Of a DNA stretch of 64,000 bases, positions 1 to 64,000 are shown piece after piece (position 1 is the stretch's first letter; each line of letters starts with the position of its first letter). The DNA is from a virus. The stretch covers positions 401,260-465,259 of the IMG/VR virus record IMGVR_UViG_3300034072_000926; one strand, 5' to 3'. The notes below the pieces were generated by a model. It saw nothing but the letters and a program-made list of their open reading frames with translations, did not search any database and was not told the DNA's origin. A program made the position numbers and the translations under genes.

Positions 1-23
1 CAAACAGGAGGGAGTCAACCTGT

Positions 24-386
24 TTATTCGGAACACCAGCTTATTAACATCAAAGTCTTAATTTGCTTCAAATGCTCTTTCGTTACCTTAATTTCTGGCG
101 CATAATGATTCCAGCCGTCACCGCCAACGCCGCCGACACCTCCGCCAATCCGCACCATCGATCGATCTCCTAGCATCTTTAGCAAATCGATGTCATTAAC
201 CACCCCTAAAGTATTGCTTTCGAAATTATTTCCTTTGCTCTCATATTTTACGGGAATCACGCTGCTAACCAATAAACGTCGGTTATTGCTATATCTGATC
301 GATATACCGTAATGGTCACGCAGCAGCTTGTTAATAACCCGGAGACCGGCATTATCAATAATTCGGGCTTCAATGCGCTTATCCAT
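24..386 (-). CDS. Hypothetical protein
   Basis: This 120-residue protein matches no family I recognise. A glycine-rich stretch lies around residues 81-91. The ATG is preceded by GGAG in the GGAGATCGAAAA leader that recurs through the window, and upstream a TTGCAC-16-TATTGT promoter fits. It ends in TAA. Confidence 0.7.
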   Translation of the reverse strand: MDKRIEARIIDNAGLRVINKLLRDHYGISIRYSNNRRLLVSSVIPVKYESKGNNFESNTLGVVNDIDLLKMLGDRSMVRIGGGVGGVGGDGWNHYAPEIKVTKEHLKQIKTLMLISWCSE

Positions 387-496
387 TTTTCGATCTCCAG
401 TTTGCTTTATTGCCTATAAAAAGACAATAGCACAAACTGGATTTCGTGCAACCAAAAAGTCACCAAAACTCAATAAAAACGGAAAGATTTTGATGT

Positions 497-1261
497 TTAT
501 CGGGAGCCTGAGAGCTTCATCATGAGCGCCGTGTCCTTCAGGGTCATGGGCATTTTCATGATCTTCTGGGTCGAGTTTTCCTCAAGCGGAATGCGGAGCA
601 TTTCGCCATCACCACAAGCTTCAACCAATACCCGGATCTCATCCGCGTAACCCTTGACTACACCTACATCGAGACCCTCGCCATAGAGCTTCGCAACGAC
701 CACAAGGTCGCCAATGTTGACTTCCTGATCGAGTCGATCAAAGAACGTCAATGGACGAACGTCCTCATTGAATGCGTAGACTTCACCACCCTGGTAATCG
801 ATCAGGATGGAAACAGAATCGTCCACACCACTAGCCATATAGCCGGGATAGATCGTGCCGTCCATCATGCGAATCGGAGTAGATCCTGAAAAGGAATACC
901 ACCGCAAATAGCGAGGCGCACGAGTATAAGCGTATTTCTTAGACTTGTTATAGGTTTCCCACGAGGAAAGGTGATAGTTGGTATTTTGAATGGTGACTTC
1001 GTTGACCAAGAAACGCCAACCAGTATGGTCTTTGTCATTTGTCGTGGCACGGAATATCGAACCCTTGTTGATCCCCCGATTGAGTTTCAGCCACACAAAG
1101 GGCTTCTTAACCTCTGCGATAAGGAGATCGATATTTGCTTCGCGCTCGGCCAGCTTCTTCAGATCACCCGCAGTAAGGGGATTATTGTTTGATAACGTGG
1201 AGGGGATAACGTCGTCATCGAAAGCGAATACGCTAGTGGATTTGAGCTTGATTTCTTTCAT
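497..1261 (-). CDS. Paralogue A of a two-copy phage family
   Basis: This protein has about 254 residues and an unknown function. The ATG at 1261 (residues MKEIK) is preferred over a TTG further upstream. It shares its architecture with the gene at 38696-39472: an N-terminal charged helix, a V(W/Y)(L/V)KL segment, an (L/I)L(I/L)DY.G.EV segment, then a VG.V...(D/S)..(R/V)V(L/K) beta-rich C-terminal half. TTGACT lies upstream, and an ATAGGTGGG/CCCACCTAT inverted repeat sits between it and the start and could fold in the leader. Confidence 0.8.
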   Translation of the reverse strand: MKEIKLKSTSVFAFDDDVIPSTLSNNNPLTAGDLKKLAEREANIDLLIAEVKKPFVWLKLNRGINKGSIFRATTNDKDHTGWRFLVNEVTIQNTNYHLSSWETYNKSKKYAYTRAPRYLRWYSFSGSTPIRMMDGTIYPGYMASGVDDSVSILIDYQGGEVYAFNEDVRPLTFFDRLDQEVNIGDLVVVAKLYGEGLDVGVVKGYADEIRVLVEACGDGEMLRIPLEENSTQKIMKMPMTLKDTALMMKLSGSR

Positions 1262-1305
1262 ATAGGTGGGATAATAGGCTACCCCACCTATAGTCAATAT
1301 TCACA

Positions 1306-1974
1306 TCATTTGGGTTCGAGACGGAAGTCCGGATCGCCAAATTCGTTGTAGAAATGAATGCCCCAGGTATCCAGCTCACTCTCAGGAATGAGCTCAAATG
1401 ACTTCTTAGAGTCAACATAGCGATGATAGGAAGGACGACCATCGGCATTAAAGTCAGTGCGCTTCTTAAACGCTATCCGACTGATTTCTGTATTGGCTCT
1501 TGCCTTTCGAGCCTCGAGGATCCGTGCCTTTGCCGGTTCAAGATCAGTTCCTGGTTCGACATAGAATCCATAATGAAGACCCTCTCGACAACCCTCCGGT
1601 TGCCAATAGACCATTTCATATTTAGGAGGCCAAGGCAATCCCGCTTCTAACCTTTCAGCCTTCATCTTCGCAACTTCAAGGTGTCGCTCGACACGATGCT
1701 CAGGAAGCTGGAAGTTATATCGTTTGGCAACCTTGATAGCTGCGCCATAGTTGGCGTAACTTCCAAAGGAGGTCACGGACATAGCCTCGTTGACTTCCCG
1801 GTCCTCTTGGCTGATCCCGTGTGGGTCGACTTTCGCTCGATGCGCGTAATATTCTGGCCAGGTCATCGGTGGCAGCTTTTCGGGCTGCGACTTCGCGAGC
1901 GATTCGTTCTCGCCCTTTGATGGTTTTGGCTTTGCGGGCTTTCCGCTTGAGTCGTTCGGGTTCTCTTTCGTCAT
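1306..1974 (-). CDS. Hypothetical protein, start uncertain
   Basis: The frame encodes up to 222 residues. The first 36 residues are Lys/Pro/Ser-rich low complexity, and an internal ATG at 1866 (MTWPEYY) is an alternative start. It overlaps the next upstream gene on the same strand by up to 260 nt in another frame, which is unusual here. The rest is soluble-looking, with no family recognised. Confidence 0.6.
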   Translation of the reverse strand: MTKENPNDSSGKPAKPKPSKGENESLAKSQPEKLPPMTWPEYYAHRAKVDPHGISQEDREVNEAMSVTSFGSYANYGAAIKVAKRYNFQLPEHRVERHLEVAKMKAERLEAGLPWPPKYEMVYWQPEGCREGLHYGFYVEPGTDLEPAKARILEARKARANTEISRIAFKKRTDFNADGRPSYHRYVDSKKSFELIPESELDTWGIHFYNEFGDPDFRLEPK

Positions 1975-2308
1975 ACCATTTCATAACTTTTGGGTTAATA
2001 TCTGTCAAGCCGAGATACTTGCGAGCCCGGCCATCCTTCTCGATCGCTGACTCTAGGAACTCAAGAGGCATGACTGTGAAGAAGAATCTCTTGTCCGAGT
2101 TGTAGAACGCGAGAACTTTACCCTTAGACGTATCAAGAAGCCACCATGTCTTAGTCAGCGATTTACGTCCAATGAATCCCTTCCCACTTGTTATGAGGTC
2201 CGGTAGGGCTTTCCATTCTTCATGAGAGATTACAAAATTATATCGCTGGAAGATTCGTTCGTTAAAATGCCGCCATGCTGATTTAGAGGTCCATCCTTTA
2301 CCGGGCAT
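1715..2308 (-). CDS. Hypothetical protein with a doubtful C-terminus
   Basis: Of several ATGs (2323, 2320, 2308) I chose 2308, which follows GTGGGGTT. The start region overlaps the end of the 2298-2699 gene. The first ~130 residues look protein-like. The last ~80, which lie over the next gene in another frame, are Arg/Ser/Pro-rich and look like out-of-frame reading. A frameshift, real or a sequencing error, near 1900-1970 is possible. Confidence 0.5.
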   Translation of the reverse strand: MPGKGWTSKSAWRHFNERIFQRYNFVISHEEWKALPDLITSGKGFIGRKSLTKTWWLLDTSKGKVLAFYNSDKRFFFTVMPLEFLESAIEKDGRARKYLGLTDINPKVMKWYDEREPERLKRKARKAKTIKGRERIAREVAARKAATDDLARILRASSESRPTRDQPRGPGSQRGYVRDLLWKLRQLWRSYQGCQTI

Positions 2309-2699
2309 AACCCCACTCATCATAAGAGTTTGCTTCAACGCAGGAACGATCCTGATCGAGTTGCCATCCCTTTACGGGGAGAATGAAGCCATAGTGGGGA
2401 GAAGCTGTTCGATCGTCAATTCGATAACGAGTAGCATTGGAAGGAAAGAAGTCCCAGAACTTCAAGGATCGCTCTTCGCCGTGGAACCGACAGATCAAAT
2501 CGGCCAACATGAGGAAGCTGCGGGCATTTTGCCCCGAGACGCCCCTGTGACGCTCTCTGAGCTGATACGCATAGTCTGCGTAGGGCGTGGGCGCCCGACC
2601 GATCATTGCGTTCTTATAGGCCGTCTCTGCTGCTTCGAAGGATGGCGAATCCCATCCACTCCGAGGCATTGCATCTTCTATGTATTTTTGCGAAGTCAT
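2298..2699 (-). CDS. Hypothetical protein
   Basis: The protein has 133 residues and no recognised family. Its ATG overlaps the TGA of a 26-codon membrane mini-ORF upstream (ATGA at 2696-2699), so translation is probably coupled. Confidence 0.65.
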   Translation of the reverse strand: MTSQKYIEDAMPRSGWDSPSFEAAETAYKNAMIGRAPTPYADYAYQLRERHRGVSGQNARSFLMLADLICRFHGEERSLKFWDFFPSNATRYRIDDRTASPHYGFILPVKGWQLDQDRSCVEANSYDEWGYAR

Positions 2700-2776
2700 G
2701 CAGTCCTCAAGTCTGGTATCACAACTCCATATAGGACAAATACACCAAGGACAAGAGTAAGAATAGACCCAATCAT
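2696..2776 (-). CDS. 26-residue membrane mini-protein
   Basis: This short frame starts at an ATG 7 nt after AGGAG and encodes one hydrophobic helix (start MIGSILTLVLGV) with a short charged tail. Its TGA overlaps the ATG of the next gene. The good ribosome site and exact overlap support a real gene. The function is unknown; small membrane effector is a guess. Confidence 0.5.
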   Translation of the reverse strand: MIGSILTLVLGVFVLYGVVIPDLRTA

Positions 2777-2790
2777 ACCGAACTCCTAAA

Positions 2791-2819
2791 GTGACAAATT
2801 ACCACCTATCCTGTAAACT
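2791..2819 (+). promoter_or_regulatory. Promoter of the exonuclease gene
   Basis: GTGACA, 17 nt, TAAACT. The predicted transcription start is about 7 nt downstream, at or next to the ATG at 2826, so the mRNA may be leaderless. The region also separates divergent genes. Confidence 0.55.
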
Positions 2820-2825
2820 GGCAGG

Positions 2826-3389
2826 ATGTCTAAGTGGGAATATGTTCTGTTCGATCTGGAGTGCAACGGGTTCAAGCCAGATAAGATTTGGGTCATCTGT
2901 ATGATTGACCTAATCACCCGTGAGCGCAAGAGCTTCGTTGGTATGGAAGCCATAGCAGAAGCTATCATGATCTTGCAAGACGCAAAGTTACTCGTCGGCC
3001 ACAATATCAAGACCTTCGACGTTAGGGTGATTGAGAAGATCATGGAGGGCGCAGTGTCGTTTGACCGCGATCGTGTTCTCGATACACTCTATTTGAGCAA
3101 GGCGCTTGTGAAGATGGACAATCATCGCCTCGAGGCATGGGGCGAGATCCTAGGCGTGCCAAAACTTGATACGCCGTTTGGATGGTTCAAGTTTGATCCA
3201 CGTATGGTTCCCTATTGCGAACGCGACGTGGATCTAAACCTTGAGGTGTTCTTGGCTCTTTGGGCCCTAATGGAACAGAGACACGGTCAGAAAATACCAC
3301 CTAAGTGGAAGATGTTGACCGAGTTTAAGGAATCAGTTGCGGCTCATCAATCCCAAGCCGCCGGAGATCTTGCCGTCCTTAAGGGTTAA
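2826..3389 (+). CDS. DnaQ-like 3'-5' exonuclease
   Basis: This 187-residue protein is predicted to be a DEDDy 3'-5' exonuclease like the proofreading domain of T7-type DNA polymerases, here as a stand-alone protein. Exo I is D10-x-E12 (FDLEC), Exo II is N60...D65 (GHNIKTFD) and Exo III is Y130-x3-D134 (YCERD). No polymerase domain follows, so it would act as a separate proofreading or DNA-degrading subunit. Its 3' end overlaps the convergent gene at 3333 by 57 nt. It is one of the few plus-strand genes. Confidence 0.85.
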   Translation: MSKWEYVLFDLECNGFKPDKIWVICMIDLITRERKSFVGMEAIAEAIMILQDAKLLVGHNIKTFDVRVIEKIMEGAVSFDRDRVLDTLYLSKALVKMDNHRLEAWGEILGVPKLDTPFGWFKFDPRMVPYCERDVDLNLEVFLALWALMEQRHGQKIPPKWKMLTEFKESVAAHQSQAAGDLAVLKG

Positions 3390-3743
3390 ATCCTGCAGAC
3401 GGGCAGGTCGCCACGAATTGTGCTGATATGCTCCGTCGTAGACCATCAGGACGAGTTGCCATCCGAACATACTGCGGCGAGGAGCAAAGCAGATAGGAAG
3501 TTCTCCAGCCTCTTTGGGTTCAAGCAGAGTGGACAGGCTCATCGTGCTCAGATGCTCGAGAGTCACATTGTGCCAGTTCTTCCCAATCTCAACCCATTTA
3601 CTCGGAGACATGAAGAAGGTTTTGTATTCTTCGACCTTCTTCTCAGCCTGAAGGATGATGACCGGATCCTTGAACCAGCGAGACTTGAGGGCGAAACGAT
3701 ACCGACCAGTGTGAGTGGAACGATAGTTAGAACCTTCAGACAT
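3333..3743 (-). CDS. Hypothetical protein
   Basis: The protein has 136 residues and no recognised family. Its ATG overlaps the 3' end of the upstream gene by 8 nt, making it the last gene of a three-gene chain (4712 to 3333). It converges on the exonuclease gene. Confidence 0.65.
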   Translation of the reverse strand: MSEGSNYRSTHTGRYRFALKSRWFKDPVIILQAEKKVEEYKTFFMSPSKWVEIGKNWHNVTLEHLSTMSLSTLLEPKEAGELPICFAPRRSMFGWQLVLMVYDGAYQHNSWRPARLQDLTLKDGKISGGLGLMSRN

Positions 3744-4119
3744 TGTCGTCTGCCAGTGTCAACATTGCAGCGCGCTGCTCTTCGGTCAGATTGTGATCCT
3801 TGACGAGAGTGTTGAGACGATCCCAGATGTTTCGCTGGATCTCGTAAACGCTCTGAACGAACCGTCCGCCCTCCTTCAGAACGATAGATTCCCACCACAT
3901 GAAATCGGTCACGGTGAGTTCCAGACGATATTCCTTCTCGACCTTGTTCCCAACTGTGGTCGGGACACTGATGCTCTTGAAGCTCTTGGCCACATCGTCA
4001 GGGACGATCTTGACCAGTTCACGGTAAAATTCCATGAACTGCTGGTGTTCCTCAGTCTCCTTCTGGCGAGCACCGGTGATGATGGCAATGAGGGACTTAA
4101 AAGCATTGAAGGGAATCAT
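3736..4119 (-). CDS. Hypothetical protein
   Basis: The protein has 127 residues and looks helical and charged. The ATG overlaps the upstream TGA (ATGA, 4116-4119) and the 3' end overlaps the next gene, which indicates coupled translation. No family is recognised. Confidence 0.7.
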   Translation of the reverse strand: MIPFNAFKSLIAIITGARQKETEEHQQFMEFYRELVKIVPDDVAKSFKSISVPTTVGNKVEKEYRLELTVTDFMWWESIVLKEGGRFVQSVYEIQRNIWDRLNTLVKDHNLTEEQRAAMLTLADDNV

Positions 4120-4712
4120 TCAACAATCTCCACAATGGCGCGCTTCTTACGAGGGCCAAGTTCGTGTCTACCAAGTTCGAGGGGCTTATCCCAACCGTTC
4201 TTGCGAGCCTGAGCCACAGACGGGAAGAAACCCAAGTCCACCATGAGGTGAGCCATTAGGGTCTTGTTCTGCGCCTGCATGTCCGCGATGCTGATACGGT
4301 CGGCTTTGCGCTGGGGATCGCCGTTGCTGTCAATATCCCACCAGCCTATCTTCTCACCACGTTTGATGCCCTCGCGAGCCTGTAGCTTGACTTGACCGAG
4401 CCAATCTTCTTTGGTTCGAGGCTCTCCGGATTGGAACCAACCCCAAAAACCCCAGTCATCATCGCGGATAACCTCGAAGGTCTTGTCGCCGAATGTGAAC
4501 TGACCGCGCAATGGCATAAAGTCGCCATCTTCCACGATAGTTTCATCCACACCTGGATCGGGAACAATCACACCGTGGGACTCGTGAATCTCATGGACCT
4601 TCGTCTCAATGAGATGACCCATCCACCACACTTCTTCCTCTTCAAGACGAAGGGTCTTGAATTCAACGAAGCCGGGCTGAATAGCCGTGCCGGAAGGGAA
4701 TAGAACTTTCAT
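4116..4712 (-). CDS. Hypothetical protein, basic C-terminus
   Basis: The protein has 198 residues, with a Trp-rich centre (WGFWGWF near residue 88) and a basic C-terminal segment with an FPSVAQARKNG motif. That segment loosely resembles RNA-binding S4-type segments, but the match is weak. First gene of a chain; TTGACA with a TATAGG 15 nt downstream lies just upstream. Confidence 0.7.
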   Translation of the reverse strand: MKVLFPSGTAIQPGFVEFKTLRLEEEEVWWMGHLIETKVHEIHESHGVIVPDPGVDETIVEDGDFMPLRGQFTFGDKTFEVIRDDDWGFWGWFQSGEPRTKEDWLGQVKLQAREGIKRGEKIGWWDIDSNGDPQRKADRISIADMQAQNKTLMAHLMVDLGFFPSVAQARKNGWDKPLELGRHELGPRKKRAIVEIVE

Positions 4713-4751
4713 ATGTCTGCCCTATAGTTAAGCAGGTGAGATGTCAACCGA

Positions 4752-5120
4752 TTAAATCCAGGGCTTGAGACCCTTAAGGATGTCTTCACGATCCTTTGGA
4801 TCAATAGGTCCGATGCCAAGTGCGGTAATCATCGGGCGAGGGAAGACAGTCTTCCCTGCATCCTTAATAAGAGCCACACCATATTTGTCCTTGTAGAGAC
4901 GACTCAGCTTGTGGAGGGTTTCTTCATCGGCAACGAGACAAACCTTGGCTACTATGCCAGAGTCCCGATAAGCCTTGACAACATCTGGGAAGCGATCCAA
5001 AGCGTCAAAGACAGCCTCAGTGTAGGCGTGCCCGATCTGAGCACCCATCTTGCCACGATTGCCCTTGGACTCCTGAACAGCTTCCTTGCTCACAATACAG
5101 TAGAGTTTAAGTTCAGACAT
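4752..5120 (-). CDS. Peptidyl-tRNA hydrolase 2 family
   Basis: This 122-residue protein is a complete PTH2-type domain, the archaeal/eukaryotic type that frees tRNA from peptidyl-tRNA, rather than bacterial Pth. The GKMGAQIGHA motif (residues 23-32) matches the family G-K-x-x-A-Q-x-x-H-A signature, and near the C-terminus the DAGKT and TALGIGP motifs are intact. The ATG overlaps the upstream gene by 8 nt. With phage tRNAs and synthetases present, tRNA recycling is a reasonable role. Confidence 0.88.
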   Translation of the reverse strand: MSELKLYCIVSKEAVQESKGNRGKMGAQIGHAYTEAVFDALDRFPDVVKAYRDSGIVAKVCLVADEETLHKLSRLYKDKYGVALIKDAGKTVFPRPMITALGIGPIDPKDREDILKGLKPWI

Positions 5121-5415
5121 TCTCTAATTTCCATACCATTGCTGCTGCTCGACCGTTATCTCTAGCCAGCACATAAATGGTGGTATAGAAGATAGCTTCG
5201 TTGGTTGCCTTCATGATACGGCCGAGTTTCGAGTCTCCTTGGCGAATAATATCCGCTTCGGGAAAAATCCCAAAAGTTGCTAAGAAATCATCGAGACTTC
5301 CTTGAATAGCAAGCTCATGAGTATCCGAAAACGTGAATCCCTGACTATTATTGGTGAGAGATTTCACATAATCGCGCTTCTTTTCGGCACGATCTTCAAG
5401 TTCTGATAGTGTCAT
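5113..5415 (-). CDS. Hypothetical protein
   Basis: The protein has 100 residues, acidic with an N-terminal helix, and is not recognised. A TTGATT/TATAGT promoter lies upstream, over the end of the ferredoxin gene. Its 3' end overlaps the PTH2 gene, suggesting an operon. Confidence 0.65.
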   Translation of the reverse strand: MTLSELEDRAEKKRDYVKSLTNNSQGFTFSDTHELAIQGSLDDFLATFGIFPEADIIRQGDSKLGRIMKATNEAIFYTTIYVLARDNGRAAAMVWKLENV

Positions 5416-5446
5416 GCCTTACTATAGCGCAAGGTAGAACAGTTAA

Positions 5447-5602
5447 TCAATTTTTAAGGAAGGCACAAGCTATCTTGCAACAGGAGCCACACTTGACTGC
5501 GCAGCCGAGGATCGAATATGCTTCATGAGGGCTTTTGGCGCCTGCTGCCTTAGCCTTTGCGAGTTTCGTTTCGTTGATATTATTGCAGGAACAAACGATC
5601 AT
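5447..5602 (-). CDS. Bfd-like [2Fe-2S] mini-ferredoxin
   Basis: This 51-residue protein begins MIVCSCNNI and has C-x-C at residues 4 and 6, then a cluster with CGSCC near residues 38-42. That is the layout of the Fer2_BFD domain (bacterioferritin-associated ferredoxin, also found in NirB and Fe-S assembly proteins). The ATG follows GAGGTGAAT and a TTGACA promoter lies upstream. Known Bfd proteins bind a [2Fe-2S] cluster and help release iron from bacterioferritin. The role in a phage is unknown. Confidence 0.75.
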   Translation of the reverse strand: MIVCSCNNINETKLAKAKAAGAKSPHEAYSILGCAVKCGSCCKIACAFLKN

Positions 5603-5643
5603 ATTCACCTCATCTCATATTTACATGAAATGAAAGGTGGTTG

Positions 5644-5931
5644 TCAAGCCAAGGTAAGGCGCAAAAGAACAGCTGATTGAACACCGTGCTTCTTCGCGTG
5701 ATAGAACACCTGCCCGTCACGCTCGAACTGTTCGATGAGTGCGTGGTATTCACTCTCAAAGCGTTGCCAAGACCTATTGCCCGGATCGCCGAAACCAGTC
5801 ATGTAGTCATGTGCAAGAGTCCACGTCTCTCGCATATTGCGATCGGTTGCACGATGTCCCATTTTGATATGATACATCTTAAGAGCTTCGAATGATGCCT
5901 TCATTCGTTCCCGTAGATCGTCAATAGTCAT
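5644..5931 (-). CDS. YHAKKHG-family protein, copy 1
   Basis: The protein has 95 residues. Its C-terminus (VFYHAKKHGVQSAVLL) nearly matches that of the neighbouring upstream gene, and both start with a short acidic helix after M-T. Tandem duplication is evident. The ATG overlaps the 3' end of copy 2 by 11 nt. Function unknown. Confidence 0.75.
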   Translation of the reverse strand: MTIDDLRERMKASFEALKMYHIKMGHRATDRNMRETWTLAHDYMTGFGDPGNRSWQRFESEYHALIEQFERDGQVFYHAKKHGVQSAVLLRLTLA

Positions 5932-6196
5932 TGGAAAGCTTCAACAGCATAGCTGATTGCAACCCATGCTTCTTTGCATGATAGAAGACGTCTCCGGCAC
6001 GAACAAGTCGTGTCGCAATGTCTCGATACTGGGCGGTAATATTTGGCGACTTTACAACAACCTTCTTGCAAAAGGCATAATGCTCACGCATTGATTTATT
6101 GCGTACGCCATTTGGAGGATTCATCGACTCACGATAAGCGGAATACTCAGCAAAGACCCTCTTGAGGTCCTCACGTAGATCATTCAGGGTCGTCAT
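5921..6196 (-). CDS. YHAKKHG-family protein, copy 2
   Basis: The protein has 91 residues and is a tandem paralogue of the gene at 5644-5931; its C-terminus contains VFYHAKKHGLQSAMLL. The ATG overlaps the upstream TGA. Function unknown. Confidence 0.75.
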   Translation of the reverse strand: MTTLNDLREDLKRVFAEYSAYRESMNPPNGVRNKSMREHYAFCKKVVVKSPNITAQYRDIATRLVRAGDVFYHAKKHGLQSAMLLKLSNDY

Positions 6197-6480
6197 AGTT
6201 TGCCAGTCATCCTTAGACGCTTGGCACGACGATAGGCCCAGGAACGAAACTTCTTCAGCTTTGCATCACGAGCAATCCAGTTCTTAGTCAGTCGGACCTT
6301 CTCACGATCATACGGGAAGGTTGCCTGCTTCACTCTCTCATATTCTTCCTTAGAAGGGAAGGCGCAGCTATAACGACCGTGGGGACGACGTTCCTCGACA
6401 ATCTTCCAGAACCGCCGGAGATAGTCCTGTCGATTCCACCGAATTAAAGTCTGAGCAATCGAAAGCGGTGTAAGCGTCAC
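6193..6480 (-). CDS. Small basic protein
   Basis: The protein has 95 residues and is strongly basic (many Arg/Lys, RRAKRLRM near the end), with a GTG start 4 nt after the upstream stop. A nucleic-acid-binding role is possible from charge alone. No family recognised. Confidence 0.6.
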   Translation of the reverse strand: MTLTPLSIAQTLIRWNRQDYLRRFWKIVEERRPHGRYSCAFPSKEEYERVKQATFPYDREKVRLTKNWIARDAKLKKFRSWAYRRAKRLRMTGKL

Positions 6481-6484
6481 AGAT

Positions 6485-6694
6485 TTATCCGTCTAATTTA
6501 TGGGCCAATACATCAGCTTGTTCAGCCAGATTGAGCGCACCGAACTTTGTCCATAGCGCGGCCTTCTGAAGCGAGTCAACACCTTTTTGACCCATCTTCT
6601 CAAGTTCAGACATGGGAAGATTGCGAATGCTCGCAATGATCACGCCTTCACTATCAAGGGTCAAATCGATCGTTATGACGGGTTTATCGCTCAC
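6485..6694 (-). CDS. Hypothetical protein
   Basis: The protein has 69 residues. The GTG start overlaps the upstream TGA (GTGA), so translation is coupled. Unrecognised. Confidence 0.6.
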   Translation of the reverse strand: MSDKPVITIDLTLDSEGVIIASIRNLPMSELEKMGQKGVDSLQKAALWTKFGALNLAEQADVLAHKLDG

Positions 6695-6960
6695 TTCTTA
6701 TCCTTCGCTCTAGCCTGCCTGTCAGACTTCACAGCCTGCACTATAGCGTGATAGAGGAACTTCTCCAAGCCTGCACGTGGCGCATCCTTGAAGCCGTCTC
6801 GGATGGCCCTCTTTACCTCATCTGGAATACCATCCTCACCGAATTTTGCACCCTTGGATACCCAGGCCGCATACTCGATCTGAGCAATCGCAACATCAAG
6901 GAGATCAGCGTCTGGCTTATCTTGGAAGCCTTCGAGCAAAGGATGGTCGCGATATTCCAT
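6691..6960 (-). CDS. Hypothetical protein
   Basis: The protein has 89 residues, helical, with a Lys/Arg-rich C-terminus. The ATG is directly adjacent to the stop of the upstream gene. Unrecognised. Confidence 0.65.
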   Translation of the reverse strand: MEYRDHPLLEGFQDKPDADLLDVAIAQIEYAAWVSKGAKFGEDGIPDEVKRAIRDGFKDAPRAGLEKFLYHAIVQAVKSDRQARAKDKK

Positions 6961-7172
6961 TACCGAGCCTTATTCTTGAGCATCGTTTCGAGGAACTGGA
7001 TCTTCAGCTTCGGAGCGCGAGCCGGCGTAGCCATCTTGGGCTTGCTGGAGACCACCGGACGGATGCGAGCAGTCATCCCGGTCGCGTAAGCGTCTTCCAT
7101 CAACTGGGCGCGCTCTGCTGCGGTCATCGGGGCCAGGGTTGCTGCGGCTGCTGCAATCACGATCGAAAACAT
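6960..7172 (-). CDS. Small protein with signal-peptide-like N-terminus
   Basis: The ATG at 7172 (MFSIVIAAAAATLAP) follows AAGGAGATACAG, a good ribosome site. The first ~20 residues are a hydrophobic Ala-rich signal-like segment and the remaining ~50 are basic. Export is plausible. Function unknown. Confidence 0.65.
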   Translation of the reverse strand: MFSIVIAAAAATLAPMTAAERAQLMEDAYATGMTARIRPVVSSKPKMATPARAPKLKIQFLETMLKNKAR

Positions 7173-7199
7173 CTGTATCTCCTTGTTGTCTTGCAACCT

Positions 7200-7227
7200 G
7201 GTATATAGGTTTTCAACAAGGAGTCAA
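7200..7227 (-). promoter_or_regulatory. Promoter
   Basis: TTGACT, 16 nt, TATACC (also read as TATATA with a 14-nt spacer), followed by a 28-nt leader with AAGGAG before the ATG at 7172. It is a typical example of the recurrent promoter in this window. Confidence 0.6.
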
Positions 7228-7243
7228 CACCTAATCTCCTGAA

Positions 7244-7468
7244 TCACGCATAGATGGTTTCGCTGACCGTCCAGTCGTTTTCGTTGCACCACTGTTCTGC
7301 CTCAGCAAGATCACCTGCCTTGTAGAGATAGTCGTAATTGTCGTCCTTGAGACCATAGCGGAGATTCTCAAGTGAATCGTCCTCCTCCATGATGTCCTCA
7401 AATACGTTTGAGAACAGGACGAATACCGCGCCGTCACAATCGACAAGGGTCGCAGGTTTATCCGACAT
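7244..7468 (-). CDS. Acidic hypothetical protein
   Basis: The protein has 74 residues and is strongly acidic (EDIMEEDD). Its start overlaps the end of the upstream gene by 11 nt. It is last in the operon 8599 to 7244. Small acidic phage proteins can act as DNA mimics, but that is only a guess. Confidence 0.65.
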   Translation of the reverse strand: MSDKPATLVDCDGAVFVLFSNVFEDIMEEDDSLENLRYGLKDDNYDYLYKAGDLAEAEQWCNENDWTVSETIYA

Positions 7469-7967
7469 TCACGTTCTCCTCAAAGAACTGGTTCGCGTCC
7501 TCGACATAGCGGAAAGCATAGAGGATGCCATTTGCGGCGCGCCAGGTGTATCGATGTTCGCTTATCACTTCACTCGGTATCATATCGAAATGCGGAATGA
7601 ACACACAATACCAAGTTGATGCCGAACCTGAACGAGTCGTGACCATACGTTCGGCCCACTTCGGAAGTGAAGCATTTCGCTTCAGATAATCCGACACGCA
7701 TTCACCATGGTGAACGTCGTCCGTTGACAGATTGTCGAGAACTTCCATACGCTCGATTTCAGACTGGACGACGCGCTTGGTAATCTCGAGAGCATTTGGA
7801 TTAGAATGCTCGAGGAACTTCAGCGCAACGGTGTCGGAATTGTAGGGATAGAGTTGAATTCGACGCTGACGATGCAAACGAATGAGCTGAATCGGAGCAT
7901 CAAAGGAAAGATGATATGCGCCTGACCATTTCGATTTGGCTTTTACGCGCTTGTTCAGAAGAATCAT
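7458..7967 (-). CDS. Hypothetical protein
   Basis: The protein has 169 residues. The ATG at 7967 overlaps the TGA of the HD gene (ATGA) and is preferred over an upstream TTG. The N-terminus is basic. Unrecognised; co-transcribed with the alarmone hydrolase-like gene. Confidence 0.7.
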   Translation of the reverse strand: MILLNKRVKAKSKWSGAYHLSFDAPIQLIRLHRQRRIQLYPYNSDTVALKFLEHSNPNALEITKRVVQSEIERMEVLDNLSTDDVHHGECVSDYLKRNASLPKWAERMVTTRSGSASTWYCVFIPHFDMIPSEVISEHRYTWRAANGILYAFRYVEDANQFFEENVNVG

Positions 7968-8599
7968 ACCAACTCCCAATCAGAATCCTTAACATCCAGG
8001 CGAGCCGAGAACTTCTCGATCATCACGCTAACATCCTGGAACAACTGCTCGTCACCATCCTTCAGACCGGGCAGCACATCAGCCTTTTCCTGCACCCACT
8101 TGCGGGCAAAACCGGGGTCATTGGCAACAATGCTGGGCATGTTGGACTTGATGTCGGCGAGCTTGACAGTCTGCCGCTCCGGCGTTGCCCGCCAGGCATG
8201 CTCCTTGTCAATGTCCTTCCGAACCTTGCGATTCCCGTCGGACAGCTGACTCACGTCAGTTACCTCGTAGACACCGGTCACAATCTGGCTCGCGACATCA
8301 TCGCCAAACCTCTTGCCGAACGCCTCACGGATATCACCGAGTCCCTTGTGGGTATCCTCAACCACGTCATGCAACAGCGCAACAGCAATCGTCACGGAAT
8401 CGTTGTGCTTGGACAACGACACCATCTTTGCAACTTGGATAGGATGAACCTCATAGTGGGCACCACTATACTTGCGACGCTGGCCTCCCAGCTCAGGGTC
8501 AGGCTTCAGCGCATGATTGCGATGTGCGTCGATCATGAACTCCATCGCAAAAATCACGATGGAATCCTGCATCACGTCATATGTGGTCTCGTTTGTCAT
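7964..8599 (-). CDS. Small alarmone hydrolase-like HD protein
   Basis: This 211-residue protein resembles the MESH1/SpoT hydrolase domain that removes pyrophosphate from (p)ppGpp. The motifs run in family order: an N-terminal H26, R42-K43, the H-P pair near 52-53, HDVVEDT at 77-83 (metal-binding H77-D78 with the hydrolase-specific ED), an RK pair and VKLAD. No synthetase or regulatory domain is present. It is first in a three-gene operon. Lowering ppGpp would relieve stringent control of host growth during infection, an inference. The alternative is another HD-superfamily nucleotide hydrolase. Confidence 0.82.
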   Translation of the reverse strand: MTNETTYDVMQDSIVIFAMEFMIDAHRNHALKPDPELGGQRRKYSGAHYEVHPIQVAKMVSLSKHNDSVTIAVALLHDVVEDTHKGLGDIREAFGKRFGDDVASQIVTGVYEVTDVSQLSDGNRKVRKDIDKEHAWRATPERQTVKLADIKSNMPSIVANDPGFARKWVQEKADVLPGLKDGDEQLFQDVSVMIEKFSARLDVKDSDWELV

Positions 8600-8605
8600 G
8601 CTCTG

Positions 8606-8633
8606 TGCATAACATAGGTGACCTGTTTGTCAA
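8606..8633 (-). promoter_or_regulatory. Promoter of the alarmone hydrolase operon
   Basis: TTGACA, 16 nt, TATGCA, ending 7 nt before the ATG at 8599. The mRNA is therefore likely leaderless or nearly so. Confidence 0.6.
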
Positions 8634-8640
8634 CCAAAAG

Positions 8641-9063
8641 TTATCCGACGATTTTCAGGAAATGGTCATTCCATGTCAACTTGAACCAAGCTGCGGTGCT
8701 CTTGTCAAACAATCGTATAATAATGACATGCTGCGATATCACGGGAGCCTTTGCTCCTAAAGCGACAAGATACGAATCCTTGAACTCAACCTCTCGTTTG
8801 TCGACTTTAACCTCAAAGAGAATGTTCATCCCATTAAGCCAAGCAATCGAGGGATGCTTCTTTGCCGCGACTAACCGAGCCCTGTCCCAGCCCTCGGGAT
8901 TTGTTTCAAGACTTCTGATACGACGCAACTCCTCAGAAGCATCGGCTAGCGGCATATTGAGATACTTTGCCTTCTTAAGGAAGTCTCTCTCGAGTTTTTC
9001 GATCTTAACTTTGGGCGGTGGTTTGACGACCGACGAATCTAGGGCGAGAGCAAATTCTATCAT
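8641..9063 (-). CDS. Hypothetical protein
   Basis: The protein has 140 residues. The ATG at 9063 follows GGAGGCGCTA, better than the upstream TTG. It is basic, with the C-terminal half likely a beta fold. A 22-codon reading frame upstream (9131 to 9063) with AAGGAAG before its ATG ends in TAATG over this start and could be a leader peptide. Unrecognised. Confidence 0.65.
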   Translation of the reverse strand: MIEFALALDSSVVKPPPKVKIEKLERDFLKKAKYLNMPLADASEELRRIRSLETNPEGWDRARLVAAKKHPSIAWLNGMNILFEVKVDKREVEFKDSYLVALGAKAPVISQHVIIIRLFDKSTAAWFKLTWNDHFLKIVG

Positions 9064-9131
9064 TAGCGCCTCCAAGACACGACACAAATCCTTCCAGAGA
9101 AGCTTATCTGTGCGCTTTGAGTCAAGGTCAT
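9063..9131 (-). CDS. Possible 22-residue leader peptide
   Basis: A short ATG frame after TTTAAGGAAG ends in TAA overlapping the ATG of the next gene (TAATG). It may couple translation of the 8641-9063 gene. No conservation evidence is available, so confidence is low. Confidence 0.3.
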   Translation of the reverse strand: MTLTQSAQISFSGRICVVSWRR

Positions 9132-9187
9132 CTTCCTTAAATACAGCGTTGCCAGTCTAGAGTCAAGCTGGTAAGATCGGAGGCATA

Positions 9188-9748
9188 GTGAAGAAGCTCG
9201 TCCTTGCAGCTTGTTTGTTTCTGACTGGATGCGCTACCGCATCACGCGATACCTATCCTATTCGTTCCGCCACTGAAGAGATGCTCATCAGCGAAGCCGC
9301 AGAAGATGCAGCTCGTCAGATAATCATCACGATTCCCAAGGGACGACGCTGCTATCTTGATACCACAAACTTCGAGGGACTCGATGGTCGTTATGCAGTC
9401 TCGGCCGTGCGACAGAAGCTCTTAGAGCAAGGAATCGCACTTATGGAAACAAGGTTAGAAGCTGACACAATCATTGAGATAAGGACTGGCGTTCTCTCCA
9501 TCGACAGCATCGGCAAGAGCATCATGATCCCCGCCATTCCAATTGGACAGATCATCCCTCAGATCACCACACCACTATCCTATAACCAGTGGTCGCGTCG
9601 CCGAGACGAGGGTATCGCCAAGATCAGTGCCTTTGCGTATGACAAGAAGACTGGAACCCTCTTGAGCGTAGCTGAGTCTGTTATTGGCAGGTCACATCGT
9701 CGCCGAATTAACGGACAACAGGTCGTCGTCTCTAAACAAGCGAACTGA
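9188..9748 (+). CDS. Predicted outer-membrane or periplasmic lipoprotein
   Basis: The GTG start follows CGGAGGCATA, downstream of a TTGCCA-17-TAAGAT promoter. The N-terminus is a lipoprotein signal (basic MKK, hydrophobic core, LTGC lipobox, Cys about residue 14). The body has an SATEEMLIS motif then alternating helices and strands, resembling an uncharacterised family of bacterial lipoproteins that I recall only by motif. A superinfection or envelope role is possible. Confidence 0.75.
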   Translation: MKKLVLAACLFLTGCATASRDTYPIRSATEEMLISEAAEDAARQIIITIPKGRRCYLDTTNFEGLDGRYAVSAVRQKLLEQGIALMETRLEADTIIEIRTGVLSIDSIGKSIMIPAIPIGQIIPQITTPLSYNQWSRRRDEGIAKISAFAYDKKTGTLLSVAESVIGRSHRRRINGQQVVVSKQAN

Positions 9749-10400
9749 CGATCTTCTCCGGATCAGAGGTCAAAATCGTCCTCTCCAGATCCAAATTAGC
9801 CTTAGCATGTTTCACCAGTCGTTTTGCCTGGTGGGTATAGAACATGAGTGCTGGATCAATTGTGGAAAGGAACTTGAGCCTATTCTCCACATAGACGTCC
9901 TTGCCGTAGATACTATATTCGCGCCAGATGTTCTTGGCATATTCCAAATAATGATGGTCAGGGCACAGAAAGATGTGCATATCCGCATCGCTCATCATCT
10001 TGTAGATCAGCGATGCATCAGCATCCGGCTTATGGTTTGCGGTCATTCGAATGAGACTGGCGACCAGATTGCTCTTTGCAACGATCTTCTGATAAATCCC
10101 GCTTGCCTTGCTATATACCTCCCATTGCTGGGCCGACATTTCCTCATTGTCCTTGCGCATAACATAATAGACAACGTCATGATAGAACAGTGCAAACTTG
10201 ACCAGAACAGCATCTTCGCCGTTGCCATAATGACGATTCACAAAACGGATGCACTCAGCAATGTGCTGGAATGTATGATAGAACCGTCCAGGCTCACTGT
10301 AAGCAGTGCGAAGACGGAAGAACTCTTTCAGAGACGGACGAACACCCACGGCCAAGTGGATGGACACCCATTCCTTGAATAGAAACAAATCGTTCTTCAT
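9732..10400 (-). CDS. HD-domain phosphohydrolase
   Basis: The 222-residue protein carries the RFYHTFQHI motif (H42, H46) and FYHDVVY (H74-D75), typical of predicted metal-dependent HD phosphohydrolases of the COG4339 type. The substrate is unknown. Later Asp residues (SDAD near 138) may complete the metal site. It ends in TAG, one of few amber-terminated genes here. The 3' end overlaps the convergent lipoprotein gene. Confidence 0.8.
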   Translation of the reverse strand: MKNDLFLFKEWVSIHLAVGVRPSLKEFFRLRTAYSEPGRFYHTFQHIAECIRFVNRHYGNGEDAVLVKFALFYHDVVYYVMRKDNEEMSAQQWEVYSKASGIYQKIVAKSNLVASLIRMTANHKPDADASLIYKMMSDADMHIFLCPDHHYLEYAKNIWREYSIYGKDVYVENRLKFLSTIDPALMFYTHQAKRLVKHAKANLDLERTILTSDPEKIVSSLV

Positions 10401-10425
10401 ACGTCCTCTCTACCACTATACAGGA

Positions 10426-10779
10426 TTATTGCTTCAAATCAACAGGAGTTATTTCCTTTGGAGCATCCGGACGAGTCTCGCCGATGCTCTTCAGCTTTTC
10501 GTCCTGTTCTTTCTGTAGTTCTGCCTCTCGTTGCGCAGCATTCATGTCCATCAGGTCATTGCATTCGCCCCTCGTGAACACGCCATCGGCTTTAGATTTC
10601 AGAATGAAGATCCTGAAATTGGGATGGGTTTCATAGAAGGACTCGAACAGACTGTAGCAGGAATCTGAGGCACGTTCGTTGTCACGATGGTGGTTCATGT
10701 AATAGGGAAAGCCTACCCCAAAACCCACTATCACTGCACAACATGAAGCGAACAGTAAAGCTGATGATCGATTAGACAA
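10426..10779 (-). CDS. Membrane-anchored protein
   Basis: The best start is TTG at 10779, set 6 nt after GAGGAGG inside the end of the LysRS gene (8-nt overlap). One N-terminal transmembrane segment is followed by a ~90-residue charged, mostly helical domain with two Cys. The topology fits an inner-membrane protein facing the periplasm. Function unknown. Confidence 0.65.
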   Translation of the reverse strand: MSNRSSALLFASCCAVIVGFGVGFPYYMNHHRDNERASDSCYSLFESFYETHPNFRIFILKSKADGVFTRGECNDLMDMNAAQREAELQKEQDEKLKSIGETRPDAPKEITPVDLKQ

Positions 10780-12409
10780 TCTCTTCCTCCTCAATCAACA
10801 CGCCTGCTCGAATCCTCAAAATGTTGATGCAGTTCTCAAGACCATACGCCTCAATGAATGCACCGAACCGAGGACCATCACTGGATCCCAACAGGCACTC
10901 GTATAGCGCCTGGAACCAAGAACGCAAAGGTTCAAATCCATGTGCCTTGCCAACCTCATATACCTGATACTGGTAATGATCAGCCGTCATGTTGGGCAGC
11001 ATTGCCTCAAGGCGAGTAGCAAGGTCGATGAACGCATCAGCTTCCTGAACCGTTGGTTCCCGACATTCACGATCATACAGACCACGCTCAGTCGCGTAGC
11101 GGATGACCTTGTTGGCCTTGATGAGAACCTGCAACCGCTGCTGGAAGTCAAGTGGTCGAGACTGTTCGAGGTAGCTGACCAGCGTTTCAGCGTCCGAAGC
11201 CTGGCTGACCACGCTCAAGTTGAGCAATAGGCTATACGCCACATCGACGATCGGTTCGGCGATCCCATTCTCAGTGAAGAACCACGCAGCATCGTTCGGA
11301 GTGAGCGGTCGCCCAAGCATCTTCAGATAGTCGTCTTCCATCTTGGGAACAAGATCGATATGAATCGGCTTAGATGCAGTCGGCTTCTGGAACAGGAAGA
11401 GCATGAGCGATTCCTTAGAGCCATAGGACAACCAGTCCTCAATCGAAAAGCCATTGCCCTTCGACTTGCTGATCTTCTTGCCCTCTGCGTCGAGGAAGAG
11501 TTCATAGGTCATGCCAACTGGAGGTGTCCCGCCGATTGCACGACAGATCTTCCGAGAAGCCGTAACCGAATCAATGAGATCCTTGCCGGACATTTCGTAG
11601 TCCACATCAAAGTGAGCCCAGCGCATTGCCCAGTCCACCTTCCACTGAAGCTTGGAGCGACCATTACCCGTTGGGCTCGTCACCGCCGTGACATCATCCC
11701 TTCCGGTTTCCCACGTGAGCTGGCGCCCGGGGATCACCATTTCGCGCGAGACACCCTCATTGAGGAGTCGTCCCTCAAAAAGCGGCATGAATGGACTGTA
11801 GGTTGCGCGGCGCTCCTCACCCAGTGTGGGCAGCATCACGCCCTGAATGGCATCGTAATTGTCCCAGATGCGATCCAGCATTTCGTTGAACTTGCCCGAC
11901 CGGTAATAGTCAGAGGAGCTCACGAAGGATACGCGACTCCGATCCGGCGAGCTGCCGACCACCGAGCCATCGTAGGTCTTGAGAATGTCGTCAACAAACC
12001 GCACCAGACGATCGTTGTTAGCGCCCGCAAAGCTGCCTGCATACTGGTCGGCATCGTTGGCCACGCACTCGTCCATTTCCGGATAAGGATTTGGAACCGT
12101 GCTCAGCGGCTTGCCCAGATAATCCTGCATCCACGCGGGCATCCCATCAGGAACCTTCCGCATCGCGTCGTAGTCGTCGCTGAACATGATAAGTCGAGTC
12201 TGATACGCCTTGTCAGTCAGCGTATCAAATGCCTTCATAACCCAAAGGGTGCGAACAACTTCTGCGAACGTGCCGATATGCGGCGCACCCGAGGGACCAT
12301 AGCCGGTCTCGAACGTCACGACATCACCAGGCTTCTTCCCCTTCTTCTCAATATGCTTGAGAAGTGAACGGGCCTCTTGGAAGGGCCAGCTCTTTGCCTG
12401 AGTAGTCAC
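10772..12409 (-). CDS. lysK: Class I lysyl-tRNA synthetase
   Basis: This 545-residue protein (GTG start after AAGGAGGCATAC) is a complete class I LysRS. It charges tRNA-Lys with lysine and ATP in the cytoplasm. The HIGH-type motif HIGT is at 44-47 with the preceding GPSGAPH context of this family, and the KMSKS-type motif KISKS is near 312-316. The C-terminal helical anticodon-binding region is present. Most bacteria use a class II LysRS, and class I is common in alphaproteobacteria and archaea, which points to the host or donor. It may raise lysylation or serve a phage tRNA, possibly including the CUA tRNA at 40.3 kb. Confidence 0.95.
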   Translation of the reverse strand: MTTQAKSWPFQEARSLLKHIEKKGKKPGDVVTFETGYGPSGAPHIGTFAEVVRTLWVMKAFDTLTDKAYQTRLIMFSDDYDAMRKVPDGMPAWMQDYLGKPLSTVPNPYPEMDECVANDADQYAGSFAGANNDRLVRFVDDILKTYDGSVVGSSPDRSRVSFVSSSDYYRSGKFNEMLDRIWDNYDAIQGVMLPTLGEERRATYSPFMPLFEGRLLNEGVSREMVIPGRQLTWETGRDDVTAVTSPTGNGRSKLQWKVDWAMRWAHFDVDYEMSGKDLIDSVTASRKICRAIGGTPPVGMTYELFLDAEGKKISKSKGNGFSIEDWLSYGSKESLMLFLFQKPTASKPIHIDLVPKMEDDYLKMLGRPLTPNDAAWFFTENGIAEPIVDVAYSLLLNLSVVSQASDAETLVSYLEQSRPLDFQQRLQVLIKANKVIRYATERGLYDRECREPTVQEADAFIDLATRLEAMLPNMTADHYQYQVYEVGKAHGFEPLRSWFQALYECLLGSSDGPRFGAFIEAYGLENCINILRIRAGVLIEEEEIV

Positions 12410-12438
12410 GTATGCCTCCTTGAATACTATCAAGCTGC

Positions 12439-12466
12439 AACGTATAGACAATCACACAGGTGTCAA
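12439..12466 (-). promoter_or_regulatory. Promoter of the LysRS gene
   Basis: TTGACA, 16 nt, TACGTT (TATACG if a shorter spacer is used), with a ~25-nt leader carrying AAGGAGG before the GTG. Confidence 0.5.
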
Positions 12467-12481
12467 CCTATTTAGGAGGAC

Positions 12482-12934
12482 TCAAAGATATCGGCTATTC
12501 ACACCACGGAATTTGAGACCTCGCATCCTACGAACTTTCACAGTCTTCTTGAAAGCCATCATCTCTTTAACCGTATAGTTGATCTCAGGCCATTTGGCCA
12601 TACGTCCATAGATATACTCACTTCGACGAGCAATGTGATTACGGTAATATACCTCGGTGCGACTGAGATTATTAACATTCTTCTTGAAAATAAGAATGTT
12701 GTTATGACGGCGCTTCATAAACGCCGTATATTCTGTATCAGTTGGATTGAGCTGTCGTAGGCGTTGATTGCGATCACGAACAGTCGTTGCATGATAACGC
12801 TTCATCGACAGATAGCCTGCCATTTCTCCATTTAGACTGGAGATCTTAGCCCGTGCATGTTCCATCCCAGCTTCCTCATAGAGCTTGATGAAGAACTCAG
12901 GGTTGCTGTAGAGATGTTCAATCGTAGGTTTCAT
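12482..12934 (-). CDS. Basic hypothetical protein
   Basis: The 150-residue protein is strongly basic (many Arg/Lys/Tyr). The ATG overlaps the upstream stop (TAATG). RNA or DNA binding is plausible from charge. Unrecognised. Confidence 0.65.
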   Translation of the reverse strand: MKPTIEHLYSNPEFFIKLYEEAGMEHARAKISSLNGEMAGYLSMKRYHATTVRDRNQRLRQLNPTDTEYTAFMKRRHNNILIFKKNVNNLSRTEVYYRNHIARRSEYIYGRMAKWPEINYTVKEMMAFKKTVKVRRMRGLKFRGVNSRYL

Positions 12935-13230
12935 TACGCGACCTTGGTGAGAATGCCGTAGATGTTCTTTATTGTCGTCCAGCCATTCACATGACCATGG
13001 TTATTTGAGATCTGAAACTGATCCCCGCGCACCGCAGAGACAAGATGAAGGTATTGATTACCCCTGACCTTGCATAGCACAATGTCACCCTTTTGCGGGG
13101 GAGACGAGACAGGTGCAACGGTGCAAAGCTGTCCCGAGGAGATCCTTCCAGTCATGGAGTTACCACGGGGACGAAACTCAATAGTCTCGCCAGCTTCTAG
13201 CTTCTTGATATATTGGGTAGCCCAGCTCAT
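12934..13230 (-). CDS. S24/S26 (LexA-like) peptidase-fold protein
   Basis: The 98-residue protein has the PRGNSMTGRI motif (residues 21-30) followed by a GQLCTV strand and GDIVLCK, the S-M then G-D-hydrophobic pattern of the LexA/signal-peptidase-like fold. S25 aligns with the catalytic Ser; the general-base Lys is less certain (K54 is possible). There is no DNA-binding domain, so it is a stand-alone domain. A TTGACT promoter lies directly upstream. Confidence 0.7.
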   Translation of the reverse strand: MSWATQYIKKLEAGETIEFRPRGNSMTGRISSGQLCTVAPVSSPPQKGDIVLCKVRGNQYLHLVSAVRGDQFQISNNHGHVNGWTTIKNIYGILTKVA

Positions 13231-13377
13231 AAGCCACGTTACAGAGTGGCATTACCTGTAGTCAAGATGTTCCTGAAGGGCATTACGAATGCCACGCCGT
13301 ATGACATCCTTTTTATTGCAGTTATCGAATCTATTACTGTATAAAAAGGGTTAATAAAAACAGAACTGGAGAATGGT

Positions 13378-14841
13378 ATGCTGGCGCCAAAACAGCTAGA
13401 CACGACCAAAGACCTTACAATGAAAGGCGGCAGAATCTATCTAGTCGATGGCGACGCGTCATCTGTAAGCCTAGGGTTCCGTGACCATCCCAATACTGGC
13501 TTTTACCGATCGAGTGATGGCTCCATGGGCTTTGCACAGAACGGCGTTAGTCGTCTGCATATCAATCCCTTGGGTGTTATCTCAGGTGCGTTTTCCGGCT
13601 CTATAACAGGGTCTGCTGATACAGCAGTCAAGCTATCAAGTTCAAGGACTTTCTCACTCACAGGGGATGCAACAGCATCTGTGACTAGCGATTTGGCAAC
13701 TGGTGTGAGTCTAGCCGTTACCTTGAAAGATATCGTTGGTTTAACACCTGGAACTTATAATTCCTTGACTGTTGATCAGAAAGGTCGCATTACTAGCGGC
13801 ACTGTCATCAGTTTCACAAAGTCCCTTGTTGGACTTGGTAATGCAGATAACACCTCAGATGCCCTAAAACCAATCAGCAATGCAACTCAGGCTGCACTGA
13901 ACCTCAAGCTCAACAGTAGCGCATTCGTGCCTGTTGGCAATACGAGCGAAGTCATCTATAACAATGCCGGTGCTTGGGGATCGGCATCTAATTTGATGGT
14001 AGAGGGTGGCTATCTCAAACTCGCTGCCAGTCTTCCTACAATTGCAACCAACGGTGTCATACTAGGTGCTAAGGATCATGCGGGTCGAACAATGCCTGCA
14101 TGGGTCGACAGCAACGGTCTTGATATAACACCCCAGCCGCATATTGGTAGGAATTGTGTAAGTCAATGGACTCCACAATTCGGCGCTACAACACTCAGCA
14201 TATGGGGCATGTCAACCGCAACTGCAACTGGCACGGCAACTGCAAGAAGTCCAGCAAACACAAGTCTCCTTGCAAGCTTGCGTCGCACTGGCTTTGTGAG
14301 TGCAGGAACAAGCGGTAGCCTTTGTGGCTATCGTCAACCCACTGCCCAATGGTGGAGGGGTAATGTCGCGGGCGCTGGTGGCTTCCATTATATCCACACC
14401 TTCGGCATCTCAGATGCTTCCACGTTGAGCACGGCTAAGATGTTTGTGGGATTATCAGCTTCGACCGCGGCGCCCACCAACGTAGAGCCCAATACTCTAG
14501 TCAATAGTGTTGGACTTGGAAAGATGTCAACGTCCGCGAACCTCTGCATCATCACAAACGATGCAACGACAGGCTTCACTCCAATTGATCTCGGAGTCAA
14601 CTTCCCAGGGACCGTGGTAGGTGACATCTATACCTTGACCTTATTTGCTCCACCCAACGGTAGCTTTATCGGATATAAGGTCGAGAGAGTGACAACAGGT
14701 ATGAGTGTATCGGGCACACTTACCACAGACCTACCGGTTAACACCACATTCCTCACCTTACAGTCATGGCGAACAAATAGCACCATTTTGGCCGCCGCTG
14801 GACTGGACCTCATTAGTCTCTATATCGAAACTGATAATTGA
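13378..14841 (+). CDS. Tail fibre or receptor-binding protein
   Basis: The 487-residue protein is Gly/Ser/Thr/Asn-rich with little charge. Its head has an LGFRDHPNTGFYRSSDG motif typical of phage fibre domains, the middle has L.VDQKGRIT and KSLVGLGNADNTSDA repeats seen in fibre shafts, and the C-terminal ~250 residues form a putative receptor domain. The ATG follows CTGGAGAATGGT, with TTGCAG-18-TATAAA upstream. It is one of two long plus-strand structural-type genes, suggesting late expression. No chaperone or hinge genes adjoin it. Confidence 0.8.
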   Translation: MLAPKQLDTTKDLTMKGGRIYLVDGDASSVSLGFRDHPNTGFYRSSDGSMGFAQNGVSRLHINPLGVISGAFSGSITGSADTAVKLSSSRTFSLTGDATASVTSDLATGVSLAVTLKDIVGLTPGTYNSLTVDQKGRITSGTVISFTKSLVGLGNADNTSDALKPISNATQAALNLKLNSSAFVPVGNTSEVIYNNAGAWGSASNLMVEGGYLKLAASLPTIATNGVILGAKDHAGRTMPAWVDSNGLDITPQPHIGRNCVSQWTPQFGATTLSIWGMSTATATGTATARSPANTSLLASLRRTGFVSAGTSGSLCGYRQPTAQWWRGNVAGAGGFHYIHTFGISDASTLSTAKMFVGLSASTAAPTNVEPNTLVNSVGLGKMSTSANLCIITNDATTGFTPIDLGVNFPGTVVGDIYTLTLFAPPNGSFIGYKVERVTTGMSVSGTLTTDLPVNTTFLTLQSWRTNSTILAAAGLDLISLYIETDN

Positions 14842-14882
14842 CTCACCGGCGTAAGCCAAAGCCTTCCCCCGAATACAGGTAA

Positions 14883-14913
14883 AGGGGACTCTTCCGGTAT
14901 TGAAGAGTCCCCT
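14883..14913. terminator. Bidirectional hairpin
   Basis: A perfect 12-bp inverted repeat (AGGGGACTCTTC/GAAGAGTCCCCT) with a 7-nt loop lies between the convergent tail-fibre gene and the gene at 14961. Neither side has a long T tract, so termination is inferred from position. Confidence 0.6.
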
Positions 14914-14960
14914 AGTTCGGGCGGCTTATTGGATTGGCTGTGGGGTTGGATGCGCGGCAG

Positions 14961-15296
14961 TTAGCTGTTCTTTTTCGTCCACTTATCCAGATATTTCGTC
15001 AGTTCGGGACTGGCCTTACCCGTTCCGAAAACTCGATTTATTGCGAGTGCCTGTTGCAGATCCTGAGCGTTCATCGGCTGCGCGAACGGCTTGTTCTGTG
15101 ACAGCTTGCGGAAACAGGCGTTCAGTGCGCCCTGTTCGGTCGTGAAGTCGATGCCGTTGAGCCAGCTCTTGTCCGGCTTCTCGCACAGGAATTCGTAGGT
15201 GTCGTCATCGTGATGGATGAGGCAGATCTTCATCTGGGTCAGGAAATCTGCGAAACGAGGATGGGTCAGGCTTTCAAGCTTCGTGAAGGACTTCAT
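14961..15296 (-). CDS. Hypothetical protein
   Basis: The protein has 111 residues, an N-terminal helix, a central segment with HHDDDTYEFL and a basic C-terminus. Second gene of an operon with 15306-15815. Unrecognised. Confidence 0.7.
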   Translation of the reverse strand: MKSFTKLESLTHPRFADFLTQMKICLIHHDDDTYEFLCEKPDKSWLNGIDFTTEQGALNACFRKLSQNKPFAQPMNAQDLQQALAINRVFGTGKASPELTKYLDKWTKKNS

Positions 15297-15305
15297 GGTA
15301 TCTCC

Positions 15306-15815
15306 TTAAAAGGTATTGCGGTCCTTGTCGAAGGTAACTTCGCGGACATTCATTTGGACGAGAGTGTGGGCGCTCTGCGGCAATTCCTGCGTGTCGAAGG
15401 ACACGTTGATGTTATCACGGAAAAGGAATCCGGGGCCGTGGTGAAGGGTAACGAATACCGGCGTCGTAGCAAGGGCCTGACATTCCGTCATCGTTGCATA
15501 TTCGTTCGGGCATTCGTAGAGGATGGCATCGACCGTCATCTTCTCCATGAAGTCCTGGCTATTGTTCCGGACTTGAACGTCCATCGTGAACGCCGGATTG
15601 AACTGGCCGTTGTCACGTTGGATGTTGTCGATGGTGATGCTGTAGGAGGGGTCCAGACCAGTGACCGTATAGTCACTCTGCCAATCCTTGACCCACTGCA
15701 CGGCGAGCCAGAGCCCCAAAGCGATCATGAACAAGCGGAAGAGTTTGAACTGAAACATCAGAGCGAAAATGGCACCGAAAATTACAAATCCGCTAATGCC
15801 TCCACTCTTCTGCAT
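15306..15815 (-). CDS. Membrane protein with soluble C-terminal domain
   Basis: The 169-residue protein starts at an ATG preceded by AACAAGGAGATCGAAC. Two hydrophobic segments (about residues 9-25 and 27-43) are followed by a ~120-residue beta-rich domain with two Cys. Function unknown. Confidence 0.7.
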   Translation of the reverse strand: MQKSGGISGFVIFGAIFALMFQFKLFRLFMIALGLWLAVQWVKDWQSDYTVTGLDPSYSITIDNIQRDNGQFNPAFTMDVQVRNNSQDFMEKMTVDAILYECPNEYATMTECQALATTPVFVTLHHGPGFLFRDNINVSFDTQELPQSAHTLVQMNVREVTFDKDRNTF

Positions 15816-15842
15816 GTTCGATCTCCTTGTTGCCTAATCACA

Positions 15843-15870
15843 CGGATAGCAGAAATAGGAGACAAGTCAA
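15843..15870 (-). promoter_or_regulatory. Promoter
   Basis: TTGACT, 16 nt, TATCCG, then a 27-nt leader with the recurrent AAGGAGATCGAAC ribosome site. Confidence 0.6.
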
Positions 15871-15879
15871 CCAGAATTT

Positions 15880-16848
15880 TCAGATATATCGAAGACTGGA
15901 TATAACGCTGAGATTCGTGAGCTGCCCGCCAAATACCGAATAGGGAATTGCGAGGATACCCTTGTCTAAGAGTTCCTCCCAGCTATAGGGAACAACCTGC
16001 AAGTAGGAAACTTGCTGGTCACTGATGTAGAAATTGATCTGAAAATCTCGATGCAATTCCCGTTGCATATTCAACCGAGACGTGAGTATCTGGGAACCGT
16101 ATGTCATGCAAGCAAAGCGTTCCTTCCGAAGAAGAAACTCAGCTTTGCGGAAATTCTCCTTATCATCTTCCCAAGTCAATGCCCGGAAGGTAGGAGTGTA
16201 GAGGGAAATGTCCTCACTGGGAACCATGCAGACTCCCATCATCTTCTCAGAAATGAAGCTCTTAGAGAGGCTATGGAGGAAGATAGCCTGGCCGGTATCC
16301 CAGAGACTTTGGGTCAGCTCGTCCATGTCGAAATAGTTGTAGACGCCGTCGATGACGATGCGACGCTTCTTGTCATGTGCAAGCCATTGAAAGAGAGTTG
16401 CACGTTCGCCCATTGAGAGTGGTTCATTGCGCGGCTTGCTAGGATGACAGAAGAGCAGGAAGTCACCCTGGGGTATATTGGCCAGTGGGTAACTCCGATA
16501 TGTCACTGTGAGCTGGAATGGATTCCGCTTTGCAAGTTGCATATAGACCGGATAGACATCTTCCGGAATAACCCATAGCTTGGCGAAATTTGATTTCAGG
16601 AGAACTTCGAGAGAATGACGAACACCCTGAGAGATCAAGGTATTAGGCTTGAGGTCACGGGATAGTTTCATTGCATCGAGCCAGAACTCAGCAAGGTGAC
16701 AGCGGTATGAAACCTCAGGTAGATCATCGGGATGGAAGTTGCGCGGCTTGAGCCTGCTATTGCGTAGGCGAGACTCGGACAGATCGAGAATGTCCGGCTG
16801 TTCGGCGAGGATCTTCTCTTTTGCTTCGATGAAATTCTGAAGGTTCAC
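15880..16848 (-). CDS. PLP-dependent aminotransferase-like enzyme
   Basis: The 322-residue protein resembles fold-type I class I/II aminotransferases. VIDGVYNYFD places D167 and Y170 where the cofactor pyridine and phenolic oxygens are bound, and LHSLSKSF gives the Schiff-base Lys at K196. It is shorter than usual (~380-400), mainly at the N- and C-termini. The GTG start overlaps the TGA of the radical SAM gene (GTGA), so the two are coupled. The substrate is unknown; a shared biosynthetic pathway is likely. Confidence 0.78.
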   Translation of the reverse strand: MNLQNFIEAKEKILAEQPDILDLSESRLRNSRLKPRNFHPDDLPEVSYRCHLAEFWLDAMKLSRDLKPNTLISQGVRHSLEVLLKSNFAKLWVIPEDVYPVYMQLAKRNPFQLTVTYRSYPLANIPQGDFLLFCHPSKPRNEPLSMGERATLFQWLAHDKKRRIVIDGVYNYFDMDELTQSLWDTGQAIFLHSLSKSFISEKMMGVCMVPSEDISLYTPTFRALTWEDDKENFRKAEFLLRKERFACMTYGSQILTSRLNMQRELHRDFQINFYISDQQVSYLQVVPYSWEELLDKGILAIPYSVFGGQLTNLSVISSLRYI

Positions 16849-18110
16849 TTGATCGTAATCTCGCTCTTAGGGTCCTCGAGACTGGCGAGGACAGTTCCAT
16901 CTTGCATGATATTCCAGCTTCGTGCAATGCCATTTTTCCTCTCCCAGAACATGCTGGGTTCGGTGTAGGCCGCAACACGCATTTTCTTGCCCTTGATTTC
17001 ACCTTCAAAGAAGGGCGCACCCCAGGGAAGCTGACCTTTCTCCTCAAACGCAATGTTCTCCATTGCCTCAAGGACTACAGAGAGCGACACTTGATTCGCC
17101 TCGCTGTAGAGGTTTTCCTCATTGCCTGCGTAGACACTTTCGAAGGTGGTCGAAACGTAGAGCTCTTTGAAGCAGACTTCCTGAACACCAAGCTCTGCAG
17201 CCCATTCCAAATACTTCTCAACCTCAGCGGCCGAGTTGATTCCGCTCTTTTGTAGGACGCAGATGAGACGCGACGTGATCTTCGTCTTTTTGACTTGTTC
17301 GATCACTTCTTCGGTATTCGTGTCAAGACCCATGATGAATTGGTTGACCACCGGCTCATAGTGGTGACGCGAAATTGCTAGGACATTCAAGCCATTGGCA
17401 TCATAGTCTATGACCATATCGGGACGCTTTGCAAGCATTACACCATTTGTAATCAGGACGGTCTTGAACATTGAACTGCCGACTAAGATTGCCTTGCAGA
17501 TTTCAGGATGACTGGCTAGGGTAGGTTCCCCGCCACCTGTTATGACGAACCGAGTTGCACCGCGATGATAGGCAGTTATCATCTTGCGGACGATGGAAGG
17601 ACTGAACATTGCTTTCGAGTCCTGTTCAACCGAGACCGAAGCCTCACTGAAACAGAACTTGCATTTGGCCTGACATGCTTGACCGACTGGGAGCCAGCTA
17701 ATCGAGCGAGGTTCGAGAGACTCGTAGGGTTTGAAGCCACCCTGGATAGCCATCGACATAGCGTAGATTGTCTCCACGTTATATGTCTCGCCATTCATGT
17801 AGATTGTCTCAACAGGGAAGCGATTGCCCTCGATGTAGCGACCCAGCCCCGTGCCCGTTACATCATTGGTACGAACATCGTAGCCTTTAAGATCTCCCTG
17901 CATGATAATGATCTCATCACCAGGAATGTTGAGCTTCTCGAGGAGCCGTTCGGCCTTGGCAGTTCCGATGCCGAGTTCGTGATGTCGGAGGACAAATGTC
18001 GTTCCAGGATAGGAAGACTCGGGGATGGCAGACTTATCATAGGCGCGAGCATACTTGTCGTAGGCTTTCGCAAAGTTGCTCAGCAGCGTCACATGATAAT
18101 AAAAGAACAT
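16845..18110 (-). CDS. Radical SAM enzyme
   Basis: The protein has 421 residues from the ATG at 18110, six bases after AAGGG; an ATG at 18116 directly abuts it. CQAKCKFCF gives the C-x3-C-x2-C [4Fe-4S] site (Cys about 146, 150 and 153) and TGGGEPTL is the SAM-binding glycine motif. The ~140-residue N-terminal extension matches nothing I know. It forms a two-gene operon with a PLP enzyme. Candidate roles are modification of a nucleotide, tRNA or peptide. The substrate cannot be read from sequence. Confidence 0.85.
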   Translation of the reverse strand: MFFYYHVTLLSNFAKAYDKYARAYDKSAIPESSYPGTTFVLRHHELGIGTAKAERLLEKLNIPGDEIIIMQGDLKGYDVRTNDVTGTGLGRYIEGNRFPVETIYMNGETYNVETIYAMSMAIQGGFKPYESLEPRSISWLPVGQACQAKCKFCFSEASVSVEQDSKAMFSPSIVRKMITAYHRGATRFVITGGGEPTLASHPEICKAILVGSSMFKTVLITNGVMLAKRPDMVIDYDANGLNVLAISRHHYEPVVNQFIMGLDTNTEEVIEQVKKTKITSRLICVLQKSGINSAAEVEKYLEWAAELGVQEVCFKELYVSTTFESVYAGNEENLYSEANQVSLSVVLEAMENIAFEEKGQLPWGAPFFEGEIKGKKMRVAAYTEPSMFWERKNGIARSWNIMQDGTVLASLEDPKSEITIK

Positions 18111-18133
18111 CAGCATCCCTTAGGTTTCGCACC

Positions 18134-18162
18134 TGTTTAGCTGATGTAGGTGTTCCAGTCAA
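18134..18162 (-). promoter_or_regulatory. Promoter of the radical SAM-PLP operon
   Basis: TTGACT, 17 nt, TAAACA, directly after the terminator of the upstream small gene. Confidence 0.6.
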
Positions 18163-18169
18163 GCGCAAA

Positions 18170-18206
18170 GAAACCCGCCGGAGAGTGGGGGAACCCGGCG
18201 GGTTTC
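18170..18206 (-). terminator. Terminator of the 18242-18409 gene
   Basis: A GC-rich 12-bp inverted repeat (GAAACCCGCCGG/CCCGGCGGGTTTC) is followed on the minus strand by a T-rich stretch (TTTCTTT). Confidence 0.75.
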
Positions 18207-18241
18207 TATCCTCTAGGGTTGCTGACTACAGACTCGCAGGC

Positions 18242-18409
18242 TTATTCGGCCTGGGACTCTTGCTCGGTCACCTCCTCAGGAGTCCCTAGGGAATCTGAGC
18301 TCTTCAGAAGTTGTTGCGCTTGCTGGATTGCCGATTGCTCATCGTTGCTCGTGACAGTGAGTGTTGCACTGTTCGAGCCTTCGTTGATGTTGAACTGATA
18401 CTTCGGCAT
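18242..18409 (-). CDS. 55-residue small protein
   Basis: The frame starts MPKYQFNINEG after AGCAGGAGATCGAA, the recurrent leader. It is acidic and Gln/Ser/Glu-rich. Flanked by a TTGACT element upstream and a strong terminator downstream, it is a monocistronic gene. Function unknown. Confidence 0.7.
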   Translation of the reverse strand: MPKYQFNINEGSNSATLTVTSNDEQSAIQQAQQLLKSSDSLGTPEEVTEQESQAE

Positions 18410-18525
18410 TTCGATCTCCTGCTAACCTGTTGTGCTTTTGCACCACAACAAATTGCGCTTGTGAGCACTTCCAGTCAAATGGAAGACAAAACAGGAGAGC
18501 TTAAGGAAACAACGCTCTATCCAGG

Positions 18526-18891
18526 TTAGATGAGAGTGAAGCTTAGACGCAGAATGGCATCATTGCCGGAGACCTTAACATCATGACCGATTTGAGCAGA
18601 TGCAATCTTGTTCGAGAAGTCAAGCAATTGTGCAACCGAGATGCCGTGACCACCGTCGCTGATTGCCACTTCACCAGTCGAGCCATCGATCATAATGGAA
18701 TGCGAATCAGCGAGATCCAAGCCAGTCTGGCGACAGATCATCTTGATGTGCTTTTCCTTGATCTCGTAGTTTTCCGACTCTTCGTCCTCGTTAGTGCGAG
18801 ACCTATCGTCGGCTTCTGCCTGTGCTGCAATACGCTCAACTTCCTCGTCGGGCAAGCCTGCATGTCGCAGTAGAGTGCGGTAATCAGTCAT
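18526..18891 (-). CDS. Hypothetical protein
   Basis: The 121-residue protein starts at the ATG preceded by GGAGGAATAC (18891). It is acidic and charged in the N-terminal half. The C-terminal half has VAQLLDFSNKI and a beta-strand pattern. Unrecognised. Confidence 0.65.
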   Translation of the reverse strand: MTDYRTLLRHAGLPDEEVERIAAQAEADDRSRTNEDEESENYEIKEKHIKMICRQTGLDLADSHSIMIDGSTGEVAISDGGHGISVAQLLDFSNKIASAQIGHDVKVSGNDAILRLSFTLI

Positions 18892-18956
18892 GTATTCCTC
18901 CATTCACTATAATACTTATCAGTCGAACAAAGGATCTATATCTTTCAGTCACAAGA

Positions 18957-18980
18957 ATGGGCAGGATTGCTCCTGCCCAT
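18957..18980 (-). terminator. Terminator of the KYGWFAL gene
   Basis: ATGGGCAGGA/TCCTGCCCAT with a 4-nt loop, followed by TTCTTGT on the minus strand. Confidence 0.65.
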
Positions 18981-19000
18981 TAGCTTGCCGAATGCCTATG

Positions 19001-19369
19001 TTAGGCTTCCGTCTGCTCGGTCTGTGCCGGCGTTTCTTCCTTCGACGTCACGGACACTTCAGCGCCCTCGACGTTGTTCTCGGCGCCCGCGGCGGTCAGA
19101 GCGAACCAGCCATACTTGTCGGGGCGCAGGCCGAAGTTCGACGCATCGGCGATCACGCTGTTGGCGCCCATCTTCTCGACCAGCGCGTCGGCGATTTCGA
19201 CGGACAGGCCCTTGCTCTTGCTGCCCTTCAGTTCCACGAGATGCGGCGACGCCTTGCGATCCGTCGGACGAACGAAGAGGACGCCGTCCTTGACCGCGAC
19301 ACGCAGCTTGGCGCCGCTGCGCCCGGAAATTGCCGAAGAAGCCTGGGTATTGAAATTCAGAACACGCAT
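19001..19369 (-). CDS. KYGWFAL-family protein, copy 1
   Basis: The 122-residue protein has the leader GGAGATCGAATA before the ATG. It is a paralogue of 21823-22116: both have a short N-terminal strand, a (V/I)KDG.LF(V/I)RPT motif near residue 27 and a DKYGWFAL motif near the C-terminus. This copy adds an acidic Glu/Thr-rich tail. Its high-GC codon use and monocistronic layout suggest strong expression. Function unknown. Confidence 0.75.
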   Translation of the reverse strand: MRVLNFNTQASSAISGRSGAKLRVAVKDGVLFVRPTDRKASPHLVELKGSKSKGLSVEIADALVEKMGANSVIADASNFGLRPDKYGWFALTAAGAENNVEGAEVSVTSKEETPAQTEQTEA

Positions 19370-19499
19370 TATTCGATCTCCATCTTTACAGCACTACGAC
19401 CATCCTGCGCTGTTAATTCCAACTTAATGGATTGGATCCAAACGTCAATACCGAAAGTGACATTTTTCCACATTTTTAGAAAAATGCGACTAATCGTGG

Positions 19500-19528
19500 G
19501 AATGGCCCGAAGCGTCCTCCGGGCCATT
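19500..19528 (-). terminator. Terminator of the glycine-zipper gene
   Basis: GAATGGCCCG/CGGGCCATTC hairpin immediately after the stop of 19534-19881. No clear T tract follows. Confidence 0.55.
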
Positions 19529-19533
19529 CAAAG

Positions 19534-19881
19534 TTAACGGCAGCGACGGTCGATTGCGCGTCCTGCCAGAGCACCAGCACCGGCGCCTACGATAGTGCCA
19601 GTTGCACGATCGCCTTCGGTATCGATGGAGCGACCCAGCAGTCCGCCTGCTACTGCGCCGAGAATTGTGCCGGTGGTTCCACCACGGCAACGCTCGCCAC
19701 GATAGCCATTGCGGTATGGACCACGGCGATCATAACGGTCATAACCACGATAAGGACGATAGTCCCTGTAGTGACGGTCATAGCGATAGCCACGATCATG
19801 ACGACCATGATCCCTTGCCTCAGCGGCAACAGGAGCCAGAACCATCAGAGAGGCCATAAGACCAAGAATGAGCTTTTTCAT
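19534..19881 (-). CDS. Secreted glycine-zipper protein
   Basis: The 115-residue protein has a clear signal peptide (MKKLILGLMASLMVLAPVAAEA, cut near 22), then an Arg/Tyr/Asp-rich repeat region with RYDR-like motifs, then a glycine-zipper segment (GTILGAVAGGLLG, GTIVGAGAGALAG) like the Rickettsia 17-kDa/2TM domain. A membrane-inserting or envelope role is plausible. Unusual in a phage, and possibly taken from a host. Confidence 0.75.
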   Translation of the reverse strand: MKKLILGLMASLMVLAPVAAEARDHGRHDRGYRYDRHYRDYRPYRGYDRYDRRGPYRNGYRGERCRGGTTGTILGAVAGGLLGRSIDTEGDRATGTIVGAGAGALAGRAIDRRCR

Positions 19882-19938
19882 AGAATTCTCCTTTCCTATA
19901 TGTATCTAGCACAGATCGGCTTAACCTAACCTGTATAG

Positions 19939-20385
19939 TTAATCCTTTTTCTTTTTCTTCTGCTCGTCGAACTGTTTATAGAACAAATAGGAATGCACGC
20001 CTGCGTCCATGATGTGCTGCTCAGTCGGCGAAAGGCTAACCGCGCCGTCCTTGAGTTCTTCGATACAGCTTTTGTCGTAATATGGAAGGGGAAGATCATG
20101 GCCACTGTAGATCTTGGGATTGCTTTCAATGTCCTCGAGATCGTGGTCGAGGATCACAAAAGCTGTATAGACTTCATCATCGCCTGGATGACATACTGCC
20201 ATGGCGATCTTGTTATGGCCACTTCGCATTTCGTTCGCGCCGTCAAGGACTTCGTTGAGAGCGTCCCGAAGAGCTGTTAGGCCCTGTCGTCCGCCAATCA
20301 CGTAAGCGTTGTGGTGATACTTTTTCTGAGGGAAGATAGCGAGGATACGATTCTCAGATGCTTCGATGAATTCGTCACGGTCCAT
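19939..20385 (-). CDS. Hypothetical protein
   Basis: The 148-residue protein has a C-terminus of consecutive lysines. No family recognised. It is divergent from the structured RNA at 20.44 kb. Confidence 0.65.
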   Translation of the reverse strand: MDRDEFIEASENRILAIFPQKKYHHNAYVIGGRQGLTALRDALNEVLDGANEMRSGHNKIAMAVCHPGDDEVYTAFVILDHDLEDIESNPKIYSGHDLPLPYYDKSCIEELKDGAVSLSPTEQHIMDAGVHSYLFYKQFDEQKKKKKD

Positions 20386-20401
20386 ATATCACCTTTTAAT
20401 A

Positions 20402-20430
20402 TTGATTAGCTGTCCTGCTCTATGTATAAC
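20402..20430 (+). promoter_or_regulatory. Promoter of the 20.44-kb RNA
   Basis: TTGATT, 17 nt, TATAAC on the plus strand. A weaker promoter-like sequence for the 20385 gene overlaps it on the other strand. Confidence 0.6.
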
Positions 20431-20436
20431 AAGGAC

Positions 20437-20757
20437 AGTAGGAAAGCAAATTGTGAGGACGAAATACCGCACAAAGAATTTTCCCACTAGACTAGCATCC
20501 CTGCTCAGTGGGCCCTAAATCGGTATGGGGATACAGACCGACGTTGACCTGCCACCGTAAACGCACAGGGGCCTTTCGGGATTGAGCTATATCAATTCTC
20601 GGGTGTTGGATATCACCGCCCTATCCAGGTACGCCTACTATCCAAGGGGCGAAGTTGGGGAAGAACTTCTAAATAAGTCCTGCGGGGCAATCCGCCGAGG
20701 TCAACGTAGCCTCAAGAGCCAGGAAACTTTCTAGTCAACTGTTTCCTGGCTCGCTTT
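20437..20757 (+). ncRNA. Candidate structured RNA (~320 nt)
   Basis: There is no credible coding frame between 20400 and 20770. The stretch starts just after a good plus-strand promoter, contains several hairpins (for example TCGGT...ACCGA and TTGAGCTATATCAA) and ends in a strong hairpin (GAGCCAGGAAAC/GTTTCCTGGCTC, about 20717-20753). A tRNA follows at 20773. I could not match it to RNase P, 6S or tmRNA by eye. Confidence 0.5.
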
Positions 20758-20772
20758 GCCATAAATACACAT

Positions 20773-20865
20773 GACAGAGACGCCTAATTGGTATGGGCGC
20801 TTCCGCACTTCGGGCAGGCGTATCCAGTGGAAGAGTGTAGCGGGGTTCAAATCCCCGCCCTGTCA
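20773..20865 (+). tRNA. tRNA with enlarged anticodon loop
   Basis: The 93-nt sequence has a 7-position acceptor stem with one mismatch, a canonical D-arm (GCCT/GGGC with TTGG in the loop), a perfect 5-bp anticodon stem (CTTCC/GGAAG), a 7-nt variable loop and a perfect T-arm (CGGGG/CCCCG, TTCAAAT). The anticodon loop is 24 nt instead of 7. It contains ACTT, then CGGGCAGG, then CG and TATC, the same order of short motifs as in the permuted loci. The anticodon cannot be assigned. Confidence 0.65.
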
Positions 20866-20866
20866 C

Positions 20867-21058
20867 TTACGAAGCGAAATCAGGATCGATCACGCGAGGA
20901 TGATCCTTGGCAGACTCGAACCCCATCTGATAGGCCGGCGTCCCGCTTTTGTAGCGTTCCATCAGCTCAGTGTGACCTTCGCCATAGTAGCGAACTCCAT
21001 CCTGCTGGCCGGTCTGATACTGGGCCTGATTGGTGTCGAAAGTCAAGCTCTTATACAT
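20867..21058 (-). CDS. Small hypothetical protein
   Basis: The 63-residue protein is hydrophilic with many Tyr/Gly. It ends one base from the tRNA on the opposite strand. Unrecognised. Confidence 0.6.
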   Translation of the reverse strand: MYKSLTFDTNQAQYQTGQQDGVRYYGEGHTELMERYKSGTPAYQMGFESAKDHPRVIDPDFAS

Positions 21059-21073
21059 GAGACGTCCTTCCCG

Positions 21074-21328
21074 TTATACTAGGCGGCGCACTGGATTACC
21101 GTCGCGATCAATACGCTCAATAATGCCATAGCAGAATAATTGCAACTGATCCCATTCCTCGCTTAGTGCGAGGGCACGGCTATATGCCATTTCAATGAGA
21201 TCCGGGATCTTAACGAACCGAGGATCCGTCGACGGAAGGCTGAATTCCTTAACGATCTTGTCCTCGAGAAGAACCGTCACATTATGATCGCGATTGGAAT
21301 GGCGCGGTACATTCATTCTCTGAAACAT
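21074..21328 (-). CDS. Hypothetical protein
   Basis: The 84-residue protein has an ATG after AAAGGAGCCACG. Unrecognised. Confidence 0.65.
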   Translation of the reverse strand: MFQRMNVPRHSNRDHNVTVLLEDKIVKEFSLPSTDPRFVKIPDLIEMAYSRALALSEEWDQLQLFCYGIIERIDRDGNPVRRLV

Positions 21329-21382
21329 CGTGGCTCCTTTCTTAACACTTATGACAAATACATAACAGGTGTTAAGAGAGCA

Positions 21383-21694
21383 TTAACGGACAGCGACCTC
21401 CTTCACCTCATATTCGATGTCATAGACGTTGTCGTAGCCGACCTCTTCGAAATAGCCGCCATCGAGTTTCAGGATCTTCTTTATCCAGTCTATCCAGTTC
21501 GTCTGGTTCAGAACCGAGTTCTTCTCGACACTGTCGTAGCGAGCATCGTAGGCATGTCGTGCTGCCTTGACTTCTTCGTTGGCCGAAAACGCCCAGGACT
21601 TTGCGAGCATTTCGTCATCCGTCACAAACGGATACGATAGTTCTTCACCGCCGCTGTAATCACCATGGTCGAGTTTGCGAATTACGAGGAACAT
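21383..21694 (-). CDS. Hypothetical protein
   Basis: The 103-residue acidic protein has an ATG after CAGGAGATCGACA, the recurrent leader. The C-terminus has alternating Tyr/Asp/Glu. Unrecognised. Confidence 0.65.
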   Translation of the reverse strand: MFLVIRKLDHGDYSGGEELSYPFVTDDEMLAKSWAFSANEEVKAARHAYDARYDSVEKNSVLNQTNWIDWIKKILKLDGGYFEEVGYDNVYDIEYEVKEVAVR

Positions 21695-21822
21695 TGTCGA
21701 TCTCCTGTTTCTGTTAACCTGGTTATAAGCGGTTCAGATTAGGAGTCAAGAGGAGATTGACTAGATATGATTACGGCACCGACCGAAGCCAGCGCCGTAA
21801 TAGATTCGGGAAGAATCGCTGT

Positions 21823-22116
21823 TTAAGCGATCTTGACCGAGGGACCGCGGCCCTGATGACCCGGAATGAGGGCGAACCAGCCATACTTGTCGGCGCGGAC
21901 GCCGTAGGTGCCGGCGGGCATTTCGACGCCTTCGAGCTCGATCTTGGCGCCGTTCAGCGGGACCAGGTGTTCGGCCGACTTGTCCAGGTTCACCGCCGAT
22001 GCACGATGCGTCGGACGAATGAAGAGGGTTCCATCCTTGATATGAGCGCGGATCTTCTGTGCGCCGACAAAACGATCCTGCCCACGGGCAGCGGTGTTCA
22101 GAGTGAGAGTTGCCAT
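21823..22116 (-). CDS. KYGWFAL-family protein, copy 2
   Basis: The 97-residue protein starts at the ATG at 22116 (MATLTLNTAARG) after AAGGTAGATCGAAC. It shares IKDGTLFIRPT and DKYGWFAL with 19001-19369 but lacks the acidic tail. Its ~70-nt leader includes a GTGAACGGC/GCTGTTCAC stem-loop (22175-22200) behind a TTGACA-16-TATATT promoter, so it may be regulated post-transcriptionally. Confidence 0.75.
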   Translation of the reverse strand: MATLTLNTAARGQDRFVGAQKIRAHIKDGTLFIRPTHRASAVNLDKSAEHLVPLNGAKIELEGVEMPAGTYGVRADKYGWFALIPGHQGRGPSVKIA

Positions 22117-22400
22117 GTTCGATCTACCTTTGTTCACTGTTCGGTTATAGGTTGCGGGATTGCTACCTACTTGTGAACAGCGGAACTTGCCGTTCACAGC
22201 CTGAATATATGTGATAGAATTTTATTGTCAACAGCTTTTCGCACGTTTTCTGCGGTTTTGACTACTCTATAGGGTGTTGTCAAGCGAAAAATCAACGATT
22301 ACTGCGGTTTTTGCACCTAAAATTTTTCACATTTTTCTTGCACCATAGTATAGATGTAGTACGCTATCCAGTGTATTTCAATAGGTTGGAAGCAGGTTAA

Positions 22401-22778
22401 ATGACCAAACCTACCATGTCGGATCTGATGAAGTTGACGACAGATGAAGAGATCGACGCACTCATTATCTGTCATGCCAAGCACTTTAATGTGGTGCAAA
22501 TGAACCCTGGAGGGTTTGTAAGTGGTAGCCGAAACTACCTGCACCATAAAGCATACACGATAGAAGAAGCCCGCACAATGGCCAAAGATCTACATGAGGG
22601 CGATGAGAAACGTCGTCATATCGTGATCTATGCGGTCGCAGATATTGGCTATGTGACTAATATGAGTCGCCCCGTCGAAACTTATCCGCTTTCCAAGCCC
22701 TTTATCAGCAAAGCCGCAAAGGCTAAAAAGGAACGCGAGGAACGTTCCTTAGAGCGTCAGACAAAGCGTAAATCCTGA
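22401..22778 (+). CDS. Hypothetical protein
   Basis: The 125-residue plus-strand gene is preceded by TTGCAC-16-TACGCT. The C-terminal 25 residues are almost all Lys/Arg/Glu. Unrecognised. Confidence 0.65.
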   Translation: MTKPTMSDLMKLTTDEEIDALIICHAKHFNVVQMNPGGFVSGSRNYLHHKAYTIEEARTMAKDLHEGDEKRRHIVIYAVADIGYVTNMSRPVETYPLSKPFISKAAKAKKEREERSLERQTKRKS

Positions 22779-22847
22779 GAGTAAGTCGCACTACTCGAGC
22801 GCAGTTAATTTGCTTGTAAGGCTGCGATAGAGCCCCTCTGATAGCCC

Positions 22848-23210
22848 TTAGGGTAGGGTCAGCTTCTTAGCTGCCATGTAGTCTCTACGGTATTTCAACA
22901 TCTTTTCTTTGGCTTCCTCAGTGAGTTCGTCACGCTCGCTCAGTTCCTTGCAGATATCAAGCTCTGCCTTGTATTTCTCATAGAGCGGAGTGAGGAACTC
23001 GTCATCAGCAGCCGGGCCGGTGTCCAGGGAAATTCCAGAGCTACGAATCACATCGTGCCAACGCAGCCCAACATACTCTTCACCCAAGAGGCCATTGTCC
23101 ATAATGGCCTGGAATGCCTTGCTGAGACCCATGTCCGCGATTGGACCCAGTTCCTTCAATGTAAACGCCTTATCTCCAATGAACATAAAGATATTATTGT
23201 CGAGGGCCAT
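22848..23210 (-). CDS. Hypothetical protein
   Basis: The 120-residue helical, charged protein is divergent from the GIY-YIG-like gene at 23260. Unrecognised. Confidence 0.65.
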   Translation of the reverse strand: MALDNNIFMFIGDKAFTLKELGPIADMGLSKAFQAIMDNGLLGEEYVGLRWHDVIRSSGISLDTGPAADDEFLTPLYEKYKAELDICKELSERDELTEEAKEKMLKYRRDYMAAKKLTLP

Positions 23211-23259
23211 GCTTCACCTAAATTGACTATAAGGTGATTATGGACGTATCATACCCTTA

Positions 23260-23586
23260 ATGTCAAATAAGAACACAAGCATCTATGTTATTGGCCCACC
23301 AGAGGGGCCCTTCAAGATTGGTTACTCGGCTAGTCCTACTCATCGTCTGTCCAGTTTACAGACAGGGACGACTGAATACCTTATGCTTCATTACAGTGAA
23401 GAGACAGAAACCGATAAGGCAAAGGTCATCGAGAAGATGATCCATCGCACCCTTGCACATAAGAGGATTCGAGGGGAATGGTTCAAAGTCACCCTCGAGG
23501 AAGCGATCGCAGAGGTCAAGTTTGCATTCATAAGGTGGGACGGTGAGGATGAGCTCACCGTCCGATTTAAGCGAAAGTTGATTTAG
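23260..23586 (+). CDS. GIY-YIG-like (T5orf172-type) protein
   Basis: The 108-residue protein carries SIYVIGPPEGPFKIGYSAS near the N-terminus, then R in the SPTHRL segment and E in EKMIH, matching the compact GIY-YIG nuclease domain of the T5orf172/MUG113 family. No separate DNA-binding domain is present. It ends in TAG. A TTGACT-18-TATCAT promoter lies upstream. Confidence 0.75.
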   Translation: MSNKNTSIYVIGPPEGPFKIGYSASPTHRLSSLQTGTTEYLMLHYSEETETDKAKVIEKMIHRTLAHKRIRGEWFKVTLEEAIAEVKFAFIRWDGEDELTVRFKRKLI

Positions 23587-23819
23587 CTAACTACGAACCA
23601 AATCCCTAGAGAAACTATCCCAATCCTCACAGTATCGTAGATGAAATCCACAATACGATATGGGATTTTGAAGTCGAAGGGTTCATAGCCGTTCTCTGAA
23701 CGGTATTTTCGTAGCCGTCTATCTGCGATAATGCTTCCAGTCATCGCAAAAATGACAGCACCAATATAGAGTGTGATGGCAAAAGCCACTAGGACCTTTG
23801 CCATCACAATCCAAGTCAT
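23583..23819 (-). CDS. Small two-helix membrane protein
   Basis: The 78-residue protein has hydrophobic segments near residues 5-28 and 58-76. Its ATG overlaps the YqeY-like gene by ATGA. Function unknown. Confidence 0.65.
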   Translation of the reverse strand: MTWIVMAKVLVAFAITLYIGAVIFAMTGSIIADRRLRKYRSENGYEPFDFKIPYRIVDFIYDTVRIGIVSLGIWFVVS

Positions 23820-24268
23820 GCAGCGAGAACCTGGCGGACGACCGCGCTGGCCTTGGCCTTGTCGAGCGAGGTGCCGAAAGTTGTGGACAGATGTGCCATG
23901 ATGGCGCCCATCTGCTTCATGGTCTTCTCGGGCAGCGTCGCAGCAAAGGTCTCAGCTTCGCCACGGATGTCGTCCTCGCTTGCCATCTGCGGCAGCAGCG
24001 ATTCCAGCATGGCCAGTTCGCGGATGCTCTGCTCATGATCGGGCTTCAGCGCCAGCGTGTCGTTGACCTGTTTGATCGACTTCTGGATTGCACGGAGCGC
24101 GTCCTCATCAGTGACCACAGCCGACGCAGGATCCTGCTTCAGCTTGACCACAGTTTCCTTCGCGTTCGCAGTGGCCAGTGCCTGAACCGCCTGGAACGAG
24201 CCGGCCAGCGGGTCGCGAGTCTTCCGCAGCTCGAGGGTTTTTGCGTTCAACGCGGCGAGAATACTCAC
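23816..24268 (-). CDS. YqeY/GatB-tail-like protein
   Basis: The 150-residue protein matches the YqeY layout: a helical N-terminus, AMLESLLPQMASEDDI in the centre, and MGAIMAHLSTTFG...VVRQVLA at the end. The domain is related to the C-terminal tail of GatB amidotransferase and is thought to bind tRNA. GTG start after AAGGAGACACGAA. A tRNA-related role fits the rest of the genome. Confidence 0.78.
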   Translation of the reverse strand: MSILAALNAKTLELRKTRDPLAGSFQAVQALATANAKETVVKLKQDPASAVVTDEDALRAIQKSIKQVNDTLALKPDHEQSIRELAMLESLLPQMASEDDIRGEAETFAATLPEKTMKQMGAIMAHLSTTFGTSLDKAKASAVVRQVLAA

Positions 24269-24699
24269 TTCGTGTCTCCTTCTTCGTATTCGATTGTGAC
24301 CTTAACGTCCAAATCGCTATACAGGCTTTTGAGCCTATTGCAAGCATTTAGGACAGATTCTTTCTTCCTGAATTGCTTGGCTTGGTTCTGATCGTCAACG
24401 AGCTGCGGCAACCGCCGACCAGTGTATTGCTTCTCAATGACGTTCTCGGGACGCGCTAAGGGCTTGCGATAGCTTGCAAGGGTGCCTTTGCGTTCATGTC
24501 GAGCATGTTGTCGTCCATAACGCCTTACTGAATTATAGGAAGATCCTCGACGTGGATCATAAGGCTGACGATCAGGTAATATCGAGACCTCAATCGTCTC
24601 AGCCATTTCACCCGAATAGAACCGATGCCCTACCTTGATATAGAAGTAGGACCCCCTCGGTAGCTTCTCGTTGGCTTTAAGGCTATTGAGCTTTGACAT
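24265..24699 (-). CDS. Basic hypothetical protein
   Basis: The 144-residue protein is Arg-rich in the middle (RRYGRQHARHERK). ATG at 24699; a GTG at 24708 is the alternative. TTGACA-15-TATAAG lies upstream. Unrecognised. Confidence 0.6.
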   Translation of the reverse strand: MSKLNSLKANEKLPRGSYFYIKVGHRFYSGEMAETIEVSILPDRQPYDPRRGSSYNSVRRYGRQHARHERKGTLASYRKPLARPENVIEKQYTGRRLPQLVDDQNQAKQFRKKESVLNACNRLKSLYSDLDVKVTIEYEEGDTK

Positions 24700-24730
24700 A
24701 TGTCTCACTTATAGGGAGAAAGGCGTTCTG

Positions 24731-25030
24731 TCAATCGCCCCAGGTCAGTCGAGCCAACACATAGTCGCGATCACAATCGAGCCACACCCGGCACATCTTG
24801 ATCAGTTCGGGATGATGGTAGAAGACTGGCTTCATCGAGTCCTCAAAATTATCATCATTGGCTGCTAGGAACTTGCCATATTGTGTGTTCAACATCCGCT
24901 TGTAGACTAACGGATGCCGGGCATAAACGATTGCAACCCTGAGCAAATCATCGCTCAGGGTCATAAAGTCAGCAAATGTTTTAGGGGTAGGAAGAGGACG
25001 TTCGCCGCTGGACCAACCGAAGGGATACAT
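24731..25030 (-). CDS. Small protein, paralogue of 27224-27541
   Basis: The 99-residue protein ends DRDYVLARLTWGD, similar to HYDMVLAKLAWRED of the gene at 27224. Both have an LxRxA(I/L)VY segment earlier. The two flank the large AAA+ gene, suggesting a shared pathway. Function unknown. Confidence 0.7.
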   Translation of the reverse strand: MYPFGWSSGERPLPTPKTFADFMTLSDDLLRVAIVYARHPLVYKRMLNTQYGKFLAANDDNFEDSMKPVFYHHPELIKMCRVWLDCDRDYVLARLTWGD

Positions 25031-25043
25031 CCTCTCTCCTCTC

Positions 25044-27143
25044 TTAGTTGCCGAAGCCGATGCCAGACTTACGATAACCCGGCTTGACCTTCAGTTCGTC
25101 CTCAATAAGGTTGAGGATTTCGTTAGGGTCTTCCACGCCCAGGATCGTGACCTTCTTCATGACCGTCGAGAAGTCACCCGGTGCCAGGTTATCGAAACGC
25201 TCAATGCGCGTCGGAGCAGGCAGCTTGAAATACTTCTCAAAGAGCTTCGCGCTTTGTTCAGGACGCATGAAGTCAAACTTCATCTTGAAGGTGAACCTAC
25301 GCAGCGAGGCAGGGTCCAGGTTGTCCATCAAGTTGGTCGTGATAATGAAGGGCTGGTCGTGATTTTCCATCTGCGACAGCATTTCATTGACCTGGCTGAT
25401 CTCCCAGCTCTGACGTGCCTTGGTGCGATCCTGAAGGAAGGAGTCGCCTTCGTCGATGATCAGGACCTTCTTGCCCTCACGCGCTTCCTTGAAAGCCTTC
25501 GCGATGTTCTTCTCGCACTCGCCGAGCCACATGCTCTGCAGGTCCGATGCGCGCTTGTAGAGCACTTGCTTGCCTAGGCGCTTTGCAAGGTAGCGACCAT
25601 ATTCGCTCTTACCCGTGCCAGGAGCACCGTAGAGGCAAAGCGAGAATGCCGGGTTAGCGGTCATCAGACGCTCAGTGAACTTATTGAGGTCCAAGTCAGT
25701 GTTTGCGCAAGACACATCGTAGGGAGTGTCCTTCATCTTCACTTCATCGAACTTGCGAGTCTCACCGAAGTTCATCAGTCGGTCGAGGCTAACGATAACT
25801 TCAGAGATGTCATCGCCCTCAAGGCCGGCCATGCCGCTGATCTTCATGGAGTTGTTGATCAGAGCAGGAACAATGTCAAAGGAGTTGCCGAAGCTTTCCA
25901 CGAGTTCGTCGGACAGGTTGACGTTATACTTTGCTGCCGCACGAGCCCACATTCCCTTGCGAGCTTCCTGAGGAGGAATTTCGAAGTGAATGTTATAGAC
26001 CATTCGACGCAAGCAAGCCGAACCCATCGCGGTCACGCTGTTGGTGGTCCAGATGATGGGGATGGTAGTCGTCTCAATAATGCGGTTGATGAACGCCTTG
26101 GAGAACGACGCATTGTTGTCGACCTTGAACAAGTCTTCCATTTCATCGAAAAGGATGACCGCCTTCGGATCTTTCTTGAACAGCTTCAGTGCCAGCTTGA
26201 GCGAGGTCAAACGCTGAGCACGACCCTTTTCAGCATCGTCGTTTTCCGAGATGTCGCCGACGATGTGGAGGTTCCAGTCGTTCTGCTTCGCCAGTGCAAG
26301 AGCCAGTTCGGTCTTACCCGTGCCCGGCAGGCCCCAGAACATCACGTTCGTGCCCTTGTTCTTGGTTTCCAAGCTCGTGTTCACGATCCGAACAGTGCGG
26401 TCGATTTCCTTTGCGAGGTGCGGATAATTCTCCATTCCGAGCGTGGATTCCACGTTGCTGGGAAAGAGCTTCTCTTCGAGAGATTCGATGGAGAAGCTAG
26501 TGGCGCAGAGCGCTTCCTTGAGTTCCGCATTCACGTAGGGAAGGCGATTACCTTCGCTCTCAATAAGGACACCCGACTTGAAGAGGAAGCCCTTGACAAT
26601 CTTCTCCATATCCTGCGAAGGGATACCGAGGAGAATGTTGTAGCGTTGGACCGGATCCTTCATGTCCATGTGGTGCCCAAACTTGTCGAACACATAATTG
26701 TATCCGTAGGGCAGGCTCTGACGCAGTCGAATTGCAAGGTCGAGAATGACCGCTTCGTGCTCGTTCAAATCCAGCAAGTCAGCTAGTGCAACCGAGTTCT
26801 CGAGCAGTTCGAAGGGTTCCAGGACCTCAGGGAAGAGTTCGGCCATACGAGCAGCAGCAGCCTGCATGTCGTCGATGGTCATATACTTCTTGAAGCTTGC
26901 GTAGCTCGCGAATTCTGCCTTCTCGGGCGAGAGCGTTGCCATCCACTCGTTCCGACGAGTAGTGATGATCGTCCACCACTGATTCTCGTTCTCAGAACCA
27001 TCCTCGAGGTTGCCGACATACATGAGATGCCGATCCATCGCCTGCTCGATAGCCGAGTCCTGATGGGTGTGGGCAGTCCACGCTCGAACGAGGTTGTAGA
27101 TCATCTTGTTGTAAAAGCGATTATGCATCTGAGGTCCCAACAT
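25044..27143 (-). CDS. Tandem-AAA+ ATPase
   Basis: The 699-residue protein has two AAA+ modules. The first has Walker A GLPGTGKT at 271-278 and Walker B VILFDEMEDLF; the second has GAPGTGKS near 506-513 and VLIIDEGDSF. Both have Asn or Arg sensor residues. The ~250-residue N-terminal region is helical with no known domain. Such proteins remodel protein or nucleoprotein complexes. The target is unknown. It lies between two paralogous small genes. Confidence 0.85.
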   Translation of the reverse strand: MLGPQMHNRFYNKMIYNLVRAWTAHTHQDSAIEQAMDRHLMYVGNLEDGSENENQWWTIITTRRNEWMATLSPEKAEFASYASFKKYMTIDDMQAAAARMAELFPEVLEPFELLENSVALADLLDLNEHEAVILDLAIRLRQSLPYGYNYVFDKFGHHMDMKDPVQRYNILLGIPSQDMEKIVKGFLFKSGVLIESEGNRLPYVNAELKEALCATSFSIESLEEKLFPSNVESTLGMENYPHLAKEIDRTVRIVNTSLETKNKGTNVMFWGLPGTGKTELALALAKQNDWNLHIVGDISENDDAEKGRAQRLTSLKLALKLFKKDPKAVILFDEMEDLFKVDNNASFSKAFINRIIETTTIPIIWTTNSVTAMGSACLRRMVYNIHFEIPPQEARKGMWARAAAKYNVNLSDELVESFGNSFDIVPALINNSMKISGMAGLEGDDISEVIVSLDRLMNFGETRKFDEVKMKDTPYDVSCANTDLDLNKFTERLMTANPAFSLCLYGAPGTGKSEYGRYLAKRLGKQVLYKRASDLQSMWLGECEKNIAKAFKEAREGKKVLIIDEGDSFLQDRTKARQSWEISQVNEMLSQMENHDQPFIITTNLMDNLDPASLRRFTFKMKFDFMRPEQSAKLFEKYFKLPAPTRIERFDNLAPGDFSTVMKKVTILGVEDPNEILNLIEDELKVKPGYRKSGIGFGN

Positions 27144-27175
27144 TAAGTCGATCTATCTTCGGACCTTGTTCGCAC

Positions 27176-27204
27176 CTTTTAGTTTGTGGTAGGTGCTGCG
27201 TCAA
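27176..27204 (-). promoter_or_regulatory. Promoter of the tandem-AAA+ gene
   Basis: TTGACG, 17 nt, TAAAAG, then a ~30-nt leader. Confidence 0.6.
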
Positions 27205-27223
27205 GCAGGAAAATCACCTGCCC

Positions 27224-27541
27224 TTAATAATCTTCTCGCCATGCCAGTTTCGCCAAAACCATGTCGTAATGGTTCTCCATATAGCAGATGACCATTCGAC
27301 GATTGGTATAAAATTCGATAAAGGATTCCGAGATGTCGATCAATTCCCAAGTCGATAGGGTTGTGTTCATATCACGACGACATTTGATATAACTGTAGAT
27401 GTCTCTTTCGCACCAGTCATAGACAATTTCGTTACGACCGGCTTCGTAGACTAGAGCTTCCCGAACCAATTCAGGAAGTCTCTGGAAAGTGTCGAAGGGC
27501 CGGGAGATAGTGCCTGACCAGTCAACCATCTTGGCAACCAC
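27224..27541 (-). CDS. Small protein, paralogue of 24731-25030
   Basis: I place the start at the GTG at 27541, 6 nt after GGAAGGG and overlapping the TAG of the upstream gene (TAGTG); an ATG at 27529 is the alternative. It ends MVLAKLAWRED like its paralogue. Function unknown. Confidence 0.65.
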   Translation of the reverse strand: MVAKMVDWSGTISRPFDTFQRLPELVREALVYEAGRNEIVYDWCERDIYSYIKCRRDMNTTLSTWELIDISESFIEFYTNRRMVICYMENHYDMVLAKLAWREDY

Positions 27542-28341
27542 TACCGGCCCTTCCACTTCAAAGTCTGCAAGCGAGGATCCTGGGGTTCCTTCGCCCACGT
27601 GTCGTTGAACTTGCCAATCGTCAAGTGCAGGTTCCAGTTCGAGGGAATATCGAATTCGTCCCGAATCTGCTTCAGCATAGGAGCCTGAACCACAATAAAC
27701 CAGTGCAACGCCTTGCGGTCGCCAGTCGTATCGCCCGTGAACCGAATGTCCGGCTCATAAGTGAACTCGATCTGCTGACCCTCATACTTGCCCCAAAGGG
27801 CATGACGCTCCTCACGAGGAACATCAATGAGGTCGTTGACGCCACGGGTAATCGTAATGTGCGGCACGTGGCTCGGAGCGAGAAGCCCCAGACCTTCGAC
27901 GCCCGTCATGTTCAGCAGCTCTCGATCAACGAACCAGCGATAATAGCTTGCAAGGTCCAGATCGACCGTTGCTACCGCCCAGTAGTGATACTGGTTACGG
28001 TAACGAGACATCTGCTCCAGCTTGTCGCGGAACTTGCCACCGCCCTTGCAAGCAAGCAAAGCCCGTGCAAGGAACCTGCAAGCCAGCTGCGCGTCGACTA
28101 CATCGCCGGCCGCATAAGCGTCAAAGAGCGCGATACGCTGCTGAGCAACCACATCATCAGCCGTCGGCGTTACGCGGAACTGACTCAGGTCGAGGTCATC
28201 CATGACGAACTTGTAGAAGTCATAGGCAACTCGATCTTCGCGCTTCTTCAGCGTGGGATTGCGATAAGGCTCATAATGGATCACTCCCTGTCCAGTGAGC
28301 GAGCCCTTGGGCTTTGCAGTAAGGATGCGTCTCTGTTCCAT
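27541..28341 (-). CDS. 2H phosphoesterase superfamily protein
   Basis: The 266-residue protein has the two H-x-T motifs of the 2H fold (2'-5' RNA ligase, LigT and cyclic phosphodiesterases): HIT at 161-163 and HLT at 239-241. The N-terminal ~120 residues are extra. Members open 2',3' or 2',5' linkages; some phage members (T4 Acb1) degrade cyclic oligonucleotide signals of CBASS, so anti-defence is possible. It ends in TAG. Confidence 0.8.
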   Translation of the reverse strand: MEQRRILTAKPKGSLTGQGVIHYEPYRNPTLKKREDRVAYDFYKFVMDDLDLSQFRVTPTADDVVAQQRIALFDAYAAGDVVDAQLACRFLARALLACKGGGKFRDKLEQMSRYRNQYHYWAVATVDLDLASYYRWFVDRELLNMTGVEGLGLLAPSHVPHITITRGVNDLIDVPREERHALWGKYEGQQIEFTYEPDIRFTGDTTGDRKALHWFIVVQAPMLKQIRDEFDIPSNWNLHLTIGKFNDTWAKEPQDPRLQTLKWKGR

Positions 28342-28347
28342 ATCACC

Positions 28348-28375
28348 TGTTTAGCAGGAAAGAAAGACTTGTCAA
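28348..28375 (-). promoter_or_regulatory. Promoter of the 2H gene
   Basis: TTGACA, 16 nt, TAAACA, ending 7 nt before the ATG at 28341. The mRNA is likely leaderless. Confidence 0.6.
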
Positions 28376-28379
28376 GCGA

Positions 28380-28405
28380 AAAGGGTGGAAGTTTCCTTCC
28401 ACCCT
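28380..28405 (-). terminator. Terminator of the 28479 gene
   Basis: AAGGGTGGAAG/CTTCCACCCTT, 4-nt loop, followed by TTTTC on the minus strand. Confidence 0.7.
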
Positions 28406-28478
28406 TCCCTTCCGTCAACCGTGAAGGAACTTAGGCTTGGATGAAATTTGATTGATATTTGGGAAAGAGACTGGAAAG

Positions 28479-28835
28479 TTAGCTCTCGACAAATACCTTC
28501 TTAGTATGATTCCAATTATAGGTTCGACCGTTCATCCTTAGGCCAACCAAAGCGTCCAAATTTACGTTACGAAATGCACCCTTCTGCATTTCCTCCTGCG
28601 TCTTGCCCTTGTTGTGGGCCGCGCTAGGGTCCAGCTTCTGCATGTCATATACAGTGAGGAGGTTGTGGTCGCTGGGCTTGTAAGCCTGGCCGACACCCTT
28701 GACGCCCTTGCTGACACCACGACGGCAATTCATTGTGCGGATGCTGCCATCGCCGCGCTTCACGAAGTCGACGGTGAAGAGCTGACCACTGGCGGTCTTT
28801 TCCATAAACTGGTCGAGGGTCATTTCCTGTGCCAA
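28479..28835 (-). CDS. Conserved phage protein, SH3-like segment
   Basis: I place the start at the TTG at 28835 (after AAAGGGAG), because the ATG at 28862 lies before the predicted transcription start. The protein has the KRGDGSIRTMNCR and LLTVYDMQK motifs, which I recall from small phage proteins of unknown function. 118 residues, basic. Confidence 0.65.
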   Translation of the reverse strand: MAQEMTLDQFMEKTASGQLFTVDFVKRGDGSIRTMNCRRGVSKGVKGVGQAYKPSDHNLLTVYDMQKLDPSAAHNKGKTQEEMQKGAFRNVNLDALVGLRMNGRTYNWNHTKKVFVES

Positions 28836-28864
28836 AGTGCAGTCTCCCTTTAGTTGATACATAT

Positions 28865-28893
28865 CAATTAGCGGGAAAACTGCACTCTGTCAA
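28865..28893 (-). promoter_or_regulatory. Promoter
   Basis: TTGACA, 17 nt, TAATTG, for the gene at 28479. Confidence 0.6.
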
Positions 28894-28909
28894 GCCCGAT
28901 CTAGAACTT

Positions 28910-29248
28910 TTATCGTTTTGCCGAAACTTTCTTCGGCTTGGTCTTCTTTGTGGGCATAGATATCCCACCATAGCCGATCCGTTTGACGCCTGCTCCTGCG
29001 CCACTGACGATCACGAGGTCATGATCGCAAGCTTTGAGCATTGCACGGATGGTTGCAAGCTGCGGGAAGCGGGTCTCGCGATACAACCATTTGCTGGTCG
29101 TCTGAGGGGTGGGGCCACCACGCTCATGCACTCGCTTGAGGGACTGGCCACTGTTGAGCATGACTGCGATACAATCGTCTCTCAGGTCTTCCAGTTCAAC
29201 CAGCGGCTGACGTGCGAGAACAAACGGTTTACCTTTTGCCTTTGCCAT
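28910..29248 (-). CDS. HTH-like small regulator
   Basis: The 112-residue protein has a segment near residues 27-70 (LKRVHERGGPTPQTTSKWL) that reads like an HTH of the XRE/Cro type, then a Lys-rich tail. Probably DNA binding, not certain. Co-directional with the ParB-like gene, 9 nt away. Confidence 0.55.
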   Translation of the reverse strand: MAKAKGKPFVLARQPLVELEDLRDDCIAVMLNSGQSLKRVHERGGPTPQTTSKWLYRETRFPQLATIRAMLKACDHDLVIVSGAGAGVKRIGYGGISMPTKKTKPKKVSAKR

Positions 29249-29257
29249 GATATCTCC

Positions 29258-30562
29258 TTACAGTTTTGGCAATTCCCACTTGATCCGGATGCTGCGGATT
29301 GGCTTGCCCTTACGGAACGCCATAAATCCACGCATCAAGACTTCGACTTTCTGTTCCCTAACAAGCGAACTCAATTCGAGCAGCTTCTCGCGAGTCACAT
29401 AAGCGGGACTCTGAGCATCCAAGCCGATACCTGTGATGACCTGCCCCATGAAGGTATCAGCTGCATCCTTGTCAGCTTGGCTCATCACATAGTAACAGAA
29501 CCCTATCACACTTGGCGGAGCAAGTCGCTTGCTCTTGTTGCCATGCTTGTAGGGAAACTGGCTTGCAAGATCGAGCATCTTGTCGGTCTTGGCTCGCTCA
29601 TAGATCTCAGCGGCTGTCACACGATTCAAGTTGGCAAAGTTCTGCCCATCATTGCGCTCATATGCAATGAGGAAGCGAGTCAGTGCCGCGAGGGTTGTGG
29701 GCTGGGTGAACCCATCGACGCTCAGATGATCGTGGGCGCCACGATTAGCCCCGGTATCCACTGTTCGCCGCGATGCGCGTTCCACGCCAAAAACAAAGAG
29801 AACCGGGATCGCCTTCTGTGTGTCCAAGACCGCGAGGCTGCGATGCTGACCATTGTTGACCAACCCTTCCTTGCTGATGATGATGGTTTCACCGTTGAAG
29901 TCCCAACGATCAGCATTGATGTCGCTGATGTATTGGTTCAGCTTTGCTTGCCGGACAGGACGATTCCCGTCATTGTGTTCCAACAAGACCGTTGCAAGTT
30001 CGGGAGTCATATCGACTTGGACGGTATGGACCCGTTTCTGGGAGAGTCTGACCTGTTCCTGATACCACGCTTTCGCATCGTCGATGTCTGTGAGGTCTGC
30101 ATGAGCAGCCCGTTCAGAGGAGACATCTTCCTGGAAATGTGTAGCAGGGAAGTTGTGTTCGGGTTCTGCGCTCTCTTTCAAGCCCACAATGTCCACGAAC
30201 GTTTCGCGAACCAAGTCTGGAAGTTCGCTTGTCACTTCGATCTCATGTGTCTCAGGATGATAGACACCCTTGAGATGTTGGGCTGGCATTTCCCTGGACG
30301 CCGTCGTGAGACCAGTGAGATGATGTTCGCCCAGTGAGGTCGCATAAGCAAAATTGCCTCGGTTGCGGTCACTAAGTTTCACACCATCTTCGCCGATCTT
30401 GATCCGCAGTCGGCCATCGGACTGTTCGATCCGCGCATTTCGATCTGCTTCTGGGATTTGAGAAATGAATTCCTTGTGGACTCCCAGGCTCCACACAAGG
30501 CGCGGATTGGCCTTGGTTCCCATTCGTAGGCTAGATAGCCTCAAATCAATTGCTTGGTTCAT
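29258..30562 (-). CDS. ParB-like nuclease-domain protein
   Basis: The 434-residue protein has a central ParB/Srx-type domain: RPVRQAKLNQYISD, a W-x-x-NGETI strand and LVNNGQHRSLAV (the D/N-G-Q-H-R signature). Phage members of this type are uncharacterised; ParB-fold proteins bind CTP or cleave DNA. The N-terminal ~130 residues are unrelated. It follows the ribbon-helix-helix gene in the same operon. Confidence 0.7.
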   Translation of the reverse strand: MNQAIDLRLSSLRMGTKANPRLVWSLGVHKEFISQIPEADRNARIEQSDGRLRIKIGEDGVKLSDRNRGNFAYATSLGEHHLTGLTTASREMPAQHLKGVYHPETHEIEVTSELPDLVRETFVDIVGLKESAEPEHNFPATHFQEDVSSERAAHADLTDIDDAKAWYQEQVRLSQKRVHTVQVDMTPELATVLLEHNDGNRPVRQAKLNQYISDINADRWDFNGETIIISKEGLVNNGQHRSLAVLDTQKAIPVLFVFGVERASRRTVDTGANRGAHDHLSVDGFTQPTTLAALTRFLIAYERNDGQNFANLNRVTAAEIYERAKTDKMLDLASQFPYKHGNKSKRLAPPSVIGFCYYVMSQADKDAADTFMGQVITGIGLDAQSPAYVTREKLLELSSLVREQKVEVLMRGFMAFRKGKPIRSIRIKWELPKL

Positions 30563-30565
30563 AGT

Positions 30566-30799
30566 TTACTCCGATCTAACTGTAGCGATGACTCGATCCA
30601 TAAAAGCTTTCTCGACGGTCTGTTTGTCATTCGTAAATGCACTAAGGGCCTCGATAAGTTTGGGGTTTATATCTGGATCGAAGAACATCTTTATGACAGT
30701 GCTGGCAAGGTATTGCTTGCTCATGCCAGTTCTCTTGGCTACAAGATCGAGCGCACCACTCGCCTCTTTTGTTATTGAAACGCTTGTGGTTGTCGTCAT
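30566..30799 (-). CDS. Ribbon-helix-helix-type regulator
   Basis: The 77-residue protein begins with a Thr-rich strand (TTTTSVSIT) followed by two helices (GALDLVAKRTG and SKQYLASTVIKMF), the pattern of MetJ/Arc repressors. It is the first gene behind a promoter that overlaps phased CTTATAAG sites, so autorepression is likely. Confidence 0.7.
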   Translation of the reverse strand: MTTTTSVSITKEASGALDLVAKRTGMSKQYLASTVIKMFFDPDINPKLIEALSAFTNDKQTVEKAFMDRVIATVRSE

Positions 30800-30894
30800 A
30801 CTGACCTCATAAGGCTATAGGAATGCAGAAGAAGCCCGAACGCCGAAGCGATCAGGCTACTACTTGCTTTTGTCGAGATGCGCGTATTGCGACC

Positions 30895-30925
30895 CACTGA
30901 CATTCCTATCTCTCTACTGTCAGTG
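30895..30925. repeat. Inverted repeat in the leader
   Basis: CACTGACA...TGTCAGTG, 8-bp arms, 15-nt loop, in the ~130-nt leader of the regulator operon. It could be an RNA stem-loop or a second operator. Confidence 0.6.
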
Positions 30926-30929
30926 AGCT

Positions 30930-30957
30930 AACTTATAGATTGCTTATAAGAAGTCAA
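30930..30957 (-). promoter_or_regulatory. Promoter of the regulator operon
   Basis: TTGACT, 16 nt, TAAGTT (TATAAG with a 14-nt spacer). It is overlapped by the operator-like sites. Confidence 0.55.
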
Positions 30958-30972
30958 GAACACACTTATAAG
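30932..30972. promoter_or_regulatory. Phased operator array
   Basis: Two perfect palindromes CTTATAAG (30943-30950 and 30965-30972) and a partial CTTATAGA (30932-30939) are spaced 11 and 22 bp apart, on the same face of the helix. They cover the -10, spacer and upstream of -35 of the regulator promoter. Confidence 0.65.
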
Positions 30973-30982
30973 CCGTTTATGG

Positions 30983-31417
30983 CTATGATATTTCACTCAC
31001 AATGTCAGCCAGAATCTCATCTGCTAGAGCGAGAAGTTCAGCTTTTTGTACGAGTTGAAGCGCGATTGGTGCTCGACGATCCTGAGTCATCTTGAGTTCG
31101 AAGGAGCAAGTTCGGTAACTGAACAGGTCTTTTGCTTCAATATTTCCTAGATCGATCTGTTGCTGATTGTGGGAGAGTCTTTCCCTGCGGGCTTCAATGA
31201 GACTGTGGAACTTCTGTATGAACCACGGCCCCCCGCCATGCTTTATCATATTGTTGTCAGCGAAGAATCGTCCCTTGGGTTCACGTTTCGCAACCTCAAA
31301 TGCAAGGAAGGGCGTTATTAGGACGATGTTCTTGGAATTTGTTTCGAAGCGACCAAACATCTTCGCATTTCGGAAGACCTTAGCGGAGTCAATTACATTA
31401 GGAACGAGTTCACTCAT
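30983..31417 (-). CDS. Hypothetical protein
   Basis: The 144-residue protein starts at the ATG after GAGAGGTGAAC. It ends in TAG, and TAA follows after one further codon, so suppression would add only two residues. Unrecognised. Confidence 0.65.
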   Translation of the reverse strand: MSELVPNVIDSAKVFRNAKMFGRFETNSKNIVLITPFLAFEVAKREPKGRFFADNNMIKHGGGPWFIQKFHSLIEARRERLSHNQQQIDLGNIEAKDLFSYRTCSFELKMTQDRRAPIALQLVQKAELLALADEILADIVSEIS

Positions 31418-31433
31418 GTTCACCTCTCATAAC

Positions 31434-31669
31434 AACGGGGAGGGCTTTGCAGCACCTCCCCGTCGGTAGCCCGCTTACTAGACAACTTGGGAACCAGGTC
31501 GGGTCGCTACAACCAGATCCTTTAGCCGTCTTTCCACACCGTCCGCCACGCACACCGTAAAGCCCTGTATGCCCCGCGAAATGTGCCCACCTTCCCTAGA
31601 AGGAAAGGCTCTCCCTCAGCAAACTACAGCCTGCAGAGTAGTGGAATTCGTAGAAAAAGCAAGACGTTT
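31434..31669 (-). ncRNA. Candidate structured RNA (~235 nt)
   Basis: This is a ~300-nt gap with no credible coding frame. On the minus strand it follows a TTGACT-17-TTGCAT element (weak -10) and ends in a 9-bp hairpin (ACGGGGAGG/CCTCCCCGT, 31434-31462) typical of a terminator. Internal hairpins such as CCTTTCC/GGGAAGG are present. Not matched to a known RNA. Confidence 0.45.
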
Positions 31670-31675
31670 ACGCCT

Positions 31676-31704
31676 ATGCAACAAAATTTTTCTAGGTTAG
31701 TCAA
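31676..31704 (-). promoter_or_regulatory. Weak promoter for the 31.5-kb RNA
   Basis: TTGACT, 17 nt, TTGCAT. The -10 is poor, so this is tentative. Confidence 0.35.
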
Positions 31705-31740
31705 GTCTTTAACCTAATATCATTATATTCAATGCAGTAG

Positions 31741-32040
31741 TTACATGAATGTGATGCGAATATAATGAGTAAAGTTTGCACAATGCTTGGATTCGTCGAC
31801 TACGGGCCCGTAGATGGCCTCCAAGTAGGCAAAATTATAGGTCTGGTGCGCGTCCTTAACCGTTGACATTGTGAGCTCTCGAAGCTGCTGGCGATCCAGT
31901 TCAGGGTCGACTAACATGCGGAAAACTCGCTGTCCGTTATGGTTGGTGAAATTCGCGACTTTGACATAAACGCCCAGTTCGTTCGAGACGACCTGAGCGT
32001 ATGTGTAATCAGCGGGGTAATCACGACAATCTAAGTGCAT
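31741..32040 (-). CDS. Hypothetical protein
   Basis: The 99-residue protein has alternating strand and helix patterns. Unrecognised. Confidence 0.6.
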   Translation of the reverse strand: MHLDCRDYPADYTYAQVVSNELGVYVKVANFTNHNGQRVFRMLVDPELDRQQLRELTMSTVKDAHQTYNFAYLEAIYGPVVDESKHCANFTHYIRITFM

Positions 32041-32091
32041 AATGAACCTCTAAGTAGGAAGGCTACTTCCTACTTATCAGTTGTTCAGCCC

Positions 32092-32580
32092 TCAGGATGC
32101 AAGGATCATAGCCTGGTAGCGGCCAGAGAAATCGTCCCAGCTCTTCATGCCGGTCGGGTTGAAGCTGATCCGCTGGAATGCAAGCAAGTGGCGCATCACT
32201 GCAACGGGAATCACGACCTCGAGGATCTTCCGCAAACCTTCCTCGGTCATCGTGTCCATATAATTGCGGTCTGCGAACATCTTGCGACATTCCTCAAAAG
32301 CTTCCTTGGACTTGTAGTCGCCGGTGAAGTTCTCCATCGAGTAGCGCAGAAGGGTATCAATTTTCGGATTCATGACCTCCTGATACTGCGGATTCAGGTG
32401 GGTCGGACCATCCGACTTGTCCTTCATGAGCGTGTGGAAAGCGATCACATCCTGCTGGAGACGGACCATAGTCGCATACTTGTTCAGACCGGCGGCCTTG
32501 GCAGCACCTTCAAGTGCGCCCATCGCTGCGCCGGCGATTGCAGCTTTGAAAATGTTCTTCAGAATTTCACGGCGGTTCAT
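32092..32580 (-). CDS. Protein with Tat-like N-terminus
   Basis: The 162-residue protein begins MNRREILKN followed by an Ala/Gly-rich hydrophobic stretch, resembling a twin-arginine signal. The remaining ~125 residues are helical with no known domain. The ATG follows CAGGAGATCGAAC. Periplasmic export is plausible, but no cofactor motif is seen. Confidence 0.65.
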   Translation of the reverse strand: MNRREILKNIFKAAIAGAAMGALEGAAKAAGLNKYATMVRLQQDVIAFHTLMKDKSDGPTHLNPQYQEVMNPKIDTLLRYSMENFTGDYKSKEAFEECRKMFADRNYMDTMTEEGLRKILEVVIPVAVMRHLLAFQRISFNPTGMKSWDDFSGRYQAMILAS

Positions 32581-32671
32581 GTTCGATCTCCTGTTTGTCT
32601 CTATGCCATATTCATAGCATCAAACAGGAGACACGCAACCTCTTTTTCACCTTTGTTGAAAGAAAGGTGAC

Positions 32672-34213
32672 TTATACGGCGTAACGAACCTCCGCTTCCC
32701 AGTTGCCAATACGCACACCGCCCTTCTTCACCTTGCTCATCTCATACGTTGCGAGAATGTCCTCGATAACCCCGTAGCGGGTGTTCAGAGCTCCGTCGAT
32801 GAAGATCTCCTTATCGAGTTGCTTATTGACCAACTGCTGGAAGAGGACGTTCCCAGCAAGTCCATTCTTGATCTTCGGTTCCATCTCCTGGAACTTCTTG
32901 TGGTCAATACCCAGGTAGTCCCGAACCATAATGTTGATCGTGGAAACGACCTGCAAGGTGTGTTCGCGGCTGCAAAGACCACAGATCTTTGTGGTCTTGA
33001 TGTTGAATACGTGACCACAATCCTCGTCTTCACAACGCTTCCAAACATTGGTGCGCTTCTCGTAGCTCTTAGCCGACAGTTCGCGTTCCTCACGTTCGAG
33101 GAGCAGACCCTTTGCAGCACGGGGCCATTCAATTGCTTCGACCGGACCATGCTCCTTGATGTTGCCGGCAAAATCGAAAACATAGCCGAAACGCTCGCCT
33201 TCACACTTGCGGAGGACACGACCTACCATCTGCTGGTAAAACGCAATGCTGCCGACCTTGCGGGTCAGGAAGCAGAACTTGGCCAGCTTCTCGTCAAAGC
33301 CTTCACACAGAGCGTTAACGCTGATCAGCACCTGCGTGATGCCCTCATGGAAACGCTTGAAGATGTCTTCCCGAACCACCGGGCTCTGACCCTGAACATA
33401 ATCGACATCGCCAACATTGCCCTTGCCTGCCGTTACGACTTCGCACTTAATGCCCAGTGCAAGGAACTGCGCTTCCAGTTGCTTGGAGTGGTTCGTATCA
33501 TCGGTAAACACGATAGTGCGCTTGTTCTCATGCGAGGCAGTTGCGAGCAGCCATGTCTTGCCAACATGGTCATCAGCGAGGCTGAGCTCTTCATATACGG
33601 GCTTCTTCAAGTCGCCTCGTTCGATGAGTTCGCTCATCGTTGCTGCAACGATCATCCGATCCCCATACCATTCTGCAAGGCTTTCGCCGGGCTTATCAGT
33701 GCCATCCCGATACGGAGTAGCGGTGAAGCCGACGACCTTAGCGTTGGGCCAGCGGTTGCGGATTGCTTGGAACTCCGACGAGGTTGCCTTGTGGGCTTCA
33801 TCGAAGATGATCATTGTGGGTTCGAAGCTGGGATCGAAGTAGAGGTCGTTGGACAGACCGAGGGTGTTGGTCAACGTCTTCGGAAGCGTAACGAGCAAGT
33901 TACGCTTATAGTCGCATACCAGCTTGTGGGAAGCCTTGCCGACCAAGTAGGTCTTGATCGAATCATGCAGGGCGCTCGACATAATCTGGAAGCCATGCTG
34001 CATGGTTGCAATCGTCTGTCCCAGGAGAACCTGCAAGTTAACGATTGCAAGAACCCGACCGCCCCGCTTGATTTCCTCAGCCGCTACGTCTCCCATCACG
34101 ACCGTCTTGCCGTATCCCGTAGGAGCAACGACAAGAACAGAAGGCTGTTGCTGCAAAATGTTAAACACTTGCGTTGTTACGTTGCGCTGTTCTTCACGAG
34201 GCTTGATGACCAT
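32672..34213 (-). CDS. SF2 DEAH-type helicase with C-terminal zinc finger
   Basis: The 513-residue protein has Walker A APTGYGKT (30-37), IIFDEAH (motif II), GFTATPYRDG (motif III) and a C-terminal RecA domain with QMVGRVLRK (motif VI). A four-Cys zinc-binding region (CEDEDC, CGLC) follows near residue 420, resembling XPB/RAD25-type or restriction-type SF2 helicases. It probably unwinds DNA in replication or recombination. Confidence 0.88.
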   Translation of the reverse strand: MVIKPREEQRNVTTQVFNILQQQPSVLVVAPTGYGKTVVMGDVAAEEIKRGGRVLAIVNLQVLLGQTIATMQHGFQIMSSALHDSIKTYLVGKASHKLVCDYKRNLLVTLPKTLTNTLGLSNDLYFDPSFEPTMIIFDEAHKATSSEFQAIRNRWPNAKVVGFTATPYRDGTDKPGESLAEWYGDRMIVAATMSELIERGDLKKPVYEELSLADDHVGKTWLLATASHENKRTIVFTDDTNHSKQLEAQFLALGIKCEVVTAGKGNVGDVDYVQGQSPVVREDIFKRFHEGITQVLISVNALCEGFDEKLAKFCFLTRKVGSIAFYQQMVGRVLRKCEGERFGYVFDFAGNIKEHGPVEAIEWPRAAKGLLLEREERELSAKSYEKRTNVWKRCEDEDCGHVFNIKTTKICGLCSREHTLQVVSTINIMVRDYLGIDHKKFQEMEPKIKNGLAGNVLFQQLVNKQLDKEIFIDGALNTRYGVIEDILATYEMSKVKKGGVRIGNWEAEVRYAV

Positions 34214-34251
34214 TTACATTCCCCAGTTAATTTACCGATCTCTTGTCCATT

Positions 34252-34280
34252 CTTATACATAGGTGGAACAAGCGAGTCAA
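34252..34280 (-). promoter_or_regulatory. Promoter of the helicase gene
   Basis: TTGACT, 17 nt, TATAAG. Confidence 0.65.
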
Positions 34281-34284
34281 CCAG

Positions 34285-34428
34285 GTATTTCACCTTTTCT
34301 CGATCTAGTTGCTAGGTCGGTACGCCCTCCTCCTTACCGACACCGAGGTCCACGCTATTCACGCTTCTGCCCTCTGAAATCCAGCTCAGTGCTACTTGTC
34401 GGCCGCCGTTCACACCTCTGCTCTAGCA
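34285..34428 (-). ncRNA. Candidate small RNA (~145 nt)
   Basis: A strong promoter (34435-34463) points into a ~150-nt stretch before the helicase promoter. It contains a hairpin with GTCGGTA/TACCGAC arms. A GTG frame of 33 codons inside it has a poorly placed ribosome site. Small RNA or very short gene cannot be separated by eye. Confidence 0.4.
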
Positions 34429-34434
34429 TTGGTG

Positions 34435-34463
34435 AGCGTATGGTGAATACAAAGGTGTGTCAA
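34435..34463 (-). promoter_or_regulatory. Promoter of the 34.3-kb RNA
   Basis: TTGACA, 17 nt, TACGCT. Confidence 0.6.
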
Positions 34464-34478
34464 CTCTAGATATGGGAA

Positions 34479-34503
34479 TGGGCCGAAATTTCTTCCGGCC
34501 CAA
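34479..34503 (-). terminator. Terminator of the spanin genes
   Basis: GGGCCG/CGGCCC hairpin just after the stop of 34508-34798. No long T tract follows. Confidence 0.5.
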
Positions 34504-34507
34504 AATC

Positions 34508-34798
34508 TTACTTGACTTTGCCGCCGCAACCGATGATACCAGCTTCGAGGCTCTTGATGTAGGCTTTCTGTTCCGCAATTGTCTGGCGCAACATAGCATT
34601 CTGCTGTTCTAGCTTCAGTCCACGTTCTGCCTTATCAATTGCAATCTCAGCCTTTGCGATTTCGACCGTGCAAAGAACTGGAATAGGCACGTCGTTCTGG
34701 ACGACCTCTGTGTTCTCTGGCGGTTTAGGGATAGTCTCAACATGCTTGTCGCCACAGGCAGCAAGCGATAGAAGAGCTAGGATGGCAAGTTTTTTCAT
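34508..34798 (-). CDS. Outer-membrane spanin-like lipoprotein (o-spanin)
   Basis: The 96-residue protein has a lipobox (MKKLAILALLSLAAC, Cys15), a Pro-rich linker, then a coiled-coil segment and a Gly/Cys tail. The ATG overlaps the end of the upstream coiled-coil gene by 4 nt and follows GGAGGAAGGTAGA. The pair fits the Rz/Rz1 two-component spanin that fuses inner and outer membranes at lysis. Confidence 0.7.
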   Translation of the reverse strand: MKKLAILALLSLAACGDKHVETIPKPPENTEVVQNDVPIPVLCTVEIAKAEIAIDKAERGLKLEQQNAMLRQTIAEQKAYIKSLEAGIIGCGGKVK

Positions 34799-35325
34799 TC
34801 TACCTTCCTCCAATCCTTAATGAATTCGTCAGTTGTTTTCTGTTCACGATCAATGCGATCGTCTGCGGTGCCGGTGCTTGGGTTAGCTGCACGATACTTG
34901 GCCGCTAAAGCCAAGTATTCCAAACGCTTTGCCTCGACCTTAGCAGCTTCCCTGCGAGCACTTGCGAGAGCCTGATCGGCAATACGCTTGAGATCCGCAA
35001 TGGCACGGTTGTTGGTCGCGATGGTCTTGCGATGCTGGGTCTTTTCCGTATCCAGAGCCTTGACATACTGCTTAAGAGCGGCATCCTGTTGCTTAATGAA
35101 TACTTCCTTTTCCTTCACAATGACACGAGTTTCCTCAAGTATATTGTAGGTAGCAACCGCATACCAACCTAAGAAACCCAAACCTATCGATAGCAAAAGT
35201 GTGAGGAACTGAAATGGGCAATTCCAGGCGAACTTTGCAATTCCCTTAATGGCGTCCCAAATCCATGTCATAACTAGCTTACCAAAGCCCAGGGTCTTGA
35301 GCAGGATACTCAGCAATATTCCCAT
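34795..35325 (-). CDS. Inner-membrane spanin-like protein (i-spanin)
   Basis: The 176-residue protein has N-terminal hydrophobic segments (about 1-20 and 38-62) then a long charged coiled coil (about 65-150) rich in Ala/Lys/Glu and a short tail. The topology and the adjoining lipoprotein gene match i-spanin. Two membrane segments, not one, is slightly unusual. Confidence 0.65.
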   Translation of the reverse strand: MGILLSILLKTLGFGKLVMTWIWDAIKGIAKFAWNCPFQFLTLLLSIGLGFLGWYAVATYNILEETRVIVKEKEVFIKQQDAALKQYVKALDTEKTQHRKTIATNNRAIADLKRIADQALASARREAAKVEAKRLEYLALAAKYRAANPSTGTADDRIDREQKTTDEFIKDWRKVE

Positions 35326-35375
35326 AATGACTCTCCTAAAAGGATGGTAAAACTACCTCCTATTTAGTCGAGACA

Positions 35376-35405
35376 TGGGAATGGGGTGGACTTGAAATCC
35401 ACCCC
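35376..35405 (-). terminator. Terminator of the 35413 AAA+ gene
   Basis: AATGGGGTGGA/TCCACCCCATT, 7-nt loop. Confidence 0.65.
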
Positions 35406-35412
35406 ATTCTGG

Positions 35413-37110
35413 TCAGCGATCGTTGTCGCCGGCCTGCTCTTCGTTGGAGAAGTTGCTCGTGCGAGCAATTACCGAATCGATGAGCACATTGTCAACGGGC
35501 TTGCTTTCGGCCCTGGCAAGCTTCACAGCCAGCTTGATCACGTTCTTGATCTGACGACCATTCAGATCATGCTCAGCCAGTTTAGCGAGATCCAGACCCT
35601 GGACACCGGCAGCGTCAGTCAGGTTCGTCCAAATCTTAGCGCGCTTCTCGACCGTGGCAGCACCAAAACGCAGGCCGATGGAAATACGCGAGTAGAACGC
35701 CTGGTCAATGTTCTTCACGCGGTTGGTCGTGAGGAAGAGAACACCCTGATGGTATTCCAAGAGACGCAGGAACACGCCGACCATTGCGTTGCGGACGATG
35801 TCCTTCTCGTCACGCTCTTCAAGGAAGATGTCAGCTTCGTCGAGCAGCAGAACCGCATTCCAGACCGTCGCGACATCAAGGATGCGACGCAGAGTCTTTT
35901 CCAGCGAGTCAGGGTTGGTTCCGAGTTCGCCAACGCTGATGCTATAGAGAGGACGCTGGAGCTCTTCCGCGATGGCTTCTGCGGTCAGAGTCTTGCCCTG
36001 TCCCGGCGGACCATGCAGCAGGAAGATCGACCCGCCGCCCTTGCCGTCGATGAGGTCAGAGAAGTCACCACTGTCATCCTGCACGATGGCTTTGACTAGT
36101 GCCTTGTCCTCTTCGGGCAGAACCAGCTTCTCGAACGCGTCAGTACGGAACTCAATGTCGCTGAGACCCGAAACTGCCATACGACCCCACTGCTTCACAG
36201 ACATGCTGAAGCCATAGAGGTATGGATAGGTGCGCCACAGATCGCTATCGGGAATCACGATGTCAATCTTCTTGTTGTTGCGCTCTTCGCGGTTCGATTC
36301 GATGCCGCTCTGGTAGCTCTCGTTGGAGAACTGGTTGTTGTCAACCTGCTGGAAGCTCGAGATGTCCATGATCACACGACCATCGGCGCGGAACGCCTGA
36401 CTCGACCAGTAACTGTTGCGAGTCAGCTGACCCTTATACTGAATATAGTGAACGCCATTCGCATACTTGCGGTAACGAGCGCCACGCTCGGTCAGGTAAG
36501 CCTTGGTCTCGTCATCGAGGGGACGAACAGTCAGCGAGTTGATCTTCTGGAAACCAGCGAAGTAGCCCACGTTGGTTTCAAAGATGTTGTCCTTTATCGT
36601 GCCGTGGACGTTCGAGATCACCTTAATCTGGACCTTGTAATAGGTCGAGAAGAAAGTCTGAACCAGCTTGACGCTCTCGATAGTGCCGGCGATCAATTCA
36701 CCGTCAGCGGAGGTAACGACTTCCTTGTCCTTCTCGAGCAGGAAGTTGAGGTCACCAAATTCAACATGGCCCTTCGCCAGCTTGTCAGCCAGCTGAGACT
36801 TGATTTCAGTCTCGTAGGCATCGATGATGTCGAGGACAGGCTTATACTTGCTCGAATTGCTCGTGAAATCGACTTCGTAGTCACCGAATTCGCGCACGAT
36901 ATCTGCACGGCGCCCCATCAGGACCGACAGAGGATAGATGTGAGAAAAACGCAGAGCTTCGTGGTAGCCGAGGACTCCCTGCATGATGCTCTGCATCATG
37001 TGCTTGATGTCTTCGCCGACCTTGGTGCAGTCCAGATAGGACTGGCCACCGTCATCAAAACGCGAGATGATCTGCTTCACCTGCGTCTTCTTTGCTTTGG
37101 CTGTGGTCAC
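35413..37110 (-). CDS. AAA+ ATPase with large N-terminal domain
   Basis: The 565-residue protein has one AAA+ module: GPPGQGKT at 367-374, VLLLDEADIFLEER (Walker B), TTNR (sensor 1) and an Arg-rich finger region. The ~350-residue N-terminal part resembles the region before the ATPase in uncharacterised fungal AAA proteins. GTG start. The target is unknown. Confidence 0.82.
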   Translation of the reverse strand: MTTAKAKKTQVKQIISRFDDGGQSYLDCTKVGEDIKHMMQSIMQGVLGYHEALRFSHIYPLSVLMGRRADIVREFGDYEVDFTSNSSKYKPVLDIIDAYETEIKSQLADKLAKGHVEFGDLNFLLEKDKEVVTSADGELIAGTIESVKLVQTFFSTYYKVQIKVISNVHGTIKDNIFETNVGYFAGFQKINSLTVRPLDDETKAYLTERGARYRKYANGVHYIQYKGQLTRNSYWSSQAFRADGRVIMDISSFQQVDNNQFSNESYQSGIESNREERNNKKIDIVIPDSDLWRTYPYLYGFSMSVKQWGRMAVSGLSDIEFRTDAFEKLVLPEEDKALVKAIVQDDSGDFSDLIDGKGGGSIFLLHGPPGQGKTLTAEAIAEELQRPLYSISVGELGTNPDSLEKTLRRILDVATVWNAVLLLDEADIFLEERDEKDIVRNAMVGVFLRLLEYHQGVLFLTTNRVKNIDQAFYSRISIGLRFGAATVEKRAKIWTNLTDAAGVQGLDLAKLAEHDLNGRQIKNVIKLAVKLARAESKPVDNVLIDSVIARTSNFSNEEQAGDNDR

Positions 37111-37187
37111 TTCTTTACTCTCTTTAGTTGCAACTCCACCTTAGCTAGGCTGGGTTGAAACTGTCACTAAAGAAAGTAGAAAAAGTT

Positions 37188-37622
37188 TTACCGGCTCAAA
37201 AGCTTTATCTGAGCGTCATCGGACTGCCAGTAGGCGTGCTGGCGTTCGAACGAAACATCGTTGAGATATTTGCTGATGAAGCCCTTGCCGGGATTGACCA
37301 CGCGCTGATCTTCACCCAGGTTTTCGACCAGGTCGTGGATCAGCTCATCGAATGACCAGATGTCGTTGGTGAAGAACGCCGCGTCTTTGAAGACATCATA
37401 TTCCCGATGCTGGGTGGGATAGAGCTTCTTGTCCTTGAAGTTCATTGCATGGCCGCCCACTGCACCTTCGACGAGAAGCATCCATCCCGAATTGTCGGAG
37501 AAGGTCCGCTTGATCAGCTTGATCTTGCTGCTGAAGCGAAGCTCAGTCACACAGGAGAGATGACGGGAAATCATCGCTTCATTGAAGAAGCCATCATACT
37601 TGGGGTCATCGGCCTTAGCCAT
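37188..37622 (-). CDS. Hypothetical protein
   Basis: The 144-residue protein starts at the ATG after CAGGAGATCGAAA. Mixed alpha/beta, no family recognised. Confidence 0.7.
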   Translation of the reverse strand: MAKADDPKYDGFFNEAMISRHLSCVTELRFSSKIKLIKRTFSDNSGWMLLVEGAVGGHAMNFKDKKLYPTQHREYDVFKDAAFFTNDIWSFDELIHDLVENLGEDQRVVNPGKGFISKYLNDVSFERQHAYWQSDDAQIKLLSR

Positions 37623-37689
37623 TTTCGATCTCCTGTTTGTGCTTCCGATAAAACACGAATAGCACAAACAGGTGATACGTCAACCTATT

Positions 37690-38286
37690 TCAGGCGATCA
37701 ATGCCCTGAAAGTGAGGCTGATCCTCGACCGACTATTGAAGCCGGCTTTCGGAATACGATGCTGATTACCGTCCTGGAATCCAGCTGGCATCAAGCAAAG
37801 CGAGCCCTGCTCCAGTGCGACTTCCTGAGGCTCACTCCAGGTCTTTTCGTTTGTTGCCTCGTTGAATGAAACCAACTGTCGGAACTGAATTGCGCGAGGC
37901 GTGTGGACACCTTCGCCGCCATAGAGAGTCACGATCGCAATGGGCTTCGAATGATCGATGCCTGGATCATCGTCGGCATGCCAACCGAGCCAATCCCTCG
38001 AGGTCTCGTAACCGTTCAGGAAACAGCCCTCGAATTCAACAGCCACATCCGTGTGAGCAGCCAAGGCGTCGCTGACTTCCTTGATCGACCGATGAAGTTC
38101 CTGTGCCTTGTAGGTGCGAATGCCTGCGCCACGACCATAGGTATAGTCGCGATCGAAGGTGTTCGTCCAATATTCGCGGCGAGGAGCATCTTCGCGTCGT
38201 TCCCAGTTGAGCTCATCCCAGAGTTCATAGAACATCTTCCCCGCCCGAGCAGATGGGATGAAATCAGGAATATAGACGACGGTCAT
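37690..38286 (-). CDS. AlkB-like 2OG-Fe(II) dioxygenase
   Basis: The 198-residue protein has the iron ligands H103-x-D105 (GWHADD) and H176 (NQHRIPK) followed by the 2-oxoglutarate-binding arginines in SRSRISLTF (R186/R188). Length and motif order match AlkB, which removes alkyl groups from DNA or RNA bases. The start overlaps the VWA gene by ATGA. Possibly protects phage nucleic acid. Confidence 0.85.
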   Translation of the reverse strand: MTVVYIPDFIPSARAGKMFYELWDELNWERREDAPRREYWTNTFDRDYTYGRGAGIRTYKAQELHRSIKEVSDALAAHTDVAVEFEGCFLNGYETSRDWLGWHADDDPGIDHSKPIAIVTLYGGEGVHTPRAIQFRQLVSFNEATNEKTWSEPQEVALEQGSLCLMPAGFQDGNQHRIPKAGFNSRSRISLTFRALIA

Positions 38287-38648
38287 GGTAACATCTGCTC
38301 CTTTATGGTGTGGAAGTTGCGGTCGTCTCCGACCTGTAAAAGCGAAACATTGAGGCCATTGTCGATGATCAACTGTCTGACCTCGAACATATCGTGGACG
38401 TAGCCATCGGTATAGACCGCGATCGGACCTTTGAAATCCTTGACAATGCGGAGTGCCGGGCAGAGCAATGAGCCACCGCCGCCGATGAATTGGAAATAGT
38501 TGATGTGATCCTGGCTCTTCATCGTGCCAATCACATGCGGGCGACAGTCGAAGCAAATGACCTTGTCGCCAACTTTGAGCTCGCTGCGAATTCGTGATAT
38601 CTCACTGACGGGCAGACTGCCACTTGTATCTATGAGAACTGCTCGCAC
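38283..38648 (-). CDS. VWA-like domain protein
   Basis: The 121-residue protein has DTSGS (D7-x-S-x-S) of the metal-ion-dependent adhesion site, a GGGGS loop and YTDG, the three MIDAS parts. It resembles the VWA half of DUF2201-type proteins but lacks the peptidase half. GTG start after AAAGGAGATCGTC. Coupled to the AlkB gene. Confidence 0.7.
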   Translation of the reverse strand: MRAVLIDTSGSLPVSEISRIRSELKVGDKVICFDCRPHVIGTMKSQDHINYFQFIGGGGSLLCPALRIVKDFKGPIAVYTDGYVHDMFEVRQLIIDNGLNVSLLQVGDDRNFHTIKEQMLP

Positions 38649-38695
38649 GACGATCTCCTTTCACACCCTTATAGCATAAAAGGAGATCCAGTCAA

Positions 38696-39472
38696 TCAAA
38701 GATTCTTCAGCTTCTCAACCATCAGAACTTGCTTAATGTCATCACTGAGGAGAAGGACCTGTTCGTCAAGAACACCACGGATTTCCATTTCAGTCGTTGC
38801 GCCAATATGCTTGATCTTGACCGTCCTGGAATCACTAATGTGGGTGACCTTGCCTACAGTCAAAGTGCCATCGTTCTTGTGGCCGATAATCACGAGATCG
38901 TTTGCGCCAACTTCACGGTTGTAACGATCCTTGATGGTCACGCTAGGCTTGGTCTTGACTGGCTTACCCTTGAGGAAAACCTCCGGACCATCATAGTCAA
39001 GAAGTAGAACGGGACGAGCAGTCTTCAGAGGGGAAGACCTCCTATACCATTCTAGAACTGGCTTGCCGTCAACACTGGCTTCCCATGCTCCTGAACTAGA
39101 CATGAGGTATCCAGCGAGAGTGCAATTACCTGAGGCATCATTCGTCCCATAACTGTGAGTCCTGATCTCTACCTTATCAGGATAGTCAACGGGCTGACGC
39201 CATCCATTGCTGTAACCGTTGACGACCAGTTTTGGAAACTTTGTGATCTTGGCGATCGTTCCGGCCTTTGATCCCATAGTTAGCTTGACATAGACATCTC
39301 GAGTGCCTGCAGCCCCCTCTTCAATAAGGGATCGAATAGCTTGGAGTTCTTCCTGTCGAGCCTCTGCGGCTTCCATGGCGCTAGACTTATTGCCAGACGT
39401 GGAAGACCAGTAGAAACTATTGTCGGTCGAATAGCTGTCGGGAAAGGCATTAGCCCAAATAATCTCTTTCAT
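38696..39472 (-). CDS. Paralogue B of a two-copy phage family
   Basis: The 258-residue protein (ATG after GAAAGAGGT) is the partner of 497-1261, with the same order of a V-Y-V-K-L segment, an LLLDYDGPEV segment and a beta-rich C-terminal domain. Both end near a (V/I)(L/M)(M/L)xxKL stretch. The function is unknown; structural or tail-related is possible. Confidence 0.75.
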   Translation of the reverse strand: MKEIIWANAFPDSYSTDNSFYWSSTSGNKSSAMEAAEARQEELQAIRSLIEEGAAGTRDVYVKLTMGSKAGTIAKITKFPKLVVNGYSNGWRQPVDYPDKVEIRTHSYGTNDASGNCTLAGYLMSSSGAWEASVDGKPVLEWYRRSSPLKTARPVLLLDYDGPEVFLKGKPVKTKPSVTIKDRYNREVGANDLVIIGHKNDGTLTVGKVTHISDSRTVKIKHIGATTEMEIRGVLDEQVLLLSDDIKQVLMVEKLKNL

Positions 39473-39512
39473 ACCTCTTTCTATGAGGCCAGGGAAAGAG
39501 ATGTCATTATTC

Positions 39513-39785
39513 TTATCGCTTCGTAAACACCTTTCCTGGCGTATCACAGGCATTCACATATGGGCTCATACCGCCATTCATGCTTACGAAATGCGGAGTC
39601 AACGCACCAGTGCGGTAGTTGTAGAAATACTCCGCATGGTCAATACAAACCAGGGTGTTGGTATCCTTAACAGCAAGGGTTGCATAGTTCTTGCGAACCT
39701 GTTCACTGTTGCTCAAAGGAGGTGTTTCGGTCGACTGCGACTGCGAACAACCTGCAAGTAGGAAGAGAGGGATTAGATATTTCAT
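39513..39785 (-). CDS. Small lipoprotein
   Basis: The 90-residue protein has a signal with lipobox LLAGC, a Ser/Thr linker and a domain with two further Cys. Function unknown. Confidence 0.7.
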   Translation of the reverse strand: MKYLIPLFLLAGCSQSQSTETPPLSNSEQVRKNYATLAVKDTNTLVCIDHAEYFYNYRTGALTPHFVSMNGGMSPYVNACDTPGKVFTKR

Positions 39786-39837
39786 AGGATGCTCCTTTCC
39801 TCTTAGTAACAGGAAAGGTCACAGTAAATCAATTATG

Positions 39838-39930
39838 TCCGCGCAGTGGGAATCGAACCCACCCGTCTACCCTAATCTGGGGCGAAAATCCGGGAGTATA
39901 AAGCCCAGCCGCTCACCAAAGCTTACGCGG
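39838..39930 (-). tRNA. tRNA-like, isotype unresolved
   Basis: The 93-nt sequence has a 7-bp acceptor stem (CCGCGTA/TGCGCGG, discriminator A) and a perfect T-arm (GTGGG/CCCAC, TTCGATT). The D-arm is poor. The anticodon stem can be drawn as CTGGG/CCCGG with a 9-nt loop or CTGGG/CCCAG with a 22-nt loop, so the isotype is unresolved. A long variable region fits a class II tRNA. Confidence 0.6.
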
Positions 39931-39935
39931 ATAAT

Positions 39936-40244
39936 TCAGAGATTCAATATAGCCTGGTCTGCGAGTTCTTTCCAGACCGGCTTGAGTTCCTCTATTATCG
40001 CGTCTATTTGGTAGCGCTCAACTTTTGATGGGACGTTGATGCTCATTGCTGCTCTCAATTCGTCAGCCATGATCTCAAGAAGATGAAATGGCCAGCGTTT
40101 CGCAATCCATGTCGGAACGACATGGACGACCATCCCCGAGACAATTGCATCGACTGCTTCATCGGGTGTTAGGACCTGATGTGCAATCTGCTCCGCAGTT
40201 AGCGGCTTTGCTTCTGGAAGACGGAACTCGATGATCTTCGCCAT
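39936..40244 (-). CDS. Hypothetical protein
   Basis: The 102-residue helical protein begins MAKIIEFRLPEAKPL. Unrecognised. Confidence 0.65.
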   Translation of the reverse strand: MAKIIEFRLPEAKPLTAEQIAHQVLTPDEAVDAIVSGMVVHVVPTWIAKRWPFHLLEIMADELRAAMSINVPSKVERYQIDAIIEELKPVWKELADQAILNL

Positions 40245-40311
40245 ACAGCTATTTAGTATGGCGATAATTCGTTAGAGGCGTATGAGCTTCTTCATCGGTA
40301 GTTCCTAAAGT

Positions 40312-40388
40312 TGGTGGACACAGAGGGATTCGAACCCTCGACGCGAGATGTTAGAGATCTCCGCTCTAGACCGCTGAGCTATGCGTCC
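40312..40388 (-). tRNA. tRNA with CUA anticodon (amber suppressor)
   Basis: A textbook cloverleaf: acceptor GGACGCA/TGTGTCC, D-arm GCTC/GAGC, anticodon stem GAGAT/ATCTC, loop CTCTAAC, T-arm GAGGG/CCCTC with TTCGAAT, discriminator A and encoded CCA. The loop puts CTA at 34-36, so it reads UAG. The body resembles tRNA-Lys more than Gln, a hint only. The window also encodes LysRS. At least seven genes here end in TAG, so suppression would extend some proteins. Confidence 0.9.
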
Positions 40389-40426
40389 ATGCCCTCATAT
40401 ATAAGAACACAGACACACTTTGTCAA

Positions 40427-41407
40427 TCAGAGATTTACCTCAGTTGTTCCCACGCTATCAAGATAACCATTCGTTGATAGCCACTTTGCCAGCTTTTCAG
40501 AGGACTTGAACACGAATTCGTTATCGCCTTGTACGATCACAAATTTGCCCTTTTGAGAATAAACCCAGACCCTGGCAGGCATATCAGCATGACGAGTGCG
40601 CTTCTGATATTCAGCAACTGGAGCAGTATCAGCAAGTTCTAGATCATCCCAGCTTGGGATAGAATCTAGACCAGTTATGCCGTAGGTTTCTGTAGATGCT
40701 TCGTCGATTGGGCTTCGCGCAGAAAAATCGTCATAGCCGGCAAAGGTTGTGTTTTGATATTTTGTCAAAATTGCTTCAGCTTCTTCAGGGCGGGTTACTT
40801 CATACTGGTCTTCAGCGTGGAAGAAGACTACGATCTTACCATCTCTAAGAAAGACCTGAGCCGGTGCTATAAAGTTATCTTCCTTGAATTCTGCTGAATA
40901 TTCGGATTCTTCTTCATTGGACCAGTCGGGGATATTATGACCGAATACCACTGGGCCAGTCCACGCGAACTCTTCCTCTTTGACGATCTCATTCCAACGC
41001 ATCCTATTCTCCTTAATCTTCAATGGTTCTCTGACCATGTCTCCTTCGTGGTCTTTCTTAAATCCGAATTTCTCATACCAAGCAATTAGACGTTCTTTAG
41101 CCTTATACGCTTTAGCATCTGGTCCATATGGTTCAGGGCAAAGAGTTAGCTTAACTCTAAACTTGTCAGCCAACCCTATGAGCCATCTTAAGGCAATCGA
41201 ACCCTTGCCGGTTCCAGATTGGAATTCACCGTCAGAATAAACCGCAATATCAGTTATGAAAAGATGATCTGGATCAATTTCCATCACCTTGATTTTAACA
41301 CCTTTATAGTCTCGAAAGGAATCAGCCGGAGAAGTTTCTGCTGCTATAGCCTGCTTCATATGACTTGCAGGTGTCGGTTCTTCAGATATTATCTCATTCC
41401 AACGCAT
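40427..41407 (-). CDS. Protein with repeated MRWNEI peptide and GNAT-like part
   Basis: The 326-residue protein begins MRWNEIISEE and repeats MRWNEIVKEE near residue 136. Residues ~30-130 resemble a GNAT acetyltransferase (GTGKGSIALRW acetyl-CoA loop, YEKFGF end). The second half has mixed beta segments and no family. The repeated short peptide resembles the capsid-targeting sequences that T4 places at protein N-termini, so fusion of two such proteins is possible. Confidence 0.65.
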   Translation of the reverse strand: MRWNEIISEEPTPASHMKQAIAAETSPADSFRDYKGVKIKVMEIDPDHLFITDIAVYSDGEFQSGTGKGSIALRWLIGLADKFRVKLTLCPEPYGPDAKAYKAKERLIAWYEKFGFKKDHEGDMVREPLKIKENRMRWNEIVKEEEFAWTGPVVFGHNIPDWSNEEESEYSAEFKEDNFIAPAQVFLRDGKIVVFFHAEDQYEVTRPEEAEAILTKYQNTTFAGYDDFSARSPIDEASTETYGITGLDSIPSWDDLELADTAPVAEYQKRTRHADMPARVWVYSQKGKFVIVQGDNEFVFKSSEKLAKWLSTNGYLDSVGTTEVNL

Positions 41408-41433
41408 TACTAAACTCCAAGATTTTTGGATAT

Positions 41434-41976
41434 TTAGCGGTTGTATCCACCTCGATTGGGGAAAGCCAAGCCTGGAATCATGATAATCTTCTCAGCATAC
41501 CAATTAGTCACACACTCGAGAAGCTCGCCATTTGCCCCAATAGAACGGTCTAGATACTCTGTCATAAGCCGATTAGGACACATTGCAGGGCTGAGTAGCT
41601 GAACCTTCCGGAGAGCATCAGAGGGGCTCATTCCGTTCATCACAAGAACAGCCAAACCGATTGCAGTGGATCGACTCTTGCCTGCCGAACAATGTATGAG
41701 CAACTTGGACTCGTCATTGAGTTCCCAACTCTTGACTTCCTCAATGATCTCCTGCATGACCTTCAGACTAGGAGCGACCAAGTCAGCATATTCCTCAGGA
41801 TCATCGTTCTCCACATCGTGGAAATTGTAGATCGCATGATTACTATGCTGACGATCAATAGTCGTCGCGGGCCAATTAGGTCCGGCATCATTGATGATGC
41901 TGATGATGTGAGTGGGCCAGTCCTGAGCGATCAGGGTCTTGGCTTTGTGGATTCCGAGGATCTTGATTTCAAACAT
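41434..41976 (-). CDS. Dual-specificity/tyrosine phosphatase-like protein
   Basis: The 180-residue protein has the HCSAGKSRS P-loop (C96-x5-R102) of Cys-based phosphatases and an upstream Asp-rich loop that may supply the general acid. Length fits a small PTP/DSP domain. Candidate targets are phosphoproteins or phospho-nucleotides; unknown. Confidence 0.82.
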   Translation of the reverse strand: MFEIKILGIHKAKTLIAQDWPTHIISIINDAGPNWPATTIDRQHSNHAIYNFHDVENDDPEEYADLVAPSLKVMQEIIEEVKSWELNDESKLLIHCSAGKSRSTAIGLAVLVMNGMSPSDALRKVQLLSPAMCPNRLMTEYLDRSIGANGELLECVTNWYAEKIIMIPGLAFPNRGGYNR

Positions 41977-42014
41977 ATCGATCTCTAGGATGGAAGTTAG
42001 TCCATCCTAGTCTT

Positions 42015-42383
42015 TCACTTAACAGGAACTGCGTTGCAGATCAAGTTAGTTGCCAGTAGGGCATTGAAAGAAATGTTCCAGTCCTCTTTGGACTCAGTCC
42101 AGGCCATGTCCATCATCTTCTTGGGGATTAGGATGACAGAACCGTTGCTGCCCATGAGGTAGAACTCGTCGCCAGAAATCCACTGGACCGTGCATTCCGA
42201 CATCTTAACATCAGTTGTAACCGTTCCAGCCGTGATGGGAGCCACTTTCGTGACCGTATCCAGCTTGCCAACTTTGACGACGACCATCTTTACATGGTCA
42301 GGCGGGGTTACAGGAGCCGCCGATGCTGGGGCGGCCACCATTGCAGTGAGCGCAGCTACGGCGCCGATAATCAGCTTCTTCAT
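42015..42383 (-). CDS. Exported hypothetical protein
   Basis: The 122-residue protein starts at the ATG after CGAGGAGAGTATCCA. It has a strong signal peptide (MKKLIIGAVAALTA, cut after APASA near 26) then a ~95-residue domain with two Cys. Function unknown. Confidence 0.7.
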   Translation of the reverse strand: MKKLIIGAVAALTAMVAAPASAAPVTPPDHVKMVVVKVGKLDTVTKVAPITAGTVTTDVKMSECTVQWISGDEFYLMGSNGSVILIPKKMMDMAWTESKEDWNISFNALLATNLICNAVPVK

Positions 42384-42464
42384 TGGATACTCTCCTCGAC
42401 GTTCAGGGGAATACCTTTGCGTCGATCTAGTGTCCAATATAAAAGAGTTAACCGCAGTTAGTCA

Positions 42465-42785
42465 TTATTCATTATCGGAGTCGAGGTAATAAAATGCGAA
42501 GCCCGAACCGGGGTGAGAGGCATAATCCATAATGCCCTTAACTTCGTTGTAGAAGTTCTCAATGGCTTCATCGCTCAGAACGTGCGAGCGATCAATGAGG
42601 GTGTGCTGAGGGAAGTGCCAGCTATGCTGACTGGGATCCTCACCAGCGAGGTGACGATGGAGGGCAGCCCTCCAATCCAACTGCTCGGCTTGTTCACGTT
42701 CGATAGCTTCGCGCGCTTCAGCGTATTCGGGGAGGAGAGTGACATCACCCACAATGGTGAAAACTGGAAGAACATTGCGAGCCAT
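42465..42785 (-). CDS. Hypothetical protein
   Basis: The 106-residue acidic protein has many His in the centre. A terminator-like hairpin lies downstream of the tRNA that follows upstream. Unrecognised. Confidence 0.65.
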   Translation of the reverse strand: MARNVLPVFTIVGDVTLLPEYAEAREAIEREQAEQLDWRAALHRHLAGEDPSQHSWHFPQHTLIDRSHVLSDEAIENFYNEVKGIMDYASHPGSGFAFYYLDSDNE

Positions 42786-42842
42786 ATCTACCTCCTGCTG
42801 TTGTTCACCTAAGATAGCAGGAGACAGGTGGAAGTCAAGAGA

Positions 42843-42867
42843 AAAGCCGGCCTTTCGACCGGCTTTT
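42843..42867. terminator. Bidirectional terminator
   Basis: AAAGCCGG/CCGGCTTTTT with a short loop. It has a T tract on the plus strand and an A/T flank on the minus strand after the tRNA-Ser gene. Confidence 0.75.
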
Positions 42868-42959
42868 TGGAGGAGGGCTAGGTAATCGAAACCTAAACCG
42901 TTTTACGGGTTCCCATCGTTTTCAAGACGAGTCCGGCGCGCCTGTCCGGTTAACCCTCC
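42868..42959 (-). tRNA. tRNA-Ser (UGA anticodon)
   Basis: Class II tRNA: acceptor GGAGGGT/GCCCTCC, anticodon loop CTTGAAA (TGA at 34-36), long variable arm, T-arm TAGGT/ACCTA with TTCGATT, encoded CCA. The discriminator is T rather than the usual G. It pairs functionally with the SerRS gene. Confidence 0.85.
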
Positions 42960-42999
42960 AAAGCTATTGTGTCTTATTTAACACAATAGTCAGTTGATT

Positions 43000-43281
43000 T
43001 CAATAACTAATATAATTGAAATCCTCAACGAGGATCATCTTCCGTGCCAGCATGAACTCGATAGCTTCCTTGATGGTCGAGCAACCAGCACCAGCTGCGA
43101 CGAGACCATGCCGGTCGACAATTTCACCCATCGCCTCTGCATAGTCGTTACTCGTCTTGTATTCGAGTTCGACCTCATCCATCTGAGTCTGATCCAGAAC
43201 CCAGTATGTGATGTCCTCACCGCTGCCTGCGGCTTCGACCGCGATATAACCAGCTGCAAAGCCGGCAGGGATACCGGTCAT
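43000..43281 (-). CDS. Hypothetical protein
   Basis: The 93-residue acidic protein has its ATG overlapping the TAA of a 27-codon membrane mini-gene (TAATG). Unrecognised. Confidence 0.65.
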   Translation of the reverse strand: MTGIPAGFAAGYIAVEAAGSGEDITYWVLDQTQMDEVELEYKTSNDYAEAMGEIVDRHGLVAAGAGCSTIKEAIEFMLARKMILVEDFNYISY

Positions 43282-43364
43282 TAGAAGATCCAGGCACCCA
43301 GGACGAAAGCAATCGCTGCGGTCACGACCGGATGCTCGTGAACGAAATTCTGAACCTTATCCAT
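43281..43364 (-). CDS. 27-residue membrane mini-protein
   Basis: The ATG follows AAGGGAGTAAATT. The frame has a charged start (MDKVQNFVHEH) then one hydrophobic helix, and ends in TAA overlapping the next ATG. Ribosome site and overlap support it; the function is unknown. Confidence 0.55.
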   Translation of the reverse strand: MDKVQNFVHEHPVVTAAIAFVLGAWIF

Positions 43365-43392
43365 AATTTACTCCCTTGTTGGAACCAAAGCT

Positions 43393-43893
43393 TTACAGCT
43401 TCATAACCTTTCGCGCAAGTTCATAAAGGACTTTACGCTGAGGATTTAGCCGAGCCATCGCTTCTTCATGACTCAAAAAGACCGGATCAGTGCATTCATC
43501 GTTAGCTTCATAGGGATCGATCCAATCCACAAAGCCAGCGTAGAACTGCTGATAAGAAATCGGATGAGGATATTTGTAACCCTCAGGTGCCTCACCCTCA
43601 CTGACCATCATCAAATAACCGATCGGAATGACTGTTGAGACATGACACCCCGTCTCCTCAAGACATTCTCTGATTGCCGCTTGAATAAGCGTCTCACCTG
43701 GGTCTACGTGCCCTCCGGGTATCTCTAAGCCACGGCGCACATTGTTGGCTAGTGCAACACACCGACCGAGGACAAAGGGTATGAGAAACGACGTGCGGGT
43801 AAGCTCGAAGGGCGCTTCCTCACGGGCTGCAACGACCGAAACGCTATTGGGCAGTGGCAGGTAGGGAAGATCATTTTGAGTAAGAAGTATCAT
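43393..43893 (-). CDS. Nudix hydrolase
   Basis: The 166-residue protein has the Nudix box (G60-x5-E...R-E-x2-E-E-x-G near residues 60-82, GGHVDPGETL and IRECLEETG). It hydrolyses a nucleoside diphosphate-linked substrate. Phage members can clean the nucleotide pool or remove RNA caps. Substrate unknown. Confidence 0.85.
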   Translation of the reverse strand: MILLTQNDLPYLPLPNSVSVVAAREEAPFELTRTSFLIPFVLGRCVALANNVRRGLEIPGGHVDPGETLIQAAIRECLEETGCHVSTVIPIGYLMMVSEGEAPEGYKYPHPISYQQFYAGFVDWIDPYEANDECTDPVFLSHEEAMARLNPQRKVLYELARKVMKL

Positions 43894-43899
43894 GTCCTC

Positions 43900-44259
43900 T
43901 CATTTAAGGACAGTTACCTTTTTGTCAAGCTGATATTCGATTACCGTAATTCGCTCATTAAGCTTTCTCTGAACACTGAGTAGCTGACGCTGGTTTTCAC
44001 GAACTTCCCTCATAAGGGCTTTGATCTCTTGCGTGTCTCGATTCTGAGTGTTCTGCAGGAGGAAGACCATAAGGAATGTCGCGATGGTCGTGCCAGTGTT
44101 GATAATGAGTTGCCAAGTTGCCGAGAAGCCAGCAAAGGGTCCCCAAGCTGCCCAGATGAACACCATTGACAGGGCTATGACAAACGCCAAAGGTTTTCCA
44201 AGACTATCCGCAATCCATTCGGAAAAGAGGTCGAAACGGTCTCGTATAATCTTTGTCAT
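43900..44259 (-). CDS. Low-affinity iron permease-like membrane protein
   Basis: The 119-residue protein has two membrane segments (about 24-45 and 54-70) with TGTTIATFLMVFLLQNTQNRD, the signature of the Fet4/low-affinity iron permease (PF04120) family of small bacterial proteins. The C-terminus is a coiled coil. Uncommon in phages; host-derived is likely. Transport is not proven. Confidence 0.72.
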   Translation of the reverse strand: MTKIIRDRFDLFSEWIADSLGKPLAFVIALSMVFIWAAWGPFAGFSATWQLIINTGTTIATFLMVFLLQNTQNRDTQEIKALMREVRENQRQLLSVQRKLNERITVIEYQLDKKVTVLK

Positions 44260-44337
44260 GGCGTGTCTCCTGCCATCAATTTGGTGTCATAGGACTCCTA
44301 GGGTTGTTGGGATTTGTGGTGCGACCCACGTGAATAT

Positions 44338-44694
44338 TTAGCGGAAGGTACCCATATCCTTGAGCTTTTCACGCTTCTCCTGATACCAAGGGTTTGTCCA
44401 GAGAAGCTTATATTGCCCGTCATTCACAAATGCGGGACGATACTTTATCTTGAAACGAGATGTCTTCGTCTCGTTCTCTGCATACCATTCGGCCACCTCT
44501 TTAGGACCGGGATAGAAGCCCATCGCCTCCTTGAGGCAACCGAACGCAAACTTGTTCACATCATAGTAGGACAAAATGCCGATCGAACCGGGACGACAGA
44601 TATTCCAGTTTGGCGGTTCGAGCAGGAAGATCCTGTAGCCGTTGAATGCAAGGAAGTTATAGACCTCATCAGTCTTCACTGGGGAAGATTCCAC
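44338..44694 (-). CDS. Hypothetical protein
   Basis: The 118-residue protein has a GTG start inside the end of the upstream gene (26-nt overlap); a GTG at 44679 is an alternative. Unrecognised. Confidence 0.6.
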   Translation of the reverse strand: MESSPVKTDEVYNFLAFNGYRIFLLEPPNWNICRPGSIGILSYYDVNKFAFGCLKEAMGFYPGPKEVAEWYAENETKTSRFKIKYRPAFVNDGQYKLLWTNPWYQEKREKLKDMGTFR

Positions 44695-45037
44695 GTTCCA
44701 GAAGGAGCTCGATGGTTGCTACCTCATTGTCAGGAGCCATCATGCACTCGTGATTACCAGCTGCAAAGCCCCACTGGTATTCGCCCTGATCGATTCGAAC
44801 CTTGCCGGTCTCGATGGCCTCCTGGATGATACGACCATCTGACATGCGGCTGTTGAGGTCCATGGAATAGCTTTTGCCCCAGGTCGTTAGCTCTCCCCGA
44901 TAGAGGGAAATGAATCCGGCAGCAACAACCTTGTCGGGACCACCAACATCATTTGCAAGTCGATAATGCTCGACCCCGGACATCTTGCTGATGAGGGCGA
45001 ACGTTCCGTCGTCGGTCATAACATACTTGGTGGACAT
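44669..45037 (-). CDS. Hypothetical protein
   Basis: The 122-residue protein starts at the ATG after CAGGAGTTCTT. Acidic at the end. Unrecognised; follows the strong terminator of 45091-45783. Confidence 0.65.
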   Translation of the reverse strand: MSTKYVMTDDGTFALISKMSGVEHYRLANDVGGPDKVVAAGFISLYRGELTTWGKSYSMDLNSRMSDGRIIQEAIETGKVRIDQGEYQWGFAAGNHECMMAPDNEVATIELLLERGIFPSED

Positions 45038-45056
45038 AAGAACTCCTGAGGGCAGA

Positions 45057-45082
45057 AAAGGGGAGGATTGCTCCTCCCCTTT
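45057..45082 (-). terminator. Terminator of the 45091 gene
   Basis: AAAGGGGAGGA/TCCTCCCCTTT with a 4-nt loop and T-rich ends. Confidence 0.75.
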
Positions 45083-45090
45083 GTTATTGG

Positions 45091-45783
45091 TTAGGCGTAG
45101 TAGAAATCGCCCTTGTAATCCTGGCCGCCGGTCTTGATCCGGAGGATGCTGGCCAGACCGATGCTGCGGACGATGATCTGATTCTCGACCTTCAGACCGC
45201 CCTGCACATTGTCGGACTGCTTCTGTTCGGGCTTTTCGTAGCCGATGATGTCCTTTTCGTCGATGGGGTTGCCATCGAGGAAGAATTCGACCTTGCCGGC
45301 GCGCAGGAAGATGGTATCCAGGTAATACTGGGCGACCGTTTCGCCGGCCTTCGTGTGTTCGATGAAGGGGCTGTTGGGAACGCGATGGCCCCACTTGCGC
45401 GCCTTGACCTCGAAGCGCTCTTCAGCGTCCTCACGACGATCAGCTTCGCCTTCGGCCAGTGCCAGTTGAATATGCGCGGCCAGATCTTCCAGGGCTTCGG
45501 GGCTCAGAACGTCGAGCAGCAGCGCCTGCGCTTCGTTGGCCTTCGCCGTTGCCTCTGCGAGGATTTCGCCGGCGATCGCATTGCGGACCATGTTCTGGTA
45601 AGTGTTGGTGTTCTTGTTCTGGCAGATCAGAACCGTGCTGCCGGTGACGCGCTTGGTCACTCGACCCTGCATGGGGTTCTTCTTGCCGCCCTTCAGGGGC
45701 TGGACAGTTTCGATATCGAGGCCGATGAAGCTCACGCCCTTCAGCTTGGCCAGCACTTCGACAATGTTGTGAACCTGCGTCAT
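45091..45783 (-). CDS. Hypothetical protein, likely well expressed
   Basis: The 230-residue protein has the CGGAGATCGAAT leader, high-GC codon use and a strong terminator, like the KYGWFAL genes. The centre is an acidic helical region (Ala/Glu-rich, residues ~85-130) and the C-terminal part has beta character. Unrecognised. Confidence 0.7.
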   Translation of the reverse strand: MTQVHNIVEVLAKLKGVSFIGLDIETVQPLKGGKKNPMQGRVTKRVTGSTVLICQNKNTNTYQNMVRNAIAGEILAEATAKANEAQALLLDVLSPEALEDLAAHIQLALAEGEADRREDAEERFEVKARKWGHRVPNSPFIEHTKAGETVAQYYLDTIFLRAGKVEFFLDGNPIDEKDIIGYEKPEQKQSDNVQGGLKVENQIIVRSIGLASILRIKTGGQDYKGDFYYA

Positions 45784-45851
45784 ATTCGATCTCCGTGTTT
45801 GCGTTTCCTATGCACCCACATTAGCAGGAAATAGGTGAGCGTCAACCGCTT

Positions 45852-46187
45852 TTATGCGGTAATTTCAATTTTGATGGATTTCTTTTGGTCGACCCGATAG
45901 TCGGCGTCCTTCGTGTGAACGTCGATCGAGAGGGTGTGGATCCCTTTACGACCTTCGCGCAGGACGACCTGTTTCACATAGGCATTCACAATGCCCTTGA
46001 TGCTGGTCTTCATATAGTGGTCGATCCGGCCGATGCTGCCCTTATCGCCCGGAAGCGTTATGGAAGCCGAATCCGTGTACCAATGTTCGGTTGCCTCGGG
46101 ATTGATCGGTTCCCACTGTCCGGTGGTCTTGTTGAGCTTCTCATGCGAGTTAACGCGGAAGTCCTCATATGCCGCAACAGTTACCAT
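45852..46187 (-). CDS. Hypothetical protein
   Basis: The 111-residue protein has leader GAGGAGATCGAAC. Mostly beta. Unrecognised. Confidence 0.7.
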   Translation of the reverse strand: MVTVAAYEDFRVNSHEKLNKTTGQWEPINPEATEHWYTDSASITLPGDKGSIGRIDHYMKTSIKGIVNAYVKQVVLREGRKGIHTLSIDVHTKDADYRVDQKKSIKIEITA

Positions 46188-46214
46188 GTTCGATCTCCTC
46201 GTTGTGTTGCACCT

Positions 46215-46242
46215 GTTTTAGCAGAACTGGTGAGGGCGTCAA
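46215..46242 (-). promoter_or_regulatory. Promoter
   Basis: TTGACG, 16 nt, TAAAAC, for the gene at 45852. Confidence 0.6.
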
Positions 46243-46507
46243 CCACTTTCTCGCCCACGTCATCCTCTCGACTGATCTTTCTCTCTTATCCGACCTGACG
46301 AGCCTTGCGAGTCTGTGTCGGATCGCACCTCTGGTGTGTTTCTAAATTGAATTCCTTTGAAATCCATGTTATCTAGAGTCTACCCGCTGGCGGGGAGCAT
46401 CTAGCTAACGTGCATTCAAGTATTCTATTTCGTAATATACCGGAGTGGCGTTTATATTATAGAGAAGAATCGCTAAGGATATCAGGAGACTCTAGGGTAA
46501 ATAGAAT
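46243..46507. other. Intergenic region before the glycosyltransferase
   Basis: A 265-nt divergent gap. The half near 46250-46350 holds a TCCGAC/GTCGGA stem-loop on the minus strand; a 35-codon ATG frame there lacks a ribosome site. The half near 46440-46480 is AT-rich (TTTATATTATAG) and probably holds the plus-strand promoter of the next gene. I see nothing else certain. Confidence 0.4.
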
Positions 46508-47821
46508 ATGACAAAAAGAATAGCATTCCTAATCAGTGACCAGCATCTAATCCCACACGGTGGCATTGGTCAATTCGCAAAAGGCTTCTGTGAGATGGCA
46601 GAGCGCAACGACTGTATCGTTGACCTCATCCTAGACACCTCTCCCCGTAATGATTTCTTCAAATGTAATGGACAGGTCATCTCTCCCGATAGACCTCTAT
46701 CTATGTCAGACCATCGCGACGCATTTGCATTCTCAGATTCCTACTGTTTGGAACGAGCAATGAACTTTCGCAATGCGATGATGAAGGCATTCCAGAGCAA
46801 GCTCTACGACCTTATCCTTATCAATACTCCAGAAGCCTATTTGGGTGTCTATCCTCTCGATATGGCACGTCATATCCCGATGGTGTTCTATACCCATAAT
46901 GAGAACTTGGTCTTCCGTGACGAAGCTTTTAAGGGTGTATTCAACCAGACCTTCGATGCGTTCTTCATTGCGAACCTGAAGGCAGATGATTTGATTGTCG
47001 GCACCCAGACTGATCGCAACACTGTTGAGCTCAAGGAAACTGGATGTAATGTCCTCACCTTACCAATGCCAATGCCTGAGCGCGGTCTCCTTGCACCTTG
47101 GACCGAAGAGAAGAAGGACTTGCTCTTCATCGGTCGCTGGGAAGATAGGAAGAACCCTCAGGAGTTCATTCGTGTCGCGGTCGAGACTGGCTTACCTGTT
47201 CGCGTTATGACCGCAGCATCTTCGATCAATAAGTGGAATGAAGCCTTCGCTAAGGCCGGTGTAAAGTCCTTCGATGTTCGCGGAGGTATTACGGGCCAGG
47301 AGAAGGTCGACTTCATCAGGTCTTCCAAGGTGTTCTACATGCCCAGCAAGAGCGAATCCTATGGCTTCTCCCTCTTTGAAGCGGCAGGGCATTGTCACTG
47401 TGTTGTGCTCGAGAACTATGGTTGGTCGAAGAACTGGGATCCATCGCTCTTCCACAAGGCATCTACAAAGGATGTCGCAGGGCTGATTACAGAACTCTAC
47501 AAGAGGGACGTTCCTGAGACTAGTCTAGCTACTGTCCGGGCCATTGATGCTGATACGTGGTCCCCGTGGGCTTCATTGATGGCAGATTTTCAAGCACCTG
47601 TGAGCTCTAGCAATGCAGCCAAGGTCACAAGCGAAGACGACTTCTTCGTTGGTGATTTTATCAAAAGTCTCGGACGTTTTGCCTCTACTGAGGATGTTCA
47701 TTCCATCCTAGGCAATCGCACAAAATTCAAGATCACTCAGACACCGTCAGGGACTTGGATGAGCAGCAAGGGGAATCCTCCCCCGGCCGACGCCGATAGC
47801 GATAGCTTGTTTGATTGGTAA
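46508..47821 (+). CDS. GT-B (family 4-like) glycosyltransferase
   Basis: The 437-residue protein has an N-terminal HGGIGQFAKGF loop, a central FIGRWEDRKNP motif opening the C-terminal Rossmann domain and the donor-site SESYGFSLFEAAGH motif (E-x7-E). It transfers a sugar from an activated donor; targets could be the host surface, phage DNA or a virion protein. Plus strand, with an obvious terminator after it. The C-terminal ~90 residues are extra. Confidence 0.85.
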   Translation: MTKRIAFLISDQHLIPHGGIGQFAKGFCEMAERNDCIVDLILDTSPRNDFFKCNGQVISPDRPLSMSDHRDAFAFSDSYCLERAMNFRNAMMKAFQSKLYDLILINTPEAYLGVYPLDMARHIPMVFYTHNENLVFRDEAFKGVFNQTFDAFFIANLKADDLIVGTQTDRNTVELKETGCNVLTLPMPMPERGLLAPWTEEKKDLLFIGRWEDRKNPQEFIRVAVETGLPVRVMTAASSINKWNEAFAKAGVKSFDVRGGITGQEKVDFIRSSKVFYMPSKSESYGFSLFEAAGHCHCVVLENYGWSKNWDPSLFHKASTKDVAGLITELYKRDVPETSLATVRAIDADTWSPWASLMADFQAPVSSSNAAKVTSEDDFFVGDFIKSLGRFASTEDVHSILGNRTKFKITQTPSGTWMSSKGNPPPADADSDSLFDW

Positions 47822-47825
47822 AAAG

Positions 47826-47853
47826 AAAGCCCGGAGTTTCCTCCGGGCTTTTG
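47826..47853 (+). terminator. Terminator of the glycosyltransferase gene
   Basis: AAAGCCCGGAG/CTCCGGGCTTTTG with a TTTC loop and a T tract. Confidence 0.85.
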
Positions 47854-47865
47854 TTTAGAACCGTC

Positions 47866-49143
47866 TCAGTCCAACTCGCTCAGAAGGAATTTGTTCTCGA
47901 GATAGGGACGAAGCACCTCAGGGATACGTATCTCTCCGCCGTCCTGATAGTTCTCGAGCACCGCCACAAGTGTTCGACCAACAGCTAGACCACTACCGTT
48001 GAGGGTATGTGCGAAGACCGTGTGGCCATCAACCTTGTAGCGGGTATTCATGCGACGTGCTTGGAAATCGCCGCAGTTAGAGACGCTGCTGATCTCTCGA
48101 TACGCTTGCTGACCCGGAAGCCAGACCTCAATATCATAGGTCTTCTGTGCGCTGAAACCCATATCGCCCTTACAGAGCAACATCGTGCGATAAGGAAGAT
48201 CAAGACGAGCAAGGATCTGTTCAGCAGCATTCAGCATATAGTCATGCTCGCTGACACTTTGTTCGGGCTTGCAAATCGAAACCAATTCAACTTTCTGGAA
48301 CTGGTGTTGACGAATCAGCCCACGAGTATCACGACCTGCCGAGCCTGCCTCACTACGGAAGCAATCAGTCAATGCCACATAGCGATGCATCCCTAGCAGG
48401 ATTTCATCAGCATGGATATTGGTCAGGCTGACCTCGGCAGTGGGAATGAGATATTGTTCGGTTGCAAAGGCATCTTCGCTATTGGCAATTCCGAAGAGAT
48501 CATCTTTGAACTTGGGAAGCTGCCCAGTGCCGAATAGTGCTTCCTTGTTGACGATCACTGGAGGGATGACCTCGAGGAAGCCCCGCTCACGATGACTATC
48601 AAGCATGAACTGACCGAGGGCACGATGGAGACGAGCGACTGGACCCATCAACATGCTGAAGCGGGATCCGCTGATCTTCGCAGCACGGTCCATACCGAAT
48701 TGCAGGTCAAGTTCGTAATGAGGAACGGAGTTCTTGGGAAGGATGACGCCCCATTTGCGAACTTCTACATTGCTTGATTCGTTCGAGCCATCGGGAACAT
48801 CATCAGCCGCGATATTGGGACACTGTAGGAGATAGCCGTTGAGAACAAACTCACTGCTATTGGCCTGGTGCTCATATAGCTTGATATCGTCCTTCAGTTT
48901 CGCGATAATCGCTTTTAGCTCATCGACTTTCTCAAGGTCATTAGACTTCATAGCCAGACCAATATCCCCGCTGAGCTTTTTCAGAGCGGACTGCGCCTGC
49001 TGTTGCTTGGAAAGGAAGCCTCGACGATTCTCGTCATATTCGAGAATCTTATCCGTTTTTGGATCATGGCCTCGACTCTTCATAGCGTCAGTGAAGGCCT
49101 GTGGATTGTCCCTGATGGACTTGATATCGAAGTGATAATTCAT
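47866..49143 (-). CDS. serS: Seryl-tRNA synthetase
   Basis: The 425-residue class II synthetase charges tRNA-Ser. The N-terminal coiled-coil arm (residues ~30-100) and the motif 2 region DCFRSEAGSAGRDTRGLIR and motif 3 GSGLAVGRTLVA are intact. I use the ATG at 49143 (MNYHFDIKSIR), because the ATG at 49158 lies inside the promoter (TTGACG at about 49170). With tRNA-Ser in the window it may support serine decoding. Confidence 0.93.
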   Translation of the reverse strand: MNYHFDIKSIRDNPQAFTDAMKSRGHDPKTDKILEYDENRRGFLSKQQQAQSALKKLSGDIGLAMKSNDLEKVDELKAIIAKLKDDIKLYEHQANSSEFVLNGYLLQCPNIAADDVPDGSNESSNVEVRKWGVILPKNSVPHYELDLQFGMDRAAKISGSRFSMLMGPVARLHRALGQFMLDSHRERGFLEVIPPVIVNKEALFGTGQLPKFKDDLFGIANSEDAFATEQYLIPTAEVSLTNIHADEILLGMHRYVALTDCFRSEAGSAGRDTRGLIRQHQFQKVELVSICKPEQSVSEHDYMLNAAEQILARLDLPYRTMLLCKGDMGFSAQKTYDIEVWLPGQQAYREISSVSNCGDFQARRMNTRYKVDGHTVFAHTLNGSGLAVGRTLVAVLENYQDGGEIRIPEVLRPYLENKFLLSELD

Positions 49144-49199
49144 ACCGCTTCGTAACATTGGTTACACTAGGCGTCAAGACTAGATTGGGTAGTCATGGT

Positions 49200-50289
49200 G
49201 AAACCCAGTTCGTTTCCGAACCGGGCCTCATGTATTTAGAGCAGGCTGAGATTACACCTACAAGCGAGTGTCTTTGGTCATTATCCCCGGCTTTGACACC
49301 GGTTTTCTCCCGTTATCCACTAAGCGTAGCCGAAGCATTCACCTAGTAACACTCAAAACCGCTTCCAATTTATATACCGCTGGCATTTGCGGTGTCCTAG
49401 TGATTTATCGGCAGCCTCTGTTCACGTCAGCCCTCGCAGACTGTTAAGGGGTTGCGGCCCCAACAAGAACTCTTCTACCAACACCTTTGAGGTCCCCCTC
49501 TCCAGTGCCTCTGTTAGCCTTAGCCCAGAGGATTGGGTTTCTTTTCTTCCATCGCTGGAAGTCACTAGCGAGTCAGGCTTTCGATTTTTATGCGTCAAGC
49601 ATAGCAAGTTTGACTGTAAACCCATTGCGATGTGCTGACTCAGTAGCTTCATTGGCTTTTGACCAACAAAATACTACACACCACGTATCTTTCGGCTTGC
49701 GACCTACTTGATGTTCTTTCAGGAATTGTCACAGGATTTGACTCCCATACCAACACCTTCAGAATGCCAATCGCCCTTGGTGCAACCTTCGGACTAATTG
49801 ACTATCTCTTACCACTAAGTAATGACCATATTTCGCTGGGAACGTCGGGTTGCGAAGCCCGTTGGATAGCCGCTCGTCGCCACTACCTTTATACCAACTT
49901 GCGTTGGAACAGTTGTCCTATGGTGTCCTACCTATCTCCACTGACCTGCAAGGCCTTGAAGAACTTCCTTTTGGGAAGTAGGTTGAGACTTGCTTGGTGA
50001 GACGACATTGCTATCGCGGAACCTATTGGGTTTCGGTTCCTTTCCACTAAGTTACCCTAGTGTCACTCTGTTAATGGCCCCAAGCGGCCAAACTTTCTAA
50101 CTCTGTAGTTGACCACTTTAACACCGAAGCGCCTTGTTGTCAACAACTTTGTTTCGATCGTTGCCTCTGCGGCACAACGCCCTACTTCTGATCAACTCTC
50201 ATCGTATCCCGCGGTCGGGAAATCCTTTCGGAAACCCCAGGCCTTGTTCTACTCCTGCTGACCTCTGTAGTGCGTTGCACCGCGTTGGT
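49200..50289 (-). ncRNA. Candidate large structured RNA (~1.1 kb)
   Basis: No credible coding frame spans this region. A consensus promoter (50296-50324) points into it on the minus strand. The minus-strand sequence is full of local hairpins, and it ends in a stem with a GAAA tetraloop (GTTCG-GAAA-CGAAC, 49202-49226) that may terminate it. Large phage RNAs such as GOLLD and ROOL have a similar size and also lie near tRNAs, but I cannot confirm a match. Confidence 0.6.
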
Positions 50290-50295
50290 CTAGCT

Positions 50296-50324
50296 GTTAT
50301 ATGCAAATAACCAGAGCGCGTCAA
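50296..50324 (-). promoter_or_regulatory. Promoter of the 1.1-kb RNA
   Basis: TTGACG, 17 nt, TATAAC. Confidence 0.65.
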
Positions 50325-50378
50325 CAACAAAAATAGATTATTTTGAAATTATTTTGCCCTGGTGCAAACCATAAGGAT

Positions 50379-50411
50379 GGGCCCCAACAATCCTGAGAAT
50401 TGCTGGGACCC
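50379..50411 (-). terminator. Hairpin ending the four-module RNA
   Basis: GGG.CCCA.CAAT/ATTG.TGGG.CCC stem. No strong T tract. Confidence 0.5.
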
Positions 50412-50647
50412 TAAGTAGGAACTGGGGGAGTTCCTACCCCGATGCGCTATTGTGTTTGGCTCACGAAGTCCAACCGACCTTAGGCTTCGGTATCCTGTCA
50501 ACGCTGCAATGCGACCTAGGAAAGCAACTCGCCGATCTAGCAAAACTTTCCAGAGAGCGCTAACAAGGATTAGCGTGTCGTATTACTAGAGCGATAAAAA
50601 TTAAGCAAATGAAAAATTGCGAACTATTTGAATCTTATATTTGATAT

Positions 50648-51133
50648 GGTTAGGGCCTTAGAAACCTAAGTCTCTAAGGCCCAACCATCGAACCGAAGTT
50701 CTCTGGTTTTTGTCACCCTCGGTTCTTTCGCCTATCCCGAAGGATTAGCCAGGGAGTGCCGGAAGGTAACAAAACTCGGTTTAGGCCAGCTAGTTCAATA
50801 CCCACGAAAGGAAAGTTCTAGCTGGCCAACCAACAAAGACCTAAGTCTCTGTGGTATTCGTGTAGGTTTTCCTATATAGGCCAAAGCCACTAAACAGGAC
50901 CCTTGCACAAATTCGGTTTAGGGACCAGTCAATCCGAAAACTAACTGGTCCCAACCAACAAAGACCTAAGTCTCTGTGGTTTCTGTGCCAGTGATCTACT
51001 GTTGCTATGATCCGACCGAAGTCTTCTCAGGGAGTTCAGCAGTCTTTGCACAAAACTCGGGTTTAGGACAGTTGAGTGTTTATCCGGAGATTACTAACTC
51101 AACTGTCCAACCATCGAACCTAAGTTCTTTGGT
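50648..51133 (-). repeat. Four tandem two-hairpin modules
   Basis: Units at 50648-50706, 50778-50855, 50915-50980 and 51060-51133. On the plus strand each has GGTT(TA)GG, a variable stem, CCAACC, then a second hairpin. Variable stems differ but stay paired: GGCCTTAGA/TCTAAGGCC, GGCCAGCTAG/CTAGCTGGCC, GGACCAGT/ACTGGTCC and GGACAGTTGAGT/AACTCAACTGTCC. Confidence 0.8.
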
Positions 51134-51221
51134 ATCGGAAGGTTCTACGCGATTAACAAATCTAGTTAGCCGAAGCTTCTATTAAGTGTCACATCAGCGT
51201 GTGTGCGCTTCCGATAGCTGT

Positions 51222-51250
51222 TAAGTATGCGATGCCCGCAGAGTTTGCAA
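51222..51250 (-). promoter_or_regulatory. Promoter of the four-module RNA
   Basis: TTGCAA, 17 nt, TACTTA. Confidence 0.55.
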
Positions 51251-51297
51251 GTGGAGATTGCAAAAATTTTACAAAGACCTGTGCATAACTCTGTGGA

Positions 51298-52110
51298 TTA
51301 TTTCCGTTGGACCCGTCGACCTAGCAGAAGACCGGCACTCGCGAGACCAAACAGGAGAAGCATAGGTGGCGCAGGAACCGGCGTGGGATTGCCAGAACTT
51401 GTGCTGCCGCCCGATGAACTTGTCCAGTCGCCGCCGGTCGACGTTGAGGAACTGGAAGACGAACTGCTGGAAGAGCTCGAAGAAGACGAGCTACTCGAGG
51501 AAGAGCTGCTAGAACTACTCGACGACACGTTTCCAGAACTGCTCGTTACGTTTCCGCTCGAAGTTGACACGTTGCCACTCGAAGTTGAGACCCCTCCCGT
51601 TGAGCTTGAAACAGCCCCAGAGGAAGTGGACACACCGCCCGTAGACGTCGAGACACCGCCGGACGTAGAAGAGGTTGAACTTGAGATACCACCGGTGGAA
51701 CTACTCGTTGAGGAGATCACAACAGATCCGCCCCCACTACCACCGCCGCCGCCGAAGAAGCCGCCCATAAATCCACCGCTGCCGCCAAAGCCTCCTCCGT
51801 TCGCGACTGGAGCAGCACCGCCGCCGCTCGATCCGGACTGAACTGAAGCCTGCACAGGCAATACTGGAACTGGAGCAATGTTATTCACGACAGTGACCTG
51901 AACGGGCTGTGGTTTAACGACCTTTGTGGACTTTACGATATGTCGCTTACGGACAATGTGTCGCCGCACTGGTGCCTTGACCGACTTCCCTTTGGTGCTC
52001 TGAACATATGCAGGGCGTGGCTTCTGAGCAACATGAACTGCGCCACCCGCTAACAGAGCACCACCACAAGTGCAGGCACAGATCTTTGCTAGAGCCATAC
52101 GAACTGACAT
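51298..52110 (-). CDS. Ser-rich protein with PEP-CTERM-like sorting tail
   Basis: The 270-residue protein starts at the ATG after TAGGAGGAATCT. It has an N-terminal signal-like segment (~residues 5-28), a basic stretch, Gly-rich blocks and about 100 residues of Ser/Thr/Gly repeats including ~27 Ser in a row. The C-terminus has PVPAPP, then a ~16-residue hydrophobic helix, then RRVQRK, the PEP-CTERM layout recognised by exosortase (here P-A-P rather than P-E-P). Secretion and surface display through the host's exosortase is plausible. Confidence 0.72.
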   Translation of the reverse strand: MSVRMALAKICACTCGGALLAGGAVHVAQKPRPAYVQSTKGKSVKAPVRRHIVRKRHIVKSTKVVKPQPVQVTVVNNIAPVPVLPVQASVQSGSSGGGAAPVANGGGFGGSGGFMGGFFGGGGGSGGGSVVISSTSSSTGGISSSTSSTSGGVSTSTGGVSTSSGAVSSSTGGVSTSSGNVSTSSGNVTSSSGNVSSSSSSSSSSSSSSSSSSSSSSSSSSSTSTGGDWTSSSGGSTSSGNPTPVPAPPMLLLFGLASAGLLLGRRVQRK

Positions 52111-52173
52111 AGATTCCTCCTATATACCTGTAATGTAATAGGATGACACCTTTGTCAACATTATTAAGAACCG

Positions 52174-52530
52174 TTAACTATTAAAAACCCAACCCGATTG
52201 GCTTGCCCGTTCGACCAGCTTACTGGTGAACTCCTTGATATAGTCGTCTGAGTCACAATTGCACGGCCACACCATGTCAGTATATTCGTTTGATATAACA
52301 TCCAAGAGATGTTCACGATCATATGTGTCGAGGGTTGGAGGAGTCTTTCGATCTTTCCAGTGTATTGCGATACGCTTTGGATAGCCGGTGATTAGCAGTC
52401 GAACCAGCTTTGGATCTTTGATTATGATCGCTGCCAAGAGTGCCTTGTTGGGAGCGACGAGACCTCGTTCACGCAAAGTATTGTCGCATATCTCGAGGTG
52501 ATGGGGTGCGAGGGTGCAGAGACGAGGCAT
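52174..52530 (-). CDS. Hypothetical protein
   Basis: The 118-residue protein has its ATG overlapping the upstream TAA (TAATG). Unrecognised. Confidence 0.65.
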   Translation of the reverse strand: MPRLCTLAPHHLEICDNTLRERGLVAPNKALLAAIIIKDPKLVRLLITGYPKRIAIHWKDRKTPPTLDTYDREHLLDVISNEYTDMVWPCNCDSDDYIKEFTSKLVERASQSGWVFNS

Positions 52531-52721
52531 TATATCTTTCCTCTGGCTAGCAGTCGAACCCGTTCACGCGAGCATTCCTCAGGATTGGCGCGCATGAATT
52601 CAAGGATGGTCATGCCTTCACTATGTGCCCATCGAACCCATTTGGATTCAATGATGGCATCGATCTGTCGCTCGCCATAGCCAGCATCTCGCAATTCTTT
52701 GATCTCAGCGTTCTGGATCAT
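52530..52721 (-). CDS. Small hypothetical protein
   Basis: The 63-residue, mostly helical protein is first gene of a pair with 52174-52530. Unrecognised. Confidence 0.65.
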   Translation of the reverse strand: MIQNAEIKELRDAGYGERQIDAIIESKWVRWAHSEGMTILEFMRANPEECSRERVRLLARGKI

Positions 52722-52780
52722 TTATACCTCCTGTGCCTATTTCATAACATAGGATAGGAGTTTGTCAACCATTCATGATA

Positions 52781-52816
52781 ACACCTCCGGACGAGGGGGA
52801 CTCAATCCGGAGGTGT
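52781..52816 (-). terminator. Terminator of the 52883 gene
   Basis: ACACCTCCGGA/TCCGGAGGTGT hairpin with a 14-nt loop. Confidence 0.65.
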
Positions 52817-52882
52817 ATCGGTGAGAGGGTGTAAGTTCGCGCTCCTTACACGGCGGTCGCTACAGCGTCAAGCACTATTTCA

Positions 52883-53296
52883 TTAGCTTTGTGACTTTTG
52901 AGGCTCTTTGAAGTCAGTTCCGGTTCCACATCCGCGCTGGAGCGGAAGACCGGACAGAGTCTTCCCGCTCGGTCGGGGGAAGGTCGACTCGTCGTTCTGG
53001 ACGAATTCGCAGCCAGTCTGTTTGTCCCGAAGGATGTAGACACCGCGCTGGCTGTCGAGATTCGTATATTCGAATACCTCGCCATCATCTGGACTTTCGG
53101 ACACGACCTCGGGTTCGGCGGAGTTCGAGACATTCTCGGCATCCGCAAGAGGAACCTCAGAAGTAACAGCCGCTGCATTGACCTCATTCTGGATGATATC
53201 ATTGAGGGCGTGGTCTTCGACCGCCTGGTCCGGTCCACGACGCGAACAGGCCGACAAAGCCAATACTGCGCATCCAATTAGTAGAAAACGTCGCAT
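52883..53296 (-). CDS. Small lipoprotein
   Basis: The 137-residue protein starts at MRRFLLIGC after GGAGATCGT, with lipobox ALSAC (Cys near 17). The rest is acidic then has a short Cys-containing domain. Function unknown. Confidence 0.65.
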   Translation of the reverse strand: MRRFLLIGCAVLALSACSRRGPDQAVEDHALNDIIQNEVNAAAVTSEVPLADAENVSNSAEPEVVSESPDDGEVFEYTNLDSQRGVYILRDKQTGCEFVQNDESTFPRPSGKTLSGLPLQRGCGTGTDFKEPQKSQS

Positions 53297-53347
53297 ACGA
53301 TCTCCTTTCACCTACCCATTACAGTAGGGTAAGGAGAAGTCAACCGT

Positions 53348-53698
53348 TTATAGATTGCCTGCGCGTTTTAGTAGAAGAGCGGTTAGTTCGGCCATATTGC
53401 TCACCCGACACTTGGTGTAAGCTTTGTGGATTTGGGTGCGAACAGTTGAGACCTGTTTGCCAGTCTCGGCGCTTATCTCAGCCGGTGATTTGCCCTGCGC
53501 CAATAGCTGCAAGACTTCATACTCAGCTTGGCTCAAGCGATATTCATCCTTCAACCAAGTAAGGTCGTAGGGACTATCCATGTGGGTTAAGATGTCTTTA
53601 AGCAATTGTCGAAGGTCGCGGTCTCGGACATCTTTCAAGTGCGACATAATTCGTGCCCGAATACCAGAACCAGGCATTGGGATGGCCACCGTAGACAT
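53348..53698 (-). CDS. LuxR-type HTH protein
   Basis: The 116-residue protein starts at the ATG at 53698; a GTG at 53758 lies upstream of the -10 of a TTGACA promoter. The C-terminal ~65 residues are a GerE/LuxR HTH (LSQAEYEVLQLLAQGKSPAEI, recognition helix VSTVRTQIHKAYTK). No receiver or ligand domain is present. Likely a transcription regulator. Confidence 0.78.
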   Translation of the reverse strand: MSTVAIPMPGSGIRARIMSHLKDVRDRDLRQLLKDILTHMDSPYDLTWLKDEYRLSQAEYEVLQLLAQGKSPAEISAETGKQVSTVRTQIHKAYTKCRVSNMAELTALLLKRAGNL

Positions 53699-53777
53699 AT
53701 CGTTCGTATCAGCCCTGCTAGAGGTCTTGATAGCAACAGTATAATGGCTATTTTGCACGATTTGTCAACACCATATT

Positions 53778-54833
53778 CTAAATCAAACCAGTCGCAATTG
53801 CCCAGCGGGGATCTGAGACAATGGCGAGTAGTTCTTTACGATATTCATGCACTGATTCCAATGCTTCTTGCTTCTCACTTGATTTGTTCTTCGAAGCAAC
53901 GGTATAGAAGGGCATGAGCAACCAAGTAAACGAACTGAACATCCGATGATACTTGTCATCGAGTTCCATGACTCGATCCCTGGCCCAGAACTGTTCAGTT
54001 GAGAAATATGTCTCAGGAACCCATGTGGCAATCTTGAATGTGTAGTGCGCCTCAGGACCCCCTAGGGCTTCCAAATAGGGCCTATACGGCGGCTGACTAG
54101 CCCAACTACGCTGCACTCCGTCTTGATAGCGCAGACGTTCTAACGTGCAACCACCGGGGCCCTCAAAGCGATGTGTCTTCCCTATCTGACAGAGAAGCGC
54201 ACCATTAGCATATGGTATGAAGAACCTCTCGCCAATAGAGCCACCCGATGAAGCAAACGAGAACAAGTAGTGAGCAACGTGGCGCTTCCAATCGAACAGG
54301 TTGTCCGAGAGATGCTTGAGTGGCTCCCGATCAACTGCGCCGCGCTGAATCATGCGATACAAGGCATGTTGGCCGAGAAGAACAAAGCAAGAGGTCAAAT
54401 CGCCTACAAGCTTCTTGCGATTGACGCTCGTGGTGATCTGATACAGATCCAGCATCATTTCGTTGTGTTGGGTTTCGTCCTCTTCGTCGACATTGTTGGT
54501 CACGCGACGTTCGGAGAGATTCCAGAACTGATATGTCTTTGCCTGAGCAAAGCCAAATTCCGGACCGAGTTTGGCCCGCATCTCGATTTCACGGAATGGA
54601 GAGAACTTTTCTCGGATGTTGGCTTCGATTTGATTCTGAACTTCAATGAGACGTTTGTTCGACAACGTGCCATCAATATAGAAACCAGAGGGTTGGCCTT
54701 TGATTTCTATGCCGGGCTTGAGAATCCTGCCCGCAATGTTCTGGATTGTTTCGTTATTTCGAGGTTTCACAAGGTGTCGGATCTCCTCCTTTACGAGGCC
54801 CCAAGCTAACCTATCATACTCCTCGTCAAACAC
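53778..54833 (-). CDS. Hypothetical protein
   Basis: The 351-residue protein uses a GTG at 54833, because GGAGATCGAAACG just before it is the recurrent ribosome site; the upstream TTG is inside that site. It ends in TAG; suppression would add nine residues before another TAG. No domain recognised. Confidence 0.65.
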   Translation of the reverse strand: MFDEEYDRLAWGLVKEEIRHLVKPRNNETIQNIAGRILKPGIEIKGQPSGFYIDGTLSNKRLIEVQNQIEANIREKFSPFREIEMRAKLGPEFGFAQAKTYQFWNLSERRVTNNVDEEDETQHNEMMLDLYQITTSVNRKKLVGDLTSCFVLLGQHALYRMIQRGAVDREPLKHLSDNLFDWKRHVAHYLFSFASSGGSIGERFFIPYANGALLCQIGKTHRFEGPGGCTLERLRYQDGVQRSWASQPPYRPYLEALGGPEAHYTFKIATWVPETYFSTEQFWARDRVMELDDKYHRMFSSFTWLLMPFYTVASKNKSSEKQEALESVHEYRKELLAIVSDPRWAIATGLI

Positions 54834-54913
54834 CGTTTCGATCTCCAATGCAATCTATGTAGCACGGATCGCAAAGGTGTCAAGACTGGTTAGTGAAAAA
54901 GAAACCCAGTCCG

Positions 54914-55585
54914 TTACTTTATGGATCTGCCTAATGACCAACCATTGGATAGAAGATCAACTACATCAGATCCTTTTACTTTCTTCGGTCCTTCTTCAGG
55001 ATGACACATCCATTTTGAGCCGAATTGGGAATTACCAGAACCTGTTTGATGCTTTGAAGTATTGGCTCCGATTTTCTTCTTAGCCTCATCAGTATGTTCT
55101 AGACCAGTGAAAGTGCCTTTACGACCCTTAGTAACAGTCAATGCCTTTTGGCTCATTTTCAAAAGCTGGGTGCGAATCTCTGCATCGAACTCCGGATCTT
55201 CCTTACGACGTTCTGTCTGTAGTTGGTTCTTTTTGCGAGCGCCTGCAGGACAAGCAACAGCACGATTTCGGGCACGAACTTCGGGATTGTCGTTTATATA
55301 TTTGAAACCGTTTCCGCCCCAACCACCCGGTATTAGATTGTAACAGTTGTCAGACTTTAGCAGATCTTCTGTTATAAGTTCTCGCTCTTTCAAACGCATT
55401 TCATGTTCATCTTTACAATAGAACAGAATTTCCCGTTTGAAATTTTCTCGTCCATGTTTAGCGATTGCTTGACCTAAAAGTTTCCCAGATCCGAGATAAC
55501 CGTCGTCAATCTTTAATGTTTGATGCATCCCGATATAGAATTTTCCATTTAGGATGTTAGTCGTTTTGTAGATTATATAGAACAC
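54914..55585 (-). CDS. GIY-YIG homing endonuclease
   Basis: The 223-residue protein begins MFYIIYKTTN..GKFYIG (the GIY-YIG core as I-I-Y...Y-I-G), then R/E catalytic positions, an NCYNLIPGGWGGNG motif and C-terminal DNA-binding repeats (TDEAKKKI, GSGN...FG) like SegA-type enzymes. GTG start. It flanks tRNA-His and probably mobilises the locus. Confidence 0.85.
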   Translation of the reverse strand: MFYIIYKTTNILNGKFYIGMHQTLKIDDGYLGSGKLLGQAIAKHGRENFKREILFYCKDEHEMRLKERELITEDLLKSDNCYNLIPGGWGGNGFKYINDNPEVRARNRAVACPAGARKKNQLQTERRKEDPEFDAEIRTQLLKMSQKALTVTKGRKGTFTGLEHTDEAKKKIGANTSKHQTGSGNSQFGSKWMCHPEEGPKKVKGSDVVDLLSNGWSLGRSIK

Positions 55586-55588
55586 AAA

Positions 55589-55621
55589 ATACCCGCAGTC
55601 ATTACTAACTGCGGGTATTTA
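55589..55621 (-). terminator. Hairpin before the homing endonuclease gene
   Basis: AAATACCCGCAGT/AACTGCGGGTATTT, 7-nt loop, then TTTTG on the minus strand. It lies just after tRNA-His. Confidence 0.65.
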
Positions 55622-55630
55622 TTAAAGCGG

Positions 55631-55705
55631 CAGCGAGGGATGGGCTCGAACCACCGCCGACGATCTCTTCACAAGATCGCGCTCTACCAACTGAGCTACC
55701 CCGCT
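55631..55705 (-). tRNA. tRNA-His (GUG anticodon, unusual loop)
   Basis: Acceptor AGCGGGG/CCTCGCT, D-arm GCTC/GAGC and a T-arm with TTCGAGC. The anticodon stem reads CGATC/GATCG with a 9-nt loop or CGATCT/AGATCG with a 7-nt loop that breaks the U33 rule; GTG follows TT. No clear extra G at -1 and no CCA. Confidence 0.65.
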
Positions 55706-55849
55706 ATGGTTGGGATGGAAGTTCTTCAAGTTTGGACAATTGCTTGTCCGCACAGGCATTTTACTTCCATCCCTCAGTGTGCGTCGCTGTAAGCTTGCAC
55801 ATCAGACCTTATTACTACAAGACTCTGATACAAGCGTCAACAACTATTT

Positions 55850-56536
55850 TCAGTCTTTCTTCACGCCCACAAAGCGGAGCAGGAAGAGGAAGAGATTGAG
55901 GAAGTCGAGGTAGAGGTTCAGCGCACCCATGACCACGATTCGACCCTTCGTATCACTGTCCATACGCGGGCTATAGGCTTCCTTGAGAGTCTGCGTATCC
56001 CAGGCAGTCAAGCCGGCGAAGATCAGGATACCCGCGATGCCGATGAACAAGTTCAGTCCAGTGCTGGGCATGAAAATGTTCAGGATCATGAGGCCCAGAA
56101 GACCGAACAAGCTGAAGATCAGGAAGCCACCGATTGGACCGAGGTCACGCTTGGTCGTGTAACCGTAGAGGCTACAGCCCGCAAAACCGATAGCAGCACC
56201 GAGGAATGCGAACAGAATCGAACCACCGGTATATTTGCTCAGGATCAGACCGAGACCCAGACCTTCGAGGATCACGAACGACCAGTAAAGGCCATGCAGC
56301 GTGGACAGTTTCATGCGCTCGACACCGAGGCTCATCGCGAACACCAAGGCTAGCGGCGACAGTGCGACGATCCAGAAAAGCAGACCGCCCTGCTTGAGAG
56401 TCTCGACCATACCGCTGATCTGTGCGAACCATGCAGCGCCGGCGCTGACGAGAAGACCCATGAGCATCAGATTGTAGATGCTCGTCATATAGTTGCGAAG
56501 GCCTTGGTCAACGGCCTCGCGTTCTGCAATATACAT
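55850..56536 (-). CDS. Bax inhibitor-1 (YccA/YbhL) family membrane protein
   Basis: The 228-residue protein starts at the ATG after GGAGGTTTCACGA. Seven hydrophobic helices, an N-terminal MYIAER...LRNYM segment and the family end-motif LNLYLDFLNLFLFLLR are present. Bacterial members affect membrane-protease FtsH or ion leakage. Phage copies may damp host stress or lysis timing. Confidence 0.85.
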   Translation of the reverse strand: MYIAEREAVDQGLRNYMTSIYNLMLMGLLVSAGAAWFAQISGMVETLKQGGLLFWIVALSPLALVFAMSLGVERMKLSTLHGLYWSFVILEGLGLGLILSKYTGGSILFAFLGAAIGFAGCSLYGYTTKRDLGPIGGFLIFSLFGLLGLMILNIFMPSTGLNLFIGIAGILIFAGLTAWDTQTLKEAYSPRMDSDTKGRIVVMGALNLYLDFLNLFLFLLRFVGVKKD

Positions 56537-56598
56537 TCGTGAAACCTCCATTTAGACTCACTCATACCACTATACAGGGTGGTAGGAAGGATGTCAAC

Positions 56599-56817
56599 CT
56601 ACTTGAACTTACCCTTCGGCCGAACGATGGTTGCGTTCTTGATATCAAGCGATGAGAAGAAGCCGTTCCGCTTCGAGAGTTCCTCGCGAGTGACTTTGCC
56701 CGACTTTAAGTCAGCTTCGTCTTTATCCCTCGCTGCCTGTTTCTCCGCCGCCCTCGCTTTCGGGTCGAATGTTCCTACGGATATAGGCTTTTTGGTTGAG
56801 GATTTCTTCTGGTTCAC
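56599..56817 (-). CDS. Hypothetical basic protein
   Basis: The 72-residue Lys-rich protein has a GTG start after AAAGGATCATCCCC and ends in TAG. It overlaps the upstream gene by 95 nt in another frame, so one of the two may be shorter. Confidence 0.5.
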   Translation of the reverse strand: MNQKKSSTKKPISVGTFDPKARAAEKQAARDKDEADLKSGKVTREELSKRNGFFSSLDIKNATIVRPKGKFK

Positions 56818-56971
56818 GGGGATGATCCTTTAGTCGCTCGATTATGGCTTGGAAGATCATTGGCTTCATGGAACCGAATGGCGCATTGATTCCACTCAGC
56901 TCTTCAAGTTGGTTCTCACAGAACCGAATGATCTCAATATCGGTTAGTGGATATTGGGCTAGATTTCGCAT
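56723..56971 (-). CDS. Hypothetical protein
   Basis: The 82-residue protein follows the 20-codon membrane mini-gene by two bases (TGATATG). Its last ~25 residues (Gly/Glu/Ser-rich) lie over the next gene. Unrecognised. Confidence 0.5.
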   Translation of the reverse strand: MRNLAQYPLTDIEIIRFCENQLEELSGINAPFGSMKPMIFQAIIERLKDHPREPEEILNQKAYIRRNIRPESEGGGETGSEG

Positions 56972-56972
56972 A

Positions 56973-57035
56973 TCAGTGTCCTGAAAGTAATAAGACCATT
57001 ACGGTCAATAAGAAAGCCGCGACACCTTGTTTCAT
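56973..57035 (-). CDS. 20-residue membrane mini-protein
   Basis: The ATG overlaps the TGA of the upstream gene (ATGA) and the TGA is two bases before the next ATG. It encodes one hydrophobic helix (MKQGVAAFLLTVMVLLLSGH). The exact fit in a translation-coupled chain supports it. Confidence 0.5.
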   Translation of the reverse strand: MKQGVAAFLLTVMVLLLSGH

Positions 57036-57412
57036 ATCATCTTTTCCATAATAACATAGGTGCTGATAATCATAGCAAGATAACGCCAGTTGTTCCAACG
57101 CAAGGATTGCTTGATATAATACCAGTCCCTTAGTGAATCCTGACACCTCTGCGAATGATCTCGATAATCACCGTTGTGACGAATCACGTATTTCCCATTT
57201 TGGTAGCTGATACCCTGGAAGCCACTTCTCATATGCCTTCGTTCATTCTCTCGATGTGCTGCCGTTTCATCAGCATCAAAGGCAAGATTGGCGAAGATAC
57301 GAGTAGCATAATAGACAATGACCATCAGACAGATAAAGGTCTGGAGGTCTCTACCGTGCATACCCTGAAGGTATCCGAGGAATAGAGCGGCGGGGAGGAG
57401 AAGAAAGATCAT
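57032..57412 (-). CDS. Membrane-anchored hypothetical protein
   Basis: The 126-residue protein has two N-terminal hydrophobic segments, a charged middle with HRENERRH, and a C-terminal hydrophobic helix. Start overlaps the lipoprotein gene's TGA. Confidence 0.65.
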   Translation of the reverse strand: MIFLLLPAALFLGYLQGMHGRDLQTFICLMVIVYYATRIFANLAFDADETAAHRENERRHMRSGFQGISYQNGKYVIRHNGDYRDHSQRCQDSLRDWYYIKQSLRWNNWRYLAMIISTYVIMEKMI

Positions 57413-57618
57413 TTGATTTGAATTGCCGCTTGTCTACATTCTTGGAGGGAATCAATAGAAGCCCGTCCATAAGAGTTCTTCATAATCGTATCAACACATT
57501 GGAGATAGAAATCCCTTGTGGATTTCTTATCAGCAATTAGCCTATCCGAATTGGTTGGCATATCGCATGAACCTAGGACGACTAGACATAAAAGAAGACC
57601 GAAACGAGCAGAAGTCAT
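57409..57618 (-). CDS. Small lipoprotein
   Basis: The 69-residue protein starts at the ATG at 57618, directly after TATAGT CACTTT, so the mRNA is likely leaderless. Lipobox VLGSC (Cys near 18). Function unknown. Confidence 0.65.
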   Translation of the reverse strand: MTSARFGLLLCLVVLGSCDMPTNSDRLIADKKSTRDFYLQCVDTIMKNSYGRASIDSLQECRQAAIQIK

Positions 57619-57658
57619 AAAGTGACTATACTGTCGTTTCGGTCTGAAAATCAATTTG

Positions 57659-57737
57659 TCCTAGATGTAGGAATCGAACCTACTCGTCTTTCGAAACCCG
57701 TTATGAGCGGGCAGGCTCCCCATTCGCCTTATCTAGG
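57659..57737 (-). tRNA. tRNA with CAU anticodon
   Basis: Acceptor CCTAGAT/ATCTAGG, 3-bp D-stem, anticodon stem GCCCG/CGGGT, loop CTCATAA (CAT), 12-nt variable region and T-arm GTAGG/CCTAC. CAU gives Met or, if modified, Ile. The long variable region is odd for both. Confidence 0.75.
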
Positions 57738-57742
57738 ATGTT

Positions 57743-57879
57743 GTGACGGGCAAGTAATCGCTAATGGAATTTAGCCGGCTGCTCTAACCACCTGAGCTAC
57801 ACCGGGCCCTAAGACCCGATGAAGGGAGTCGAACCCTCGACACGCTGGTTGGGATAACCCATCAACTACGGCCCGTCAC
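57743..57879 (-). tRNA. Permuted tRNA locus 1
   Basis: Minus-strand order: P1 (GTGACGGGC), CG, TAGTTG, P2 (ATGG), GTTATC, then a 3' tRNA part (CCAGC, variable GTGTC, T-arm GAGGG/CCCTT, 3' acceptor CATCGGG), a 7-nt linker, then a 5' part (acceptor CCCGGTG, D-arm GCTC/GAGC, GCCGG), P2' (CCAT), TAGCGATT, ACTT and P1' (GCCCGTCAC). Acceptor halves pair 7 of 7 and P1 9 of 9. Anticodon not assignable. Confidence 0.75.
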
Positions 57880-57885
57880 GTGTTC

Positions 57886-57914
57886 TTGATATGGTAAAAG
57901 GGCACTGTTGTCAA
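57886..57914 (-). promoter_or_regulatory. Promoter of permuted locus 1
   Basis: TTGACA, 17 nt, TATCAA. The predicted start (about 57879) is the first base of P1. Confidence 0.7.
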
Positions 57915-57937
57915 GCGCCCTTTTACCATAATGATTA

Positions 57938-58120
57938 TTAAATGTGGACGCCTGAGAGCAGTCCCGATTTCTGCAATAGAACCAGTAGGGCGATTACACC
58001 CACGACCAGTTTTGCTGGCATGTGGACAGGGGCCGGGAATGCCGAGTCAATGACCCAGAATGCACACCACACGATGGCCACAAAGATAACCAGCATTAGT
58101 AGAAGTGAAATGATATCCAT
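57938..58120 (-). CDS. Small two-helix membrane protein (holin-like)
   Basis: The 60-residue protein has hydrophobic helices at about 3-26 and 36-52 with a short loop. The ATG follows AAAAAGGAGAAAAGAC. The size and topology fit class II holins, but many phage mini-membrane proteins look alike. Confidence 0.6.
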   Translation of the reverse strand: MDIISLLLMLVIFVAIVWCAFWVIDSAFPAPVHMPAKLVVGVIALLVLLQKSGLLSGVHI

Positions 58121-58189
58121 GTCTTTTCTCCTTTTTCTGGATACTAATACTTACTAGGATAGGAGCGTGGTTAAACACATGGATCAAAA

Positions 58190-58224
58190 TGGTGCGCGCA
58201 GTGGGGGTCGAACCCACGCTTGAG
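58190..58224 (-). tRNA. tRNA 3' fragment with CCA
   Basis: A perfect T-arm (GTGGG/CCCAC) and 3' acceptor strand TGCGCGC followed by ACCA, but no matching D-arm or 5' acceptor strand is adjacent. It follows a complete tRNA directly. Probably a remnant; a part joined in trans cannot be excluded. Confidence 0.6.
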
Positions 58225-58298
58225 TGTCCCCAGTCGGATTCGAACCGACAACATGCGGGGTTTAAGGCCGCCGACTCTACCAGTTGGCCTATAGGGAC
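58225..58298 (-). tRNA. tRNA with UAA anticodon
   Basis: Acceptor GTCCCTA/TGGGGAC, T-arm GTCGG/CCGAC, short D-stem GGC/GTC. The anticodon stem GCGGC/CCCGC has a C-C mismatch next to the loop CTTAAAC (TAA). UAA reads Leu UUA, yet the variable loop is short, unlike Leu tRNAs. Confidence 0.65.
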
Positions 58299-58307
58299 AT
58301 AAGTATT

Positions 58308-58392
58308 TGGTAGGCACGGTGGGACTCGAACCCACACGGATTAACCACACAATTTTAAGTCGTGCGCGTATGACCAATTTCGCCACGTGCCC
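58308..58392 (-). tRNA. tRNA-Leu (UAA anticodon)
   Basis: Class II: acceptor GGGCACG/CGTGCCT, anticodon stem CACGA/TTGTG, loop CTTAAAA, long variable arm, T-arm GTGGG/CCCAC, encoded CCA. Confidence 0.88.
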
Positions 58393-58402
58393 ATGGAGAA
58401 GT

Positions 58403-58978
58403 ATGTCTAAGAACGAAGTGATAAAACAATTCGGCTACACATGTTCAGCTTGTAGCATATCTGAATGGATGGGTAAACCTATTTGTTTAGAGCTTGATCA
58501 CATCGATGGCAATAATCGAAACAATGAATTGTCGAATCTGCGTCTACTCTGTCCCAATTGTCACTCTCAGACAGAGACATTCAGAGGTCGCAATATCAAT
58601 AAAGGTGAGACTAAAGTTTCAGATGAGGATCTAGTCGAGGCTCTGACTTCGACGAAAAACATTCGTCAAGCCCTCATCAAGGTCGGTCTAACACCAAAGG
58701 GTATGAACTATCAGCGAGCTTCAAAACTTCTTAATCATCAATACCAAACGGTAGATAAGAATAATTCGCAATATGGATCAGTTTGGATCCATAATGGAAC
58801 TTCAAATAAGAAGATCAAAGCTGACTTACTTTCAGAATATCTCGAGCAAGGGTGGGTCAAAGGCAGGATCATGCTAACGAAAGCCCCATCACAACGCGGC
58901 AAGTTTTGGGTAACGAACGGTCTTCAAAACCGAATGGTTACTGAGATTCCTGAAGGATGGTGGAAAGGTATGTGTTAA
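58403..58978 (+). CDS. HNH homing endonuclease
   Basis: The 191-residue protein starts at the ATG after GGAGAAGT, 11 bp from the tRNA-Leu 5' end. The HNH motif is CSACS...LELDHIDGNNRNNELSNLRLLCPNCHSQT (two CxxC zinc pairs and the D-H-I-D-G-N core). The C-terminal half has the repeated DNA-contact segments of this family. It is a mobile gene set in the tRNA cluster on the opposite strand. Confidence 0.88.
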   Translation: MSKNEVIKQFGYTCSACSISEWMGKPICLELDHIDGNNRNNELSNLRLLCPNCHSQTETFRGRNINKGETKVSDEDLVEALTSTKNIRQALIKVGLTPKGMNYQRASKLLNHQYQTVDKNNSQYGSVWIHNGTSNKKIKADLLSEYLEQGWVKGRIMLTKAPSQRGKFWVTNGLQNRMVTEIPEGWWKGMC

Positions 58979-58993
58979 GTCTCTACCTTTGGG

Positions 58994-59425
58994 CTATGCG
59001 CGCTTAACGTCCTCAACGGCTCGACGGAGAATGTCTTCCATCAGCGTATTGAACGTAATATCCCTCTTATGTGCTTCCTTGAATAGAAATAGAAGCAATT
59101 CGTCATCCAGATCGAGAGGTATCTGAACACGGAGATCGAAGGTCTTATTAGCCACGATGGCTTCGGCCTTCTCGACAAAGTCCTCAAGCACGTCAAGCTC
59201 AACAAACTCGATGCTCGTATCTAGCTGATCAGCTACGGCATCCTTATGATCTGGATCAATCCAACGATAAGCGAAGCTACCATGCTCATAATCGGGACGG
59301 GTCACAACAGTTAGGACACGAGTGCCATGACCCTGAACTACTCCGGCGGTCATTCTCGCAGTATCCTGATTCAGACCCTTGCTGGCCTGATCCACATACC
59401 AGTTATAGATTTCTGCTTCGTTCAT
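58994..59425 (-). CDS. Hypothetical protein
   Basis: The 143-residue protein has a C-terminal helical segment resembling a short ribbon-helix-helix (RVQIPLDLDDELLLFLFKEAHK). Ends in TAG. Unrecognised. Confidence 0.65.
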   Translation of the reverse strand: MNEAEIYNWYVDQASKGLNQDTARMTAGVVQGHGTRVLTVVTRPDYEHGSFAYRWIDPDHKDAVADQLDTSIEFVELDVLEDFVEKAEAIVANKTFDLRVQIPLDLDDELLLFLFKEAHKRDITFNTLMEDILRRAVEDVKRA

Positions 59426-59446
59426 CTTGTTACCTCTTTATCTCAC

Positions 59447-60355
59447 CTACTTATTAGCAGGGTTAAGGTCAGAGGACAATCTTTCTTTCGCAAACTCGAT
59501 ATAATGTTCATCAACATCAAAGCCGAGCCAATCAAGACCTTCGGCTTGAGCCGCCACAGCACTGGTTCCTGTTCCCATAAAGGGGTCGAGGAGGGTTCCC
59601 TCGACGTTGCTGAACCTAATACAGCGACGAACCAATTCAACGGGGAAGGTTGCCGGATGAGAGCCCCTATGAGTCCCTCGACTAGCAATCGTTTCATACG
59701 GTATAAACCACACATTGCCGGGGCAATGTCGGTCGTCTACGGGCTTGGCTGATGCTAATTTGAGGGCTAGAGCGTCCTCGAGTGCAACCTTTTGCTCTTC
59801 GGTCGCATTCGCGTCATAGTCTCGCTTATCCTTCCATCCGGCTTTCTTGATCATACGACCACGCCAGCGGCCACTCTTGTCCAAGTTTGCTTTATCTGCA
59901 TATGGAACACCGACTGCCGATTTATTACAAGGGACATTGCCTGACTTTGTGAAGTGGAAGAGATGTTCCCATGTGGGATTTGCGAAACGCTCGCTATTGA
60001 TGGGCTTGTAATGACCCAATTGTTGATCATCGATTGCGATGCTTTTGGTCCAAATGAAATTGTTCTGTAGGACCATATGCTTGCGAGCTTCGTTGGCTAC
60101 ATCCATACCAACCCAGGGATCCACATTACTGTAGCCCATATTAAGCCAGAAATGTCCATCGGGTTTGAGCACTCGTTTCACTTCTGCGAAAACGCAAGAA
60201 AGCCACGTGAGATAATCCTCACGTGGCGTTGTATCTTGATATGTGGAATACTTGATTCCAAGATTATATGGAGGGCTAGTGACGCAGATATCTAGGGATT
60301 CTGCATCCAACTCTTTCAAACCCTCGAGGCAATCCTTCAGTTCTATTCTTCCCAT
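59447..60355 (-). CDS. DNA methyltransferase (beta-class, N4/N6)
   Basis: The 302-residue protein has the catalytic TSPPY motif at 27-31 and the SAM-binding LDPFMGTGTSAVAA motif near 262-275, the beta-class order. It methylates an adenine N6 or cytosine N4 at an unknown site; no restriction gene adjoins, so it probably protects phage DNA from host enzymes. Confidence 0.9.
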   Translation of the reverse strand: MGRIELKDCLEGLKELDAESLDICVTSPPYNLGIKYSTYQDTTPREDYLTWLSCVFAEVKRVLKPDGHFWLNMGYSNVDPWVGMDVANEARKHMVLQNNFIWTKSIAIDDQQLGHYKPINSERFANPTWEHLFHFTKSGNVPCNKSAVGVPYADKANLDKSGRWRGRMIKKAGWKDKRDYDANATEEQKVALEDALALKLASAKPVDDRHCPGNVWFIPYETIASRGTHRGSHPATFPVELVRRCIRFSNVEGTLLDPFMGTGTSAVAAQAEGLDWLGFDVDEHYIEFAKERLSSDLNPANK

Positions 60356-60386
60356 ACATCTAATTAGCGATGTAGGAAAGTGAACT

Positions 60387-60557
60387 TTAGCCCAGGGTAG
60401 CGAGCTCCTCAGGGGTCAGCCGGCTCTTGATCTCTTCCACGGCTGCATTGATGCGAACCAGTTCGGGATGATCAGGCTGTTCCAGGCAGTCCAACCTCAA
60501 GCCATTCAGGCGAAGCTGGGCGTTGCGTAGGTGCTGAAGATTCGTTGCGTTGTTCAT
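60387..60557 (-). CDS. 56-residue small protein
   Basis: The ATG follows CAGGAGAATAC. Start MNNATNLQHLRNAQL; helical and charged, likely a coiled coil. Upstream TTGCAA-16-TCTACT could be the promoter. Function unknown. Confidence 0.65.
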   Translation of the reverse strand: MNNATNLQHLRNAQLRLNGLRLDCLEQPDHPELVRINAAVEEIKSRLTPEELATLG

Positions 60558-60694
60558 GTATTCTCCTGTTGCTGGTCACGCATCAGTAGAACACAATTGC
60601 ATCCTTTGCAACCTAAAAATGTAACCGATTTAGTGACATGATTGGTTAGGAGCCTATAAGTATGCAGAAACGCAACATACCCGAGGTGGGTTAC

Positions 60695-60862
60695 ATGTTC
60701 ATCCTACAATCACTTCTAGTTCTATATCTGACCGCAGCCATAGCAATGAGCGCAGCGCTCTGCAGGCATTATCCACAATTTATGGGATGGGCTAACGTGA
60801 GTCGCGGAATGGCTTGGCCAGTCACGATCTACGAAATCGTCTCAGGATTGATCGACGAATAA
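60695..60862 (+). CDS. Small membrane protein
   Basis: The 55-residue protein starts at the ATG after GAGGTGGGTTAC; an ATG at 60662 abuts the -10 TATAAG of a plus-strand promoter and is unlikely. One N-terminal transmembrane helix is followed by a short domain. Function unknown. Confidence 0.55.
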   Translation: MFILQSLLVLYLTAAIAMSAALCRHYPQFMGWANVSRGMAWPVTIYEIVSGLIDE

Positions 60863-60863
60863 G

Positions 60864-60953
60864 CGGGAAGCAGTGGAATTGAACCACTCACCTGTAGGGG
60901 TTATAGGTGCTCATAGCTTGAAGCCAGACTAGGACCATCCTAGCTTACTTCCC
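60864..60953 (-). tRNA. tRNA, class II-like, isotype unresolved
   Basis: Acceptor GGGAAGT/GCTTCCC, D-arm GCTA/TAGT with GGATGG, a long arm CACCT/AGGTG before a perfect T-arm AGTGG/CCACT. The anticodon stem cannot be drawn cleanly; CTTCAAG is a candidate loop (TCA). It overlaps the next gene's end by 9 nt. Confidence 0.6.
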
Positions 60954-61154
60954 AGGTTGCAAGCGATCATAGAACGTCCTCAAGAGATCGTTCGACATCT
61001 TTGCATAATAAGAACGCGGATAGTTGGTTGCAATGTGGTTGAGCTGATTACTCAGCATCTTTGCATCATCGGCTGAGATTTGACGATCATTGATCCAATC
61101 GCTTCCGTTGTGGTTGCGAAGCCAATAATTCTTATTCAATTCCCAAAGACGCAT
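60945..61154 (-). CDS. Small hypothetical protein
   Basis: The 69-residue protein starts at the ATG after GTGGAGGATATT. Trp/Asn/Arg-rich, helical. Unrecognised. Confidence 0.65.
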   Translation of the reverse strand: MRLWELNKNYWLRNHNGSDWINDRQISADDAKMLSNQLNHIATNYPRSYYAKMSNDLLRTFYDRLQPGK

Positions 61155-61177
61155 AATATCCTCCACGTTCAGGATAT

Positions 61178-61453
61178 TTAGCGTTCTGGGCGATGCTCAA
61201 CTGTCCAACCAGGAAGCTCTCTTTGTAGCCTCTTGTGAAGGTTTGCGCCTTGTTTGTTGAATCCCTTGAGATCAAAGGGACGTTTGCGGTCCTCGACGTC
61301 TAGGTAGAATTCACTCTGTTCATACCAAAGCGTCCACTTATAGATATCATCGAAGAGTCGCTGACTGATGGGGAGTTCCTCGAGGTCCATCATGCTACCG
61401 TCTTTACTCCAAACACCACTGCTGGAATAATCGGCCATCAACTTAACGAACAT
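61178..61453 (-). CDS. Hypothetical protein
   Basis: The 91-residue protein starts at the ATG after AAAAGGAGTTCCA. The AAAA of this ribosome site is the end of P1' of the permuted locus upstream, so pairing of P1 could mask or expose the site. Unrecognised. Confidence 0.65.
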   Translation of the reverse strand: MFVKLMADYSSSGVWSKDGSMMDLEELPISQRLFDDIYKWTLWYEQSEFYLDVEDRKRPFDLKGFNKQGANLHKRLQRELPGWTVEHRPER

Positions 61454-61462
61454 TGGAACTCC

Positions 61463-61706
61463 TTTTGAGGGCAAGTTTTGTGCTGGCCTTTCTTCCGCTG
61501 CGTCTGCCAATTCCGCCACCTCGCCCATCAACTGCCTTGGATACAACAGCAATTATGATCTTGCGTATCCATTCTTGTCTTACTGTCCTAGGCGGATTTT
61601 AGCCGGAGACCTAGTCCAAGACAGATGGTGGGGAGGGAAGGACTCGAACCTTCATGACTTTAGTCCACGGTCTTACATCGATAACCCAGAACTTCGGCCC
61701 TCAAAA
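61463..61706 (-). tRNA. Permuted tRNA locus 2 (Leu-like) with long linker
   Basis: Order: P1 (TTTTGAGGGC), CG, AAGTT, P2 (CTGG), GTTATC, a 3' part with variable arm, T-arm GAAGG/CCTTC, acceptor CCTCCCC, A, CCA; ~100 nt of linker; then the 5' part (acceptor GGGCGAGG with one bulge against CCTCCCC, Leu-type D-arm), P2' (CCAG), CACAAA, ACTT, P1' (GCCCTCAAAA). P1 pairs 10 of 10. Confidence 0.65.
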
Positions 61707-61716
61707 CGATCTAAAA

Positions 61717-61857
61717 GTTCGACGGGCAAGTGTTGCGAAGGACCTTTTTCAGCGTCCTATCCACTAGACGATCCCCGCACAATGGAGCGGGGACTGGGAT
61801 TCGAACCCAGGTTTCCGGCTTGACATGCGATAACCCTTTGCTATCGGCCCGTCGAAC
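61717..61857 (-). tRNA. Permuted tRNA locus 3
   Basis: Order: P1 (GTTCGACGGGC), CG, ATAGC, P2 (AAAGG), GTTATC, a 3' part (T-arm CTGGG/CCCAG, acceptor TCCCCGC, T, CCA), linker TTGT, then the 5' part (acceptor GCGGGGA, D-arm GTCT/GGAC, GCTGA), P2' (CCTT), CGCAAC, ACTT, P1' (GCCCGTCGAAC). Acceptor 7 of 7, P1 11 of 11. D-arm resembles tRNA-Glu or Arg. Confidence 0.8.
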
Positions 61858-61864
61858 TAATGAC

Positions 61865-61893
61865 TTTATACACTGGCATCTAACCAGTGTCAA
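61865..61893 (-). promoter_or_regulatory. Promoter of permuted loci 3 and 2
   Basis: TTGACA, 17 nt, TATAAA. Predicted start about 61858, one base before P1. Confidence 0.75.
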
Positions 61894-61894
61894 G

Positions 61895-61963
61895 TGCTCT
61901 AGGAGGGATTCGAACCCACAAGAGTCGCTTTAGGAGAGCAACGTCCGTCCAGTCGGCTAGAGC
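61895..61963 (-). tRNA. tRNA-Arg (CCU anticodon)
   Basis: Acceptor GCTCTAG/CTAGAGC, anticodon stem TTGCT/AGCGA with loop CTCCTAA (CCT), T-loop TTCGAAT. The D-arm is atypical. Confidence 0.75.
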
Positions 61964-61974
61964 ATAAGTAGAAT

Positions 61975-62283
61975 ATGTTTAGATATCTTCAACCCGGTGA
62001 AAAGGGCGACTATTGGGGAACCTCAAGTCTCCTTGAATGGCTTACAAAGCTTCTAAAAGGTCATGTTGTTCCGGAAGATGCAACTGTTCAGCACATTGAA
62101 TTCTTTCTTCAAGAATATTATGCCAATGCACAGAAAACAGGCCCATATGCTATAATCACTTTCTATCCTTCATCTATCCGATATTTGGGTCCTGAAGGAG
62201 TAGACGGGACTACCTTTGATGCTCATCGAATCAATATCAATTACGATACTAATCGAGTTATTCAAAGTATTAGCTTAGGGTAA
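61975..62283 (+). CDS. Hypothetical protein
   Basis: The 102-residue plus-strand gene sits between two minus-strand tRNAs. The ribosome site is weak. Codon use is AT-richer than its neighbours, hinting at a recent arrival. Unrecognised. Confidence 0.6.
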   Translation: MFRYLQPGEKGDYWGTSSLLEWLTKLLKGHVVPEDATVQHIEFFLQEYYANAQKTGPYAIITFYPSSIRYLGPEGVDGTTFDAHRININYDTNRVIQSISLG

Positions 62284-62284
62284 G

Positions 62285-62356
62285 TGGTCCTACCAAGATT
62301 CGAACTTGGGCTTACGCTTTCGTAGAGCGTCGTGATATCCATTTCACTATAGGACC
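62285..62356 (-). tRNA. tRNA-Arg (ACG anticodon)
   Basis: Acceptor GGTCCTA/TAGGACC, anticodon stem ACGCT/AGCGT with loop CTACGAA (ACG), T-arm CCAAG/CTTGG. It immediately follows permuted locus 4. Confidence 0.88.
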
Positions 62357-62361
62357 ATGGG

Positions 62362-62466
62362 TGACGAGCAAGTGGAGGATTCCGTGCGCTCCCAATTGAG
62401 CTAACCGTTGTTCGTGAACAACGATTGGAGTCGAACCAATGATAACGGAAGCCAATCGGCTCGTCA
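62362..62466 (-). tRNA. Permuted tRNA locus 4
   Basis: Order: P1 (TGACGAGC), CG, ATTGG, P2 (CTTCCG), TTATC, T-arm ATTGG/CCAAT, acceptor CGTTGTT, 4-nt linker, acceptor AACAACG, D-arm GCTC/GAGC, P2' (CGGAA), TCCTCC, ACTT, P1' (GCTCGTCA). P1 has a compensated change (GGGC/GCCC to GAGC/GCTC) against the other loci. P2 here also serves as the anticodon stem. No nearby promoter; probably processed. Confidence 0.75.
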
Positions 62467-62634
62467 TTTGTTTGAACCCCGAGGCCAGTTTCCGCACCTG
62501 GCTCCTTTCATCTCCGTCCATCTTCTCAAGATGGTGAGCTCGCCCAACAAACTTCAAAGATACTCGATTGGGGCGAAGGCCATCGATTGCCTAGCCTGAT
62601 CCGCTCTTTTTCTGAGAAGCTTCAAGGGGTTCAG
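62467..62634 (-). other. Non-coding, hairpin-rich stretch
   Basis: Between permuted locus 4 and tRNA-Thr, 168 nt with hairpins (CCATCTT/AAGATGG, CCAG/CTGG) but no promoter and no gene. Possibly a spacer in the tRNA transcript. Confidence 0.4.
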
Positions 62635-62705
62635 TGCTCTGAGAGAGAATCGAACTCTCGTTGGCGGGTTACGAATCCGCTATCTTACCACTAAATGACC
62701 AGAGC
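62635..62705 (-). tRNA. tRNA-Thr (CGU anticodon)
   Basis: Acceptor GCTCTGG/TCAGAGC, loop TTCGTAA (CGT), T-arm GAGAG/CTCTC. The anticodon stem has one mismatch next to the loop. Confidence 0.8.
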
Positions 62706-62710
62706 GTGGT

Positions 62711-62784
62711 TGGTGCCGGCTAAGGGAATCGAACCCTTGATTGATGCTTACAAGGCAACTGTTATACCATTTAACTAAGCCGGC
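62711..62784 (-). tRNA. tRNA-Thr (UGU anticodon)
   Basis: Acceptor GCCGGCT/AGCCGGC, loop CTTGTAA (TGT), T-loop TTCGATT, encoded CCA. One mismatch in the anticodon stem. Confidence 0.82.
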
Positions 62785-62785
62785 A

Positions 62786-62974
62786 TTTTCCATAGTTTGT
62801 GATCAGACCAGTGACCGCCACGGTTGAGCGTCTGTCTAGCGTCCTTCGTGTAAAAACTCTAGATACTACTGCCTAAGCGGGTAGCCTAATCCGCCCAGAT
62901 TACTCCGAACGAACCAACTATGGAAGAAACAAAGAGCCTCGCAGCGCATTACTTCTGTAAACTCTTTGTTTCCG
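62786..62974 (-). ncRNA. Candidate structured RNA (~190 nt)
   Basis: A TTGACA-17-TAGAGT promoter points into it. An 11-bp hairpin (GAAACAAAGAG/CTCTTTGTTTC) is followed by a domain closed by TTCCATAGTT/AACTATGGAA. tRNA-Thr follows within the same presumed transcript. No coding frame. Confidence 0.5.
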
Positions 62975-62980
62975 ATCTGG

Positions 62981-63009
62981 ACTCTACAGCAGTACATCCG
63001 TGCTGTCAA
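62981..63009 (-). promoter_or_regulatory. Promoter of the 62.8-kb RNA and tRNA-Thr genes
   Basis: TTGACA, 17 nt, TAGAGT. Confidence 0.65.
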
Positions 63010-63017
63010 GTCCATAG

Positions 63018-63086
63018 AGGCCCTGTCGAGACTCGAACTCGACATCAGACGTTCGAAGCGTCCGGGCTAGATCCACTAGCAGGGCC
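63018..63086 (-). tRNA. tRNA-Arg (UCG anticodon)
   Basis: Acceptor GGCCCTG/CAGGGCC, anticodon stem GGACG/CGTCT with loop CTTCGAA (TCG), T-arm TCGAG/CTCGA. The D-loop is short. Confidence 0.8.
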
Positions 63087-63087
63087 A

Positions 63088-63378
63088 TTAGATCGCCATG
63101 AACATCATCTTGAAGGTCATAGCGTGTTTCTTCTCAAGAAACCAGATCTCTCTGGTCAGAAGCTCTCGGTCGCAAGTCTTATGCCACCAAGTGTCTCCAC
63201 ATTGCCCGATCATGCGTTCGAACCACTGGAGACTCTCAAGCTTCATATACCGATAGCCTTCGCTCCAGTCCTTCATCGACAACCCTCTGTCGAATTTGTC
63301 GAACGGGTCGAACAACTTGTCGGTCTCTTCCCGGCTGAGCTCGAAGACATAGTCTCCGTTCTCTTCATACATGTTCAT
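63088..63378 (-). CDS. Hypothetical protein
   Basis: The 96-residue protein starts at the ATG after AGGAGGCAAGC. Met/Trp/Phe-rich, helical, acidic. Unrecognised. Confidence 0.65.
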   Translation of the reverse strand: MNMYEENGDYVFELSREETDKLFDPFDKFDRGLSMKDWSEGYRYMKLESLQWFERMIGQCGDTWWHKTCDRELLTREIWFLEKKHAMTFKMMFMAI

Positions 63379-63435
63379 GCTTGCCTCCTGTCAACGACAC
63401 GTTAAACTAGAGGCAAGCATGAAGTCAACACCAGG

Positions 63436-63690
63436 TTATTTGTCAGCGATTGCATCAGTGGTCGCGAAACGCAGAAGCGCAGTCGTGATACCAACAACCG
63501 AGAGCAAAGCACCATAATGGTTTCCGATTACATCCTTCAGGAAAGGCATGTAGAGCTCAACAGCACCAAGAATGGTAACTGCGGTCGAGAACCAAACGGT
63601 CTTGGATTTGCCGGCCTTGAGCAACCAGTCCTTAGCGTTAAAGCCTAGGCTCTTTAGTGCGTCAAGTGCGGGAACAACATTGTAGGCCAT
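63436..63690 (-). CDS. Holin-like membrane protein
   Basis: The 84-residue protein has two or three hydrophobic segments (about 32-50, 58-75) and ends LLRFATTDAIADK, resembling small phage holins with an LR(F/x)xTTxxI..K tail that I recall. The ATG follows AGAGGAGATCGGAT. Holin function is likely but not certain. Confidence 0.65.
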   Translation of the reverse strand: MAYNVVPALDALKSLGFNAKDWLLKAGKSKTVWFSTAVTILGAVELYMPFLKDVIGNHYGALLSVVGITTALLRFATTDAIADK

Positions 63691-63732
63691 ATCCGATCTC
63701 CTCTTTGAGTGACCGAATATTTACCAAAAGGT

Positions 63733-63794
63733 AGAGGGCAAGTTGTTTGACCTGGGACATTCTAGCAAAGATAACCCAAGCCTATCGGCCCTCT
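63733..63794 (-). ncRNA. Stand-alone copy of the permuted-tRNA element
   Basis: This 62-nt RNA has P1 (AGAGGGC/GCCCTCT), CG, ATAGG, P2 (CTTGGG/CCCAGG), TTATC, a 13-nt loop, TCAAACA and ACTT, the same parts as around the four permuted tRNAs but with no tRNA inside. Confidence 0.7.
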
Positions 63795-63801
63795 TGAATC
63801 G

Positions 63802-63830
63802 TATCTAACAGCAAATACACTTGCTGTCAA
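63802..63830 (-). promoter_or_regulatory. Promoter of the stand-alone element
   Basis: TTGACA, 17 nt, TAGATA. Predicted start about 63795, next to P1. Confidence 0.7.
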
Positions 63831-63833
63831 CAG

Positions 63834-63880
63834 TGGAGACGACGGGATTCGAACCCGCACGATTCGCTTACCTAGACATT
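63834..63880 (-). tRNA. tRNA 3' part at window edge
   Basis: 3' acceptor CGTCTCC with discriminator A and T-arm GCGGG/CCCGT with TTCGAAT. No matching 5' part (GGAGACG) is seen; it may lie beyond position 64000, either interrupted or permuted. Confidence 0.5.
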
Positions 63881-64000
63881 ACTCCAGGCATCCGCTATGG
63901 TGTAGGAATTCATCGCGAGCCGACAAAAAGCACCTAGCGTCACTTCAAAGTGAATCGGATTTTACTCCGAACCGCGTCCTTTCCTTGCGATTGCCTGTCC

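What the first reader, a model, noticed from the sequence alone, without database searches (positions are those of the whole stretch)
57743..62466. Four permuted tRNA loci framed by one conserved RNA element
Seen directly: at four minus-strand loci the T-arm and 3' acceptor strand come before the 5' acceptor strand and D-arm, so the tRNA is circularly permuted, with the break at the anticodon. All share outer helix P1, CG, 5-6 nt, helix P2, GTTATC on one side and P2', 6-8 nt, ACTT, P1' on the other. Acceptor strands pair 7 of 7 in three loci and with one bulge in the fourth. Permuted tRNA genes are known from some algae and archaea, where splicing at a bulge-helix-bulge and RNase P/tRNase Z cuts restore the tRNA. 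I know of no phage case with a shared flanking element. It could be a self-splicing or ligating RNA, a two-piece tRNA held by P1/P2 (as in two-piece tmRNA), or a tRNA mimic without an anticodon that acts as a decoy for anticodon nucleases.
Basis: partly seen in the sequence, partly recalled or inferred. Interest (0 to 1): 0.96.

Follow-up and report, generated by a model that had tools for sequence, protein, structure and literature searches.

The report
Jumbo-phage Y RNAs mimicking permuted tRNAs
The four back-to-front tRNA-like loci are not broken tRNA genes: they are Y RNAs, small RNAs that dock on the ring-shaped Ro60 protein, and this giant phage carries eleven of them, its own Ro60 gene and over fifty predicted tRNAs, a much larger Ro60 and Y RNA set than one would expect in a virus.

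Summary
At four minus-strand loci (A 57743-57879, B 61716-61858, C 61463-61706, D 62362-62466) a T-arm and 3' acceptor strand precede the 5' acceptor strand and D-arm, inside one conserved stem: P1-CG-N5-P2-GTTATC ... P2'-N6-8-ACTT-P1'. In 18 phage homologues 93% of pair cells are paired (66% shuffled), and 20 of 23 pairs change on both sides. The reading changes. The stem is the Ro60-binding stem of Y RNAs, and the "permuted tRNA" is the tRNA-like domain of bacterial YrlA-type Y RNAs, a known circularly permuted tRNA fold (PMC11472068). The same 465-kb record encodes a full-length Ro60 (1e-115 to Deinococcus Rsr) and 11 Y RNAs: six with the full domain, one partial, four without, including 63733-63794 and one just upstream of the Ro60 gene. 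Self-splicing is not needed. The likely role is a Ro60 RNP scaffold, perhaps for tRNA surveillance or as a nuclease decoy. Phage Y RNAs are already known. Apparently new are the copy number, the domain-free forms within a tRNA array, and an NCCA exactly after the acceptor strand in 11 of 27 phage domains.

The parts
57743..57879 (-). Y RNA A: P1 9 bp, CG, TAGTTGATGG, GTTATC, T-arm, acceptor CATCGGG / CCCGGTG (7/7), D-arm, P2', ACTT, P1'
   Evidence: R1 85.5 bits; Rfam YrlA 33.1 bits and RF01656 37.9 bits; orthologue in sister phage G001 172220-172357, where RF01656 passes its cut-off
61463..61706 (-). Y RNA C: P1 10 bp, Leu-like tRNA domain with ACCA after the acceptor; acceptor loop 104 nt here and 15 nt in the sister phage
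   Evidence: G001 orthologue 174947-175100
61716..61858 (-). Y RNA B: P1 12 bp, tRNA domain with TCCA after acceptor TCCCCGC / GCGGGGA
   Evidence: R1 126.3 bits; fold z = -4.5; orthologues in G001 and in phage Phosso
62362..62466 (-). Y RNA D: most compact, closest to the textbook YrlA layout; acceptor CGTTGTT-CACG-AACAACG closed by a four-base loop
   Evidence: Rfam YrlA 30.4 bits; R1 69.0 bits
63733..63794 (-). Y RNA E: minimal Y RNA, same outer element with no tRNA domain
   Evidence: 40.3 bits; element conserved in 12 aligned short phage Y RNAs

Best explanation
The loci are phage-encoded Y RNAs of the bacterial YrlA kind. P1, the CG/ACTT asymmetric internal loop, P2 and GTTATC form the stem that docks on the phage's own Ro60 ring. 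In A to D the end of the stem carries a tRNA-like module (T-arm, closed acceptor helix, D-arm) with the Ro60 stem where the anticodon arm would be, so the tRNA reads as circularly permuted; no splicing is needed. Shown here: the structure by covariation, the homology to Y RNA families, the full-length Ro60 in the same genome, and 11 copies. Inferred: that the RNAs are made with the tRNA array, bind phage Ro60, and use the tRNA-like modules to bring in or compete for host proteins that handle tRNA. Host PNPase is the likeliest partner, because the phage has none of its own and the published RYPER machine uses it; tRNA-modifying or tRNA-cutting enzymes are others. The result would steer structured-RNA or tRNA turnover, or shield phage tRNAs, during infection. 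The confidence given is for the Y RNA / Ro60-scaffold identity; the specific downstream role is about 0.5.
For: Rfam YrlA matches A and D below its cut-off (33.1 and 30.4 bits, E 2.6e-4 and 1.6e-3; 39.3 bits for a G001 locus). The nematode Y-RNA-like family RF01656 matches A (37.9 bits) and its G001 orthologue above cut-off (39.0 against 38). Pfam TROVE and vWA_Ro60 match the 590-aa protein at genome 129219-130991, and PDB Rsr 2nvo matches at 1e-115. At the positions equivalent to Xenopus Ro K170, R174 and H187 the phage keeps K, R and H; that these contact RNA is from memory. Y RNA number 11 lies just upstream of the Ro60 gene (132226-132384) and is conserved there in G001, G004 and Phosso. 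Covariation. R1 finds full-length matches in Mycobacterium phage Nappy, Gordonia phage Sixama and Streptomyces phage Karimac, all of which carry Ro60. The published description of YrlA (PMC8394870) and of the UUAUC motif of animal Y RNAs (PMC4726728) fits.
Against: No locus in this phage reaches the Rfam YrlA gathering score (69 bits). Many domains have a longer acceptor loop, often with NCCA, unlike the short loop of the Rfam model. There are no expression or binding data. The partner protein and the biological role are inferred.
Confidence: 0.93

Rival explanations
1. Decoys: the anticodon-less tRNA-like domains bind and occupy host anticodon nucleases or other tRNA-targeting defence proteins, with Ro60 only stabilising the RNAs. 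This is a rival for the role, not for the Y RNA identity.
For: Published as a possibility for Salmonella YrlA, which is not cut by the SOS-linked anticodon nuclease (PMC7790460). The phage has over 50 predicted tRNAs and a T4-type RNA ligase, so tRNA damage seems to matter to it. The domains are diverse.
Against: Four of the 11 Y RNAs have no tRNA domain and one has only part of one. T-arm and acceptor mimicry does not offer an anticodon loop. No defence target is known.
Confidence: 0.25
2. Two-piece RNAs: RNase P and 3' processing open the acceptor loop, leaving a CCA end on a two-piece tRNA-like molecule that could be charged or bound by tRNA enzymes.
For: NCCA stands directly after the acceptor strand in 11 of 27 phage domains; at seven other offsets CCA occurs once among 142 tests. 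It spans jumbo phages related to Sinorhizobium phage Phosso, Gordonia phage Sixama and Mycobacterium phage Nappy. Locus C tolerates a 104-nt loop.
Against: 16 of 27 lack NCCA, including D with a four-base loop. The CCA could be left over from tRNA ancestry; at C it is lost in the sister phage.
Confidence: 0.13
3. True permuted tRNA genes that are cut and ligated into working tRNAs, as in some algae and archaea.
For: Order of halves.
Against: Only A keeps even a 4-of-5 anticodon stem remnant. The same outer element exists with no tRNA at all. Ordinary tRNAs for most amino acids are predicted beside them. Published Y RNA structures explain the permutation.
Confidence: 0.02

Closest known systems
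YrlA bacterial Y RNA (Rfam RF02553; PDB 6CU1)
   Same: Basal Ro60-binding stem with 5'/3' ends paired; tRNA-like domain in permuted order T-arm, acceptor, D-arm; no anticodon arm; D resembles it most
   Different: Below the Rfam score; acceptor loop often longer with NCCA; eleven copies of several sub-families in one genome
Deinococcus radiodurans Rsr / Y RNA / PNPase machine (RYPER)
   Same: Close Ro60 homologue (1e-115); a Y RNA next to the ro60 gene
   Different: The phage has no PNPase; a host PNPase would be needed
Metazoan Y RNAs and nematode sbRNAs (RF01656)
   Same: Stem, CG/ACTT internal loop and UUAUC motif; RF01656 scores at about its cut-off
   Different: No tRNA-like domain in the animal RNAs; different loops
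Y RNAs and Ro-like genes of mycobacteriophages and other phages
   Same: Phage-encoded Ro60 and Y RNA, beside tRNA arrays; R1 finds them in Nappy, Sixama and Karimac
   Different: One to three full-length matches in each actinophage checked, against eleven here
Two-piece tmRNA and permuted tRNA genes
   Same: Permuted order around the acceptor stem
   Different: No tag reading frame, no anticodon arm to rebuild, shared Ro60 stem instead

Membership tests
Bacterial Y RNA (YrlA type) | Basal stem of paired 5' and 3' ends with a conserved asymmetric internal loop (CG / ACTT) | tested here: met
   100% of P1 cells paired, 6 of 7 pairs with changes on both sides; CCG, GTTATC and ACTTG invariant in 18 homologues
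Bacterial Y RNA (YrlA type) | Binding of the stem by Ro60 / Rsr | not testable with these tools
   Needs a binding assay
Bacterial Y RNA (YrlA type) | tRNA-like domain with T-arm, acceptor helix and D-arm in permuted order | tested here: met
   Loci A-D and homologues. Absent in E and three other loci, which are therefore Y RNAs but not YrlA-like
Bacterial Y RNA (YrlA type) | Scores above the Rfam RF02553 gathering cut-off | tested here: not met
   Best 33.1 bits in this phage and 39.3 in relatives against 69. A database threshold, not a biological feature: read as distant or variant members
Bacterial Y RNA (YrlA type) | Ro60 (Rsr) encoded in the same genome | tested here: met
   TROVE and Ro60 vWA in one 590-aa protein
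RYPER RNA degradation machine | Y RNA tethers Ro60 to PNPase | not testable with these tools
   No phage PNPase found; host unknown
Permuted tRNA gene giving a functional tRNA | Anticodon stem-loop restorable across the two halves | tested here: not met
   No consistent anticodon stem on inspection of the sequences; Y stem in its place; domain-free copies exist
Self-splicing or self-cleaving RNA | Match to a ribozyme or intron family | tested here: not met
   No ribozyme or intron family of Rfam at E up to 10; this does not exclude an undescribed ribozyme

The most novel reading that the evidence does not exclude
Phages with large tRNA arrays keep a whole set of Y RNAs, each with its own tRNA-like head, many with a true NCCA position. 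The acceptor loop is cut by tRNA-processing enzymes to give CCA-ended two-piece RNAs on phage Ro60, which then capture specific tRNA-handling or tRNA-attacking proteins: a multi-headed tRNA-mimic platform used in tRNA quality control or counter-defence.
Probability: 0.15. Interest if true: 0.85.

Novelty: new variant of a known kind. Interest (0 to 1): 0.6.

Why it matters
Bacterial Y RNA function is still poorly understood, and the experimental work cited in the papers read here centres on Deinococcus and Salmonella. A phage that spends genome on Ro60 and eleven Y RNAs implies strong selection on RNA or tRNA surveillance during infection and offers a tractable test of what the tRNA-like head does. 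It also corrects annotation: a tRNA finder calls some of these RNAs tRNA-Ser, the Ro60 of a related phage is labelled Clp protease-like, and the Y RNAs checked in phage Phosso are unannotated.

Tried and rejected
Ribozyme, group I/II intron and riboswitch families: no Rfam match at the loci. Recent origin from the phage's own tRNA genes: best similarity about 0.7, no clear parent. RtcB and PNPase in the phage: none. A complete tmRNA across the two record ends: ARAGORN found none in the joined ends, and the ends share no overlap. A DNA-level search of one Y RNA in the phage collection: no match, so structure models or motif patterns are needed to reach relatives. Key primary papers on YrlA (Chen 2014; Sim and Wolin 2018, 2020) are not in the library, so I could not check the largest Y RNA number reported per genome.
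Full report
WHAT IS THERE. The window is the last 64 kb (401260-465259) of a 465,259-base virus record. On the minus strand at 57743-57879 (A), 61716-61858 (B), 61463-61706 (C) and 62362-62466 (D) the sequence reads P1, CG, about five bases, P2, GTTATC, then a tRNA T-arm and 3' acceptor strand, a linker, the 5' acceptor strand and D-arm, then P2', 6-8 bases, ACTT and P1'. Acceptor strands pair 7/7 at A, B and D and 6/7 at C, or with one bulge. The fifth site, 63733-63794 (E), is the same outer element closing on a short loop.

WHAT IT IS. P1 / CG...GTTATC / ...ACTT-P1' is the lower stem and conserved loop motif of Y RNAs. I recognised it from memory of human Y1. [quoted passage not shown] Two separate Rfam Y-RNA-type families match: YrlA at A and D, at 33.1 and 30.4 bits against a cut-off of 69 (E 2.6e-4 and 1.6e-3), and nematode RF01656 at A, at 37.9 against 38. 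RF01656 passes its cut-off (39.0) at the orthologue of A in the sister phage. Bacterial YrlA is described as a basal stem that holds the Ro60 homologue Rsr plus a tRNA-like domain made of D, T and acceptor arms (PMC8394870). Its crystal structure superposes on tRNA as a circular permutation (PMC11472068). That explains the permutation without splicing.

THE PARTNER PROTEIN. The same record encodes a 590-aa protein at 129219-130991 (minus) with TROVE and Ro60 vWA domains. It matches Deinococcus Rsr (PDB 2nvo) at 1e-115 and animal Ro60 at about 1e-107 to 1e-110 over nearly its whole length. At the positions equivalent to residues K170, R174 and H187 of the 1yvp chain the phage has K, R and H. 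That these residues contact RNA is from memory.

HOW MANY. The motif plus partner search and a covariance model built from 18 phage sequences (R1) agree on eleven Y RNAs; one further full-length match, at 5620-5738, is weak (18.5 bits, E 0.04), overlaps a predicted tRNA, and I do not count it. Five lie in the window (A-E). Five lie at 4543-4660, 4761-4828, 6453-6583, 7572-7638 and 8202-8338 in the tRNA array at the other end of the record. One lies at 132226-132384, just upstream of the Ro60 gene. A, B, C, D, 6453-6583 and 8202-8338 carry the tRNA-like domain, though the D-arm of 6453-6583 is degenerate. 4543-4660 has a T-arm and a weaker acceptor only. E, 4761-4828, 7572-7638 and 132226-132384 have no tRNA domain. 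Because R1 was trained on some of these sequences, its scores there are not independent. Matches outside the training set are Gordonia phage Sixama 56.8 bits, Mycobacterium phage Nappy 50.6 and Streptomyces phage Karimac 41.8.

COVARIATION. On 18 phage Y RNAs 93.1% of pair cells are standard pairs against 66.2% shuffled and 41-52% when partners are slid. 113 cells have changes on both sides against 37, and no shuffle of 500 reached any observed value. All seven acceptor pairs and six of seven P1 pairs have double changes. Across mismatched loci only 19 of 380 acceptor pairings reach 7/7, against 17 of 19 within loci. Single-strand folds reproduce the stem and acceptor helix with z from -2.5 to -4.5.

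RELATIVES. Full-length R1 matches, adding motif-defined copies, give about 11 in sister phage G001, 5 in G002, 8 in G003, 6 in Sinorhizobium phage Phosso, 1 in Agrobacterium phage Atu_ph07, and one to three in each actinophage checked. The Phosso Y RNAs I looked up carry no annotation. The Atu_ph07 Ro60 is labelled Clp protease-like. In Nappy one weak Y RNA match fills the gap between two annotated tRNAs, and in Sixama Y RNAs lie between tRNAs downstream of Ro60. 344 phage records hold a match to this Ro60. A Deinococcales metagenome contig also has about five Y-RNA-like matches inside a tRNA array upstream of Ro60; I cannot say whether that contig is a prophage.

A DIFFERENCE FROM THE TEXTBOOK Y RNA. 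In the Rfam YrlA model the acceptor helix ends in a short loop, as in locus D. In many phage copies the loop is longer and begins with N-C-C-A, exactly positions 73-76 of a tRNA. This holds for 11 of 27 phage domains, while CCA occurs once among 142 tests at seven other offsets. The naive binomial P is 1e-13 and overstates the case, because orthologues are not independent. In the B and F families NCCA is kept in three phages each while acceptor sequences change; in C it is lost in the sister phage. It may be a relic of tRNA origin or a processing signal; I cannot separate these. No clear parent tRNA exists in the phage.

HOW IT LIKELY WORKS. Shown: a conserved structured RNA family, its homology to Y RNAs, and the presence of Ro60. 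Inferred: the RNAs bind phage Ro60 through the basal stem, and the tRNA-like head recruits or competes for tRNA-handling proteins. In bacteria Y RNA tethers Rsr to PNPase (PMC8394870; PMC4726728). The phage has no PNPase or RtcB but has a T4-type RNA ligase.

NOVELTY. Phage Y RNAs and phage Ro60 are already in the literature (PMC12282133, PMC7765460, PMC7824862). What I did not find reported in the papers I could read is the scale (eleven in one genome), the mix of domain-bearing and domain-free forms in a tRNA array, and the NCCA position. The primary Y RNA survey (Chen et al. 2014) was not readable here, so priority on copy number is not established.

Noticed in passing
G000 6510-6588 (L030) and L079 18808-18884: ARAGORN calls parts of two Y RNAs tRNA-Ser(tga); phage tRNA counts made with such tools may include Y RNA domains.
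   Followed up: partly
window 63831-64000: tmRNA-like 3' end (Rfam tmRNA 18.8 bits, cut at the record end). Joining the record ends gave no complete tmRNA with ARAGORN, and the ends share no overlap.
   Followed up: partly
window 61463-61706: The acceptor loop of Y RNA C is 104 nt and contains two hairpin-like stretches; in the sister phage it is 15 nt, so something was inserted at or lost from the tRNA end position.
   Followed up: partly
window 58190-58225: An orphan tRNA 3' half (GTGGGTTCGACCCCCACTGCGCGCACC) directly follows a tRNA-Leu, with no partner seen.
   Followed up: no
window 60865-60953: Degenerate tRNA-like sequence matching tRNA-Sec below cut-off (36.2 bits).
   Followed up: no
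window 40312-40388: A tRNA with a CTA anticodon (ARAGORN tRNA-Pyl; a possible amber suppressor) stands apart from the main array.
   Followed up: no
window 55850-56551: Bax inhibitor-1 family membrane protein (Pfam Bax1-I, 1.2e-52) encoded by the phage.
   Followed up: no
L121 4554-10000: Deinococcales metagenome contig with a tRNA array holding several Y-RNA-like matches upstream of a Ro60 gene; possibly a prophage.
   Followed up: partly
G000 227707-228291: T4-type RNA ligase 1 homologue (6.5e-32), pointing to tRNA repair during infection.
   Followed up: no
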